From positions 1-43,766 of the IMG/VR virus record IMGVR_UViG_3300032245_000671: 43,766 nucleotides of DNA; one strand, written 5' to 3'. The DNA comes from a virus. Positions 1 through 43,766 of the stretch are shown here, one piece after another. Every line of letters starts with the position of its first letter. Position 1 is the stretch's first letter. The position numbers were made by a program, and so were the translations under genes. The notes beneath the pieces were generated by a model, which ran no database searches, was not told the DNA's origin, and saw nothing but the letters and a program-made list of their open reading frames with translations.

Positions 1-437
1 ACGCTTATCTTGCCGTCCACAGCCTGAGTCACGACATCGTTGATGAGTTCCTCAACCTCGTCGGACACGCCCTTGACCAGTTGCCCTGCTCGCTCCATTG
101 CCCATTGAGTGGCGCGAGGGTCAGCCTCGTTGAAGCGCAACTTGAACCCTGCGCTCGCTCCTGCTTCGGCGCGTCCTGCCTTGATGATTTCCTTGACCAA
201 AGCATCAACGATCGGTCGGAGGTCGCCGATGATGGAACCAGTCGGCAGGGCTTGAAGACTGGCGTTGACGGACTGACGGATTGCGTCAGCGACGCGTGCC
301 GTGTTAATTCCCTCACGAAACTGTCTAACTGCCTCTGCGTACGCGCGCGCGACAGCCTGCTCCACCGAGGATAACTCACCTGCTTTAGCGACCGTCGTGC
401 GCTTCGCCGGCTGGGACGAACGGCGTATGAACGGCAT
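1..437 (-). CDS. MuF-like head morphogenesis protein, N-terminal part (runs off left edge)
   Basis: The frame opens with ATG at 437, overlapping the portal stop codon as TAATG, and stays open to the window edge for about 145 codons with no stop. It begins MPFIRRSSQPAKRT. It contains a helical region followed by a segment reading FNEADPRATQWAMERAG and then an acidic helix VKGVSDEVEELINDVV. A run of the type 'nPrA..WA...ga.l...it.e....i' is characteristic of the MuF/SPP1 gp7 minor head proteins, which usually sit directly after the portal gene and act in capsid assembly. Identification rests on this motif and position. The C-terminal part, where extra domains are often fused, is outside the window. 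Confidence 0.75.
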   Translation of the reverse strand, partial: MPFIRRSSQPAKRTTVAKAGELSSVEQAVARAYAEAVRQFREGINTARVADAIRQSVNASLQALPTGSIIGDLRPIVDALVKEIIKAGRAEAGASAGFKLRFNEADPRATQWAMERAGQLVKGVSDEVEELINDVVTQAVDGKIS

Positions 438-1918
438 TACTTCTTCTTTGCTGGTTCAGCCTGTGGTGGCGCTGGTTGGGCTTCAGGCGCTGGTGACTTG
501 CCAGTTGGCTGTGCTGGCGTCTCTTCGGGTGTCTTGGCGCTTGACGGGGCGACTGGTGCTGGCTGAGGTTGACCTTGAGGGGCAGGAGGAGGGGCAACAT
601 TGGGATTGTTGGCAACTCCCTCTTCGGACTCCACCTTTGGTGGCAAGCCTGAAATGGTGCGCAAGTATTCGTCCAGTCCCTCATCCACAACAAGAGCGCC
701 CGAGCCTGATGCCTTCTGAATGAAGTCGGCGAGTTCAGCGATGTTGATTTGGTGAATGTCACCGAAGGACAACTTCGGACGGCGAGCAACGTCCATGCCG
801 TTCATTTTCATCAAACGAGGGATGGCGTGCTGGTTGAAAACGTCGCAGATGGATTGGGCGATTTGGGCGATTGCTGTGGTGAACAAGTCAACCTTCGTGG
901 AACCCAAAGCAAACGAGCCAACCTTCTCATGCCCCAAAAGAATGAAGTCCGCGAGAACTGTCATCGTGATGCGTTGGTCGTAGCGTTGCACAATTTTGTC
1001 GGTGTCAAACGCGCGTGAACCACCCGAGGACAACAATGACAGTTTGTAGATTTCGCGTCCCTGATCGTCGTAGGCAAGTGGGAACACGATGCCTTCGTTC
1101 TCGTTTCGCTTGATGCCACGGATGAGGCGTTCAATGCCGGCACGAGCCGAAGCCTCTGCAGGAGTGGCGTTAGACGAAAGCAACTGTGGAGGCACATAAG
1201 CGATGGGGAGTCCAGCAAGGTCACGTTCAATGCCGACGGCTTCAATTTCCTCAATTGTTTTCTTGAACTTCCACGGACGGTACGCGTTACGAAGCAGGGA
1301 GCGTCCTTCTGGGTTGTTGCGAACGCTTGAGGTACGAAACAAGAGCGCCTTCTCAATTGGAATCATGACAACGCCGTGGTTACCAGCAGACTGATCCATT
1401 TGCTCTAGACCTTTGATGCCACCGTCTTCGTCAAAAATCCACTGCCATGTTGTTTCTTGAGCGCGCAGAGCAAGTTTTCTCCAGCCAATTTTGCCGTCGC
1501 TGTAGTTAGAACGCTTAGTTGGGTCGTTGGTGTCCCATGTGACGCGCTTCTTGTAGACAATTTCGCAGTAGGCGTAACCATAGGTGAGGAACGACATAAT
1601 TGACGACAAGGTTGAGTCCCATGACTCGCTCATGTCGTTCATGCACTCTTCAATGAAGTCGGCGACTTCTTGGTCTTTGTCTTTTACGATGGCGTCAGGG
1701 TCTTCTTTGAATGGCTCAATGCGCCAGTCAATTTGCAGGATAAGACGTTCAATGGCGAACAGCATCGCTCCGACCACAGGGTCGTTGTCTGCCATTTCGC
1801 GCCAGACTTTAGCGCCACGAAGCCCACGGAGGTCGCCAACGAAGTCGTCAATGACAAAGCCACCGACGTGTTGAAGTCCTGATGTACCGATTTCTTGAAG
1901 GTCTGAATACTCAGCCAT
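437..1918 (-). CDS. Portal protein
   Basis: A 493-residue protein of typical portal length. The N-terminal half has the pattern of the DUF935/Mu gp29-like portals: DNDPVVGAMLFAIERLI near residue 43, then a WRIEPF segment and YGYAYCEIVYKKR near residue 113. The portal forms the dodecameric ring at the capsid vertex through which DNA is packaged and the tail attaches. The last 60 or so residues are low-complexity Pro/Ala/Gln-rich and end in KKK, which looks like a disordered tail. The next gene is a MuF-like protein, as in many siphoviruses. The start overlaps the upstream small gene by 8 bases. The large terminase is 5 kb away, separated by methyltransferases and an inverted operon, which is not the usual adjacent arrangement. 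Confidence 0.85.
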   Translation of the reverse strand: MAEYSDLQEIGTSGLQHVGGFVIDDFVGDLRGLRGAKVWREMADNDPVVGAMLFAIERLILQIDWRIEPFKEDPDAIVKDKDQEVADFIEECMNDMSESWDSTLSSIMSFLTYGYAYCEIVYKKRVTWDTNDPTKRSNYSDGKIGWRKLALRAQETTWQWIFDEDGGIKGLEQMDQSAGNHGVVMIPIEKALLFRTSSVRNNPEGRSLLRNAYRPWKFKKTIEEIEAVGIERDLAGLPIAYVPPQLLSSNATPAEASARAGIERLIRGIKRNENEGIVFPLAYDDQGREIYKLSLLSSGGSRAFDTDKIVQRYDQRITMTVLADFILLGHEKVGSFALGSTKVDLFTTAIAQIAQSICDVFNQHAIPRLMKMNGMDVARRPKLSFGDIHQINIAELADFIQKASGSGALVVDEGLDEYLRTISGLPPKVESEEGVANNPNVAPPPAPQGQPQPAPVAPSSAKTPEETPAQPTGKSPAPEAQPAPPQAEPAKKK

Positions 1919-2186
1919 TGTTGTGCCTCAATATTTCCTCGCTCACAATGCATCCAACGGGGATGGCAAAGAATGCGTTGATTTGTGTTTCGCCGTCAAT
2001 GTCCTCAGCAACGTCTGCTGACATGACTAGTTGTTTTTCGTCTCTGTAGATTTCCCAACCCACTGACTTTACTTCGGCAACGTACGGTTCCACTTCATCT
2101 ATGAGCGTCCAGTTGATTGGATAGTTGTGGGCGTCAAGCCAGCGAACCAAGAGAAGGTTGCCGAGGTCGGGAATGTTGTCAGGCAT
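1911..2186 (-). CDS. Hypothetical protein (91 aa)
   Basis: An acidic 91-residue protein starting MPDNIPDLGNLLL. The ATG at 2186 is preceded by GGTGG about 7 bases upstream and overlaps the preceding gene by 8 bases (ATGCCTGA). A GTG four codons further upstream is possible but less likely. It contains alternating hydrophobic strands (VGWEIYRDEKQLVMSADV; FFAIPVGCIV) suggesting a small beta-rich fold. I do not recognise a family. It is translationally coupled to the portal gene, so it may belong to the head operon, but nothing in the sequence gives a function. Confidence 0.6.
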   Translation of the reverse strand: MPDNIPDLGNLLLVRWLDAHNYPINWTLIDEVEPYVAEVKSVGWEIYRDEKQLVMSADVAEDIDGETQINAFFAIPVGCIVSEEILRHNNG

Positions 2187-2343
2187 ATGGAAAACCACCG
2201 TTGTTGCTTAGGACGTTTGCGATTAGTTTCAAGGATTGGTCTTCAGTGAAGCCGCCTTGTCGCAGGGTTACGAAAACCTCGTGAAGTTCAATGACGCCTT
2301 CCAGCAAAACAGACATTTCTATTTCATCTGAGTTGTCGTCCAT
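2179..2343 (-). CDS. Hypothetical small acidic protein (54 aa)
   Basis: Reading starts with ATG at 2343 and encodes MDDNSDEIEMSVLLEGV and on to NNGGFPYA. A very strong ribosome binding site (GGAGGTGAG) lies directly before the ATG, and the stop overlaps the start of the next gene. The product is acidic and largely helical. No family recognised. It is the first gene after an inverted repeat (2381-2417), so it could be the first gene of the portal operon. Confidence 0.6.
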   Translation of the reverse strand: MDDNSDEIEMSVLLEGVIELHEVFVTLRQGGFTEDQSLKLIANVLSNNGGFPYA

Positions 2344-2380
2344 CTCACCTCCGTTGTGGTTCGGTGGAAGTGTAGCCGAC

Positions 2381-2417
2381 CTACTTAACCCGGGTGTGGT
2401 AGCGACGGGTTAAGTAG
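2381..2417. repeat. Perfect 11-bp inverted repeat between methyltransferase and portal operons
   Basis: CTACTTAACCC at 2381-2391 is matched exactly by GGGTTAAGTAG at 2407-2417, with a 15-base loop. It fills most of the 85-base gap between the end of a methyltransferase gene and the next small gene. No run of T follows on the minus strand, so it is not a textbook intrinsic terminator. It may be an operator, an RNA-processing hairpin, or a weak terminator. Confidence 0.7.
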
Positions 2418-2428
2418 CGATGTAGGTG

Positions 2429-3385
2429 TCAGATGATGTTGAGCGTGGTGCTGTTGAACAGGCTCTGGCTTTCCTCAACTCGCTTTTGAGCGATGGCGAC
2501 ATACTCGGGGTTGAGTTCGCATCCGAGGAATGACCGTCCGTGGCGCAGAGCGACTACACCAACCGTTGCCGACCCCATGAAAGGGTCAAACACTGTGTCG
2601 CCGGGGCGCGACGAGGCGAGGATGCAAGGCTCTACGAGGGCTTCGGGCATCACGGCGAAGTGCGCTCCTTTGAACCTTGCAGGAGGGATTGACCACACCG
2701 ACCGTTTGTTTCGTCCTTTGGGGTTGACAAAGCGTGACCCCATCTCGGCAACATCAATGCCACCTTCTGTTGTCTTTGCCGAGGGGCGATCGGTTTTCCA
2801 TGCGTGCTTGGAGCGTTCAAGACTGACTTGGGACACTGGTTCAAAGATTGCCTCGTTGTCGTAGTAGTACCTTTGGCTCTTTGTCAGCATGAAAAGGTAC
2901 TCGTGGCTTCGTGTGCATCGGTCTTTTACCGACTCAGGCATCACGTTGGGCTTTTGCCAAATGATGTCTTGCCTCAAGTACCAGCCTTCTGCTTGGAGTG
3001 CGAACGCCAAACGCCACGGGATGCCAACTAAGTCTTTGGGCTTCAATCCTTCGGGGACGATGGCTGAGTGTTTGTGTTCAAGGTGGCGTTCGTTGTGCTT
3101 CTTGCCGATGTTGCCAGCAGTGCCTTTGCCACTGCCAGAGTAGGAGTCGCCGATGTTGAGCCAAAACACTCCGTCGTCAGCGAGCACTCGGTAGACATCC
3201 ATAAACACTTCAACAAGGCTCGCGACAAACTCGTTAGGGTCTTCCTCTAAACCGATTTGCAGGTCTTGACCGTAGTCACGCAGTCCCCAATACGGTGGGC
3301 TGGTGATGCAGGTTTGGATGGAGCCATCGGGTATTTCTCCGAGGCGCTCGCGCACATCTCCTAGTAGAACGTTTGCTTCGGTCAT
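2429..3385 (-). CDS. DNA methyltransferase, class beta (N4-cytosine or N6-adenine type), copy 1
   Basis: A 318-residue amino-methyltransferase. The catalytic motif IV is TSPPYWGL at residues 28-35. The S-adenosylmethionine-binding motif I (FDPFMGSATVG) is near residue 264, followed by GCELNPEYVAIAQ. This order, catalytic motif first and binding motif last, defines the beta group. SPPYW occurs in both N4-cytosine and N6-adenine enzymes, so the methylated base cannot be assigned by eye. The start overlaps the stop of the paralogue upstream as ATGA. No restriction nuclease lies nearby, so this looks like a solitary phage modification enzyme, probably for protection against host restriction. Confidence 0.9.
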   Translation of the reverse strand: MTEANVLLGDVRERLGEIPDGSIQTCITSPPYWGLRDYGQDLQIGLEEDPNEFVASLVEVFMDVYRVLADDGVFWLNIGDSYSGSGKGTAGNIGKKHNERHLEHKHSAIVPEGLKPKDLVGIPWRLAFALQAEGWYLRQDIIWQKPNVMPESVKDRCTRSHEYLFMLTKSQRYYYDNEAIFEPVSQVSLERSKHAWKTDRPSAKTTEGGIDVAEMGSRFVNPKGRNKRSVWSIPPARFKGAHFAVMPEALVEPCILASSRPGDTVFDPFMGSATVGVVALRHGRSFLGCELNPEYVAIAQKRVEESQSLFNSTTLNII

Positions 3386-4368
3386 TTGACAATCCTTACT
3401 GTGTTGAACATCGGGTCGGATGCTGTGATGCGTCTTTCAGCGATGTCGGCGTAATCGGGGTTTAGTTCAGTACCAATGAAGCACCTCCCGAGGCGTAAAG
3501 CAACGACTGCCGTTGTGCCAGCGCCAGCAAAGGGGTCAAGCACCAAGTCTCCAGCACGACTGGACGCGAGGACGCATGGTTCAACTAATGCTTCGGGCAT
3601 GACTGCAAAGTGGGCATCCTTAAATGGTCGCACAGGGATTGTCCAGACGTCGCGTTTGTTTCGCGTCCCGTCCTCAACGGTGACAGATGGTTCGGCGATC
3701 GCCGTGTCATCAAAGAAGTACCTGCCTGACTTGGTCAGCATGAAAACGTGCTCGTGTGATTTGGTGCATCGGTCTCGGACTGACTCAGGCATGGGGTTTG
3801 GTTTGTGCCAGATGATGTCTTGGCGAAGGTACCAGCCGTCGTCCTGTAATCCAAAGGCGAGTCGCCACGGGATGCCGACGAGGTCTTTGGGTTTGAGTTT
3901 GTCCCACATTGGTTTGGCAAACGATTTAGTTGCATGACGCTTCGCACCGACGTTCTCGTTGGTGTTGCCGACCTTCGCCCCGTTGTATGTGTCCCCAATG
4001 TTGAGCCATAGCACCCCGTCCTCCCTGAGAACTCGGCGCACGTCGCGAAACACAGCGACCATTTCAGCGACATAATCGGCAGGGGTCGCCTCAAGCCCTA
4101 TTTGAGCATCAACTCGTTCAGCGCCACAATCCTTGCATGAGTCCTTATAGATGCCGTCACCAGTTGAGACGTCGTTTTGGAAGCCTGTCACGGACACCTT
4201 GCTTTCTCGTTTGTGCAGGCAGTCGGGGTTGCCCCCAATCCATGAGGCTGTTCCGTAGTCCCTCAAACCCCAATAGGGAGGACTGGTCACAACGCACTGC
4301 ACCGAGTTGTCAGGTATCTCGGCAAGGCGTGCACGCACGTCGCCCACGAGGATGGTGGCTTCAGTCAT
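3382..4368 (-). CDS. DNA methyltransferase, class beta, copy 2
   Basis: A 328-residue paralogue of the following gene: both begin MTEA, carry TSPPYWGLRDYG at residues 28-39 and share VGIPWRLAFxLQ and AHFAVMPEALVEPC blocks. The SAM motif is LDPFAGAGTTAVVAL near the C terminus. Unlike its neighbour it has an insert after the catalytic motif with Cys and His residues (CLHKRESK ... CKDCGAE) that could bind zinc or form part of the target-recognition region. The ATG at 4368 overlaps the upstream stop (TAATG). The reading frame is open further upstream, but that part looks unlike methyltransferase and overlaps a better gene. Two tandem copies suggest duplication followed by change of target specificity. 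Confidence 0.9.
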   Translation of the reverse strand: MTEATILVGDVRARLAEIPDNSVQCVVTSPPYWGLRDYGTASWIGGNPDCLHKRESKVSVTGFQNDVSTGDGIYKDSCKDCGAERVDAQIGLEATPADYVAEMVAVFRDVRRVLREDGVLWLNIGDTYNGAKVGNTNENVGAKRHATKSFAKPMWDKLKPKDLVGIPWRLAFGLQDDGWYLRQDIIWHKPNPMPESVRDRCTKSHEHVFMLTKSGRYFFDDTAIAEPSVTVEDGTRNKRDVWTIPVRPFKDAHFAVMPEALVEPCVLASSRAGDLVLDPFAGAGTTAVVALRLGRCFIGTELNPDYADIAERRITASDPMFNTVRIVK

Positions 4369-4604
4369 TAGTTGTTTTCCTCTTTGGGCTTGGTCAGTTC
4401 CTGCAACCGTTCCCACATGGAGCGAATGGCTCCTTCGCTGGAGTCTCGGATGCCTGACCAGTCGTAGCCTTGCTCTGGGACGTAGCCCTGCTCGCCGTAG
4501 CCATCGGACTCTGCCCAGAGCGCCACGAGCGTTTCGGTGGATGAGTCCACGTCGTTCCACGCCTTGTGGATTGCCTTCAGCATTTCGTCAAGGTTGATGC
4601 TCAT
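4368..4604 (-). CDS. Hypothetical acidic protein (78 aa)
   Basis: A small acidic protein starting MSINLDEMLKAIHKAWND, coupled at both ends (ATGA with the HTH gene upstream, TAATG with the methyltransferase downstream). It has an N-terminal helix, a Gly/Tyr-rich middle (GYGEQGYVPEQGYDWSG) and a C-terminal helix. No family recognised. Its position between a DNA-binding protein and two methyltransferases may mean it belongs to the modification module. Confidence 0.6.
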   Translation of the reverse strand: MSINLDEMLKAIHKAWNDVDSSTETLVALWAESDGYGEQGYVPEQGYDWSGIRDSSEGAIRSMWERLQELTKPKEENN

Positions 4605-5116
4605 TCCATCTCCTCCATGTCCTCGGTGCCTTCGGCGTTCTTGCGCAGGCGTGGCTTTCGGTGGACTGTTCGCACTCTGTCAATTTTGAAGGTGCGCCAT
4701 TTTTCGTATTGAGGTTGCCCTCCCCAAACCGTGACTTCGTCGTCTCGGAGGCTGTAGTGGAAGGTGAACCTTCCTGCTTCGCCTCGGATGCTGATTTCTG
4801 TTTTGGGAACCACGGTGCGTCCGTTGATGGTGATTTCGGTTTTGCTGACTCGCTTGACCGTTTCGTGTGGAGGCTCAATCGTCTCGCCGAGGTCTTCGGC
4901 GATTGCCTTGCCGAGCAGTTTGCCCCACTCCTTCAAGCAGGACGGTTGCTTCACTTCGGACGGTTCAAAGCCGTCGGGGTAGCGTTCGCGATGTCGCATG
5001 GCGCATCGTCTGGCAACTCCACCGTTGGCGAGACCGAGCCTCTCGGCGACCTCCACCCATGTCAGACCTTCGGCTTGCAGTGCGCTCGCCTCGCAGTCAC
5101 GTTCTTTTGTGCTCAT
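4601..5116 (-). CDS. HTH DNA-binding protein with C-terminal extension
   Basis: A 171-residue protein starting MSTKERDCEASALQ at 5116, with AGAAGGAA upstream. Residues 8-45 form a helix-turn-helix: TWVEVAERLGLANGGVARR followed by a basic RHRERYP. The same core pattern (WVEVA..., ANG..ARR...RH) occurs in the small protein at 36072-36284. The remainder (about 70-171) is a beta-rich region with the segment TEITINGRTVVPKTEI and many Arg/Lys residues near the end. A promoter lies just upstream and is divergent from the rightward operon, so this may be the local regulator that switches between the two. That role is inferred from position and fold only. Confidence 0.65.
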   Translation of the reverse strand: MSTKERDCEASALQAEGLTWVEVAERLGLANGGVARRCAMRHRERYPDGFEPSEVKQPSCLKEWGKLLGKAIAEDLGETIEPPHETVKRVSKTEITINGRTVVPKTEISIRGEAGRFTFHYSLRDDEVTVWGGQPQYEKWRTFKIDRVRTVHRKPRLRKNAEGTEDMEEME

Positions 5117-5159
5117 CGGGATTTCCTTCTCGGAGTTCGGGTTGACCTCCGTCGGAGCC

Positions 5160-5189
5160 ACTTTACCATAGTTGAGTGTCAAGGTTCAA
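5160..5189 (-). promoter_or_regulatory. Sigma70-like promoter for the leftward HTH/methyltransferase operon
   Basis: On the minus strand TTGAAC (5184-5189) and TAAAGT (5160-5165) are 18 bases apart. The -10 is preceded by ACTATGG, the same core found at the divergent rightward promoter and at 16158 and 18104. Confidence 0.6.
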
Positions 5190-5235
5190 ACACCGTGTAA
5201 CCCAAAGCCGGCGCGCCTTTCAGGATTACTAGGTG

Positions 5236-5258
5236 GTCGGGCTTTACTATGGTACAGT
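5236..5258 (+). promoter_or_regulatory. Extended -10 promoter for the rightward small-gene operon
   Basis: The -10 is TACAGT at 5253-5258, preceded by TGG, so it has an extended -10. There is no good -35 at 16-18 bases (TAGGTG at best). The stretch GGCTTTACTATGGTACAGT is nearly identical to the minus-strand promoter at 16158-16186, so recognition probably depends on this core. Confidence 0.6.
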
Positions 5259-5289
5259 TCTCGGAAACCAGAGAAGGGATACATCTGCC

Positions 5290-5817
5290 ATGACTAAGAA
5301 ACGGAAGCCCCAGAAGGCTCCCCGTCGCGAGTGGACGCCATTTGTGCGTTCGCTTCCAGTGCACAAGGAGGAGGCGCGCGCGGTTGACCCCGAAGCGTAC
5401 GACGCAATGCGTGCCGAGTTTGACAGGGGCGAGTGCATCCTGTTTCACAACTCAATGTTCCACGTCCATCTTCGCTACCTCCACGGCGCAGGGAACAAAG
5501 ACGGCTGGCTCCACCTGTCCATCCGCCACAATGACCGACGACCGATCAGAGATTGGCGACAGTTCCAGCGCATCAAGAATGAACTTGCTGGTGAGGAACG
5601 CGAAGCCCTAGAGATTTACCCTGCTGAGTCGCGTCTCATTGACGAAGCCAACTCCTACCACCTTTGGGTCATGCCCAAAGGGGAGAAGGTGCCAGTCGGA
5701 TGGGACGTCGGGCGCGTCACGATGACCGCCGAGCAAGCATCGCAGGCTGGTGCCAAACAAAGAGACACCGTTATGCCAAAATCACAACCCAACCAACAAG
5801 GAGGCTCAACCCGATGA
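5290..5817 (+). CDS. DUF7694-like phage protein
   Basis: First gene of the rightward operon, 175 residues from ATG at 5290 (AGAAGGG lies about 11 bases upstream; an earlier GTG in frame would overlap the promoter). After a basic N terminus (MTKKRKPQKAPRR) the region around residues 70-155 shows the pattern WLHLSIRHNDRRPIRDWRQ, then KNELAGEEREALEIYPAESR and YHLWVMPKG. This is the signature I associate with DUF7694, a domain common in phage genomes and of unknown function. A disordered Gln/Lys-rich tail ends the protein. The stop overlaps the next start as ATGA. Confidence 0.65.
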   Translation: MTKKRKPQKAPRREWTPFVRSLPVHKEEARAVDPEAYDAMRAEFDRGECILFHNSMFHVHLRYLHGAGNKDGWLHLSIRHNDRRPIRDWRQFQRIKNELAGEEREALEIYPAESRLIDEANSYHLWVMPKGEKVPVGWDVGRVTMTAEQASQAGAKQRDTVMPKSQPNQQGGSTR

Positions 5818-6152
5818 GCAAATGCCCACGATGCGGTGAAAACCGTATGACCCGACACCCTGCCCTCTCAAGGGTGGACAACAAGACCCACATCTGTTCG
5901 GAGTGTGGAACCGACGAAGCGATGCAGGCTTTCGCCGGCAAACCACTCACAATGGAAACATGGCACAAAAACAAACAGCAAAGCCCCCACGTCTACCATC
6001 CTTTTGTAATGGCAGACACAGACGGCGCTTTCGGAGGTGGAGAAATCCTCATCTCAGTTTTTGTTTCGGACTCTGAAATAATTGTGGAACTTTCCCGACG
6101 CGACGACAGTTCACATCGCTGGTCGCCACCTTACGAGGCAGAAGCACGATGA
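5814..6152 (+). CDS. Zinc-ribbon protein (112 aa)
   Basis: Begins MSKCPRCGENRMTRHPAL and contains a second Cys pair in ICSECGTDEAM, giving CxxC-(n)-CxxC within residues 4-31, a treble-clef or zinc-ribbon knuckle. The C-terminal two thirds are beta-rich (GGGEILISVFVSDSEIIVEL). Coupled by ATGA overlap to the genes on both sides. Similar zinc-ribbon ORFs are widespread in phages. Function not evident: it could bind nucleic acid or a host protein. Confidence 0.6.
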   Translation: MSKCPRCGENRMTRHPALSRVDNKTHICSECGTDEAMQAFAGKPLTMETWHKNKQQSPHVYHPFVMADTDGAFGGGEILISVFVSDSEIIVELSRRDDSSHRWSPPYEAEAR

Positions 6153-6343
6153 AACAGAAATATCAAATGAGTGCCTTTGAACTCATTATCATCTTCCTTC
6201 TCGGAGGCATTTTGACATGGACTGCTTCAGTGGTTTGGAATGAAGTGGACTACCACGCCAAATGCGATGGCGCAGTCGTGTCTGGCTCGTGGGGCAAGAA
6301 TTACTGTATTGACCCTGAACTACTAGAAGGAGCACAACCGTGA
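6149..6343 (+). CDS. Small single-pass membrane protein (64 aa)
   Basis: Starts MKQKYQMSAFELIIIFLLGG; residues 9-28 form one strongly hydrophobic segment after a basic N terminus. The remaining 35 residues contain two Cys (AKCDGAV and KNYCIDP) that could form a disulfide if exported. A signal anchor with the C-terminal part outside is plausible. No family recognised. It sits in a cluster of early-type small genes rather than the lysis cassette, so a membrane-directed host-takeover or exclusion role is a guess. Confidence 0.55.
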   Translation: MKQKYQMSAFELIIIFLLGGILTWTASVVWNEVDYHAKCDGAVVSGSWGKNYCIDPELLEGAQP

Positions 6344-6597
6344 CCACTGACGAAATACCCTGCGCTGAGTGCTGGAAAAACTATCAAAAGCATCTGCTGA
6401 AGGTTGAAAACGAACTGGTGAGGTACAAACAGGCTGTTGGCGCGATCGCCTCGGTCATTGTCAACGAGGGAACACACCCTGCCTACCACCAGCAAATCCT
6501 AGAGCGCCACAAACGGGAATGGGTGTCGCTTTGGACTGCTATAGAACAAGCAGTAGAGGTTCTTTATTCCCAATTGGATGAAATCAATGACAACTGA
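6340..6597 (+). CDS. Hypothetical helical protein (85 aa)
   Basis: GTG start at 6340 overlapping the preceding TGA, with AGAAGGAG 8 bases upstream. The protein begins MTTDEIPCAECWKNYQKHLL, with a CxxC pair near the N terminus, then continues as long amphipathic helices. No family recognised. Confidence 0.55.
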   Translation: MTTDEIPCAECWKNYQKHLLKVENELVRYKQAVGAIASVIVNEGTHPAYHQQILERHKREWVSLWTAIEQAVEVLYSQLDEINDN

Positions 6598-6778
6598 CAA
6601 CGAACTACACGAGATACGCGCTGTGCGTCGCGAACTGGCACAATGGAAACGCATCGCAACGATGGCGTTCACCTACGCCAAAGGCTGTCTGGATGGTTGC
6701 CGTGGTGCCTGTATGTGTACTTGCGGCTACGAGCATTACAAAGCGCAAGTCCGAATTGATGAACGCAATGCCAAGTGA
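6587..6778 (+). CDS. Cys-rich hypothetical protein (63 aa)
   Basis: Starts MTTDNELHEIRAVRREL (ATG at 6587; an alternative ATG lies three codons upstream) and overlaps the preceding gene. An N-terminal helix is followed by GCLDGCRGACMCTCGYEHY, five Cys within 14 residues plus a His, which suggests metal binding. No family recognised. Confidence 0.5.
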   Translation: MTTDNELHEIRAVRRELAQWKRIATMAFTYAKGCLDGCRGACMCTCGYEHYKAQVRIDERNAK

Positions 6779-6881
6779 AAAATGCATAACGGACGATTGC
6801 GAAAACTTGACCGAACTGGTGCTATGCGACGTCTGCACCGATGAGCAGTTTGGTCATTGGGAAAGCCAAAAGGAGAAGTGA
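6768..6881 (+). CDS. Mini zinc-finger protein (37 aa)
   Basis: The frame from ATG at 6768 reads MPSEKCITDDCENLTELVL, then CDVCTDEQFGHW. It has four Cys in C-x4-C-x8-C-x2-C spacing, which would fit one zinc site. It overlaps the preceding gene by 11 bases and ends directly before the next ATG, behind that gene's AGGAGAAG ribosome binding site. The packing and the Cys pattern support it as real despite its size. Confidence 0.45.
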   Translation: MPSEKCITDDCENLTELVLCDVCTDEQFGHWESQKEK

Positions 6882-7127
6882 ATGGCTGAGTGTGGCTCAA
6901 CTGGTAAATACAACCGTGGCTGTCGTTGTGGTTTGTGCGTGGAAGCAAACACAAATGCGATGCGCCGTCATCGTGACACCGAGATGGGACGCGTCAAACA
7001 GCGCCTACGGTCACGCCGAGACAGTCGCGTGAGACAACTTTGCATGGGTTATGTCCGTGATATGCATCCCGAGGTCTACCAAAAGTTCATAGAACTCGCG
7101 ATTGAAAAAGAAAACAACAATGCTTGA
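6882..7127 (+). CDS. Basic hypothetical protein with N-terminal Cys cluster (81 aa)
   Basis: Starts MAECGSTGKYNRGCRCGLC with AGGAGAAG upstream, followed by an Arg-rich helical middle (MRRHRDTEMGRVKQRLRSRR). The N-terminal CGxxGxYxxGCRCxxC pattern resembles a small zinc-binding motif seen in short phage and actinobacterial proteins. It probably binds nucleic acid. No named family assigned. Confidence 0.55.
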   Translation: MAECGSTGKYNRGCRCGLCVEANTNAMRRHRDTEMGRVKQRLRSRRDSRVRQLCMGYVRDMHPEVYQKFIELAIEKENNNA

Positions 7128-7197
7128 TTTGATTTGTGTTGGCATTTTTGCTTTTGCCTTTTTCGGCTTAGGCGTAATTGTTGGGTCGTCCCTTTAG
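7120..7197 (+). CDS. Possible 25-residue membrane microprotein
   Basis: ATG at 7120 overlaps the end of the previous gene and reads MLDLICVGIFAFAFFGLGVI and then VGSSL before TAG. Almost the whole product is one hydrophobic helix with Gly spacing. Only a weak purine-rich stretch lies upstream. It ends over the tail of the convergent terminase gene. Small and unproven, but position and composition are consistent with a real last gene of the operon. Confidence 0.35.
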   Translation: MLDLICVGIFAFAFFGLGVIVGSSL

Positions 7198-8816
7198 AAC
7201 AACCACTGGTTTGTTTGGTCAAGCCCAAGAGGAGCGACCAACGGAATGGCACCAGCGCCGGGTGGGTCGTAGAGGGCAAGCAGGACGGCTTCGGCTCTGT
7301 CGGGGCTGTTTTGCCCTCTGCGCTTCATGTCAATCTTTGACTCAATCTTGATGCGCCCCGAGGAGTCCGACTTGTACAGAGGCGCTGACAACTGCGCGAC
7401 CGATCGCCTATCAAGTGTCAGTTTGACGTCTTGGGTTGGTTCTGCACCTTCGGTACGGACTTGAGGCATAAGAAGGTTGCGAGCGTTCCACCACATTTCG
7501 GAGCGTTGATTTGAGAACTTGCCGGCGTCACGCGCGCGCTCTGCGACGTTGACTGCGATGATGGTTGATGAATGCATCTGTTCGTCTTTCCATCTTTGAA
7601 GGATTGACACCACACCCCATCCAACACCGATGGAGTCAATTTTGACTTTGACAGGTTCACGAAGGCGTCGTTCTTTGGCATCTGCTTCGGCTTGTCGGAT
7701 GTGTTCAAGAACTACACCAGCAACGTCAACAGCGTTTTGGTTGGAAGCGCCCGAGGAGTTGTGGCGCATGGTGACATCAAATCCGTCGGCTCGGGCAATG
7801 ACAAACTCGTCCCCACCGTCGGCGGCAACGTCCACCCCGAGACGTATTTCGTTGGATTGAATTGGGTTGTTGTTTTCCATTGCTGACTCCACCCAAGACA
7901 ATGGGATGACCTTGTTGGGAGCCGATCGTGGAAAGCGAGCATGGACACGCGCTTCTACGAAGGCTGACTCCTCGCCGAATTCGTTGATGACGTCGCGTAC
8001 CCAATCATCGTCCACGAGGTGGGTTTTGATGGAGTGGGGGCTTACTTCGGCAGGGCATGACCGGCATAAGTCAACATCCTCGCCTGTGAAGTTGGGCGTG
8101 TCGTAAGCCGAGATAGGGATGACGTTGTACAGGTCGGAATGGCAAATGCGCTCAAACCATGAGTCCTCGGCGTCGGTTGGTGGGTTTCCGATGGCAAGCA
8201 GGCGTGTGTGTCCACCCGTCATAATCGCCTCAAGCGCGCGTCCGAGGGTGTGGGGAATACCTCCAGCCTCGTCAACAACAACAAGCAGGTGGGGCGCGTG
8301 GATTCCCTGTACGGCTGTTTCGTCGGTGTCTCTTGGGGAGAAGCCATAAGCGACAAGTTCGGTGCCAATGCGCCATTCAATCTGGGTGGTTTCGCCGGGC
8401 AGATTGTGTTGTTGCTGAAGACGGCGAAGTTGCGTCCAGAGGATGTTGCGAACCTGACGGAAGGTTGTGGCTGTGGTGACTGCCATTGCTGTGCCCGGCG
8501 GATGGACGGCAATCCACCATGCGACTGCTCGGGCGGCGAGGTGGGACTTGCCCGGCGCGTGGCAAGCAGGGACAACGGTTCGCTTGTTGACGGCAAGCGA
8601 CTCTAGGATTTCGCGCTGGCGTGACCACAGGCTTTCCCCAAGTCCGTCCACAACGAAGCCCACAGGGTCGTCTTCGTATTTTGACCACGGGTTTCCGACG
8701 CGCTGGTCAATGAGCATCCCGACGGTGGCGCGTTCCACTTCGGACAATGAAGCGAGGACACGTCGCCGATCGGTTTCGTTAAGACTCAACAGTCGGTTGA
8801 GTGAGTCTGTAGCCAT
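7194..8816 (-). CDS. terL: Terminase large subunit
   Basis: A 540-residue packaging motor. The ATPase Walker A is the variant CHAPGKSHLAARA at residues 85-97, and Walker B is LLVVVDEAGG with D182 and E183. The C-terminal RNase H-like nuclease shows the acidic residues expected in LGVDVAADGGDEF, KIDSIGVGWG and SPDRAEAVLL. Terminase cuts concatemeric DNA and drives it into the capsid through the portal. The small-subunit gene lies just upstream, with one small gene between. The gene ends convergently against the rightward operon with a 4-base overlap. Confidence 0.93.
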   Translation of the reverse strand: MATDSLNRLLSLNETDRRRVLASLSEVERATVGMLIDQRVGNPWSKYEDDPVGFVVDGLGESLWSRQREILESLAVNKRTVVPACHAPGKSHLAARAVAWWIAVHPPGTAMAVTTATTFRQVRNILWTQLRRLQQQHNLPGETTQIEWRIGTELVAYGFSPRDTDETAVQGIHAPHLLVVVDEAGGIPHTLGRALEAIMTGGHTRLLAIGNPPTDAEDSWFERICHSDLYNVIPISAYDTPNFTGEDVDLCRSCPAEVSPHSIKTHLVDDDWVRDVINEFGEESAFVEARVHARFPRSAPNKVIPLSWVESAMENNNPIQSNEIRLGVDVAADGGDEFVIARADGFDVTMRHNSSGASNQNAVDVAGVVLEHIRQAEADAKERRLREPVKVKIDSIGVGWGVVSILQRWKDEQMHSSTIIAVNVAERARDAGKFSNQRSEMWWNARNLLMPQVRTEGAEPTQDVKLTLDRRSVAQLSAPLYKSDSSGRIKIESKIDMKRRGQNSPDRAEAVLLALYDPPGAGAIPLVAPLGLDQTNQWLF

Positions 8817-8822
8817 GTTGCG

Positions 8823-9122
8823 TTATTTGCCTACTACAAGGACATGAAGAATCGGGGAACCTGCACCGCCAGAAGCGCAAATGGCGTAGAGGCGATCCGT
8901 CGCATCAAAGTTGCCTTGAAGGTTGAGTGTTTCGTCGGCGTCCATGTGATAACCAAACGATGACGATGACACGGTTGCCCCACCAACAAAGACTGCTTGG
9001 TTGTTGTTTTTGTCGGTGTTCAGGATGATGGTCAGACCATTTCGTTTGCCAGTGGAAGCGATGCCCGTTATCTCCGTTGGCGTGGATGAGTTCAGGGTGA
9101 ATTGGTGGTTTTCTACGGTCAT
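8823..9122 (-). CDS. Small Ser/Gly/Asn-rich beta protein between terminase genes (99 aa)
   Basis: Starts MTVENHQFTLNSSTPTEITG, coupled to the small terminase gene by ATGA. The composition (Thr, Ser, Asn, Gly, alternating hydrophobics; ending GSPILHVLVVGK) suggests a beta-sandwich like small virion decoration or head-fibre proteins. No catalytic motif. The position between the terminase subunits is unusual for a virion protein, so the assignment is tentative. Confidence 0.55.
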   Translation of the reverse strand: MTVENHQFTLNSSTPTEITGIASTGKRNGLTIILNTDKNNNQAVFVGGATVSSSSFGYHMDADETLNLQGNFDATDRLYAICASGGAGSPILHVLVVGK

Positions 9123-9568
9123 TTGTTTTGTTCCTTGTCTAAGAGGGCTTTGAGTTTTGACTCAAGACTGTCAACGTCAACTTCAACACGGACTGGTTGG
9201 CTGTCGGCACCTGTGATTTCCAGACGCTTCCTGCCCCAACGGTCAGGGTGAGAACGTTCAAGGTACCACGCTGACGCTTGCCATGTTCCGTCCTGTGCCG
9301 CTTTCTGAATGAGGGCAACTGCTCGGATTTCTGCCTGTGCTCGTGCCTGTTTTATAGCCGCGCAAAACGCGCGATACGGTTCCTCGGCATCTTCACCTTC
9401 GCCTTTCGCCATCCAGCGCCGAACGGTTGATGCGTCAACACCTGCATACGCTGAAGCAGTCTCTAGCCAGTTGCCTGACTGGATTGCCTGCACGATTTTG
9501 TTTTGCACGTCCTCGGTCAGTTTGGAAGGGCGACCAGTTTTTGGTTTGACTTGTTTCTTGGCTGGCAT
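9119..9568 (-). CDS. terS: Terminase small subunit
   Basis: A 149-residue DNA-binding protein. Residues 10-55 form an HTH of the type GRPSKLTEDVQNKIVQ ... ASAYAGVDASTVRRW. It continues with a helix of alternating K/A/R residues and the segment ASAWYLERSHPDRWGRK, a pattern typical of phage small terminase subunits. The C terminus ends in a coiled stretch (SLESKLKALLDKEQNK) that could oligomerise. It recognises phage DNA and regulates the large subunit encoded just downstream. Confidence 0.75.
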   Translation of the reverse strand: MPAKKQVKPKTGRPSKLTEDVQNKIVQAIQSGNWLETASAYAGVDASTVRRWMAKGEGEDAEEPYRAFCAAIKQARAQAEIRAVALIQKAAQDGTWQASAWYLERSHPDRWGRKRLEITGADSQPVRVEVDVDSLESKLKALLDKEQNK

Positions 9569-9577
9569 GGTTTTACC

Positions 9578-10804
9578 TTACGACACCTTTTCGGCTGTTT
9601 GCCCTGTGTGGTCTTCCCACCGTTTGATGATGACGTCGGCGAAGCGAGGGTCAAGTTCAATCATGCGTGCGTGGCGTCCTGTACGTTCGCAAGCGATGAG
9701 GGTTGTTCCTGAACCACCAAACGGGTCAAGGACAAGTTCTCCAACTTCACTGGAGTTGTGGATGGCTTTTTCTACCAGTTCCACAGGCTTCATTGTGGGG
9801 TGAAGGTCGGACTTGCGAGGTTTGTCTACGAACCAGACGTCGCCTTGTGAGCGATCGCCATGCCATTTGTGTCCTGTTTTCTTGTTCCAGCCGTACAGGA
9901 TTGGTTCGTACTGACGGTGGTAGTCGGAGCGTCCGAGGGTAAATGTGTTCTTTGCCCAGATGATAAAGGTTGACCAGTGTCCACCTACGGCGAGCCATGC
10001 GCGTTGCAGTGTGTGAAGTTCGCTTGACGACATGGCGAGGTAGCACCCACCTTCGGTGAAGTTCACGATGTTCTCGCAGGCGTCGTGAAGGAAGGCGTAG
10101 AAGTCATCACCGAGGTTGTCGTTCATGATTTGCTTTTTGGTGACGTTGTCGTTGGCTGACTTGTAGTTGACGTTGTATGGAGGGTCGGTGAAGCACATCT
10201 TGGCTTTGCCTCCTTCTAGCAGTTTTTCGTAGGACTTAGGGTCGCAGGAGTCGCCGACGAAGAGACGGTGGTTGCCAAGTTGGTAGATGTCGCCTGTTTT
10301 GGTTTTGGGTTTTGCTGGTGGTTCGGGGATTTCGTCTGGGTCGGTTTTGCCGTCGTACTTGTCTTTCTTGGCGTTGTCCGACAGGAGGGTTTTGAGGTCT
10401 TTGGGTGTGTACCCCGAGGCTAGGAACAGGTCGTCGTCAATTTTGAGTTCTTCTAACAGTTCAGCAAGGAGAACGTTGTCGTAATTACCGAGGTCGTGTG
10501 TTCGGTTGTCGGCTAGGGCGAAAGCGCGTGCTGTTTTGTCGTCGTCGTCAGTGAAGACCACAGCGATTTCTGTCCATCCGAGTTGTTTGGCGGCGAGGAG
10601 TTGGTGGTTGCCGGCGATGACCATTCCTGTTGGTTTGCCACCTTTAACGGCTTTGTTTCGTTTCGCGACGATTGGTTTGCGTTGTCCGAACTGTTGGTAG
10701 GACTTGGCTACTGCGTCTACGTCACCTCGGCGTGCGTTTTTGTCTAGTGCTGTGAGGTTTTCAATGGGGACGGTGAGACTTTGTAGGTCTTTGGCGATGT
10801 TCAT
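9578..10804 (-). CDS. ParB-domain / DNA adenine methyltransferase fusion
   Basis: 408 residues. The N-terminal ParB/sulfiredoxin-like domain (about 10-140) has MVIAGNHQLLAAKQLG and FALADNRTHDLGNYD. The C-terminal methyltransferase begins with GDIYQLGNHRLFVGDS near residue 171, has motif IV DPPYNV at 207-212 and SAM-binding motif I LDPFGGSGTTLIACE near 359. DPPY and this order indicate a class beta N6-adenine enzyme. ParB-methylase fusions are common in phages and elements. The ParB part may bind or hydrolyse nucleotide, or help DNA targeting. Start overlaps the upstream stop (ATGA). It stands next to the terminase genes, so it may mark DNA before packaging. Confidence 0.9.
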   Translation of the reverse strand: MNIAKDLQSLTVPIENLTALDKNARRGDVDAVAKSYQQFGQRKPIVAKRNKAVKGGKPTGMVIAGNHQLLAAKQLGWTEIAVVFTDDDDKTARAFALADNRTHDLGNYDNVLLAELLEELKIDDDLFLASGYTPKDLKTLLSDNAKKDKYDGKTDPDEIPEPPAKPKTKTGDIYQLGNHRLFVGDSCDPKSYEKLLEGGKAKMCFTDPPYNVNYKSANDNVTKKQIMNDNLGDDFYAFLHDACENIVNFTEGGCYLAMSSSELHTLQRAWLAVGGHWSTFIIWAKNTFTLGRSDYHRQYEPILYGWNKKTGHKWHGDRSQGDVWFVDKPRKSDLHPTMKPVELVEKAIHNSSEVGELVLDPFGGSGTTLIACERTGRHARMIELDPRFADVIIKRWEDHTGQTAEKVS

Positions 10805-11046
10805 GCTGGTGCGCTTTCTGGTTTTGTGTAGAAACGGATGACTGAGATGCAGGGGTCGTTGCCTGCTTCAAATTCGGCGAGTTCTTCGTCGGACATTGGT
10901 ACTTCTCCGTGTGTCTCGCAGACGATTGGGCTAATCCATCCTCGTTGGCGTCCGAAGCCGAGCCATTGGGCGAGACTTGGGTAGCAGACGCAGTCATTGG
11001 GGAGTTGGTCGCATTTGGGGCATCGTTCGGTTAGTTGGGTGTCCAC
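10801..11046 (-). CDS. Zinc-finger hypothetical protein (81 aa)
   Basis: Starts MDTQLTERCPKCDQLPNDCVCYP: CxxC-x6-CxC in the first 21 residues, with a possible further ligand pair in CETHGE. An acidic C-terminal half follows. It overlaps the upstream gene by 16 bases and the ParB-methyltransferase by ATGA. No family recognised; possibly an accessory to the ParB/methylase genes around it. Confidence 0.55.
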   Translation of the reverse strand: MDTQLTERCPKCDQLPNDCVCYPSLAQWLGFGRQRGWISPIVCETHGEVPMSDEELAEFEAGNDPCISVIRFYTKPESAPA

Positions 11047-11303
11047 AGTCCGTTGTCCTTTGCTGGTTGTTGAGTGGGGATTTCAATGTTGAGTGGCTCA
11101 AGTGTCTCTAACGGTTCAAGGAAGGTGCATACCTGCTGGACTTCCTCGTCGTTCATCAAGATGCTGATGTGGGCGAACATTGGCTTGCCGGGTTCGGCTT
11201 GGAGGAGTACGCGCGTGACGCGTTCTTCTGTTAGTCCGAGGGCTTGGCAAAAGGCTGAGCCGGCGTTGGTTCCGTCTACGACGATGCGTTGTTGGTCTGT
11301 CAT
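11031..11303 (-). CDS. Hypothetical protein (90 aa)
   Basis: Starts MTDQQRIVVDGTNAGSAFCQ at 11303, overlapping the ParB-ParB stop as ATGA. It has an alpha/beta pattern: a strand (RIVVDG), a helix, a strand (RVTRVLLQAEPG), then FAHISILMNDEEVQQV and a Pro-rich tail. No family recognised. Confidence 0.55.
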   Translation of the reverse strand: MTDQQRIVVDGTNAGSAFCQALGLTEERVTRVLLQAEPGKPMFAHISILMNDEEVQQVCTFLEPLETLEPLNIEIPTQQPAKDNGLWTPN

Positions 11304-12496
11304 TCTGGGTTCTCCGTTGTCCATGAGCCTTCGGGGAGTCCGAGGCTGGTTGCTATGTGGTTTGGGGTTTCGGCGTCTGTGCGCTTTGCTGACCATGCTG
11401 AGAATTCGGCAGGGCTAACTTTGAACGACCACTTGTCAATTCGGCATCTGACGTCTTTGGTTGGTGTTGGTTTGTGGTCGCGATCGGTTTTGATGTCGTT
11501 GAGAAGGTCGTCTAGGTCGTCTGGGGTGAAACCTGTGCCTTCTAGCGATGAGACATTGGTGAGTAGGGCGAGCAGAGTGGAGTCGTCGTACCCTGAGATG
11601 TCCGAGGTTCGGTTGTCCACGAGGACGATGCGTGTCGCTTGTTCGTCGTCTACGTCAACCCATGCGACGGCGATGTTTTTCCAGCCGAGGTGTTTTGCGG
11701 CGCGCCATGTGTGGTTTCCGACGAGGATTTGGTTTGTTTCGCGTCTTGCCACAACTGGTCGGTACTGCCCGAGGTGTTTGAGTGATTCAACGATTGCTCC
11801 GATGTCGCCTTCTCGGGCGTTGCCGTCAAAGGGGATGAGCGTTTTGATGGGGACTGTTTCCACTTCGGCTGTGACGTTTTCGGGTGAGTGTCGGTCTTTG
11901 GGGTTGGCTTTGACGATGTCGGGGAAACCTAGAAGGGAACGGATGAGTTCTGTGGCGGCGCGTTTTTCCATTTCGGTGAAACGTGAACGCCAGACGTTTA
12001 GTGGGGTTTCGTCTACCCAGAGTTGGTGGATGCCGACTTGGATGGTGGCTTTGGGTTTTGGTTCGGGTGTTGGTTTGGGGTCAGGTTCGTCTACTTCGTT
12101 AAACACGCCGTCAAGTTGGTCAAGGTCTAGTTGTCCGAAGCCTGTGCCGTCTAAATCGGGGAGAGAGTGAAGTAGGGCTGACAGTGCGTTGTCATCGTAG
12201 GAAGCCAAGTCGGATGTTCGGTTGTCAGCGATCAGGATGCGTTCGGCTGTTTGGTCGTCTACTTCTAGGAAGGTGCAGGCGATTGAGTCCCATCCGAGGG
12301 ATTTGGCGGCTTCAAATGTGTGGTTGCCGGCGAGGATGAAGTTAGTGGACTTTTGGGCGACGATGGGTCGGTATTGTCCGTGGTGTTTGAGACTGTCTGC
12401 GATTGCAGGGATGTTGCCTCGGCGTGGGTTTCTCGGGTGGGGCTTGAGTTGTGTTGTTTTGACCAGTTGCGAGGTCACGAGGACACGTTCGGACAT
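11300..12496 (-). CDS. Tandem double-ParB-domain protein
   Basis: 398 residues made of two homologous halves. The first ParB/sulfiredoxin-like domain (about 10-125) has LAGNHTFEAAKSLGWD at 55-70 and IADNRTSDLASYDD at 89-102. The second (about 212-330) has LVGNHTWRAAKHLGW at 258-272 and LVDNRTSDISGYDD at 292-305. After each domain comes a similar short module (residues 151-193 and 348-389) with a Trp/Phe core. Each half keeps the GNHT and DNRT motifs that in this fold bind nucleotide. No nuclease or methylase domain is attached. It is in the same operon as the ParB-methyltransferase, and may have arisen from it by duplication. Function unknown, presumably DNA-related. Confidence 0.8.
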   Translation of the reverse strand: MSERVLVTSQLVKTTQLKPHPRNPRRGNIPAIADSLKHHGQYRPIVAQKSTNFILAGNHTFEAAKSLGWDSIACTFLEVDDQTAERILIADNRTSDLASYDDNALSALLHSLPDLDGTGFGQLDLDQLDGVFNEVDEPDPKPTPEPKPKATIQVGIHQLWVDETPLNVWRSRFTEMEKRAATELIRSLLGFPDIVKANPKDRHSPENVTAEVETVPIKTLIPFDGNAREGDIGAIVESLKHLGQYRPVVARRETNQILVGNHTWRAAKHLGWKNIAVAWVDVDDEQATRIVLVDNRTSDISGYDDSTLLALLTNVSSLEGTGFTPDDLDDLLNDIKTDRDHKPTPTKDVRCRIDKWSFKVSPAEFSAWSAKRTDAETPNHIATSLGLPEGSWTTENPE

Positions 12497-12524
12497 GGGT
12501 TCTCCTTGAGTGAGGTTAAGTCTA

Positions 12525-12968
12525 TCAGGTTGCTTTGTGGAGGGCTATCCACGCTTCAAGTTCACCGTTGTGGATTGAAAGTGTCTCGTCGTTTTTGACG
12601 ACTCGGTATTGTTGTGGGTCGTTGATGTTTTGCTCAAGTCGGAAATTGCCCTTTGAGGCGATGCCGGGTTTGTTCACAACAACTGTCCAGTTCGGGTCGG
12701 TCACAACGTGCCTTCTTTCGGGTATTGGGGCAATCATGCGTCGTCGTTCGGATGGTGTTGTTCCACCCCTGACTCCGTCGTCTCCCCACACGAGGGAGTC
12801 TTGTAGGCATTGTTGTTTGACGGGGCATTGACGGCAGACAACTTTTGCTTTGCTTTCGCGTCGTGTTCGTTCGGCGTTTGTCTCGTTGATTGGGTATGGG
12901 GGTGGAAAGAACAGGTCAAAACCCATCCCTCGGCATATTGCTTTATCCCACCAGTCTGGTTTGTTCAT
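12525..12968 (-). CDS. WhiB-family iron-sulfur transcription regulator
   Basis: A 147-residue protein with four Cys in WhiB arrangement: C12, C45, C48 and C54 (AICRGMG; CRQCPVKQQC), which bind a [4Fe-4S] cluster. The WhiB turn GVRGGT is at 65-70, followed by a basic SERRRM. WhiB proteins bind the primary sigma factor and alter promoter choice; phage copies can displace the host protein. The C-terminal 70 residues are an extension without Cys that I do not recognise. Start overlaps the helicase stop (ATGA). This gene is the main evidence for an actinobacterial host and is a candidate controller of the unusual promoters in this genome. Confidence 0.9.
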   Translation of the reverse strand: MNKPDWWDKAICRGMGFDLFFPPPYPINETNAERTRRESKAKVVCRQCPVKQQCLQDSLVWGDDGVRGGTTPSERRRMIAPIPERRHVVTDPNWTVVVNKPGIASKGNFRLEQNINDPQQYRVVKNDETLSIHNGELEAWIALHKAT

Positions 12969-14287
12969 TGTCCTTTATTCGCTAACCGAACAAGGAGTTC
13001 ACCGAGGACGCTTTGTTCTTGTTCAGGGTCGGGAATTGTGCCGTCGGTGATGGCGTCCACAATGACTCGTTTGTTTTGAATGAGGTCGTAGATGTCTTCG
13101 TCTACGGTTTCGCTACACAACGCTGTGTACACAGTGACGCTGTCAAGTTGCCCAATGCGATGGCATCTATCGGAGGCTTGGTCTTGATCGGCAGGATTCC
13201 ACCCTTGCTCCATGAAAAGAACATCCGACGCTGATGTCAAAGTGATACCAACCCCTGCCGCCTTGATGGAGCATGAGATAACTTGTTGGGTTTCGTCGGT
13301 TTGGAACTTCTCAATGCACGCTTGTTTTTCGGAGTCCGACATTCCTCCCTGAATACGGCATCCGTCTGCGTACGCTTCGGCAACCCACTCAACGATGGCT
13401 CGGTGCCAACCAAAGACGACGACTTTTTTGCCGGTGGCTGTGAACTCTTTGAGCCATTGGTCAATGGCGTGACGTTTGGCTTCCACAGCGATCTGTTTGA
13501 GTGTGGTGATGGCAACGAGATGTTGGGCTGATTGGGCGCGCAGGGCTTTTTCTCCTGCCGCTTTTCGTGCGCTCTCCGTGTCCAGCCCCGAGGCAAGGGC
13601 GGCGTTGCGTACAATTTCTGCTAGGTAGTTCACGATGTCTTGTTCGGCTTGACGGTATTTAGTCATGACCTTTGGGTCGCCTTCAATCAAGAGTTGGGCG
13701 TACCGTTTTGGTGGTAGTTCAGTTAAGACGTCATCTTTGCGTCGGCGCAGGAAACAACGAGCGCGTAATTGACGGTTCAACATTGGTCGGCTTTCGGGTG
13801 TTTTGAAGTTCAACTTGAAACCCCTCGCGCCTCCGAATTCATTGAGGCGTCCGATGATGCGCAGTTGTGCCATTAACTCGCCGACACGATTGAGGACTGG
13901 CGTTCCCGTTAGGGCAATGACGTAGCCTCCTCGTTCGCGAGCGCCATCGGCGATGGCGACTGCTGATTGGGTGCGTCGTGTTTGTCCGTTCTTGGCGAGG
14001 TGTGACTCGTCAAAGACAACAGCAAATGGCTCTAGTGCTTTGTCCCATGCGTGCAAGGTGTCCCATCCAACGATTGCGATGTCGGCGTCAACTGGATGTG
14101 GTGTTGTTCCGTAGCAGACGGTGACTGTTCGGTGGGGGAGCCAGCGTTGTATTTCATTTCGCCAGTTGAGACGCACCGAGGTTGGCACGACAATGACAGA
14201 AGGGAAAGCCTGTGTTGCTTCAAGGCAGGCGAGCGCTTGTACGGTTTTGCCGAGTCCTTGCTCGTCTGCGATTAGGACGCCACTCAT
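12965..14287 (-). CDS. SNF2/SMARCAL1-type helicase, C-terminal ATPase half
   Basis: 440 residues holding all superfamily 2 helicase motifs: Walker A ADEQGLGKT (7-15), DESH (93-96), a GTP motif in ALTGTPVLN, and DQASDRCHRIGQ near residue 376. It lacks the N-terminal piece of a helicase: it begins exactly at motif I, whereas the preceding Q-like motif (LLPFQRAGV) lies at the end of the upstream ORF. The two ORFs are in the same frame, 11 codons after a UGA. No Shine-Dalgarno sequence precedes this ATG. In related enzymes the halves form one HARP-SNF2 annealing helicase that rewinds DNA and remodels forks. It is thus either made by readthrough, translated separately, or a damaged gene. Confidence 0.85.
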   Translation of the reverse strand: MSGVLIADEQGLGKTVQALACLEATQAFPSVIVVPTSVRLNWRNEIQRWLPHRTVTVCYGTTPHPVDADIAIVGWDTLHAWDKALEPFAVVFDESHLAKNGQTRRTQSAVAIADGARERGGYVIALTGTPVLNRVGELMAQLRIIGRLNEFGGARGFKLNFKTPESRPMLNRQLRARCFLRRRKDDVLTELPPKRYAQLLIEGDPKVMTKYRQAEQDIVNYLAEIVRNAALASGLDTESARKAAGEKALRAQSAQHLVAITTLKQIAVEAKRHAIDQWLKEFTATGKKVVVFGWHRAIVEWVAEAYADGCRIQGGMSDSEKQACIEKFQTDETQQVISCSIKAAGVGITLTSASDVLFMEQGWNPADQDQASDRCHRIGQLDSVTVYTALCSETVDEDIYDLIQNKRVIVDAITDGTIPDPEQEQSVLGELLVRLANKGQ

Positions 14288-14323
14288 CGCAGGAACTCTA
14301 ACGGGGTTAATGAACGGTGGTCA
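14288..14323 (-). other. In-frame UGA and 11-codon bridge splitting the HARP-SNF2 helicase
   Basis: The upstream ORF ends KKQRNA then TGA (14321-14323). The next 11 codons, in the same frame, read PPFINPVRVPA and join without any further stop to MSGVLIADEQGLGKT. Thus one codon separates the two halves. The stop context is UGA-C, which in bacteria is among the leakier contexts. TGA is clearly a stop elsewhere in the window (many ATGA overlaps), so a changed genetic code does not explain it. Confidence 0.85.
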
Positions 14324-15454
14324 AGCATTTCTTTGCTTCTTTCTCCAAACACCATCGGGGCTTGGTTCGTAGTTCAATGCTTCAAGGGCGTAAACCACAC
14401 CTGCTCTTTGGAAAGGCAACAGGGTGCCGTTCAAGGTTGAGATGTTGAGTTCGGCGTCTTTTGCTCGCGACTTGTCAATGCGTGCCAGTTGCTCGTTGGC
14501 TTCCACGAAAATGTCAGCGACGGTTTCATTTGAGATGGCATTGGTGTTTTCAGCAAAAACGGCAACTTCAATGGAAGCCGATCGAGCGACTCGCCAACCA
14601 CCGACAAGTTTGTCAAAGGTTGCTGTCGGAAGGTCGCGAACTTGCTGAACAATGTCTCGGTCGTAGGGGAAACGGATGACAAAGCCAAACTGGTCAATGC
14701 TGATGTCTGGCTCAATAACGGGGTCGGAGTCGGGAACCTCCGTGAAGGCGCTGATGTCAATCCCGAACTGGTCACAGAAGGCAAATACGAGTCGGACGGA
14801 GGAAATGGGGATGACCCAGACCTTTTCGTCGGGGTTCCATCGGCGACCGTTGATTTCCTTCACGGCTTTGATGGCTTCGGGGTTATACGAGAATTTGAGG
14901 TGGAAGCGCGCGCCGTGTTGGGTGAGGGTTCCCGTGACAGGCGCTGTGTCGGGCTGTGTGGCGTGTTCTTGAGTTAGTGCGCTGGTTGCCCCGTCAGAAA
15001 GGGAAAAGCCAAAACGGGCGCACAGGAGGGCGACTTGTGGGGATGAGAAGGCTGGCACTGACCAGACTTTTGTTTCGGCGTCGTAGCGCCTTCCATCTAG
15101 GGTTTTGACGGCTGTGACCAATTCGGGGTCGTAGGGAAAAGCCAGCGCGAAGCGCCCGTTGTCAAAGGTAGCGAATCGGGTGTTGGTTTTTCGGTCGGTG
15201 GACTTTTGAAGTTTTGGTTCGGGGATTGCTTCAATGTCCAGCCCAACGGATGCCAGTTGCTTTCGGTACCGAATGAGGGTGTGCCACGCGTCGGCTATCA
15301 GTTGCTCAGACCAAGACGACGGGTCGGACTTGGCAAGCCGATGACCGAACGCTGAGTCGTTCGCTGAAAACCCGATGCCGTTCGCTTCTTGCGCTCGATC
15401 GGAGTCGTCGTTGGCGAGCGTAACTGCGCAGAGATGGAGGAATTCGGCGCTCAA
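14321..15454 (-). CDS. HARP-domain half of a SMARCAL1-like helicase
   Basis: Contains three similar units of the HARP type: FALAFPYDPELVTAVKTL ... KVWSVP, FHLKFSYNPEAIKAVKEI ... KVWVIP and FVIRFPYDRDIVQQVRDL ... GWRV. HARP repeats bind branched DNA in annealing helicases. The C-terminal LLPFQRAGVVYALEALN matches the motif that precedes helicase motif I. The N-terminal part (NGIGFSANDSAFGHRLA, then WHTLIRYRKQL) resembles the start of other phage helicases of this group. I chose TTG at 15454 because it overlaps the upstream stop (TTGA); the frame is open up to 15508. No good Shine-Dalgarno is visible for either, so the start is uncertain. Confidence 0.8.
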   Translation of the reverse strand: MSAEFLHLCAVTLANDDSDRAQEANGIGFSANDSAFGHRLAKSDPSSWSEQLIADAWHTLIRYRKQLASVGLDIEAIPEPKLQKSTDRKTNTRFATFDNGRFALAFPYDPELVTAVKTLDGRRYDAETKVWSVPAFSSPQVALLCARFGFSLSDGATSALTQEHATQPDTAPVTGTLTQHGARFHLKFSYNPEAIKAVKEINGRRWNPDEKVWVIPISSVRLVFAFCDQFGIDISAFTEVPDSDPVIEPDISIDQFGFVIRFPYDRDIVQQVRDLPTATFDKLVGGWRVARSASIEVAVFAENTNAISNETVADIFVEANEQLARIDKSRAKDAELNISTLNGTLLPFQRAGVVYALEALNYEPSPDGVWRKKQRNA

Positions 15455-15639
15455 CCGATGTGGACTATCTGCTGAAGGTAGACACGAGCCTTTGCTGGTT
15501 CGGGGCAAAGGAAGTCGGCACTTGGTGCAAGGGTGACGGTTTGTTCATCAAGGTCATCGGCGACGCCTTCAACGTGGATGACTTTGCCGTTGTGAAGGAC
15601 ATCGGCGATGTAGAAGCGCCCCAACTGGATGTCAATCAC
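15451..15639 (-). CDS. Hypothetical protein (62 aa)
   Basis: GTG at 15639 overlaps the upstream gene by 8 bases and has GAAGG upstream. A longer form beginning at 15699 would overlap the membrane gene by 68 bases. The product, MIDIQLGRFYIADVLHNGKV and on, is a small beta-rich acidic protein. No family recognised. Confidence 0.5.
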   Translation of the reverse strand: MIDIQLGRFYIADVLHNGKVIHVEGVADDLDEQTVTLAPSADFLCPEPAKARVYLQQIVHIG

Positions 15640-15907
15640 AGGTACACCAGCCTTCGCAGGTCTTGCATGGTTGAAACTCTTGTCCCCAATCCATGTCAAT
15701 GTGCAGAACGGTGTAGAACGCTAATCCAAGAAAGACAACAGCGCCCATCCCAGATGGCATTGGTTCAACTCCCTCAAGTCCACCAATGCAACACACTGCA
15801 ATGAACGTGAAAATGGCGGCAAGGATTGCTTTGGCTCTGTTCCATTTGTAGCGATCAACGATGCGAACGTTCAAGATGAAATCACGCACTTGCGTTTGGC
15901 GCTTCAT
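15632..15907 (-). CDS. Two-pass membrane protein (91 aa)
   Basis: Basic N terminus (MKRQTQVRDFILNVRIVDRYKWNR) followed by two hydrophobic segments, AILAAIFTFIAVCCIGG and MGAVVFLGLAFYTVLHI, with a short loop. A C-terminal Cys cluster CKTCEGWCTC could bind metal. With two transmembrane segments it has a holin-like topology, but its place beside the helicase and its Cys tail argue for another role. No family recognised. Confidence 0.55.
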   Translation of the reverse strand: MKRQTQVRDFILNVRIVDRYKWNRAKAILAAIFTFIAVCCIGGLEGVEPMPSGMGAVVFLGLAFYTVLHIDMDWGQEFQPCKTCEGWCTCD

Positions 15908-15909
15908 GG

Positions 15910-16131
15910 TTATGACTCGCTTTTGAACTTGCGAATGTGGCGCTGGATTTTCCTTGTGGCTCCACAGTCAAGGGAGGCAACTGCGAAGCCGTACTTCTCA
16001 AGCCTGTCCCAGAAAGGCTCCCAATCAATCTGGTCGTCGTTTGAGAACCAGCCTTCGTAAATGTCCTCGGCGGCGCAGAGGCAGTCAAACGTGACCTCCC
16101 CTGCGTCTTGGATGGTTATTGCTTCGCTCAT
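15910..16131 (-). CDS. Hypothetical protein (73 aa)
   Basis: Begins MSEAITIQDAGEVTFDCLCA behind AAAGGAGG, in an operon started by the promoter at 16158-16186. It ends with a basic helix (TRKIQRHIRKFKSES). No family recognised. Confidence 0.6.
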   Translation of the reverse strand: MSEAITIQDAGEVTFDCLCAAEDIYEGWFSNDDQIDWEPFWDRLEKYGFAVASLDCGATRKIQRHIRKFKSES

Positions 16132-16157
16132 TTTGAGCCTCCTTTAGGTTGAGGGGA

Positions 16158-16186
16158 ACTGTACCGTGGTAAAGCCGTCGGGTCAA
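16158..16186 (-). promoter_or_regulatory. Sigma70-like promoter with ACCACGGTA core
   Basis: TTGACC (16181-16186), 17 bases, TACAGT (16158-16163). The spacer ends CTTTACCACGG, almost the same as the core of the rightward promoter at 5236-5258. A leader of about 25 bases with AAAGGAGG leads to the ATG at 16131. Confidence 0.75.
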
Positions 16187-16203
16187 GCATTCGCTTTTGA
16201 GGG

Positions 16204-16686
16204 CTAGTCCTCGGCGTAAATGTCTGTGGTGATGATTTCGGCTGGTTCGTCCATCCAGTTGAGTGGCACAAAAAAGTAACTGATGGAAGCAAAGCGCCAA
16301 GACCCTGAAGCCGCCCGAATGCGTGCTGGTCGCTTGACCAAGCCTTCGGTAAAGCCTCGCTTGGCAAGGGTTGATGCTCGCTTCGGAGTCAATGGTGCGA
16401 ACTCGCCCGTTGAATTTCCGTCTTCGTCCAGCAACATCCAAACTGCGCCGTACTGCCCATCAACAATTTTCGCTTTAACGATCGTGCCATCGCGAAAGAG
16501 TGCAGGGAACTCAGCCATGCCATTGTTGTCTGCAAGGTCTGCTTCCTTCATCAGTCGGCGTTCGGTTTGTTCGTGCGCCCACTGCGAAAGCGCACCGTCG
16601 GTGTCGCTTCGGTCAAATGACTCTTGGCTCTTGCGCGCCTCAAGTCGTGCCTGCTCGCGCAGGGAGTCTGCAGTCAATGATGTCAT
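16204..16686 (-). CDS. Hypothetical protein (160 aa)
   Basis: ATG at 16686 (MTSLTADSLREQARLEARK) just after the stop of the preceding gene, with GGAAGAAGG upstream. The first 60 residues are helical and charged. The rest is beta-rich with an SH3-like feel (GTIVKAKIVDGQYGAVWMLL, then EFAPLTPKRASTLAKRG). The frame is open further upstream but that part is Arg-rich and overlaps the neighbour. No family recognised. Confidence 0.6.
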   Translation of the reverse strand: MTSLTADSLREQARLEARKSQESFDRSDTDGALSQWAHEQTERRLMKEADLADNNGMAEFPALFRDGTIVKAKIVDGQYGAVWMLLDEDGNSTGEFAPLTPKRASTLAKRGFTEGLVKRPARIRAASGSWRFASISYFFVPLNWMDEPAEIITTDIYAED

Positions 16687-16691
16687 TTTGG

Positions 16692-17000
16692 TTACCTTCT
16701 TCCTAAGTGGTATTCGCGCTCTAATTGGTAGAGCGCCTCTTCGTCGCGCTGTTGCGCTTCGGAGAACTTCAACTCGCGTGCAGTCATGCGAGCCTTGACG
16801 ATTTCTTGCTTTGCTTTGATGCGTTGTTTGCGTTTCCACTCACGGGCTTTTTCGGGAAGGCAAACGGAGCGTCCGACGCTGTCGTTTCTAACTAACTCGT
16901 TGCACTCTGGGCAGTGGTGCCAGTCGCGTTTTAACTCTCGGATGTTGTCATCGGGAGAGCCAAAGAAAATGGCAGGGGAATGATGGTTGATAATGCTCAT
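16692..17000 (-). CDS. Basic hypothetical protein with possible zinc site (102 aa)
   Basis: Starts MSIINHHSPAIFFGSPDDN. HHCPECNEL near residues 28-36 and a later C in VCLPEKARE could form a zinc site. From residue 50 on it is a long, highly charged helix rich in K/R/E, likely coiled coil. The promoter at 17007-17035 places its transcription start at or next to the ATG, so the mRNA is predicted to be leaderless. No family recognised. Confidence 0.55.
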   Translation of the reverse strand: MSIINHHSPAIFFGSPDDNIRELKRDWHHCPECNELVRNDSVGRSVCLPEKAREWKRKQRIKAKQEIVKARMTARELKFSEAQQRDEEALYQLEREYHLGRR

Positions 17001-17006
17001 GGCTTC

Positions 17007-17035
17007 ATTTTGCCGAGAAACTCAACCCCAGTCAA
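17007..17035 (-). promoter_or_regulatory. Predicted leaderless promoter (TTGACT-17-CAAAAT)
   Basis: TTGACT at 17030-17035, spacer of 17, CAAAAT at 17007-17012, then six bases to the ATG at 17000. The element closely matches the one at 37629-37658: both have the TTGACT, GTTTC and CGGCAA features and end six bases before the start. Confidence 0.65.
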
Positions 17036-17068
17036 GCCAATCGGGGCTATTTGCCAGAATTAGCCGAA

Positions 17069-17302
17069 TTAGGGCATTTCGGGGATAATCCCCAAAGTAT
17101 CCACTTCATGTTGGGTTGCCCGTCGGATTACGGGGCTGTCAAGGGTGGAAAGGGACTGTCCTCTAAGGAACCAGCCTCGGCTGTGGGCAATCCTGTGGGC
17201 GTCTGCCCGAGTTGAGGCGACGACCAGCCACTTACCCCCGATGCTCCAAACATAAGCCGTTACAGCGCCGTAGAACTCCGTGGAGTCGGTGTATTCATCC
17301 AT
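17069..17302 (-). CDS. Hypothetical protein (77 aa)
   Basis: ATG at 17302 overlaps the preceding gene by 8 bases (ATGGATGA). It reads MDEYTDSTEFYGAVTAYVWS, then GKWLVVASTRADAHRIAHSR. The pattern of a short sheet plus helix suggests a small alpha/beta domain. No family recognised. Confidence 0.55.
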   Translation of the reverse strand: MDEYTDSTEFYGAVTAYVWSIGGKWLVVASTRADAHRIAHSRGWFLRGQSLSTLDSPVIRRATQHEVDTLGIIPEMP

Positions 17303-17543
17303 CGGATGGCTCCTTTGTGTCTGGGTGCTTGCGCAAATCGGCAAACAGCGCCTGATCGGTCACGGAGCACGCCTCGGCGATTTGCTTATAGGGGACAGAA
17401 TGGAGCCGAAGTCGGCGAATGATGCCACGGCGTTGTACGCCAATGGAAGCGACTGCTTGCTGGTGTTCGCGCATCATTTCGGTGAGCGCCTTTGCTGTGT
17501 CAAGGTCGGATATGGGGTCATAAGAGGGGAACGGGCTATTCAT
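17295..17543 (-). CDS. Small HTH-type protein (82 aa)
   Basis: Starts MNSPFPSYDPISDLDTAKAL. The second half (RRGIIRRLRLHSVPYKQIAE, then VTDQALFADLRKH) has the spacing of a helix-turn-helix of the sigma region 4 or MarR-like kind. A strong -10 (TATAGT) lies 7 bases before the ATG, predicting a leaderless mRNA. Upstream coding potential in this frame is poor, so the long form is rejected. A small transcription regulator is likely but not proven. Confidence 0.55.
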   Translation of the reverse strand: MNSPFPSYDPISDLDTAKALTEMMREHQQAVASIGVQRRGIIRRLRLHSVPYKQIAEACSVTDQALFADLRKHPDTKEPSDG

Positions 17544-17550
17544 GCAACCG

Positions 17551-17580
17551 ACTATAGCCTGCTTGCTATACCCTCGTCTA
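17551..17580 (-). promoter_or_regulatory. Predicted leaderless promoter (TAGACG-18-TATAGT)
   Basis: TATAGT at 17551-17556 with TAGACG at 17575-17580. Seven bases separate the -10 from the ATG at 17543. Confidence 0.55.
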
Positions 17581-18075
17581 CTCGTCAACGTCTTTATTTG
17601 CTTCGCGCACTTTTTCAAGGTTGGCGTCGGTTGGGTGTGCCAACCAGATGGAGACGGCTTCGTGGAGGCGCTCAAGCGATGCGCGTTTACGTCCTGCTTT
17701 GGTGGTGACGGGGCTGTCGTTTCTGGCGGCGTCAAGGTAGTTCGCTCGGAACTTGGCGTGGACGTATGGCTGGCAGTTGTTGCGCGTTGACTTCAAGGCA
17801 AAGACCAATCCAGCGCCGTGAAGGGTGGAAAGTGCGCCAGAGGCTTGTCCGTGGTGTAAGTCAAGTTCGTCGGCGACGTCTTTCCATGTTGCACCGACCG
17901 TTCCCAATCGGGCTAGAAGGTCAAGTATCTCTTTCTGCCGTTTGGAAGTTTTGCCGTTGGCATCTTCGCGTTTGGCGCGCCCTGCCGATGTTGGGGAGTC
18001 CTCCACGCTCGGGGCTGGTAGGCGACGGTAGTAGTCGTCTTCGTTGTTGTAACTGAATAGGTCTGGATGTTCCAT
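17578..18075 (-). CDS. Winged-helix DNA-binding protein (165 aa)
   Basis: Starts MEHPDLFSYNNEDDYYRRL behind GAGGAGAA. Residues around 48-98 read SKRQKEILDLLARLG, then TWKDVADELDLHHGQASGAL and HGAGLVFALK, a clear winged helix-turn-helix with recognition helix and wing. The C-terminal part is helical and charged. Transcribed from the promoter at 18104-18132. Probably a phage transcription regulator; the target is unknown. Confidence 0.65.
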   Translation of the reverse strand: MEHPDLFSYNNEDDYYRRLPAPSVEDSPTSAGRAKREDANGKTSKRQKEILDLLARLGTVGATWKDVADELDLHHGQASGALSTLHGAGLVFALKSTRNNCQPYVHAKFRANYLDAARNDSPVTTKAGRKRASLERLHEAVSIWLAHPTDANLEKVREANKDVDE

Positions 18076-18103
18076 TGGGTTCTCCTCGGTAAAGGTTGAG
18101 GAG

Positions 18104-18132
18104 ACAGTACCGTGGTTTAGTTCAGGGTTCAA
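18104..18132 (-). promoter_or_regulatory. Sigma70-like promoter with ACCACGGTA core
   Basis: TTGAAC (18127-18132), 17 bases, TACTGT (18104-18109). The spacer ends AAACCACGG, the same core as at 16158. The -35 overlaps the end of the RusA-like gene, so the promoter sits inside the upstream gene's tail. Confidence 0.7.
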
Positions 18133-18505
18133 GCACTACTAGCGTCACCACAAGGAAGTCAGCAGTTGCTCGGATAGGGGCGTGGTACGTCACTGCCTTC
18201 ACATACCGAGGGTCATCATCTGGGATGACGTTGGCATCAACCAACCCGTCAATAATTGCTTTGAGTGCTGGATGGCAGGCGTCGGCATCTTGCAGTCTGC
18301 CTTTGAGGTGTGGATGCGAATGGACATGGATTGCCGTTAGCGAGGGTATGCGTTTCCGTCGCGCCAATGTCGCAGACATCGTCCTCCACTCGCGAACATG
18401 GCGCGCTCTCTCCATGTGGTGCATCCTGCGTTCAGCGTTGATGGTGAACGGACGCATCGGTATGCGTAGTGACCATTCTTGTGGTTCATTCAACTTTTCG
18501 GACAT
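18122..18505 (-). CDS. RusA-like Holliday junction resolvase
   Basis: 127 residues, close to the RusA size. The N terminus has LRIPMRPFTINAERR and the core has the family pattern DADACHPALKAIIDGLVDAN at 73-92 followed by PDDDPRYVKAV, giving the acidic residues D73, D75, D86 and D96-98 and Lys82 typical of RusA catalysis. RusA dimers cut four-way junctions to resolve recombination or packaging intermediates. ATG at 18505 is chosen over an upstream TTG. Neighbouring genes include Gam and an annealing-type ATPase, forming a recombination module. Confidence 0.75.
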   Translation of the reverse strand: MSEKLNEPQEWSLRIPMRPFTINAERRMHHMERARHVREWRTMSATLARRKRIPSLTAIHVHSHPHLKGRLQDADACHPALKAIIDGLVDANVIPDDDPRYVKAVTYHAPIRATADFLVVTLVVLEP

Positions 18506-18794
18506 TCTCGTAAGTTTCGCAGGCAAGGTCTAGCAACACGTCTGTGCCTTCAACACGGTGCTTCAAGTCCCAATCGTTACTGTTGTCGCCAACGATGCTG
18601 ACCAGAGCGTTGCCAACTTCATCAAGGGCTGACTCCAATTGCTCAATCCTTGCGAACAGGTCGTGCAGGGTTGAAGTCCAGTCTTCGGTGTTCAATCCCC
18701 AACGGAACTTCTCGATCCTTTGCTGAAGCCCACATGAGCAGTCGCCATGAGAGGCGTGTGCTACTGCGCGTCGCATTTCGTCGTGGTCAGTCAT
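18486..18794 (-). CDS. Hypothetical helical protein (102 aa)
   Basis: Starts MTDHDEMRRAVAHASHG, with CSCG near residue 20, then mostly acidic helices (FARIEQLESALDEVGNALV). Overlaps the preceding gene by 8 bases (ATGACTGA) and the RusA-like gene by 20 bases. No family recognised. Confidence 0.55.
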   Translation of the reverse strand: MTDHDEMRRAVAHASHGDCSCGLQQRIEKFRWGLNTEDWTSTLHDLFARIEQLESALDEVGNALVSIVGDNSNDWDLKHRVEGTDVLLDLACETYENVRKVE

Positions 18795-19056
18795 CAAGAG
18801 AAGAATACTCTATGAAACTAATCCCGTTCCCTGTTAAGGCTGGAGGGACTACAGCGCCACCAATGCGTACTTTGCCTCTTCCAATTTTGGCAAACAGCCT
18901 GATGACTTGTCCGTGGACGGCATCGTTCTCGCGAAGATGCTGGTCTATTTTGTCTAGCAAAATCCAGAGGTCTTGAACGTCGGGACTTCCTCCCGTGATT
19001 GACATTTGTGCTTTTTGAATTTCGTCACAAAGTTTGTCGGTGATTGGGTTATTCAT
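18787..19056 (-). CDS. Hypothetical protein (89 aa)
   Basis: MNNPITDKLCDEIQKAQMSI start, then acidic helices and a C-terminal beta segment (RGKVRIGGAVVPPALTGNG). Overlaps the HNH gene by 8 bases. No family recognised. Confidence 0.55.
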   Translation of the reverse strand: MNNPITDKLCDEIQKAQMSITGGSPDVQDLWILLDKIDQHLRENDAVHGQVIRLFAKIGRGKVRIGGAVVPPALTGNGISFIEYSSLDD

Positions 19057-19393
19057 TTTCTATTCCTTTTTCGGGTTGGTGTAAGAGGTGACCTAGTTCA
19101 AATGAACGTTGTGGATTGCGATGGATGTCTTCATGGCAAGTCCAGCAGACTGCCAGAAGGTTCTCAGGAGTTTCTTTTCCACCTTGCGAGCGGCGAAGGC
19201 GATGGTGGAGATGATTTGCTTCGTAGGTGCAACATTCAAGGCGCGCTTCGCACCGACCGTTTGTGCGCTGGTTGATTTGCTTCTTAACATCGCTGGAAGC
19301 CGACTTAGATGGTTTCTGCTTCAAGGGCGTGCGCTTGAGAGGAGTTGTGCTTCGTTTTAGGGGCGTTCTCCGTAATGGCGCGCTTCGTTTCAT
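19049..19393 (-). CDS. HNH endonuclease
   Basis: 114 residues. The HNH core is ANHLHHRLRRSQGGKE at 59-74, PENLLAVCWTCHEDIH at 76-91, with catalytic His63/64, Asn78 and His91 and zinc Cys at 48, 55 and 83/86. The N terminus is a repeated basic motif (PLRRTPLKR, PLKRTPLK) seen in front of many phage HNH proteins, probably a DNA-contacting tail. HNH proteins may nick DNA during packaging or act as homing enzymes. Its first 89 bases overlap the end of the upstream gene in another frame, so the N-terminal tail is dual-coded. Confidence 0.8.
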   Translation of the reverse strand: MKRSAPLRRTPLKRSTTPLKRTPLKQKPSKSASSDVKKQINQRTNGRCEARLECCTYEANHLHHRLRRSQGGKETPENLLAVCWTCHEDIHRNPQRSFELGHLLHQPEKGIENE

Positions 19394-19868
19394 TTGATAA
19401 ACCTATCTCATTGGCGCCTCTTGAAAGAACGGTGGCGCGTTCGTGCTTTTCAGTTGCTTTGTCGTAGATACGCAGGAAATGTGCTCTCAAAGTGTCGGGC
19501 TGTTCTGACATTCTGAAACGGTACAAACCTCCCAAAGACCGAACCACCTCTTCCACAATTGGGTGACTCCACGGTTCAATCACGATTTGTCTTGAGTGGC
19601 GTTCCATCTGTGTCAAAACTTCCGACAACGCATCCGAGGCGTCGGGAGGCAACACGCCTGCCAGACGAGCGACTTCTTTGCGAATGATGGCAGGGCTAGG
19701 GAATCGCTCGTTTGAAGCCGACAGGCGCCTTACAGCGCGTTTGGTGGCTTCGTAGTCAAGGTCGGCGAGCAAATCGGCATACACAGCAACTGTCTCCTTA
19801 CTGAGGGAGATATACGGATGGGCGGCTGATGCGTAAGCAAGCACCTCGGACACTTCAACTGGCGTCAT
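19305..19868 (-). CDS. Replicative helicase loader/inhibitor-like protein (G39P type)
   Basis: 187 residues. The first 75 residues are all-helical with the pattern SKETVAVYADLLADLDYEAT, then AVRRLSASNERFPSPAIIRK, typical of the G39P/replication loader N-terminal domain of phages. Such proteins bring a hexameric helicase to the origin-bound initiator. It follows the initiator gene directly (14-base overlap), the normal order for this pair. No replicative DnaB-type helicase is in the window, so it would have to recruit the host one. Confidence 0.65.
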   Translation of the reverse strand: MTPVEVSEVLAYASAAHPYISLSKETVAVYADLLADLDYEATKRAVRRLSASNERFPSPAIIRKEVARLAGVLPPDASDALSEVLTQMERHSRQIVIEPWSHPIVEEVVRSLGGLYRFRMSEQPDTLRAHFLRIYDKATEKHERATVLSRGANEIGLSNETKRAITENAPKTKHNSSQAHALEAETI

Positions 19869-20589
19869 TCAAATCCTCCAAAAACTCCTTTATGCCTGCA
19901 AAGCCACGAGGCGCGTTTCGTTTGCCTGCCGTAATCGTCTGCGTGTAAGACGCTGGAAGGTTCCCGTGTCCACTTTGAGCGCACGCTTCAGCGCTGGCAA
20001 TCAAAAGGGCTAGTTCCTTTCCCTCCGACAGCATTCGTTTAGCATCGCGACCAATGCGACCGATGAGTTGCTTATCTGGTTGCTCGTTGTAAAGACTGAC
20101 GAAAGCATCCACAAACGCTTTCACAACGTTTGCACCACTTGGTGGTGTAATTACTTCTTTAAGTTCTTTAAGTTCTTTAAGAGTAGTAGAACTTGCGATT
20201 TCGCTTTTTGGAACTTGCGATTTCGGGGGTTTGGATTTTGCGATTTCGCCATTTCCATTTTGCGTTTCCGCTAAATGGTTTAGCGCATCGTAATCCACTC
20301 TCCACCAAGTCCGACGCTGGAACGCCTCGGGGTTTGAAGTGATGAGAATGCCACGGTCACGCAGTCGTTTAGTCGTTCTGGTGACGGCATCGGGTGAAAG
20401 CCCAATGGCATCTGACAAGTCACGAACGGTTGCTGGAACCCAACGGTGACCATCGCTTTCTTTTCCACCAGTCTGAAGTTGATAATGAATTTCCTGAAGT
20501 ACCGCCGCGTCGGCGAGTGCTCCAAGCGTGCGAACGAGCGACGGAAATACCGCCACAAACCGTTCATTGAGGAGCAAGGCTGTGCTCAT
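19855..20589 (-). CDS. Replication initiator (winged helix, origin-containing)
   Basis: 244 residues. The N-terminal domain (about 1-95) is a winged helix: VLQEIHYQLQTGG, ATVRDLSDAIGLSPDAVTR, LRDRGILITSNPEAF, as in phage replisome organisers. Residues 115-150 form a low-complexity linker, and the C-terminal helical domain (VVKAFVDAFVSLYNEQP and on) would contact the helicase loader. The linker DNA carries iterons (20193-20270) and AT-rich repeats (20154-20181), as in lambda O, where the origin lies within the initiator gene. The loader-like gene follows. Assigned by fold pattern, context and the internal origin-like repeats. Confidence 0.75.
   Translation of the reverse strand: MSTALLLNERFVAVFPSLVRTLGALADAAVLQEIHYQLQTGGKESDGHRWVPATVRDLSDAIGLSPDAVTRTTKRLRDRGILITSNPEAFQRRTWWRVDYDALNHLAETQNGNGEIAKSKPPKSQVPKSEIASSTTLKELKELKEVITPPSGANVVKAFVDAFVSLYNEQPDKQLIGRIGRDAKRMLSEGKELALLIASAEACAQSGHGNLPASYTQTITAGKRNAPRGFAGIKEFLEDLNDAS
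20154..20181. repeat. AT-rich direct repeats (candidate DNA-unwinding element)
   Basis: Three tandem copies of TTCTTTAAG in the plus strand, 9 bases each, coding for LKELKELKE in the initiator. They lie about 10 bases from the iteron array. AT-rich tandem repeats adjacent to iterons are the usual form of an unwinding element. Confidence 0.6.
20193..20270. repeat. Four-copy iteron array, candidate replication origin
   Basis: TTGCGATTTCG occurs exactly at 20193-20203, 20215-20225 and 20238-20248; a variant TTGCGTTTCCG is at 20260-20270. Start-to-start distances are 22, 23 and 22 bases, about two helical turns, so all sites face the same side of the DNA. Because 22 and 23 are not multiples of three, the three perfect copies are read in different frames (SEIAS, PKSQV, GEIAK), so the repeat is conserved as DNA and not as protein. 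Confidence 0.8.
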
Positions 20590-20672
20590 ATGCCTCCCTG
20601 ATTAGGGTGCGAAAGTTACCACGAGTTCGTGGAAGTGTTGCGCAAAGAAAATGTCTGATAGTTTGTCTGAGA
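20590..20672 (-). promoter_or_regulatory. Regulatory region upstream of the initiator gene, with palindrome
   Basis: CCACGA-GT-TCGTGG (20619-20632) is a 6+2+6 inverted repeat. Immediately downstream on the minus strand is TAACTT (20613-20618) as a possible -10; TTGCGC at 20640-20645 is too far (21 bases) for an ideal -35. The palindrome would thus sit in the promoter spacer as an operator. An AGGGAGG ribosome binding site precedes the ATG at 20589. Confidence 0.4.
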
Positions 20673-20726
20673 TGCGCTCAGTCGGGTTTGAGCCATCCGA
20701 GGTTGTTCATTCCTCGCGCTAAAGCC

Positions 20727-20760
20727 AGTCGCAGGTGATCAGGGACGACCACCTGCGACT
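20727..20760 (-). terminator. Strong hairpin after the Sak4-like gene
   Basis: AGTCGCAGGTG (20727-20737) pairs perfectly with CACCTGCGACT (20750-20760) around a 12-base loop, and the stem extends with AAGCC/GGCTT after one bulged base. On the minus strand the hairpin ends GGCTTTAGCG, so only a short T run. It begins 12 bases after the stop of the ATPase gene and is followed by the initiator's own promoter region, as expected for an operon end. Confidence 0.7.
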
Positions 20761-20772
20761 TGGCTTGGCGAA

Positions 20773-21699
20773 TCAGAACGCCTCTTCTGGTTCCAGTTCC
20801 TCAACCAATTCTTCAGCCATTGTGGTGGCTTCAACAATTAGCAAGTTGACTGTTTCAAGGGAGTCTTCGGTTAACAGTTCCACCTTTGGGAGTCCTGCTT
20901 CTTTCCATGCGCCTTTAAGGAACTCGCGCTGGAAGCCGTCAAGGTTTGCGATGCGTTGCTTCACCGTGTCACCCACGTTGCGAGTCACCATTGCCTTGCC
21001 ACTCTTCAGCCATTCAAGGAATGTCTCGGCGCTAGAAAGCGTGTCGTTGGGCGTGAACACCTTGTCAGCGAAGGAAGCGAAGCGACTCTTGGCGACGTGC
21101 GCGCGATGAGTGTTGGCTTCAATTTCCAGCATCATTGTGAACTCAAACTCAATGTCGGAACGTTGCTGTGGAGCCAAGCCAATCTTGCGAGGAGTTACTT
21201 TGCCTCGTTCATCTGGTTCCATGACCCATTCGGTTTTGGCTCGCATCGTTGCCATCAAGTGACCGTCAAAGCCAAGCAGGGCGTCAATCATGCGCTGTTG
21301 GATGGGCGTGCCAACTTGCCACGCGGCATGGCTGTTTCCCTTAAAACGCGCTGATGCCTGATCAACAATTTCAAGCGTGCCACCTTGACCACTCCAGAAG
21401 TGGGTAAGGGAATCAACGACTACGACTTTGTAGCCTGCGTTGGTTGCTGAGTTGAGGGCTTCCACCAAACGGTCTGGATGGTACGGAGGGCGCATTTCCA
21501 GCACATCAAATTTGAACTGGTCTGCGTAGAGGCTTGCCGAACCTCGCTCTGTGTCAATGACTGCGATTGGTTGCCCTTCGGCGAGGGCTGTTGCCCAAGT
21601 CAAAGCCCAGAAGGTCTTACCAGACCCCGAGGCTCCTGAGAAAGCGACACGCGCTCGCGCCTGTTGCTTTGTTGCTGGTTGGAATAAGTGGTTGCTCAT
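20773..21699 (-). CDS. Sak4-like RecA-fold ATPase (single-strand annealing/recombination)
   Basis: 308 residues. Walker A is GASGSGKT at 22-29; AVIDTERGSASLYADQF near 45-61 and VVVVDSLTHFWSG near 95 give the Walker B and the switch residues. MATMRAKTEWVM resembles the sensor strand of the AAA_24/Sak4 group. These phage proteins are RecA/Rad51-related and work with an SSB or annealing partner. The C-terminal acidic tail (EELVEELEPEEAF) resembles SSB-like recruiting tails. The Gam-like gene is directly upstream, and the terminator-like hairpin directly downstream. Confidence 0.75.
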   Translation of the reverse strand: MSNHLFQPATKQQARARVAFSGASGSGKTFWALTWATALAEGQPIAVIDTERGSASLYADQFKFDVLEMRPPYHPDRLVEALNSATNAGYKVVVVDSLTHFWSGQGGTLEIVDQASARFKGNSHAAWQVGTPIQQRMIDALLGFDGHLMATMRAKTEWVMEPDERGKVTPRKIGLAPQQRSDIEFEFTMMLEIEANTHRAHVAKSRFASFADKVFTPNDTLSSAETFLEWLKSGKAMVTRNVGDTVKQRIANLDGFQREFLKGAWKEAGLPKVELLTEDSLETVNLLIVEATTMAEELVEELEPEEAF

Positions 21700-21711
21700 T
21701 TTGGTTTCTCC

Positions 21712-22272
21712 TTAAAGTGTCGGGGTGACGGAAACTGTCATATTGATGTTTTCAACGGTGACGCCGGGGAGGACTTCGCCCTCTTCGGTGACAATTCGTC
21801 CATCGTTGACGCGTTCGGCGAACGCCTCCTTCAAAGCAGAAAGAGAAGGTTCCTCTTTGACTTTGATGAGTTCTGGAAAGTTCTCGCGCAACCACGGAAG
21901 CAGAATGTCTGCCGTGATATGCCATTTGTCGGTTCCTGCGCGAGTGGCAATTTTGCCGTGGGGTAGGGAGATGGTTTTGCGATCGGCATCAACGCGTTGG
22001 CGTCGTCCGTAGTCCATTAGCAGGTTCTCAAAGAACGATGCGTTGGTGTCTAGTGGCTTATTGACTGACTCAGCCCATTCAAGGATGCGTTCAACTTCGG
22101 CTTGAGCGATGTTGCCGTTTTCTTTTTGTTTTGAGCGAATGGTGGCAAGTTTGCGCATTGCCCAAGTTGCTGTCGCATCATCTTCAATGCGAAAGTGCTC
22201 GCGCTTCTGTTCGTCATCAACGATGGCGTCCAGTTCATGTGGCAGTTCGGGTGGGACGGTTGTGGTGCTCAT
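21712..22272 (-). CDS. Gam-like host nuclease inhibitor
   Basis: 186 residues with the Mu Gam family layout: an N-terminal charged coiled coil (ATWAMRKLATIRSKQKENGN, ERILEWAES) and then SFFENLLMDYGRRQR, followed by KTISLPHGKIATRAGTDKW, the conserved 'sLP.Gk...r..' strand. Gam-like proteins coat linear DNA ends and protect them from host exonucleases such as RecBCD or AddAB. It precedes the Sak4-like ATPase, forming a recombination pair. The C-terminal beta extension (EVLPGVTVENINMTVSVTP) is common in this family. Confidence 0.8.
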   Translation of the reverse strand: MSTTTVPPELPHELDAIVDDEQKREHFRIEDDATATWAMRKLATIRSKQKENGNIAQAEVERILEWAESVNKPLDTNASFFENLLMDYGRRQRVDADRKTISLPHGKIATRAGTDKWHITADILLPWLRENFPELIKVKEEPSLSALKEAFAERVNDGRIVTEEGEVLPGVTVENINMTVSVTPTL

Positions 22273-22317
22273 GGTGCTCCTTGTTTTGGGTTGGGTTATT
22301 GAACCAAATGGCTGTGT

Positions 22318-22548
22318 CTAGAAAGTGGGAAACCCTCTGTAGACAGCCAGTTCGCCGGGTTCAGACGGCTCAATCACGACGTGAGTTGCGTCGTCAAACA
22401 CAACTGTTTCACCGGGGAATCCTTGCATCCATACTCGGCACACAGGGCATGGGAAAGCCTCCACCGTTGGTTCGCCGTAGGCGTCGCGTATTGGTAGCAG
22501 TCGTTCGCCTGAGTTAAGGCAGGATGGGCAGGGATGAATGTCGCTCAT
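22318..22548 (-). CDS. Zinc-ribbon protein (76 aa)
   Basis: ATG at 22548; reads MSDIHPCPSCLNSGERLLPI, then FPCPVCRVWMQGFP: CPSC and CPVC pairs 24 residues apart form a zinc ribbon. The acidic beta C terminus follows. A promoter places the -10 eight bases before the ATG. An in-frame GTG at 22560 would lie on the -10 itself, so it is rejected. Function not known. Confidence 0.6.
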   Translation of the reverse strand: MSDIHPCPSCLNSGERLLPIRDAYGEPTVEAFPCPVCRVWMQGFPGETVVFDDATHVVIEPSEPGELAVYRGFPTF

Positions 22549-22556
22549 TGGGAGAG

Positions 22557-22585
22557 ACACTAAAGCAGGGTCAAGCGTCAGTCAA
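22557..22585 (-). promoter_or_regulatory. Predicted leaderless promoter (TTGACT-17-TAGTGT)
   Basis: TTGACT at 22580-22585, 17-base spacer, TAGTGT at 22557-22562, then eight bases to the ATG at 22548. The -35 lies in the last codons of the phosphoesterase gene. Confidence 0.55.
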
Positions 22586-23747
22586 GTCTTGTTGACCTGA
22601 ATGATTTACCCCTCCATGTTGCTTCGCCTTTGTGAATACGGATGAGTTCGGTAGCCCACCGACCAGACGTCTTGTCAATTGTGACGACCATCATGCCCTG
22701 TTGCCAGTTCTCAAAACGTGTGAGATGACGTCCGTTTTCGTCAATGCCGTTTTTGGTTGATGGCACAGCGCCGTCAACTCGGCAAAGGCAACCCGGCGAA
22801 ACGGCAAGGACGGTCTCGGATTGACCGTTGATTTCGTAGGTTTCGTGATGCAACGCTTGTCGGTGGATGTGTCCCTGAACGAACGATTGACGCTCCGACT
22901 TAGCCAGTTTCTGCATATCTAACTTCTCGCCGTGAATGGCGTAGAAAGGCGTCAAACCAGCCTCTGGGCAGGCGTCAGCGATTTTGTAGCGTCCGGCTGG
23001 GTAACCACCCACATACTCCACTTCCAACTCGTCAAGGCGCAGGAGGAAGGGAATGGACAAAACAGCCCATTCTTTAGGCGCTTCTGCCCGTCGGAGCCTC
23101 AAAGCCGCCATTGCGTTTTTGGCGATCGCCAAACCCAACCGATTATCGTGGTTGCCAGCAATGAGCACCATTTTGGCGTCAGGGGCAATTGCGCGCTGTT
23201 CGGCAAGGAAACGGTGCGCCTTGTCAATGGCAGGTTGGGTGGTCATAACGAACTCGGGCAGGACTAGGAACTTGCTAGACCATTCTGGTAAGTCAAGAAA
23301 ATCTCCCAAGTTGATGATGGAGTCTGCTTTGGCGTGGCGCAGAATTTGCAGAGACACATCCATCGCGTCCTCATCATGGCAGGCAATTAACTCACCGTCT
23401 GGCAACCTCATGTAGCCGATTTGAGGGTCAGGAAGAATTACCACGGTTTCAAGGTTGGTGGTGTTTGCCGTTGACTTGATTGGCTTGATGATGGTTGGCG
23501 CGGCTTGTTGAACAACAGGGTACGACGGTTCGTCTGCCCATTCTGGCGACAGAACAACTCCAGCCATGTCCACCAACTGAGGGTTGCCTTCGTTGTCTTT
23601 GAGGAAACCTTGCCAGACGTTTATCTTTTCAACGCGACCAATTTCGTCAGGATTGATGCCAGACCTCTCCAGAAGGTCTACCAACTTTCCTAAACGCTCA
23701 CGCGCTGTTCCAATGTTGCCTTGCGCAAGCGCGTCATCAATAGCCAC
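22578..23747 (-). CDS. Calcineurin-like metallophosphoesterase
   Basis: 389 residues with the full set of metal-binding motifs: LPDPQIGYM near 109, NLGDFLDLPEW near 147, LIAGNHDNRLG near 197, IHGEKLD and QGHIHRQALHHE. The first 100 residues are a helical, charged N-terminal region likely to bind DNA or a partner. Proteins of this kind are frequent in actinobacteriophage replication regions and may act as DNA exonucleases (Mre11/SbcD-like) or cyclic-nucleotide phosphodiesterases. The Gam and Sak4-like genes downstream favour a DNA role, but the substrate cannot be told from sequence. Confidence 0.8.
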   Translation of the reverse strand: MAIDDALAQGNIGTARERLGKLVDLLERSGINPDEIGRVEKINVWQGFLKDNEGNPQLVDMAGVVLSPEWADEPSYPVVQQAAPTIIKPIKSTANTTNLETVVILPDPQIGYMRLPDGELIACHDEDAMDVSLQILRHAKADSIINLGDFLDLPEWSSKFLVLPEFVMTTQPAIDKAHRFLAEQRAIAPDAKMVLIAGNHDNRLGLAIAKNAMAALRLRRAEAPKEWAVLSIPFLLRLDELEVEYVGGYPAGRYKIADACPEAGLTPFYAIHGEKLDMQKLAKSERQSFVQGHIHRQALHHETYEINGQSETVLAVSPGCLCRVDGAVPSTKNGIDENGRHLTRFENWQQGMMVVTIDKTSGRWATELIRIHKGEATWRGKSFRSTRLD

Positions 23748-24087
23748 AACGACACCTTCCGTTGATGTGCTTTTGCACCGTTAATGGGGAGACTTGAAAA
23801 CCGTTATCGGAAAGGACACGAGCAAGCCAAGATGACGAAAGACCACCAGATGAGGTGACTGCCACCCTGCTTCTTTGAGAACGGATGTCTTCAATTCGTG
23901 CGTCAAGAAGGTCACGAGTTGCGTTGTCCATCTCACGACGGAATCTCTCAATTGCACAGCCCGACTGGACTGTGGGCGCTTCAAGCAGAGCGTCTGCGAG
24001 GGCGCTTAACTTCTGCGTCGCCGGCTTTGACGGCTTTGGCTTTCGGGTTGGTGCCACTGGTGGTTTCCTTTCGCGGACGCGACTCAT
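23737..24087 (-). CDS. HTH-like phage protein (116 aa)
   Basis: Starts MSRVRERKPPVAPTRKP (ATG 24087) with a disordered basic/Pro-rich leader. The C-terminal 70 residues are conserved-looking: RDLLDARIEDIRSQRS, then SSSWLARVLSDNGFQVS, then VQKHINGRCRCGY. This has the pattern of a small HTH (winged) protein that I have seen in phage early regions but cannot name. The first 107 bases overlap the previous gene in another frame; a start further inside would reduce this, so the N terminus is uncertain. Confidence 0.5.
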   Translation of the reverse strand: MSRVRERKPPVAPTRKPKPSKPATQKLSALADALLEAPTVQSGCAIERFRREMDNATRDLLDARIEDIRSQRSRVAVTSSGGLSSSWLARVLSDNGFQVSPLTVQKHINGRCRCGY

Positions 24088-24364
24088 GAGCCGATGCTCC
24101 GAGGACTTGATGTGCCTCAAAGTCATTACGAAGTTCGGTTACGTCTAACCGAATCTCTCGCACGTCCTGTCTTGTTTCGCGTGTGGTCAACTCAATGTCC
24201 TTAATGAGGGCAAGAGTTGCGCCATGTTGCGATGTATTTTCCTCACGGAAATCTCGGTGTTCTTTGCGCGCTTTCGCGGCTAAGACTCCAGTCACAGAAG
24301 CGCCAATCGCCCCAAAAGCAGAGATGCAGGCAACTGCAATGGAGATGACGCCCGAGTCAGCCAC
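23981..24364 (-). CDS. DUF2746-like membrane/coiled-coil protein
   Basis: 127 residues. Starts MADSGVISIAVACISAFGAIGASVTGVLAAK, with one transmembrane segment at about 6-30, followed by a basic stretch and a long coiled coil (LIKDIELTTRETRQDVREIR and on). This is the layout of DUF2746, found in actinobacteriophages next to lysis genes. It may be a holin-type or membrane-anchored accessory. The tail (about 95-127) is Lys/Arg/Ser-rich and overlaps the next gene. Confidence 0.6.
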   Translation of the reverse strand: MADSGVISIAVACISAFGAIGASVTGVLAAKARKEHRDFREENTSQHGATLALIKDIELTTRETRQDVREIRLDVTELRNDFEAHQVLGASAHESRPRKETTSGTNPKAKAVKAGDAEVKRPRRRSA

Positions 24365-24367
24365 GAC

Positions 24368-24961
24368 TTACGCTTGCGCTTTCGCTGTTTCGTAGTCAAT
24401 GACTGCTTGAGGAATTTTGTCGCCTGTGAAGTAACGAATGTGCCAAGCCTCAGCCTGTGCTCCGTCTTTGATTTCCCAAGAAAACCCGTACTTGAGCGCG
24501 TTCGCAACAAGCCATTCAAGACCTGACTTGAAGCCACCCTTGCCGTCAGGGTCAGATGTGATGGGGATTGTTTTGTCGTTAACAATTACAGCGGCGTCAA
24601 TTGCGAGTCCCCAACCGTGGTTTGATGTTCCGGGGCTTCCAGCAGGTGCCATACCCTTTTTAAGCATCCACGTTTCGCCTTTGAAGGTGCGTGTGATTTT
24701 CCGTGGGTCTCCCGAGTCGCCTTTGACATAACGCTGTTCAAAAAGGCTTAATTGCTGTTCGTAGGGGCGATACGCACCGACGTGTCCGAGAAGAACACCA
24801 GCAACTTTGGCGTCGTGGCGCATTGCTTTCCACGCGCGTGCCGCGAGGTGATGCAACTGACCGTTTGGCTTGATTGCGACTAAGAGGTTCTCAGGCAGTT
24901 TGCCGTTGGTGACGCCTTTAAGGTCTGCAGGCAGAACAACTGGTTTAACTTGGTACGACAT
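24368..24961 (-). CDS. Endolysin, VanY/M15-type D-Ala-D-Ala carboxypeptidase
   Basis: 197 residues without a signal peptide, so it needs a holin to reach the cell wall. The M15 signature is present: GTSNHGWGLAIDAA near 113-126 (SxHxxGxAxD) and EAWHIRY near 175, giving the zinc ligands and catalytic Glu. VGAYRPYEQQLSLF supplies the conserved arginine region. It cuts peptide cross-links of peptidoglycan. Gene order with the DUF2746-like protein downstream and a two-transmembrane holin-like gene upstream makes this the lysis cassette. GAGAGGG precedes the ATG. Confidence 0.85.
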   Translation of the reverse strand: MSYQVKPVVLPADLKGVTNGKLPENLLVAIKPNGQLHHLAARAWKAMRHDAKVAGVLLGHVGAYRPYEQQLSLFEQRYVKGDSGDPRKITRTFKGETWMLKKGMAPAGSPGTSNHGWGLAIDAAVIVNDKTIPITSDPDGKGGFKSGLEWLVANALKYGFSWEIKDGAQAEAWHIRYFTGDKIPQAVIDYETAKAQA

Positions 24962-25028
24962 TTGACCCTCTCAATGGTGGTGAACCAAACCTTAGTGTAT
25001 TCAGGCTTGTTCGTTACCCCACTCTAGG

Positions 25029-25202
25029 TCATTCGTCGTCAACTCCAACGTTAAAACCGATCGCCACAATGTTGACTAGCAACGTCGCAACGCTGATGAA
25101 CAATGCCTTCTTCAAAGTTTCTCCCGACAGCGTGATGAGAACTAATCCTGTGCCTGAAGCCCAAAGAAGCAATGAGGTGACTGCGCCTGCGTATTTATGC
25201 AT
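25029..25202 (-). CDS. Holin-like two-transmembrane protein (57 aa)
   Basis: Starts MHKYAGAVTSLLLWASGTG, with two hydrophobic segments (AVTSLLLWASGTGLVLITL and LFISVATLLVNIVAIGFNVG) joined by a short charged loop SGETLKK, and a short acidic end (VDDE). Size, topology and position directly before the endolysin are those of a class II holin. AAAGAAAG lies upstream. Too short and diverse a family for direct assignment. Confidence 0.6.
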   Translation of the reverse strand: MHKYAGAVTSLLLWASGTGLVLITLSGETLKKALFISVATLLVNIVAIGFNVGVDDE

Positions 25203-25207
25203 GATGC

Positions 25208-26533
25208 TTACTTTCTTTTGTTAGTGGTTAGGGACGGTGCTACGAAAGACACCGTGACAATGGCAATCAACGCGCGTCGTTGCGAAACGGGAATGGTTGA
25301 CCCAAGAGGAACGTATGTGTCGGTTTTGCCTCCGAACACGTTGATTTCGGCTTCAAATGAACCTCTGACAGTTTCTGAAGCGTCTTGAACTGCCTCAACA
25401 AGCGCAGTGGCTTCAGCGTCGGTCAGGTCGTCAATAACCACAGCATCAAACACTTCGGATGCTTGGTCTTCTGTCAAATTTTCAAGGACGGCAGGGCTTG
25501 TTGCCAACTCAAAAGCCTGCTCCTCGGTAATTGGCGTGTCCAGAATGGTTGCGATCGCTTCCTGCAATTGTTCGGGCGTTGCATCAGGAGACTGAATGAT
25601 GTCAACCAACTCTTGAAACTGCTCATCCGTCAAAGGTTTAGGTTTAACCATTGGAAGCGTCGTGTCGGGTACCGTGGTATTTGTCACAGTTGTTGTTGTA
25701 ACTTGTTCAGGGATTTGAACCGAACTGGAGGTTGTAAATGGCGCACTTGTTGTGGTTGACGGGATTGTCGTCGTTGACGGCGCTTCTGTTGTGGTTGTCG
25801 CTATCAAAGAAGTGGTGGTAGACGATGTCGTGGTTTGAGCAACCGTCGTTGAGGTCGTTGAAGTGGTCGTGGACGTTGATGTCGTGGTTGACGAGGTGGT
25901 GGTCGTTGAGGTCGTTGTGGAAGTGGACGTGGACGTTGTTGTTGGTGCTTCTGTGGTCGTTGGCGTTGCTGTCAGGCTAAAAGCCGACGCAGGTACTATT
26001 TCCCATTCATAGTCGTGCATCCACCAAAATTGAATCCATGCTCCACCACCATTCTCATAGAACCAAAGTAGGAAAGGGACAGGCTGTCCAGCGACCATAT
26101 AGACGGGGGCGCTGACGCTTCCACCACCACCTTTGTCATACCAATCCTCGGTGACCAATTCACCGTCAAGGTAAAACTTGGTGCCGTCATCGGCTTGAAC
26201 CATGAACTCAACATTGCCTGTAGTCGGTGCTGTTAGAAAACCCTCATAACGGACAGCAAAGTCCTCGTAAATGTTGAACAAAGGCTCCTCGTCAAACTGG
26301 TGGTCAATGTTTGACTTAGTGGTTTCCCCAATCACACGGTCGGAGCCGGGGAAGGGTGGGTTGTCGTCGTACCCATAGTTGTCGTAAACCGTGACATGAA
26401 CGCCGTAATCAATGCGTTCTTGGGCGTTGACAGACGTGACACCAAACAAGGTGCCAGCAAAAATGAGCGAAAGAACTAACCGAGTTTTATTGCTGATCGG
26501 CGGAACCGAAAGCCGCCTCGTACTCAGTCGCAT
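25208..26533 (-). CDS. Secreted PA14-domain protein with Thr-rich mucin-like linker and C-terminal anchor
   Basis: 441 residues from ATG at 26533. A signal peptide (LVLSLIFAGTLFGVTSVNAQE) precedes a PA14-like domain (about 40-165) with YEGFLTAPTTGNVEFMVQAD, then GTKFYLDGELV and WFYENGGGAWIQFWW, the usual sugar-binding beta-barrel pattern. Then come about 120 residues of Thr/Ser repeats (TTTSTSTTTST and similar), and an acidic helical module (TDEQFQELVDIIQS; TEEQAFELATSP; TDAEATALVEAV). The end RRALIAIVTVSFVAPSLTTNKRK looks like a membrane anchor. Host surface proteins of aquatic actinobacteria often have such linkers, so horizontal gain from a host is likely. Its start overlaps the preceding gene by 47 bases and has a poor ribosome binding site. 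Confidence 0.7.
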   Translation of the reverse strand: MRLSTRRLSVPPISNKTRLVLSLIFAGTLFGVTSVNAQERIDYGVHVTVYDNYGYDDNPPFPGSDRVIGETTKSNIDHQFDEEPLFNIYEDFAVRYEGFLTAPTTGNVEFMVQADDGTKFYLDGELVTEDWYDKGGGGSVSAPVYMVAGQPVPFLLWFYENGGGAWIQFWWMHDYEWEIVPASAFSLTATPTTTEAPTTTSTSTSTTTSTTTTSSTTTSTSTTTSTTSTTVAQTTTSSTTTSLIATTTTEAPSTTTIPSTTTSAPFTTSSSVQIPEQVTTTTVTNTTVPDTTLPMVKPKPLTDEQFQELVDIIQSPDATPEQLQEAIATILDTPITEEQAFELATSPAVLENLTEDQASEVFDAVVIDDLTDAEATALVEAVQDASETVRGSFEAEINVFGGKTDTYVPLGSTIPVSQRRALIAIVTVSFVAPSLTTNKRK

Positions 26534-26717
26534 CCAACTTGCCGTCCTTCTTGTAGGCAACAGCCAAAGCACTGACAACACGCAGGACTGACAATCCACC
26601 AGCCTGAGCGGCAGAAACCAAAGGTGACACGCCAAACACGGAACCGACACCAATCACAGGTACTGCAGAAGTGATGAAAACGCTCGCAAGGCGAACGATA
26701 GCGGACTTCAAATTCAT
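26487..26717 (-). CDS. Small membrane protein, possible holin (76 aa)
   Basis: Starts MNLKSAIVRLASVFITSAVP behind GGGAGG. One or two hydrophobic stretches occupy residues 6-53, followed by a charged end with DGKLDATEYEAAFG, which resembles the C-terminal 'DGkl...E...af' seen in small actinophage membrane proteins. Located at the head of the lysis cluster. Holin or antiholin role is inferred from topology and position. Confidence 0.5.
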   Translation of the reverse strand: MNLKSAIVRLASVFITSAVPVIGVGSVFGVSPLVSAAQAGGLSVLRVVSALAVAYKKDGKLDATEYEAAFGSADQQ

Positions 26718-26728
26718 GGGAACCTCCC

Positions 26729-26749
26729 GTTTAGGACACGGGGGTCACG
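26729..26749 (-). promoter_or_regulatory. GTTTAGGACAC-N3-GGTCACG box, copy A
   Basis: On the minus strand CGTGACC-CCC-GTGTCCTAAAC, ending 11 bases before the ATG at 26717. The same 18 fixed bases occur at 33239-33259. It consists of two GTGWCC half-sites three bases apart. Confidence 0.6.
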
Positions 26750-26768
26750 ACTCTCACACCAGTATAGG

Positions 26769-27107
26769 TTATGGCTCTATTGACCGAGGTGGAGGAGGGG
26801 CGTTTAGGTCTTTCCCATCAGGAGCAATCCAATGGCAGAGTTCCTCATCAAGGGTGCATTCCACGTTTGGCTTTGGGGGAACGAAGGCGTCAAGGTCGGC
26901 GCGATAGGTAAAGCCCGGCGCTCCGTACCATTTGCGTTTTTCACCTGTCAGATAGGTTCGTATCCATTGACCTGAGCCAAACTGCTGACAAAAAGAGACA
27001 CCTATTTCATCTTGTTCAATTCCGTGTTCGTCAAGCAGTGCAGTTTCGTCCACAACAATGGTGTTCTCAACAACACCATCTACGACTTGCGCATAGTAAT
27101 AATGCAT
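26769..27107 (-). CDS. Tail fibre-associated protein (112 aa)
   Basis: Starts MHYYYAQVVDGVVENTIVVD and continues with GQWIRTYLTGEKR, WYGAPGFTYRADLDAFVPPK and a TLDEELCHWIAPDGK segment. This order (variable 'v.ng.v...iv.d', then 'G..w..t', then 'iGy.Yd...daFi.PkP...W.l') is a common small protein linked to tail fibres in marine and freshwater phages. Starts at the stop of the large tail protein (TGATG), supporting a joint function, perhaps fibre assembly or fibre tip. Confidence 0.6.
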   Translation of the reverse strand: MHYYYAQVVDGVVENTIVVDETALLDEHGIEQDEIGVSFCQQFGSGQWIRTYLTGEKRKWYGAPGFTYRADLDAFVPPKPNVECTLDEELCHWIAPDGKDLNAPPPPRSIEP

Positions 27108-29914
27108 CAGTAATTAACCTCACTCCATCCAGTTCCAGAACGGCTCCCGCCGGGTCCATAATACAAAAAGACTGCATAGCCTGCTTGCGCGGCTCTGACG
27201 CCGTAACCTTCTCCACCACCATATGAGGATGAGGCAGAGTTACCAGCGCCGAAGTTACCCGATCCTCCACCTCCACCACCATAGGAGACGCCCCAATAGA
27301 AAGTTGTGCCTGCCGCGCCTCCGTGACCACCGACAGGATTGCCAGAAACAAAACGGTAGTTACCACCAGCCGCACTTGCTCCAGCGCCACCACCACCAGC
27401 ACTCACACCGTCAAAGAACGAGTAAAAGCCTGCGCCTCCCGAATATGTACCGTCACCGTTTGCACCACCGTTCGGGTTTCCAAACAACTCACCGATGTAG
27501 GTTCCACCAGCATTTGCAGTGCCACTCACGTTGGTAAGAGTTGTATTTCCCCCACCACCACCAATGCTTGCTGTCATACTGCTCGCCAAAGTCACATTGA
27601 GTTGGTACGCCTGACCAGCACCACCTCCACCACCAGCGCCGTAACCACTGGTTCCACCACCACCAACTAACTGTGCGTAGTAACAGGCTGTCATTGGTGT
27701 TCCACCCCAAGTAGGCGCCGTCCATGTCCCACTTGATGTAAAAGTGACGGTTTTAAGACGGTATGTTGTGAAGCCACCACCAGCACCATAAGTCGTTCCG
27801 ATGGAACTGGTCGCAACGAAACGGTAGTAATACGTTGTTCCCGTTGAAAGACCTGTGACAGTTTTTGAACAAGCCGTCCATGAACTACCAGTGACAGTTG
27901 ATGGCGTTGTCGTTACCTCTGTGTAGGTGCCGAACAAAGAGTCCGTTCCGTACTGCAACTTGACTGCTGTGGAGAAGCCCAAAGCATTAACTTCGCAAGA
28001 CATGACTGCCGTGTCATAAGTGTACGCCACAGCCACACTGCGAATTTCAGGTGCATCTTTAACTACTGACGACGTTGATTGACCAGAAGTTCCACTTCCT
28101 GTGGCGTTACGCTCAAAAATAGAAACCGTGAAACGCGACGAACCAGCAATTTTCATAGACCATTTTTTTGGCGAAAGGTTGAACTCAATGGAGTTAATCA
28201 ACAAGTCACGTTGAAACGCTGAACCCTCTGACGGTGTCCGTCTGAACTGCACCCGATCGAGCAAATCAAGGTCAAGAAGGGTCTGCCATTGTGCAAGAGT
28301 CGCTGGTAGACCGATTTCCAATGGGCTAATTGACGGTGGGTTTTGAACTCCGTAACGAAGCCAGAACCTTGCCAGTTCGTCTGCTTCAGCCGCCGTTGAG
28401 CATTGTGCGTCAATTGTGAGTGTGTGCAGACCATTGTCTTCAATTGAAGTTGTGTCGTATAAACCTGAAACTTGTGACGACGCGTTTCCTCCATATTGCA
28501 CAACGATGTCGTTTCGCAGGTTGTCGCCGTCATACCACATATTGACTTCGCCTGTGTAGCCAAATCCTGTGCCGTCATCTTTCAATGTGACTAGTGGTGT
28601 GGTATTTGACTCAAAGAACGTACGGTTTGTGGCTCGGAGTTCGCCGTGACGGTCTACGAAAAGATAACCACCCTCGGTTTTTTGAGCCTGAAGCAGAGCG
28701 TCAATAACAGGGGTGTTTGGCATTGGTACGCCAGCAATAATTCCCGACGAACTGCCGTCAACCGTCCACATGGATGAATCAACGTCTGTCAGGGCAAGAA
28801 GGCGCTCAACACGGGCACCTGTGCTTTCCGTTTGGTTTCCTTGACCGAACTGGTACAAGTTAGTTCTTTCAGTTGCTGTGAGGATGCGATCAAAAACTGC
28901 GACGTCTTGGTATGCGCCGTCCCAAAAGTTGAAGTTGACGGTTGGGAATACAAGCACTCCAGCCTGATTTGCTCCACCTGTCGCGGTTGCATCAGTACCG
29001 TCTACATATATTTTGGCTTCACCTGTTGACTGTTTGTATGTGAAAATAAAGTGATGAGGGATGGTGCTGTCAAACTTGTCAGTTTTTGTTTCCCTGAAAG
29101 ACGCTGTGATGAAATTGCCGTAAATCAACTGGACGTATGTCCCACCCGACCCAACAGATGAACCGACGCGCGCTTTGATGTAGTCCGACCCCGAACCTCC
29201 GATGGAAAAAATGTCTCGTGTCGCTTGACCTGTTCCGGCAGACCAACAACTAACGGTCAAGTCTCCAGTTGTTGACGTCACCGATTGGGTAGCGATGCCG
29301 AAAGAACCATACGCAACATTGACGCTTCTGCCCGACAAACCAAAACCCAAAGGGACATACGCTGTTGGTTGCTTCGCAAACGCCGAGTTGTGGCTGGCAA
29401 CGAGGTTCATTGAACCCGAGTCGCGCAGTGTTGTTGAGCCACTTGGCTCTCCACAACGGTAATAATGTTTAGGCAGGAGAGACTTGGTGTAAATTTCAGC
29501 CAAGTCGCCTCGTAACTCAGTTGTTGACAAAAGCGCCAACAAGTCAAATGCCTCAATCTCTACTTGAGTGACAGTTTGGTCGGTACCGAAGTTTGCATAA
29601 GACGTTGGGAAACCATTAACAAAACCACGGAACACGTCGTAGTAGGTTCCGTTAGCCAGCGCGCGAACTCGTACCTGACGTCGTGGTTTAAGACGCCCAA
29701 AATAAATGCCTGAAGTGTTAAATGGATCGAAACGACGGTCTTGGTCTATAAGTGTGATGGTTGCTGTTGAAACAAAACTGTCGTTCCAGTCACCTTCACG
29801 TCCACGATGAACAGTTACTCCTTGAACAAACTGTGTAATCGGAGTCCATGTGGGGCTGACGTCGTATGGGCTTGCATCAAAAGCAATCTCAACAATGAGT
29901 TCTGGGTATGCCAT
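27107..29914 (-). CDS. Multidomain tail/receptor-binding protein with Gly-rich end
   Basis: 935 residues. Residues 1-160 resemble distal tail proteins (VEIAFDASPYD, ATITLIDQDRRFDPFN, LKPRRQVRVRA). Residues 165-345 form a LamG/concanavalin-like domain (YYRCGEPSGSTTLRDSGS, SVTSTTGDLTVSCWS, IFTYKQSTGEAKIYVDG, DVAVFDRILTATERTNLY). Residues 360-600 look like a baseplate hub. An Fn3-like domain (about 610-720) leads through FTTYRLKTVTFTSSG to a glycine-rich stretch to the end. Such Gly-rich blocks can form stacked polyglycine helices in phage adhesins. The Fn3 plus Gly-rich arrangement is shared with 42570-43739. Coupled to the tape measure gene. Confidence 0.75.
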   Translation of the reverse strand: MAYPELIVEIAFDASPYDVSPTWTPITQFVQGVTVHRGREGDWNDSFVSTATITLIDQDRRFDPFNTSGIYFGRLKPRRQVRVRALANGTYYDVFRGFVNGFPTSYANFGTDQTVTQVEIEAFDLLALLSTTELRGDLAEIYTKSLLPKHYYRCGEPSGSTTLRDSGSMNLVASHNSAFAKQPTAYVPLGFGLSGRSVNVAYGSFGIATQSVTSTTGDLTVSCWSAGTGQATRDIFSIGGSGSDYIKARVGSSVGSGGTYVQLIYGNFITASFRETKTDKFDSTIPHHFIFTYKQSTGEAKIYVDGTDATATGGANQAGVLVFPTVNFNFWDGAYQDVAVFDRILTATERTNLYQFGQGNQTESTGARVERLLALTDVDSSMWTVDGSSSGIIAGVPMPNTPVIDALLQAQKTEGGYLFVDRHGELRATNRTFFESNTTPLVTLKDDGTGFGYTGEVNMWYDGDNLRNDIVVQYGGNASSQVSGLYDTTSIEDNGLHTLTIDAQCSTAAEADELARFWLRYGVQNPPSISPLEIGLPATLAQWQTLLDLDLLDRVQFRRTPSEGSAFQRDLLINSIEFNLSPKKWSMKIAGSSRFTVSIFERNATGSGTSGQSTSSVVKDAPEIRSVAVAYTYDTAVMSCEVNALGFSTAVKLQYGTDSLFGTYTEVTTTPSTVTGSSWTACSKTVTGLSTGTTYYYRFVATSSIGTTYGAGGGFTTYRLKTVTFTSSGTWTAPTWGGTPMTACYYAQLVGGGGTSGYGAGGGGGAGQAYQLNVTLASSMTASIGGGGGNTTLTNVSGTANAGGTYIGELFGNPNGGANGDGTYSGGAGFYSFFDGVSAGGGGAGASAAGGNYRFVSGNPVGGHGGAAGTTFYWGVSYGGGGGGSGNFGAGNSASSSYGGGEGYGVRAAQAGYAVFLYYGPGGSRSGTGWSEVNY

Positions 29915-32685
29915 TACAAAGTCCTAAACGGCAGACGACCAGTGCGCTTTTCGTGGGATTGAAGGATGGAAACCAACTCACGCCCGATTTCTTGTTTGTC
30001 ACCAACACCGACGTTGACCTCAATGTGGTACGAGTTGCCACCGGGCATACCACCGTTTCGTGGCAATGGAATGACGGCTTCGTTTCGTCCAGCCTCACCA
30101 AGAAGTGCCAAAGTACCACCCGAGCGTGCTCTCACAATTCCACCAGCCGCCATTGGAGTTGCCAAGTCCTCAAGCGTGCTCATGCTGAATTCAATGTCCA
30201 CGCCAAAGTTCTTTTTCAGTTTCTTCATCTGCGCTTCGGTGATGCCCTTTGATGACAGTTTCAATTTCAACTTGCTGGCGGCGTCAGTAATTCCCTTGAC
30301 AAGCGCTTCACCCTGAGTGATGCCTGCTTGATAGAACTGGTTTTTTGCGGCTTCGGCTTCGGTGTTGGCTGTGCTGACAAGTTCTGTGTACCAAGTGTTC
30401 GCTTTACCAATTGCATCCGAACCACCATTGAGGAGTTCAGTACCGATCGCCATGCCTGTTTCAGCGCCAGCAGACACGATTTGCGCAATTCCTGCCTCGC
30501 CAAGTCCAGCCGCACGCAGACGGTTAATCATTACTGAGAAGTCTTTAGCCTGATTGTACTGAGCCTCAAGCGCCTCCATAAAGGTTTTCTTACCAGCAGT
30601 CGCCTTAGTCAGTTCGGTTTGAGCGTTGTTGTATTCAGCAACGGCATCGGTGTATGCGCTCATGTCACGCTTCGCAAGTGCGTCGGTGACTTTCTTTTCA
30701 GCAACTGCTACGGCATTGAGTGCGCTTTGATAGTTATCCATGCTTTGCTTAGATGCGCCAAACGCGCTGGAGAAACTGTAAACAGCCATGATTGCGTCTT
30801 TGATTGACTTTGCGAAGTCATCAGCGCGACTCTTCAACTGGTCTAAGAAGCCCTTAGCCTTGCTGACCTTGTCACCAGCCATTTGGTTGATGGAGTCAAT
30901 CAACTTCTGAAGTGGGTTACCTTTTCCGTCACCACCACCCGTCGGAGTTGGTTTGGTTGTGGTTGTGTCCGTACCACTTCCACCACTCCAACCTTCAAAC
31001 TTACGCCAGTCCGCCGCCGAGGCGAGTTTGCCAGCAAGTTTGCCGGCTTTCTTTGTGTTGTTGTCAATTGTTGCACCCATGATGTCCAGTTGAAGGTTGA
31101 CCTTTTTCAACGGCTCTATCTTTTTGGTGAACGGGATTTTGTTCCACCCCTTGATGATGAGGTTGATGCCTGAAATAAACGTGTTAATCCAGAATTCCCA
31201 ATAGCCAAGTAGCAGGTTGATTGCTTTCTGAAACGCCGTCACGATGAAGTTCCACACTCCCTTGATGGCGCGACGGAACCAGTCAAACTTCATCCACATC
31301 AAAACAACGACCGCAATAAGACCAACAATCGCGGCGACAAGTAAACCGATCGGGTTGGCGTACAGGGCGCTGTTAAACAGCCATGTTTGAACTGCCGCCA
31401 TTTTTGAGGCAATGCTAAACGTCTTGAAGAAAGTGATAATTTTCCCAAAGCCGGCAATTGCCTGCATGGTTATCCACATCGCTCCAATGGCACCACCAAG
31501 AACAATGAAGGCGTCCTTGTTATCAACTACAAATCCTGTCAGCGTGCCAAAAACACCTGCAACAATTCCAACAATTGCGGCAAGCGCTGGAAACCAAACT
31601 GAAGCAACAGGTAACAGAGCATTACCGATTTCTGTCACGAGCAAAGCGAGATTTTTGAATACAGGTGCAAGTGCTGTCATTTGCTGAACTACCAAAGGTA
31701 TAAACGGTGCAATTGCCGCCATCATTGACGTAAACAATCCACCAAACCCAATAATGAGTGGCTCGATCGCCGGAAGCAAATCAACCAGCGCCTTCAAAGT
31801 TGAACCAACGACACCGTTAATTGTCGGGGCAATTGACTTTAGGAGATTGTCCATCATGCTCGTCAAACCCGGTAACGCGTCCTTGATTGACTTAACGGCT
31901 GGCTCCATCATCTTGCCCAAAGCCTGACCGACGGTGTCTTTGAACGTAGACATCAAACCAGTCAGAGTCCCTGCCTGTTCGTCCATCATGCCTTTGACCT
32001 TTTGAAGTCCAGCACCAGCACCAGACTCAATTGCCGCCATAACATCCTCGGCTGAAATCTTGCCTTGTTCGCCCATCTTCTTAATTTCAGGGATGGTTTT
32101 GCCCATTGAAGCGGCGAGTGCTTCCCAAATTGGAATACCAGCCTGCGTCAACTGCATCATGTCTTGACCAGTTGCGCGACCTGCTGTGGACATCTGCTGG
32201 AGGGCGTACACGGCGCGTTGAATGGCGTCAGCGCCGTAACCCTTCGCTGAGGTGGCGTCACCAAGCACAGTCATGATTGGGATGATGCGCTTTGCTTCCA
32301 CGCCAGTTGACAAAAGCGCCGAGGCGGCTGTGCGCAACTGTGGAAGTTCAAATGGCGTCTTGGCAGAGAAAGCCATCAAGTCATCCATAAACACTTTAGC
32401 CTTTTCAGCCGAACCAAGCATGACCTTAAAACCGATGGCTGACTGTTCGTTTGCCTGCGCAGTGCGAATACCCATCATTCCAGCAGTTTGCGCTAGTCCG
32501 ATGACGGCTGTGCCAAGCATCATGGAGCGATTTGCCATCATCCCAAACATGGCGCTAGAACGCTTACCAGAGTTCTGAATGCCTCTGTCAAAATGCTCGG
32601 TAGACGTTGTGGCTTTGTCTACATTTCTGGTGTAGTCAGTTACGTCTGCGCGAAAACGAGCGAGGACATCAAATACTGTTGCCAT
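29914..32685 (-). CDS. Tail tape measure protein
   Basis: 923 residues. The N-terminal domain (about 90-260) is TMP_2-like: FSAKTPFELPQLRTAASALL, IPIMTVLGDATSAKG, and MMQLTQAGIPIWEAL. Hydrophobic segments around 360-470 (IVGIVAGVFGTLTGFVV; VAAIVGLIAVVVLMWM) would insert into the host membrane. A basic, helical C-terminal half follows. It sets tail length and helps DNA entry. It starts right after the GT frameshift product, the invariant order in long-tailed phages. ATG at 32685 with AAGGAGAT just upstream. Confidence 0.9.
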   Translation of the reverse strand: MATVFDVLARFRADVTDYTRNVDKATTSTEHFDRGIQNSGKRSSAMFGMMANRSMMLGTAVIGLAQTAGMMGIRTAQANEQSAIGFKVMLGSAEKAKVFMDDLMAFSAKTPFELPQLRTAASALLSTGVEAKRIIPIMTVLGDATSAKGYGADAIQRAVYALQQMSTAGRATGQDMMQLTQAGIPIWEALAASMGKTIPEIKKMGEQGKISAEDVMAAIESGAGAGLQKVKGMMDEQAGTLTGLMSTFKDTVGQALGKMMEPAVKSIKDALPGLTSMMDNLLKSIAPTINGVVGSTLKALVDLLPAIEPLIIGFGGLFTSMMAAIAPFIPLVVQQMTALAPVFKNLALLVTEIGNALLPVASVWFPALAAIVGIVAGVFGTLTGFVVDNKDAFIVLGGAIGAMWITMQAIAGFGKIITFFKTFSIASKMAAVQTWLFNSALYANPIGLLVAAIVGLIAVVVLMWMKFDWFRRAIKGVWNFIVTAFQKAINLLLGYWEFWINTFISGINLIIKGWNKIPFTKKIEPLKKVNLQLDIMGATIDNNTKKAGKLAGKLASAADWRKFEGWSGGSGTDTTTTKPTPTGGGDGKGNPLQKLIDSINQMAGDKVSKAKGFLDQLKSRADDFAKSIKDAIMAVYSFSSAFGASKQSMDNYQSALNAVAVAEKKVTDALAKRDMSAYTDAVAEYNNAQTELTKATAGKKTFMEALEAQYNQAKDFSVMINRLRAAGLGEAGIAQIVSAGAETGMAIGTELLNGGSDAIGKANTWYTELVSTANTEAEAAKNQFYQAGITQGEALVKGITDAASKLKLKLSSKGITEAQMKKLKKNFGVDIEFSMSTLEDLATPMAAGGIVRARSGGTLALLGEAGRNEAVIPLPRNGGMPGGNSYHIEVNVGVGDKQEIGRELVSILQSHEKRTGRLPFRTL

Positions 32686-32688
32686 TCG

Positions 32689-32880
32689 TTATCTCCTTCC
32701 GCGCCTCATAGACTGCTCTTCCTCCCACGCGCGAAGTTTCCACACCGCACGCCAATGGGTCATTTCGGCTGAACTGATGGGGCGAAAACCACCCGACCCG
32801 TACAGCAACTCTTCGCGAGTGCGCCCCAGACGTTCTGCAAGTTCGTACTGGAAGCGCAACTCACCATCGTCTAGGAGTCT
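32689..32880 (-). CDS. Tail assembly chaperone, -1 frameshift extension (GT part)
   Basis: This frame has no good start of its own and is entered from the upstream gene by a -1 slip. It reads RLLDDGELRFQYELAERLG, then REELLYGSGGFRPISSAEM and WRAVWKLRAWEEEQ, the conserved T-part pattern 'ElA..LGrt.eEl...iss.E...W.A...l'. The fused product from 33221 would be 177 residues. The GT protein binds the tape measure while the tail tube polymerises. It ends 4 bases before the tape measure start. Confidence 0.85.
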   Translation of the reverse strand, partial: RLLDDGELRFQYELAERLGRTREELLYGSGGFRPISSAEMTHWRAVWKLRAWEEEQSMRRGRR

Positions 32881-33221
32881 TTTCCCGCGTCATCAACCGC
32901 CGAGTCATTGAAACCTGATAGGCGTGTTGCGACTTCTGCCAAACGGTCAAGAATGGCTCCGTTTTTGCTAAGGATTGCTTCTCTGTCGTCTTCGGTGAAC
33001 ACAGGTTCACCAGTTTCAGGATCTAAACAAGTCTGGATGATTAGGTCTGGGTAGACCTTTGCCATGTTGATGTTTCCACCAGTTTGCATTGCTTCCTGCA
33101 TTAGGACAGCGCGTGCGGCTCCAGACATGGATTGAATTTGAACGGTGACTCCCCATTCAGGGATTTCAACCAATTCAGAATGAGAGTCTTTAGCAGACAG
33201 GATTTGGTCACGAATGGACAC
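32871..33221 (-). CDS. Tail assembly chaperone (G part)
   Basis: 116 residues from GTG at 33221, with GAGGAG upstream. It reads MSIRDQILSAKDSHSELVEI, then PEWGVTVQIQSMSGAARAVL and the acidic helical remainder, a familiar pattern of siphovirus G proteins ('ve.peWg..v.v...s...r'). It ends SAVDDAGKDS and stops soon after the slippery sequence. Made in excess over GT; both are needed for tail assembly, and neither stays in the virion. Confidence 0.85.
   Translation of the reverse strand: MSIRDQILSAKDSHSELVEIPEWGVTVQIQSMSGAARAVLMQEAMQTGGNINMAKVYPDLIIQTCLDPETGEPVFTEDDREAILSKNGAILDRLAEVATRLSGFNDSAVDDAGKDS
32880..32886 (-). other. Slippery heptamer G-GGA-AAA for programmed -1 frameshift
   Basis: In the G frame the codons are GCG GGA AAA GAC, so the heptamer GGGAAAA has exactly the X-XXY-YYZ phasing. 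A -1 slip continues with AGA CTC CTA into the T frame, which is open for about 60 codons. The zero-frame stop follows two codons after the site. Confidence 0.85.
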
Positions 33222-33238
33222 GGGTTACTCCTCAAGAG

Positions 33239-33259
33239 GTTTAGGACACAAAGGTCACG
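33239..33259 (-). promoter_or_regulatory. GTTTAGGACAC-N3-GGTCACG box, copy B
   Basis: On the minus strand CGTGACC-TTT-GTGTCCTAAAC, 17 bases before the GTG start of the tail chaperone. Two more GTGWCC half-sites occur at the start codon itself (GTGTCCATTCGTGACC at 33206-33221). Confidence 0.6.
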
Positions 33260-33269
33260 TTGTTGGTTG

Positions 33270-33704
33270 TTACGACCAAGTTCCTCGCGTTACAGCGCCA
33301 GTCACTTGGAGTTCTGCTGAGAAGGTTACTACGTCAGCGACAGGGCTGGACACTTCATATGAAGTGAGTAGTGCTTCTCCTGAATACTTAACGCGACCTG
33401 CTGTTGAGCCTTCTTTGCCGTATTCAAATGACACGCTGTCAATTGTTCCAGCCAAGAGTGCGCTCAGGATGCCTGAGAAGTGTGCGTCTGCTGTTGAGTC
33501 AAACTTGCCTGCAAGGGAAATAGTCGCGTCTGACAAACCTGTGATGTATGTCTTGGCGCTACCTGCAGAGCCGAATGTGGTTGTTTCGCCTGTCTCAATT
33601 GAGCGAGGCATTGAAATTTCGTCCAAGTACGCAGAAAGGTCAACAAGCGTGCCTGATGAGTTATCCAATTTGAGTACCGCGTTTTTACCGTGACGGAAAG
33701 CCAT
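33270..33704 (-). CDS. Major tail tube protein paralogue 1
   Basis: 144 residues, starting MAFRHGKNAVLKLDNSSG. It shares with the preceding gene the start MAFRHGKN, the motif SxETGETTTxG, the block TYITGLSDATISLAG, and TSYEVSSPVADVVTFSAELQ. This is a compact tail-tube fold: a beta-sandwich with long loop. Located directly before the chaperone genes, as tail-tube genes are. Which of the two copies forms the main tube is not evident. GGAGAA precedes the ATG. Confidence 0.7.
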   Translation of the reverse strand: MAFRHGKNAVLKLDNSSGTLVDLSAYLDEISMPRSIETGETTTFGSAGSAKTYITGLSDATISLAGKFDSTADAHFSGILSALLAGTIDSVSFEYGKEGSTAGRVKYSGEALLTSYEVSSPVADVVTFSAELQVTGAVTRGTWS

Positions 33705-33716
33705 GATGTTTTCTCC

Positions 33717-34433
33717 TTAAATGCGTGAGAAGTTGATGTGGAATGTGATGCCACCCGTACCTGCAAGCGTCCATGATGCACGAAGGTAACGGTTGACTGT
33801 GCCTGTTACGGCAATGCGCTCGTTTGCCAGCGCTGTTGTGCTGACTACGGTGAAAGTGACTAGGTCAGCCCATGTTGAGTTGTCAGCAGAGTGCTGAACC
33901 TTGAACGTGGCGCCGGCGTTGTGAGAGTTTGTGGTGACGTGCAGAACGCCTGCACCACCGTTCGCTGAGGACGCTGTGTTGTCCAGAGCAGTTCCTGTTC
34001 CAGTTGCTGTGGCGCTTGTTAGGTCGCGAAGGCTGATGGCGTTGCCAATTCCTCCTGTGACTTGCGCTTCGGCGCTGACCGACACAACGTCGGCTACGGG
34101 GCTGGAGATTTCGTAGGAGGTTGAAATGGTGCTTGCAGACTTTAGGCGACGCCCGTGAGCGAGTCCTTCAGGAGCAACTGTGATGACAGCGCCATTTGCG
34201 TCACCCAGAAGGTTGGAGAGAACTGCGTCTACTGCGTTAGCGGCACCGTCAAACATTCCACTCATTGAGATTGTTCCGTCAGCCAAACCAACAACATACG
34301 TCTTGGCATCTCTTCCGTATGTGGTTGTCTCGCCCGTCTCTACCGATTGCGAAGCAGACGCTTCATTGAAATAAGACGACAGGTCGTAGTTGCCGACAAG
34401 AACTTTAGTGTTCTTTCCGTGACGGAATGCCAT
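33717..34433 (-). CDS. Major tail tube protein paralogue 2 with extra C-terminal domain
   Basis: 238 residues. Residues 1-130 match paralogue 1 (MAFRHGKNTKVLVGNYDLSS; VETGETTTYG; TYVVGLADGTISMSGMF; SYEISSPVADVVSVSAEAQ). Residues 140-238 are an added beta domain (VLHVTTNSHNAGATFKVQHS, TWADLVTFTVVS, NRYLRASWTLAGTGGITFH), similar to Ig-like or discoidin-type surface domains on tail tubes. A tube decorated with such a domain is likely. Overlaps the upstream gene as TAATG. Confidence 0.7.
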   Translation of the reverse strand: MAFRHGKNTKVLVGNYDLSSYFNEASASQSVETGETTTYGRDAKTYVVGLADGTISMSGMFDGAANAVDAVLSNLLGDANGAVITVAPEGLAHGRRLKSASTISTSYEISSPVADVVSVSAEAQVTGGIGNAISLRDLTSATATGTGTALDNTASSANGGAGVLHVTTNSHNAGATFKVQHSADNSTWADLVTFTVVSTTALANERIAVTGTVNRYLRASWTLAGTGGITFHINFSRI

Positions 34434-34621
34434 TATTCTTCTCCTTCAATGAGGGCTTCGTCGTCTGTTTCAACGATCGCACCCTTCGCATCAACTGCTT
34501 CAATCAAACCCTGCTCGCGAAGCCACTTGATGGACTTTGCAGGAATGTCGTCTACAATTTCGCCGGGTTCAGCACGACGCGTGGCGTATTCAACACCTAC
34601 GAGCACTCTGTACTTTGCCAT
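34433..34621 (-). CDS. Hypothetical protein before tail-tube genes (62 aa)
   Basis: ATG at 34621 with GGAGGG upstream. It reads MAKYRVLVGVEYATRRAEPG, then IPAKSIKWLREQGLIEAVD. The second part resembles the small Rho/SAP-like 'iP..s..wL.e.G.I' proteins near phage connectors. Function unknown. It appears to be the first gene of the tail operon, downstream of a variant of the GTGWCC box. Confidence 0.6.
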   Translation of the reverse strand: MAKYRVLVGVEYATRRAEPGEIVDDIPAKSIKWLREQGLIEAVDAKGAIVETDDEALIEGEE

Positions 34622-34695
34622 CCGACCCTCCGACCAGTTCATGGACAGACGTGTCCCGAACTAACCCAAGACCACTATGGGTACGAATGAGGGGT

Positions 34696-34714
34696 CGGAG
34701 ACACGACGGTCACG
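34696..34714 (-). promoter_or_regulatory. GTGWCC box, copy C (variant)
   Basis: On the minus strand CGTGACC-GTC-GTGTCTCCG. It keeps the CGTGACC-N3-GTGTC part of boxes A and B but lacks the CCTAAAC end. It lies in the 108-base gap before the tail-tube operon, 74 bases from the ATG at 34621. The gap also holds a short GGACA/TGTCC inverted repeat (34643-34656). Confidence 0.45.
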
Positions 34715-34729
34715 TTTGTGGGCAGGTTA

Positions 34730-34918
34730 TCAGTGTTGGTGACAGTCGCAGGACTTGACCGTAGTGGACTTGCCTTGTGCGTGCGAAGCGATGTCCATGA
34801 CGCGAAACAGCATCTCTTGTTCGGCTCCGTGAACGACGAGGCGTCGCAGTAGGTACACCACTTCATCAAAGAATGCTGGCGAGAGGACGATGGTTTGTGG
34901 TGCGTCAATAATTGTCAT
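34730..34918 (-). CDS. Hypothetical protein (62 aa)
   Basis: Starts MTIIDAPQTIVLSPAFFDEV, helical middle (LLRRLVVHGAEQEMLFRVMD), ends in SCDCHQH, a possible metal-binding tail. No Shine-Dalgarno sequence precedes the ATG, which may indicate leaderless translation. No family recognised. Confidence 0.5.
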   Translation of the reverse strand: MTIIDAPQTIVLSPAFFDEVVYLLRRLVVHGAEQEMLFRVMDIASHAQGKSTTVKSCDCHQH

Positions 34919-34960
34919 AGGGCTGGCAATAGTGACACACCACTTAAACCGTAGGAGGAT

Positions 34961-35593
34961 TTAGAAACCCCAGTGATGAAGTCCACCGTCGCCGTAAAGC
35001 GCCTTAACCATTTTGATGTTGCATTCAACGGTCAGCAGAACCTCAAGTTTCCCGTACGGAGTGTTGCAGGTTTGGGCTGTCAGAGTTTTCCACGTTGAGT
35101 TTATTTGCCATGCGCCCGAGTCGTAAGACGAGATGGCAGAGCACTTTTTGTAGATGGATGCAGGGGCAAGTTTGCAGTCTTCTACTGACTTGCCTTTCTT
35201 GTAGTTCCATCCGATCGCCTTTGGCGTGCATCGTGACTCGCGCCAAGCGATGTAACTCCAGAGGGCAACTGGCTTCAAACCAGCCGATTTGATGGTTCCT
35301 TCTAGTTTGGGGCAACGGTAGGTCTTGTCGCGAGGTATTGACACGGTTTTGCCATCAACGCGAATGGTCATCCACTTTGGTTTGTGGGGCGCCTGTGTGG
35401 GCTTGAGAGAGGACTTACTGACCGAAGGGGCAGTGGTGGTGGGGGTGGCTAGAAAGAGCCGTACGGGGCGAGGGAGCCGCGCCATGTCCATCTGGACGGT
35501 TGAGGTGGTGGTTAGGGCAATGGGCTGGTTGTCAGCCCCAAAATGAAACACGATGCCGAGTAGGGCAAACGCGATAATCCAACGTTTTATCAT
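34961..35593 (-). CDS. Secreted lysozyme-like (SLT/transglycosylase-type) protein
   Basis: 210 residues. An N-terminal signal or anchor (MIKRWIIAFALLGIVFHFG) precedes a Thr/Ser/Pro-rich linker (to about 75). The catalytic-type domain includes WSYIAWRESRCTPKAIGWNY, where WRES gives the Glu of the lytic transglycosylase motif, and SYDSGAWQINSTWK, the typical 'G..QiN..w' block. Four or more Cys suggest disulfides outside the membrane. It probably cuts glycan strands of peptidoglycan. As it is exported by itself it may assist lysis or superinfection control rather than being the main endolysin. Confidence 0.75.
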   Translation of the reverse strand: MIKRWIIAFALLGIVFHFGADNQPIALTTTSTVQMDMARLPRPVRLFLATPTTTAPSVSKSSLKPTQAPHKPKWMTIRVDGKTVSIPRDKTYRCPKLEGTIKSAGLKPVALWSYIAWRESRCTPKAIGWNYKKGKSVEDCKLAPASIYKKCSAISSYDSGAWQINSTWKTLTAQTCNTPYGKLEVLLTVECNIKMVKALYGDGGLHHWGF

Positions 35594-35988
35594 TGTGGAG
35601 GTTTTCCTTCTTGTGGTAGTTGTAAACGGTCTTTATTGACCGTAAGAATCGCTCCTGATGCCATAGTTATTTTGGCTTTCGGGCGAGTCACGTCCCACGC
35701 GAGTAGCGTGACGGATTTGGTGTTGTCTAGTGTCACCTCCCCTCGTGAGGATGCATGGCGAATCATTGCCATTTCGTGATCGGAAACGACGGTCAGGTCA
35801 AGGACATCTGCGTCAACACGGTGGGCTGGTGCTTTGCCTCCGTAGAGAGCCACCCTAGCCTCTCCAACTTCTGGTTGAAAGTGGTACCGATAACGGTAGA
35901 TGCCTAAATGCCCCTTGACGACAAACGGCGTGTTCCGAGGAAACGCCGTCCATGTCTCTAGGTGGGTGATGTGTTCGCTGTTGTTCAT
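35590..35988 (-). CDS. Hypothetical protein (132 aa)
   Basis: ATG at 35988 (MNNSEHITHLETWTAFPRNT) with GAGGACTCC before it; ends over the start of the lysozyme-like gene (ATGA). It is beta-rich: GHLGIYRYRYHFQPEVG, ARVALYGGKAP, KAKITMASGAILTVNKDRL. No family recognised. The upstream in-frame extension is Arg/Pro-rich and overlaps the next gene, so it is rejected. The 83-base gap before it has no clear promoter. Confidence 0.55.
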   Translation of the reverse strand: MNNSEHITHLETWTAFPRNTPFVVKGHLGIYRYRYHFQPEVGEARVALYGGKAPAHRVDADVLDLTVVSDHEMAMIRHASSRGEVTLDNTKSVTLLAWDVTRPKAKITMASGAILTVNKDRLQLPQEGKPPQ

Positions 35989-36071
35989 GGAGTCCTCGGC
36001 GGTGGCTACCGACCCTAGCAAAAGGGCGTCACCACACGCCGAGGTTCCCATGACTGGTGCAGTTTGGGGGT

Positions 36072-36284
36072 TCAGACGACTTGGGGGTTGTCGCCCTGCA
36101 CCAGCAGGCTGTGGAGGAAAGCGTGACGGAGTCCAGCGCGTCGGGCGCAGGAGCCGTTGGCGTAGTTCATTTGCTTCGCGACTTCTACCCAATTGCCCAC
36201 GGAAACGTAAGTCTCCCATGTGGTTTGGTCTCGCAGAAGTTGCTCCTCTTTACGGGAGATGGTTGGGGTTTGGGTTTCGCTCAT
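36072..36284 (-). CDS. Small HTH protein, paralogue of the HTH at 4601-5116
   Basis: 70 residues starting MSETQTPTISRKEEQLLRD behind AAGGAGG. VSVGNWVEVAKQMNYANGS, then CARRAGLRHA, shows the same core (WVEVA, ANG, ARR, RH) as the N-terminal domain at 4601-5116. The spacing indicates a compact helix-turn-helix. It has its own promoter at 36322-36350. It may be a regulator that competes for the same sites as its paralogue. Confidence 0.6.
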   Translation of the reverse strand: MSETQTPTISRKEEQLLRDQTTWETYVSVGNWVEVAKQMNYANGSCARRAGLRHAFLHSLLVQGDNPQVV

Positions 36285-36321
36285 TTGAGCCTCCTTGTTA
36301 TTCGGGTTTGGGAGTGGATTG

Positions 36322-36350
36322 AGTATGACGGGTTTCTTGACCGAGGTCAA
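36322..36350 (-). promoter_or_regulatory. Sigma70-like promoter (TTGACC-17-CATACT)
   Basis: TTGACC at 36345-36350 and CATACT at 36322-36327 with 17 bases between, followed by a leader of about 37 bases with AAGGAGG before the ATG at 36284. It lacks the ACYAYGG core of the other promoters. Confidence 0.55.
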
Positions 36351-36375
36351 CCTTTCGGCGACATCGGACGTTTCT

Positions 36376-36843
36376 TTAATCGCCTGAGTAATTGTTGCTG
36401 TCGTAGGTCTCACCCCATTCGCCACAACTGTCGCACTTGTGGAAGTTGGTAATGGCGTAGGTGCCAAGCACCGTGTTCATGTTGTGAGTGATGGCACCAA
36501 CCGCTGTCCATTTATGGGTTGCGCGGACATTGCGAATGATGCGATTGATTTCGGCGTGCTCTCTGTAGAGGCGATTGACCCAGACCAGTTGCTTTTCGGA
36601 AAGGGCGCCTTTGTCCTTGAACTGTTGGGCAAGGCTCCGAGCGAACTCCCACTTGCCTGTGTTGACCGTGGCGAGGCGATTGCACTTTTGCTCCAAAGTT
36701 GCATCGTGGATGCTTTCCCATTCCTCTGGCAAGTCAGCCGAAGCGCACTGCGTGTTGCGCATCGTGAAGGCGCGCGCTTTGCACGCCTCCCGACTCTGGT
36801 CTTCTGGTATTTCACCAGTTCGTTCGTCATGTATGGTTCTCAT
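36376..36843 (-). CDS. Hypothetical protein (155 aa)
   Basis: Starts MRTIHDERTGEIPEDQSREA, overlapping the upstream stop. The middle, EFARSLAQQFKDKGALSEKQ followed by LVWVNRLYREHAEI, resembles a helical segment ('f..sl..q....g.lS.kQ..wv..L') seen in phage early proteins near replication genes. The C-terminal CDSCGEWGETY offers a CxxC pair. No function assigned. Confidence 0.6.
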   Translation of the reverse strand: MRTIHDERTGEIPEDQSREACKARAFTMRNTQCASADLPEEWESIHDATLEQKCNRLATVNTGKWEFARSLAQQFKDKGALSEKQLVWVNRLYREHAEINRIIRNVRATHKWTAVGAITHNMNTVLGTYAITNFHKCDSCGEWGETYDSNNYSGD

Positions 36844-37205
36844 TGGTTTCTGCTTTCTTTAGTTGGAAACTTGAAGGAGGGCATTCCCGTGATGTAGCGG
36901 GGCTGACCTTCGTCGTAGCCTTCGTACTGTGGGTAGTGCTTGCAGGTGATTGTCTTTTCGCGGGTCTTGCCATCGGCAAAGGAAAAGCCGTCAAAGACCA
37001 GCGTGTACTTGCCTTGTGGGGCGTAGCCCTGACCAACCATTCGGCGGAAGTAACCAACCGCCTCGTCCACGTTTGTGAACATCGTGTCGGCTTTGAACCA
37101 CTCGGTGTCAAACGAGTAGCAGGCTCGCCAGTTCGCCATGAAGCGTTGTGACTCCTGCCGATCGCTAATCACCTTGATGGTGGTGGGTTCCTGTATTGCT
37201 TTCAT
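36840..37205 (-). CDS. Hypothetical protein (121 aa)
   Basis: Starts MKAIQEPTTIKVISDRQESQ. A mixed alpha/beta protein with aromatic-rich blocks (NWRACYSFDTEWFKADTMFT; KYTLVFDGFSFADGK; HYPQYEGYDEGQPRYITG). No family recognised. Its start follows the preceding stop directly. Confidence 0.55.
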   Translation of the reverse strand: MKAIQEPTTIKVISDRQESQRFMANWRACYSFDTEWFKADTMFTNVDEAVGYFRRMVGQGYAPQGKYTLVFDGFSFADGKTREKTITCKHYPQYEGYDEGQPRYITGMPSFKFPTKESRNQ

Positions 37206-37622
37206 TTATTTCTCTTTCTTTGAAGCGAACTCTGTAAGGGCTTTGAGGATTTTGTCGGCAAGTTCCTCGTCGTGACCGAAGCCGTAGTCCACGTACTCCC
37301 AAAAGGTGTATGCCAGTTCCACAACAATGCGTTCGTGGAATTGCTCGGCGACTCCCTTTTTGGTTTTGGAGGCAACGCCCAAGAGGTGAAACTCGCCTTG
37401 ACCACCAAGCGACTCAACGAAGGCGCTGTTGCTCAATCCGCAAATCGTCCAGTCGGCTGTCCACTCAATTCGCACAGGGTTGTCAACGTCAATGCCGGCG
37501 CGACGTTTTTCAACGATGTGTTTGTGGTTGTTTGTCCATGTCGGAACTTCCTGCTTTGCAGGGACAAAGTCCACGCACTGCGCGACCAATTCAATAAGGG
37601 CTTGAGCCGAGTTAATTTCCAT
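37206..37622 (-). CDS. Hypothetical protein (138 aa)
   Basis: Starts MEINSAQALIELVAQCVDFV. Helical N terminus, a beta middle with ADWTICGLSNSAFVESLG, and a C-terminal helix pair. No family recognised. It is transcribed from a promoter whose -10 ends six bases before the ATG, so the mRNA is predicted to be leaderless. It begins a three-gene run (37622 to 36376). Confidence 0.6.
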   Translation of the reverse strand: MEINSAQALIELVAQCVDFVPAKQEVPTWTNNHKHIVEKRRAGIDVDNPVRIEWTADWTICGLSNSAFVESLGGQGEFHLLGVASKTKKGVAEQFHERIVVELAYTFWEYVDYGFGHDEELADKILKALTEFASKKEK

Positions 37623-37628
37623 GCGCCC

Positions 37629-37658
37629 ATCTTGCCGTGGAAACTAACCCCTAGTCAA
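37629..37658 (-). promoter_or_regulatory. Predicted leaderless promoter (TTGACT-18-CAAGAT)
   Basis: TTGACT at 37653-37658, 18 bases, CAAGAT at 37629-37634, then GGGCGC and the ATG at 37622. Closely similar to the promoter at 17007-17035 from the -35 through to the start codon. Confidence 0.65.
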
Positions 37659-37659
37659 G

Positions 37660-37836
37660 TCAATCGTTGAGGTTCTGTGCCTTGCACCTTGTGCAGGTAA
37701 TTGACCACGGACGGGTCACCATTTCAGCCAGAAGGCGCTTACAACGCCAACAGCGAGGCTTGGCGTCAGCACGCCCCGAGCGCCCGTAGGGGTCGGGTGT
37801 GGGGCTGTCAGGGGCGTCTGAGGGGCTTGTATTCAC
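37660..37836 (-). CDS. Mu Com-like zinc-finger protein (58 aa)
   Basis: GTG at 37836 overlaps the upstream stop as GTGA. After a Pro/Asp-rich leader the protein has C29-x2-C32 (CWRCKRLLAE), then C48-x2-C51 (CTRCKAQN). This pattern, CxxC-k-LLa...i.C.RCk..N, is that of the Com family of phage Mu, small zinc-finger proteins that bind mRNA and switch on translation of the mom DNA-modification gene. No mom-like gene is evident, but three methyltransferase genes are. The role is therefore inferred only. Confidence 0.6.
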   Translation of the reverse strand: MNTSPSDAPDSPTPDPYGRSGRADAKPRCWRCKRLLAEMVTRPWSITCTRCKAQNLND

Positions 37837-38093
37837 AGGAATTCCCCACAACGCCCACAATATGGCTGAACTTGGGCAAATGTCCCTGCTTCACGGCGAT
37901 CAGCCGATGGATGGAGACATTTCCCGTCCTCGGCTGTGGCAGGCGTCACTTTGAGGGTCACCATTTTGCGTAGTTCGGCAACTGCGTTAGAAACGGCGTC
38001 CAGCCCGTCAAGAATGGTCTGGTAGTCCACTTCTGGCTCAGCAGGCTTGTCCTGCCCAATGTGGTGCAGGATTGTGGAACGAACAACGGTCAC
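37833..38093 (-). CDS. Hypothetical protein with C-terminal zinc motif (86 aa)
   Basis: GTG at 38093 overlaps the upstream TGA (GTGA). It starts MTVVRSTILHHIGQDKPAEP, has a helix (LDGLDAVSNAVAELRKMVTL) and ends with KCLHPSADRREAG, then CGRCGEFL, giving possible Cys/His zinc ligands. Similar zinc-ended proteins of unknown role are common in actinophages. Confidence 0.55.
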   Translation of the reverse strand: MTVVRSTILHHIGQDKPAEPEVDYQTILDGLDAVSNAVAELRKMVTLKVTPATAEDGKCLHPSADRREAGTFAQVQPYCGRCGEFL

Positions 38094-38488
38094 GGAGAAA
38101 CCCACGCTTGAAGGTCAAGTCCGAACATGGGACGTTCCTTTTCATCGCGCCCCATCGGGTAAGGGTCGGAGTCAACGATGACACACATGAAATTGACTCC
38201 TGAAATCGTGACATCACGAATTGCCCCGAGGCTGGCACGAACAGCGAGCAACTTGGCTCGCGCACTTGGATAGTCATCTCTGGATGCTCTGGCAACCACA
38301 CGAATGGAAGGTCGCTCAATTGACACGACGCTGGCACCGAAGACTTGGTCGGCTCCGTTCCCTCTGTCCTCATAAACAGCCACAGCCACATCTGGCGAAT
38401 CAGGAAGGTACGACAAGAAAATGTCGGTAGCCAATGTTCCGATGCCGTCAGTGACAAGTTTCGCCCCAAGAGCGTCTAACAAAGCCAT
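38090..38488 (-). CDS. Tail terminator / minor capsid-type protein
   Basis: 132 residues. DVAVAVYEDRGNGADQVFG, then ERPSIRVVARASRDDYPSAR and LLAVRASLGAI form the pattern of phage minor capsid/tail terminator proteins (PF12691-like), where a two-layer alpha/beta domain forms a ring at the tail end facing the head. It stands after the head closure and HK97 gp10-like genes, the normal order. The next genes are the small-gene island and not the tail-tube gene, which is unusual. Confidence 0.7.
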   Translation of the reverse strand: MALLDALGAKLVTDGIGTLATDIFLSYLPDSPDVAVAVYEDRGNGADQVFGASVVSIERPSIRVVARASRDDYPSARAKLLAVRASLGAIRDVTISGVNFMCVIVDSDPYPMGRDEKERPMFGLDLQAWVSP

Positions 38489-38898
38489 TAGATAAATCCT
38501 CTTGCGATCGCCTCAATACGAATACCAAGTCGGTAGGACAAGCCAATCAACGCTTCGCGCGCCGGCTGTTCTAGGTACTTAGCCTGACGACCGTTCGGAG
38601 GAAGCCCTGACGCTTTTGAGGGGTGGGAAAACTCAAGGTTCTCGTGTTGAACCTGCGCGTAGGGAGTCGCGACGCCTCCGTAAGTGATGTCCACGAACAC
38701 CTTGTTGCCTGCTTGCTTTGGGTGATGCACAACTTGCGACCGAGCCAACATACCCGAGTCGTAAGGAACAAGTAGGTCAGCCTTTTGAGCGACGTCTAAG
38801 GCTTCCTCGTATAGAGCGCGCCCGACGACACCAACTGTGTCTTGCTCCATTTTGCGCAAAGCCCCGAGCAACTTCTCAATTCCGTAGATGGTAGCCAC
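38488..38898 (-). CDS. HK97 gp10/minor capsid-like neck protein
   Basis: 136 residues from GTG at 38898 (1 base after the previous stop, AAAGG upstream). It begins MATIYGIEKLLGALRKME, with an N-terminal helix pair, then VPYDSGMLARSQVV, FVDITYGGVATPYAQVQHEN, FSHPSKASG, and ends with a helix. The 'vP.dtG.L..S......VayG...YA..qHe' arrangement is typical of this head-tail joining family. Confidence 0.75.
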   Translation of the reverse strand: MATIYGIEKLLGALRKMEQDTVGVVGRALYEEALDVAQKADLLVPYDSGMLARSQVVHHPKQAGNKVFVDITYGGVATPYAQVQHENLEFSHPSKASGLPPNGRQAKYLEQPAREALIGLSYRLGIRIEAIARGFI

Positions 38899-38899
38899 T

Positions 38900-39229
38900 T
38901 CACGCCTTTCCAAACGTCAACACAGTAACAAAAGCACCGTCGCCGTCGTTGTGAGTGTTGATGGTCAAGACAATTCTTGTGCTTCCGTCTGGCAATACAA
39001 GTTTGTCTTTAATACCTATGGTGCTGACGCCGTAGAAATAAACCGTTCCATCCTCGTTAATGGATTGCCCATCGTCTGTGTTGGAGAGCGCATTGCTTTT
39101 TTCAATGCGACAGCGTTGTGTTTTTCCTGTTGCAGACCATGCGTCTTTACCGTAGGCGTCACGGGACGTCTGCGAATACCACGTCACCGTTGAAGGCATC
39201 AGGTCAAGAAAGGCTGTCTCAATGGTCAA
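38900..39229 (-). CDS. Head closure / minor capsid protein
   Basis: 109 residues starting MTIETAFLDLMPSTVTWYSQ; a beta-barrel with GKTQRCRIEKSN and then TVYFYGVSTIGIKDKLVLPD and TRIVLTINTHNDGDG. This is the pattern of small head-closure proteins found between the connector and the gp10-like protein. Coupled by ATGA to the connector gene upstream. Confidence 0.65.
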   Translation of the reverse strand: MTIETAFLDLMPSTVTWYSQTSRDAYGKDAWSATGKTQRCRIEKSNALSNTDDGQSINEDGTVYFYGVSTIGIKDKLVLPDGSTRIVLTINTHNDGDGAFVTVLTFGKA

Positions 39230-39933
39230 CGGAACTTGTCCATGTCAATTGAGAAATGGAACGAACCGAGCGCGTCGGCAGATACGGTCGGGATTGGTGG
39301 GTCTTGTTGTGCACCCTGAACGTCAAGAGTGGACGCCAATTTGAGGTAGCGATCGGCTGTTGCCCCATACTGCGTAGAGATAGAAAGACCACCAACAGAA
39401 CGCGAGTAGTCGGCTTTTGATGCGTACTTAGTTGCCAGCGAACGGCAAGCATAAATGGCGGCAGTATTGGTGTTGTTCGCCGAGACATTTAGGAGCGCTG
39501 TAATTTCATGGTCGTTTAACTGACCGTTTGTGGGGTCGGTGTCGCCAATCAAGAAACGAACCATGTCAATAAGTCGTGCATCAGGGTTGCCTGTGTATGA
39601 CCAGTCGGACGCTGTGTCGGCGTAGATTTCAATGGCAATCATGCCGTTGTTCGGCGCTGTCATTGTGCGACCAGAGAAAGACGCTGTAAAAGCGCCGAGA
39701 TATTGACCAGCCGCCAGAGTTGCGTCAGTTGAAGTCCATGCGTATTCAACGTCGCCTGTGGCGGCGCCTGTGATGGTTCCTGCCCCTGCCGTGATGACTT
39801 GCGTACCTGTTGAGGCGTTCCACATATCAAAAATGACTGTGGAACCTGTCAGGTCAATTGCTTCACCATCAAGGGTGAACTGGCGCGCGAGAACTGGAAG
39901 TCTGTCACCCTTTTTAATTGTTACGTCTGCCAT
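39226..39933 (-). CDS. BppU-like N domain fused to head-tail connector
   Basis: 235 residues with two parts. Residues 1-110 (IKKGDRLPVLARQFTLDGEA, DLTGSTVIFDMWNAS, GDVEYAWTSTDATLAAGQYL) have the pattern of the BppU N-terminal immunoglobulin-like domain of baseplate proteins. Residues 115-235 (DARLIDMVRFLIGDTDPTN, LNDHEITALLN, ACRSLATKYASKADYSRSVG) match the helical head-tail adaptor (gp6/gp15-like) family. A fusion of a virion surface domain to a connector would place about 12 copies at the neck. Confidence 0.65.
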   Translation of the reverse strand: MADVTIKKGDRLPVLARQFTLDGEAIDLTGSTVIFDMWNASTGTQVITAGAGTITGAATGDVEYAWTSTDATLAAGQYLGAFTASFSGRTMTAPNNGMIAIEIYADTASDWSYTGNPDARLIDMVRFLIGDTDPTNGQLNDHEITALLNVSANNTNTAAIYACRSLATKYASKADYSRSVGGLSISTQYGATADRYLKLASTLDVQGAQQDPPIPTVSADALGSFHFSIDMDKFR

Positions 39934-39947
39934 TTTGCTCTCCGACC

Positions 39948-41480
39948 TTATGAAGCATCTACTGTGATTGTAGAACCCGACGCTGAAACCACCGTAGAAA
40001 CCCCACTAACGCTGACAGAACGGTTACCACCAGATAATGACGTTGTTGCTGTCTTACTGGAGATGTTGAGGCGACGGTAACCCTCGCTGTTTGAGGCTCC
40101 GATTCCTGCACCAGCCATTGTTCTTTTGCTACGAACAAGACGGACTCCGTTGCCAGCGCCGTTGCCAGCAGAAACAGATGAGCGAGGCAACCTGCGCTTG
40201 AAGGCGATTACTTGAGTTCCGAGTCCTGAACCTGTGCTTCCACGCTTTGACTTAACAAGACGGATGACGCTGGCAGAGCCGACGCCTGCCCCACTTGCAG
40301 TGCGGAACCTAGTGGTTCTACCAACGGCTGAACCCTCAGTTAGCGCAAGTCCAGCGCCCTGTGCGTTTCGGTAAACCTTATGCGCAATGGCGTTAGATGA
40401 TGAACCAACACCTGCACCCGATGCCGATCGCTTGTTGGTGTGGCGTTTTGTTGTGGATGAAGCCCCGACTCCAATGCCTGTGGCTGTTCGTGGGCTGATG
40501 TGCTTTTTGACGGCAGACGATGAACCAACTGCAGAGCCAGTTGAGGTACGAATGTTGACGTGCCTGAAAACGGTAACCGATGAGCCAACTGCGCTTGCAG
40601 AAGCAAACTTGAAAACTTTGTGGATTTTAACGTTTGACGAGGTTCCTTGACCTGCGCCAGTTGCCATGCGAATGGATGTATGTTTCCCGACGGCGTTACC
40701 AGACGTTGAACCTTGTCCAGAGCCTTGTCCTGTTCGGTACACCAAGTGGGCGATGGAGTTGTTTGAGGTTGAACTACCAGAACCTGACGCTTGCCGATGA
40801 TGTTGGTGCAGAACGGTGGCTTCGGATTGTCCCTGTCCTGATGATGACGCCGTTTTGAAGGTTGTCTTATGCGCAACAGTTGAACCACCACCGATGCCTT
40901 GTCCAGATGCGCTCCTTAGAGGGGAAATGCGTCGGCTGGCTGTGCCTGCCCCTATGCCTACCCCTGACGCGCTACGCGCGCGCCTGACGGTGATTGAAGC
41001 CGATGAAGCGCCGTTACCTGATGATGTAACAGTTCGTGGAACTTTACGAAGTGCAGACGCTTGTTCTGAACCTGCGCCGAAACCTGTAGCCGATCGTCGG
41101 CTTTTGTGAAGCCCTACCGAAGCAGACGCACCTGTCCCTGAACCTGATGCTGTTCGTCGGCTTTTATGAAGTCCAACTGCTGAACCTTCAGTTGAAGCCT
41201 GACCTGCGCCTTGTGCATTTCGGTAGATGGAATGAACTATTGCGTTACTTGAGGAACCTAATCCTGACCCAGACGCCGTTTTTAGAACTTTGTGGACAAA
41301 CGAGGTGGTTTGTGTTCCTGCGCCTGAAGCCGACGCTGTGCGCTTGCGTTTAACCAAACGAACGCTGGACGAAGTTCCATACCCCGACCCAGAAGCCGTC
41401 TTAGAGACGACAACAAATGTCTGGTTGTACGTTGTTGAGGACGACGAATAGAGAACGTTAAGGTCGTTATAGATTGCCAT
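39948..41480 (-). CDS. Basic repeat protein with about 22 units of 20 residues
   Basis: 510 residues. From residue 24 on it is built of about 22 tandem units with the approximate pattern hK..RTASGsGxGsSsav, each 19-21 residues: a Lys/Arg/His-rich strand then an Ala-Ser-Gly turn. Some units are almost identical at distance, for instance YRNAQGAGQASTEGSAVG and YRNAQGAGLALTEGSAVG, implying duplication of multi-unit blocks. The product is very basic, without Cys and with few acidic residues. The C terminus (KTATTSLSGGNRSVSVSGVS) is a Ser/Thr-rich beta piece. Located among virion genes, so probably structural, a fibre or a DNA/capsid-binding spacer. I do not know a family. Confidence 0.65.
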   Translation of the reverse strand: MAIYNDLNVLYSSSSTTYNQTFVVVSKTASGSGYGTSSSVRLVKRKRTASASGAGTQTTSFVHKVLKTASGSGLGSSSNAIVHSIYRNAQGAGQASTEGSAVGLHKSRRTASGSGTGASASVGLHKSRRSATGFGAGSEQASALRKVPRTVTSSGNGASSASITVRRARSASGVGIGAGTASRRISPLRSASGQGIGGGSTVAHKTTFKTASSSGQGQSEATVLHQHHRQASGSGSSTSNNSIAHLVYRTGQGSGQGSTSGNAVGKHTSIRMATGAGQGTSSNVKIHKVFKFASASAVGSSVTVFRHVNIRTSTGSAVGSSSAVKKHISPRTATGIGVGASSTTKRHTNKRSASGAGVGSSSNAIAHKVYRNAQGAGLALTEGSAVGRTTRFRTASGAGVGSASVIRLVKSKRGSTGSGLGTQVIAFKRRLPRSSVSAGNGAGNGVRLVRSKRTMAGAGIGASNSEGYRRLNISSKTATTSLSGGNRSVSVSGVSTVVSASGSTITVDAS

Positions 41481-42573
41481 TAGCGACCCTGTCTAGCACC
41501 TCGCGTTTGTTACGGAACATCCTCAATTGGTTGTGGACGTACCCACGATGGACACCTTCAATTTTCAGGGCTTGCTTAATGACACGTTCTTCATCGGTGA
41601 TTGGAATTTCCAGACTGACTTTGTAGAACTCGCGAAACTTGTGAACACCAATAAACAATTGGCGCTGTTCCTCTTTGAGCACTTCAGCCGTGTCCACCAA
41701 GCCGGGGTAGACAAGCGACAAAGCACTAAGCGAACTGAACGCCATACGCTGACGCACAAAATGAAGCAACTCAGGAGATGACGCAATAACACCAGATGGG
41801 CGAAGGCGCGCGTCAGTTTTCCCTCTCAAATACGACGCAACTTGCATATCAACTTGACCCTCAACAAGGCTTTCGTCAAATCCGAGAGCATCAAGGAACC
41901 CTTGTGCATCGCTAGAGATGGGGTCGGCATTGTTGAACGGGGCGTCAGCAACCGTTGCCCATTCGTGGAGCACTTTGAACATCTCGCTCAAGGTGTACGC
42001 ACTCATTGGCAGTTCAGCGTTGTCAACGAAGTCTCGCCTCAGAACTTCGTCGTTGTGGAAATGAATGTAAATCAAATGCCCCAGAGCAGGAACAGTCAGC
42101 ACAGGTTCGTACATGATGATGTCATCAAGGGAGCCGACCAATTGAGGGTTCTTAACCGATGGCGTGTCGTAGGTTCGCGCGCCATACAGCGTGTTGTCAC
42201 AGCGCCATTCCAAAGCAGGGTCGTAGATTGGCTCGGACTTGCAGAACACAAAAACACCAACTTCGGACGTGTTGACGTCTGGCAACCGATCGTAAAACTC
42301 AATGATGCGTTCAAAATGCTCAAGGTTGATGATTTCCTCAACGCCCTCTGACTTGGCGATGAGCACAAGGTTGCGCAAGTGAAAGAACGGGTGGTTTAAC
42401 GAAACGACCAGTTGACCGTTGTCCATGCGCCAAACATCTGCTTCGGTGAATGGGTCGTCACCTGCTGGTGTGCGACGAACAATCTCTAAAGAGTCCGAAG
42501 CGATGGTTCGCAAAGCAAAGAACTGCTTGGCTTTGTCTAGGACAGACATTGTAAAAGGGCGAACGGTAATCAT
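41467..42573 (-). CDS. Unknown 368-residue protein in the structural region
   Basis: ATG at 42573, overlapping the fibre stop (ATGA). An acidic, globular-looking protein: early FALRTIASDSLEIVRRTPAG, DNGQLVVSLNHPFFHLRNLV, then FERIIEFYDRLPDV, VGVFVFCKSEPIYDPALEW, and a long helical second half with LHEWATVADAPFN, RQRMAFSSLSALSLVY and a basic end. No signal peptide, membrane segment, or catalytic motif that I can name. Position between a fibre and the repeat protein suggests a virion or assembly role. Confidence 0.6.
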   Translation of the reverse strand: MITVRPFTMSVLDKAKQFFALRTIASDSLEIVRRTPAGDDPFTEADVWRMDNGQLVVSLNHPFFHLRNLVLIAKSEGVEEIINLEHFERIIEFYDRLPDVNTSEVGVFVFCKSEPIYDPALEWRCDNTLYGARTYDTPSVKNPQLVGSLDDIIMYEPVLTVPALGHLIYIHFHNDEVLRRDFVDNAELPMSAYTLSEMFKVLHEWATVADAPFNNADPISSDAQGFLDALGFDESLVEGQVDMQVASYLRGKTDARLRPSGVIASSPELLHFVRQRMAFSSLSALSLVYPGLVDTAEVLKEEQRQLFIGVHKFREFYKVSLEIPITDEERVIKQALKIEGVHRGYVHNQLRMFRNKREVLDRVANGNL

Positions 42574-43739
42574 GCGACGCCATAATACTTAAAGGTGACT
42601 CCACCTGCGACGCCGGCGCCAAACCAACCCCTGCCTCCTGTACCAACGACAACACCTCCAGCAACAACAGAACCGTTAGAACCAGTAGATGCTGTGCCAC
42701 CTCCTCCACCACCGTTACCGCCGTTTAATCCGTAAGCGCCCCCACCAGCACCTCCGTTGCCTCCACCATCTGGATAGGAAGCGTTGCCTCCAACTGCGTC
42801 TGTTCCACCACCTCCACCACCTGCGTAGCGCGAATAGTCGGTTGCATAGATGGGTTGGTTTGTGTCGTTGCCGTAAATGGGACTGCTGTAATTAGGGCAT
42901 TCCTGAGTGCAAAACCCAAACTTAGGATCGGTTGCACAACAGTAAGTGTTGTAGCCAACAACCACCTGAACATAATTACCAGTGAAATAGGTGTAGCCAT
43001 AGTTACCTGTACCGCCTGCTTGCGATGGGTTGTCGCCTGAACCACTCGCCCCACCATTCGTCAGCCAGTTTGCTACGCCACCACCGTTCGCCGTGTATGT
43101 CGTGTTGCCGATTACGAGAGTTGTGGCGCCTCCGGCTGTTCCGTTACCTGCACCGCCACCTCCGTCGCCACCGTTACCACCTGCACCCACCGTTCCTGTG
43201 ACGTTTTGAGTTCCACCAGCCGATGATGTTTTGCTCGCGGCAAGTCTGTAACCACCACTGCCACCACCTGAATAGTTAGCCCCTCCTCCACCACCGTAAA
43301 TAAGCATTTCGTAGATGATCGGAGTTATTGCCGAACCACCCGTCGGCGTGACCGAGGGGACAGAGACAGAGTACGAACCAGCAGTTGTTTGAGTGAATGT
43401 CTTGAGCGTCCACGTTGTAAAGTTGCCGTTGCTGTTCTGCACAACAACTGAGCCTTTAGCGTTCGTCGCTGTGACTCGGACAATGTAGGCAGTCGCTACA
43501 GCCAAACCAGTCACATTGGCGTACATCGCTGTTGAACCATAAGTGGGCGAACCAGTCATGGAAACGGCTGTAGACCACGTTGAGCCACCGTTAGAACTGT
43601 ACTGCGCCGTAACGGTCGTGCTTAAACCTTGCCCATTGACGGTTGCGTTAAGGGTCGCGAGGTTTTGATTGAAGTTAGTTGTCGCCCCCAACGTCACAGT
43701 TGGAATGGGGTAAGCGCTGGATGCAACTACACCAAGCAT
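42570..43739 (-). CDS. Fn3 / glycine-rich fibre or adhesin
   Basis: 389 residues. Residues 1-125 form an Fn3-like domain (LATLNATVNGQGLSTTVTAQ, YANVTGLAVATAYIVRVTAT), then FTTWTLKTFTQTTAG, then a glycine-rich region (about 160-385) with YGGGGGANYSGGGSGGYR and similar. Around residue 250-300 the Gly repeats are broken by a Cys-rich loop (YCCATDPKFGFCTQEC). The same Fn3-linker-Gly arrangement ends the large tail protein at 27107-29914, so both may bind host receptors. ATG at 43739 overlaps the upstream stop (TGATG). Confidence 0.7.
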   Translation of the reverse strand: MLGVVASSAYPIPTVTLGATTNFNQNLATLNATVNGQGLSTTVTAQYSSNGGSTWSTAVSMTGSPTYGSTAMYANVTGLAVATAYIVRVTATNAKGSVVVQNSNGNFTTWTLKTFTQTTAGSYSVSVPSVTPTGGSAITPIIYEMLIYGGGGGANYSGGGSGGYRLAASKTSSAGGTQNVTGTVGAGGNGGDGGGGAGNGTAGGATTLVIGNTTYTANGGGVANWLTNGGASGSGDNPSQAGGTGNYGYTYFTGNYVQVVVGYNTYCCATDPKFGFCTQECPNYSSPIYGNDTNQPIYATDYSRYAGGGGGGTDAVGGNASYPDGGGNGGAGGGAYGLNGGNGGGGGGTASTGSNGSVVAGGVVVGTGGRGWFGAGVAGGVTFKYYGVA

Positions 43740-43766
43740 CAGGCGCTCAAATCACCAAGAGCAACC
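43739..43766 (-). CDS. C-terminal fragment of a gene cut by the right edge
   Basis: The last eight codons in the frame ending at the TGA (43739-43741) read VALGDLSA. The stop overlaps the start of the fibre gene (TGATG), the arrangement used throughout this genome. Too short to identify. By position it could be a capsid or fibre gene. Confidence 0.4.

Follow-up and report, generated by a model that had tools for sequence, protein, structure and literature searches.

Fission of a phage HARP-SNF2 helicase gene between the Q motif and Walker A

Introduction

Within a 43.8-kb virus record, referred to here in its entirety as the window, two minus-strand open reading frames encode between them the parts of a SMARCAL1-like helicase. 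The first holds HARP-type repeats and the second an SNF2 motor, and the two lie in one frame with only a UGA and 11 sense codons (PPFINPVRVPA, 33 bases) between them. The question raised by this locus is whether the UGA interrupts a single gene or separates two. A preliminary description, made from the letters alone, had recognised this arrangement correctly and offered programmed readthrough, two subunits, a recent mutation or a sequencing error in explanation. The terminase of the window is closest to those of Arthrobacter phages (55%). Here we describe the two genes, their split and unsplit relatives and a short reading frame that lies between the halves, which the preliminary description overlooked (Table 1).

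The HARP-Q and SNF2 motor genes

The first gene, designated HARP-Q, starts with a TTG at 15454 that overlaps the stop codon of the preceding gene (TTGA) and ends in LLPFQRAGVVYALEALNYEPSPDGVWRKKQRNA at a TGA (14323-14321) which, as originally noted, is followed by C. Three HARP-type repeats had been claimed for it. Pfam HARP (PF07443) identifies one above the cut-off and a second below it, with the third visible only by sequence and predicted fold. The C-terminus of HARP-Q carries an SNF2 Q motif (LLPFQRAGVVYAL) and then a beta-hairpin. The motor ORF begins MSGVLIADEQGLGKT, a few codons ahead of the Walker A beta strand, and contains GLGKT, DESH and DRCHRIGQ, corresponding to Walker A, the DEAH-like box and motif VI. 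HARP repeats are thus encoded N-terminal to the motor, as in SMARCAL1-like helicases, though on a separate polypeptide, and the Q motif and motif I fall on different chains, the former ending HARP-Q and the latter opening the next ORF.

Table 1. Features of the window discussed in the text
Feature	Position	Strand	Description
HARP-Q gene	14321..15454	-	N-terminal helical region, three HARP-type repeats, C-terminal Q motif and beta-hairpin
PF07443 match in HARP-Q	15056-15151		Above cut-off
Second PF07443 match in HARP-Q	14810-14905		Below cut-off
Mini-ORF	14328-14284	-	MLDHRSLTPLEFLR; 14 codons, in a frame other than that of HARP-Q and motor
SNF2 motor gene	12965..14287	-	PF00176 (3e-24), PF00271 (1e-14); without a Q motif of its own
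WhiB-like cysteine protein gene	12525..12968	-	Directly 3' of motor gene, ATGA overlap; family named by eye
DNA methylase gene	2429-3385		Similar to its neighbour (read by eye)
DNA methylase gene	3382-4560		ATGA overlap with the preceding methylase gene (read by eye)
ParB-like gene and ParB-methylase gene	9578-10804 and 11300-12496		Read by eye

No Shine-Dalgarno sequence of the AAGGAG type is found upstream of the motor start at 14287, in agreement with the preliminary description. Several genes of this genome that follow a short gap carry AAGGAG or something similar, as non-overlapping junctions often do, and gene overlaps of 1, 4 or ~11-14 bases are common. The stop codon of the motor gene overlaps the WhiB-like gene; a WhiB-like neighbour is also found downstream of the motor in three of the split relatives described below (L003, L015, L017) and in the unsplit L018.

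Split and unsplit relatives

Searches of IMG/VR yielded 154 distinct relatives. Approximately 145 are single genes, in which the Q motif and Walker A lie in one frame with a variable loop between them (LFPFQRAGVAYALRSMGYEHQNDGLWERTNDTGNGGILIGDEMGLGKS in L103, for example), and two that look like exceptions (L116, L203) are cut by the ends of their contigs. Single-gene homologues, as expected of a functional split gene, are therefore available in L018, L103 and ~140 others. One scan of genome contigs found no relatives in host genomes.

Seven sequences are split: the window itself, L002 (with the fragment L004), L003, L015 (with the identical L016), L017, L102 and L129. Motor identity to the window is 95-96% for L002/L004, 82% for L003 and 70% for L015/L016, falling to 55%, 50% and 49% in the further split lineages L102, L017 and L129, respectively, and at least four metagenome samples besides that of the window have yielded contigs with the split. 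The two-gene arrangement thus recurs among homologues, but only the window and L002/L004 have the single in-frame stop. The HARP frame of L003, which differs from that of the motor, stops at a TAA directly 5' of the AUG of the short reading frame described below; in L015, it ends GTATGA and several more stops follow. The gap of L129 contains a 46-codon ORF with a GUGA start over the HARP-Q stop, and that of L102 contains two ORFs, one of 61 codons followed by one of 69 that shares an AUGA overlap with the motor. L017 has a 41-codon ORF with the Q motif alone, overlapping the motor by GUGA, and no HARP match was detected in its 12-kb record. The gap ORFs of L102 and L129 were considered as homing endonucleases and rejected as such, neither Pfam nor PHROG giving a match above cut-off.

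Taken together, the comparison shows a HARP-SNF2 gene, single in nearly all relatives, that has been broken in the loop joining the Q-motif helix to Walker A, with the pieces kept as separate genes. It also indicates that the UGA of the window is an ordinary stop marking a real gene boundary common to related phages, its in-frame position apparently being incidental.

Two further differences among the relatives may be mentioned. HARP-Q of L003 (4093-4956) and L015 (3094-3960) is without the N-terminal ~90 residues (the NGIGFSANDSAFGHRLA region) found in the window and L002, and these residues appear to be either dispensable or separately gained. The unsplit L134 (4001-5740), together with L135-L138 and L143, has an in-frame insertion of ~165 residues in the first motor lobe, after GTVILEGTT, which by eye is no obvious intein.

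Evolution and selection

In a maximum-likelihood tree of 54 motors, the split sequences occupy two positions, and in both an unsplit relative accompanies them (L018 and L125). A topology with all split sequences in one clade is rejected (p-AU 0.004), and no fewer than three changes of state are required, although exact placement is unsure owing to the long branches of L017 and L018. The tree points to repeated fission, or to fission followed by re-fusion. The break sites differ between the clades, lying after the beta-hairpin (PDGVWRKK) in the clade of the window and straight after the Q helix in the other (where the chains end EAMGR or GKPIPEGV), and this fits independent fission events.

Both halves are under purifying selection, as is the Q segment, again as expected of a functional split gene. 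Against L008, HARP-Q gives dN 0.043 and dS 0.506 (dN/dS 0.085), the motor dN 0.023 and dS 0.497 (dN/dS 0.046), and the Q segment a dN/dS of 0.047.

Predicted fold

The chain read through the UGA was modelled with AlphaFold2 (38 rows), giving a mean pLDDT of 83.8. Residues 376-386 of the model, which correspond to the break, have pLDDT below 50 and form the least ordered loop of the fold, located between the Q-motif helix (347-359) and the first motor strand (392-395), ahead of Walker A. Solved SNF2 motors align with residues ~333-806 (Z up to 32), so that the HARP chain carries ~45 residues of motor lobe 1. Fold and conservation together suggest that the two chains would assemble into one motor, and of the options raised at the outset that of two subunits is supported.

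A 14-codon reading frame between the halves

In the window, HARP-Q and the motor are linked by a mini-ORF whose ATG lies within the final codons of HARP-Q (an 8-nt overlap) and whose TGA overlaps the motor start (ATGA), thus chaining the stop of one gene to the start of the other. Mini-ORFs of 14 codons are also present in L002 (MLDHRSPTPLEFAR), L003 (MLDRTSQTPLEFPP) and L015 (MTPLLISTSLELPT), and the residues L-E-F/L are conserved across all four. In every carrier, the AUG touches the HARP-Q stop (ATGCTTGA, TAAATG or GTATGA) and the UGA overlaps the motor start (AUGA or GUGA), so both ends of the mini-ORF show stop and start codons that overlap or adjoin, as in genes coupled by termination-reinitiation. 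The offset from the HARP frame to the mini-ORF varies, being +1 in the window, 0 after the TAA in L003 and -1 in L015. A rough simulation put the chance of an AUG-started chain at 0.04, 0.03 and 0.23 for the three geometries. Since the lineages are partly dependent, these odds support the mini-ORF but fall short of proof, and in any single lineage the likelihood of such a chain by accident is not negligible.

These observations suggest a route by which the two halves might be made and used. The first RecA lobe would receive its Q motif in trans from the HARP-Q subunit, and the motor half, which lacks a clear Shine-Dalgarno sequence, would be translated by termination-reinitiation: a ribosome terminating HARP-Q would restart at the mini-ORF AUG, translate as far as the UGA and there restart once more, on the overlapping AUG or GUG of the motor. 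The mini-ORF would thus act as a relay across the gap, which is the simplest reading of its position. We consider recurrent fission, a two-subunit motor that takes its Q motif in trans and termination-reinitiation through the mini-ORF to be the best joint explanation of the locus, with a probability of roughly 0.8. In the window, some in-frame fusion may also arise through a leaky UGA. More tentatively, and in our judgement somewhat doubtfully, the motor could be one that is switchable, or whose stoichiometry is set, through a Q motif supplied in trans by HARP-Q (or, in L017, by the 41-residue Q-only peptide), a 14-codon cistron acting as a dedicated relay to control motor translation.

Alternative explanations

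Fission could be real and the mini-ORF untranslated, with the motor either starting by itself or being reached by post-termination ribosomes that scan the 33 bases. A conserved TAGAG 8 bases upstream of the motor start, the sole SD-like element there, is a possible weak Shine-Dalgarno sequence, and in a codon-position test substitutions in the mini-ORF, which is very short and known from few lineages, do not clearly favour its own frame over that of the motor. Against this, the length of the mini-ORF, the placing of its AUG at the HARP stop and the overlap of its UGA with the motor start are kept despite the shifts of frame at the HARP end, and lineages that do not have it have other overlapping ORFs in the same place. 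An untranslated mini-ORF therefore seems to us unlikely.

Programmed readthrough, producing a HARP-only protein and a minority of full-length helicase, was suggested by the preliminary description and is in keeping with the shared frame in the window and L002/L004 and with the leaky UGA-C context. Such a fusion is impossible in L003, L015, L017, L102 and L129, however, where frames differ or further stops or ORFs intervene, and the homologues do not conserve the single in-frame stop and open downstream frame that characterise a readthrough gene. RNA structure at the junction is not significant (z -0.9) and there is no suppressor tRNA within the window. We regard readthrough as highly improbable.

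A programmed frameshift, or a ribosome bypass of the T4 gene 60 type, might instead join the halves by way of the mini-ORF region, and the gap does contain a conserved stretch (AACCnCnnTAGAGTT). The offset between the halves varies among the relatives, though, and neither a common slippery heptamer, nor take-off and landing codons that match in all, nor a stable structure is present; moreover, the inserts of L102 and L129 are long and have their own ORFs. This mechanism is, if anything, slightly less probable again than readthrough.

A sequencing error, or a private nonsense mutation in the course of gene decay, which the lone stop between otherwise intact halves might suggest, is refuted by the relatives: the arrangement recurs in the other metagenome samples and across the range of identities given above, with dS ~0.5 to the nearest and strong purifying selection on both halves.

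Comparison with known systems

The locus appears to encode a motor of the DNA-repair type that is one chain in most related phages and the product of two closely linked genes here. SMARCAL1/HARP-type helicases, including single-chain phage forms such as Arthrobacter phage Ottawa gp61 (PHROG 62), share the order of HARP repeats, Q motif and SNF2/Helicase_C, and the phage forms of the same family have 42-55% motor identity. Here, in contrast, the HARP repeats and Q motif are on one chain and the motor on another, the break falling just before Walker A. We found no papers on split phage SNF2/HARP helicases in the literature searched. Because this natural SNF2 motor comes in two pieces, cut after the Q motif and before motif I, and can be compared with unsplit relatives, it offers a way to test in trans what the Q motif does. 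The locus also provides a caution, in that a lone in-frame UGA between domains can mark a true gene boundary.

Split phage genes have been shown to be functional in the case of Aeh1 nrdA and the 43A/43B DNA polymerase of phages 25 and 44RR, with T4 topoisomerase a likely further case (PMC2988022). As in those systems, one enzyme gene has become two coding regions. The enzyme is a different one, however, the gap holds a 14-codon or other small ORF in which no homing endonuclease could be recognised, and two clades share a break in this one loop, past the Q motif and short of Walker A.

Termination-reinitiation at AUGA and UGAUG overlaps is established in bacteria (PMC6728339), and similar overlaps of stop and start are seen both where the mini-ORF meets the motor and where the motor meets the next gene; what differs is the 14-codon cistron placed between two genes as a putative relay. 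A synthetic, short nonfunctional ORF just upstream of a gene boosts its translation (PMC13255528). The mini-ORF resembles that design in being short and ending at the start of its target, perhaps with content of little importance, and departs from it in being natural, chained to the stop of the gene upstream and without a strong internal RBS, making it a natural mini-cistron that may hand ribosomes on between successive genes.
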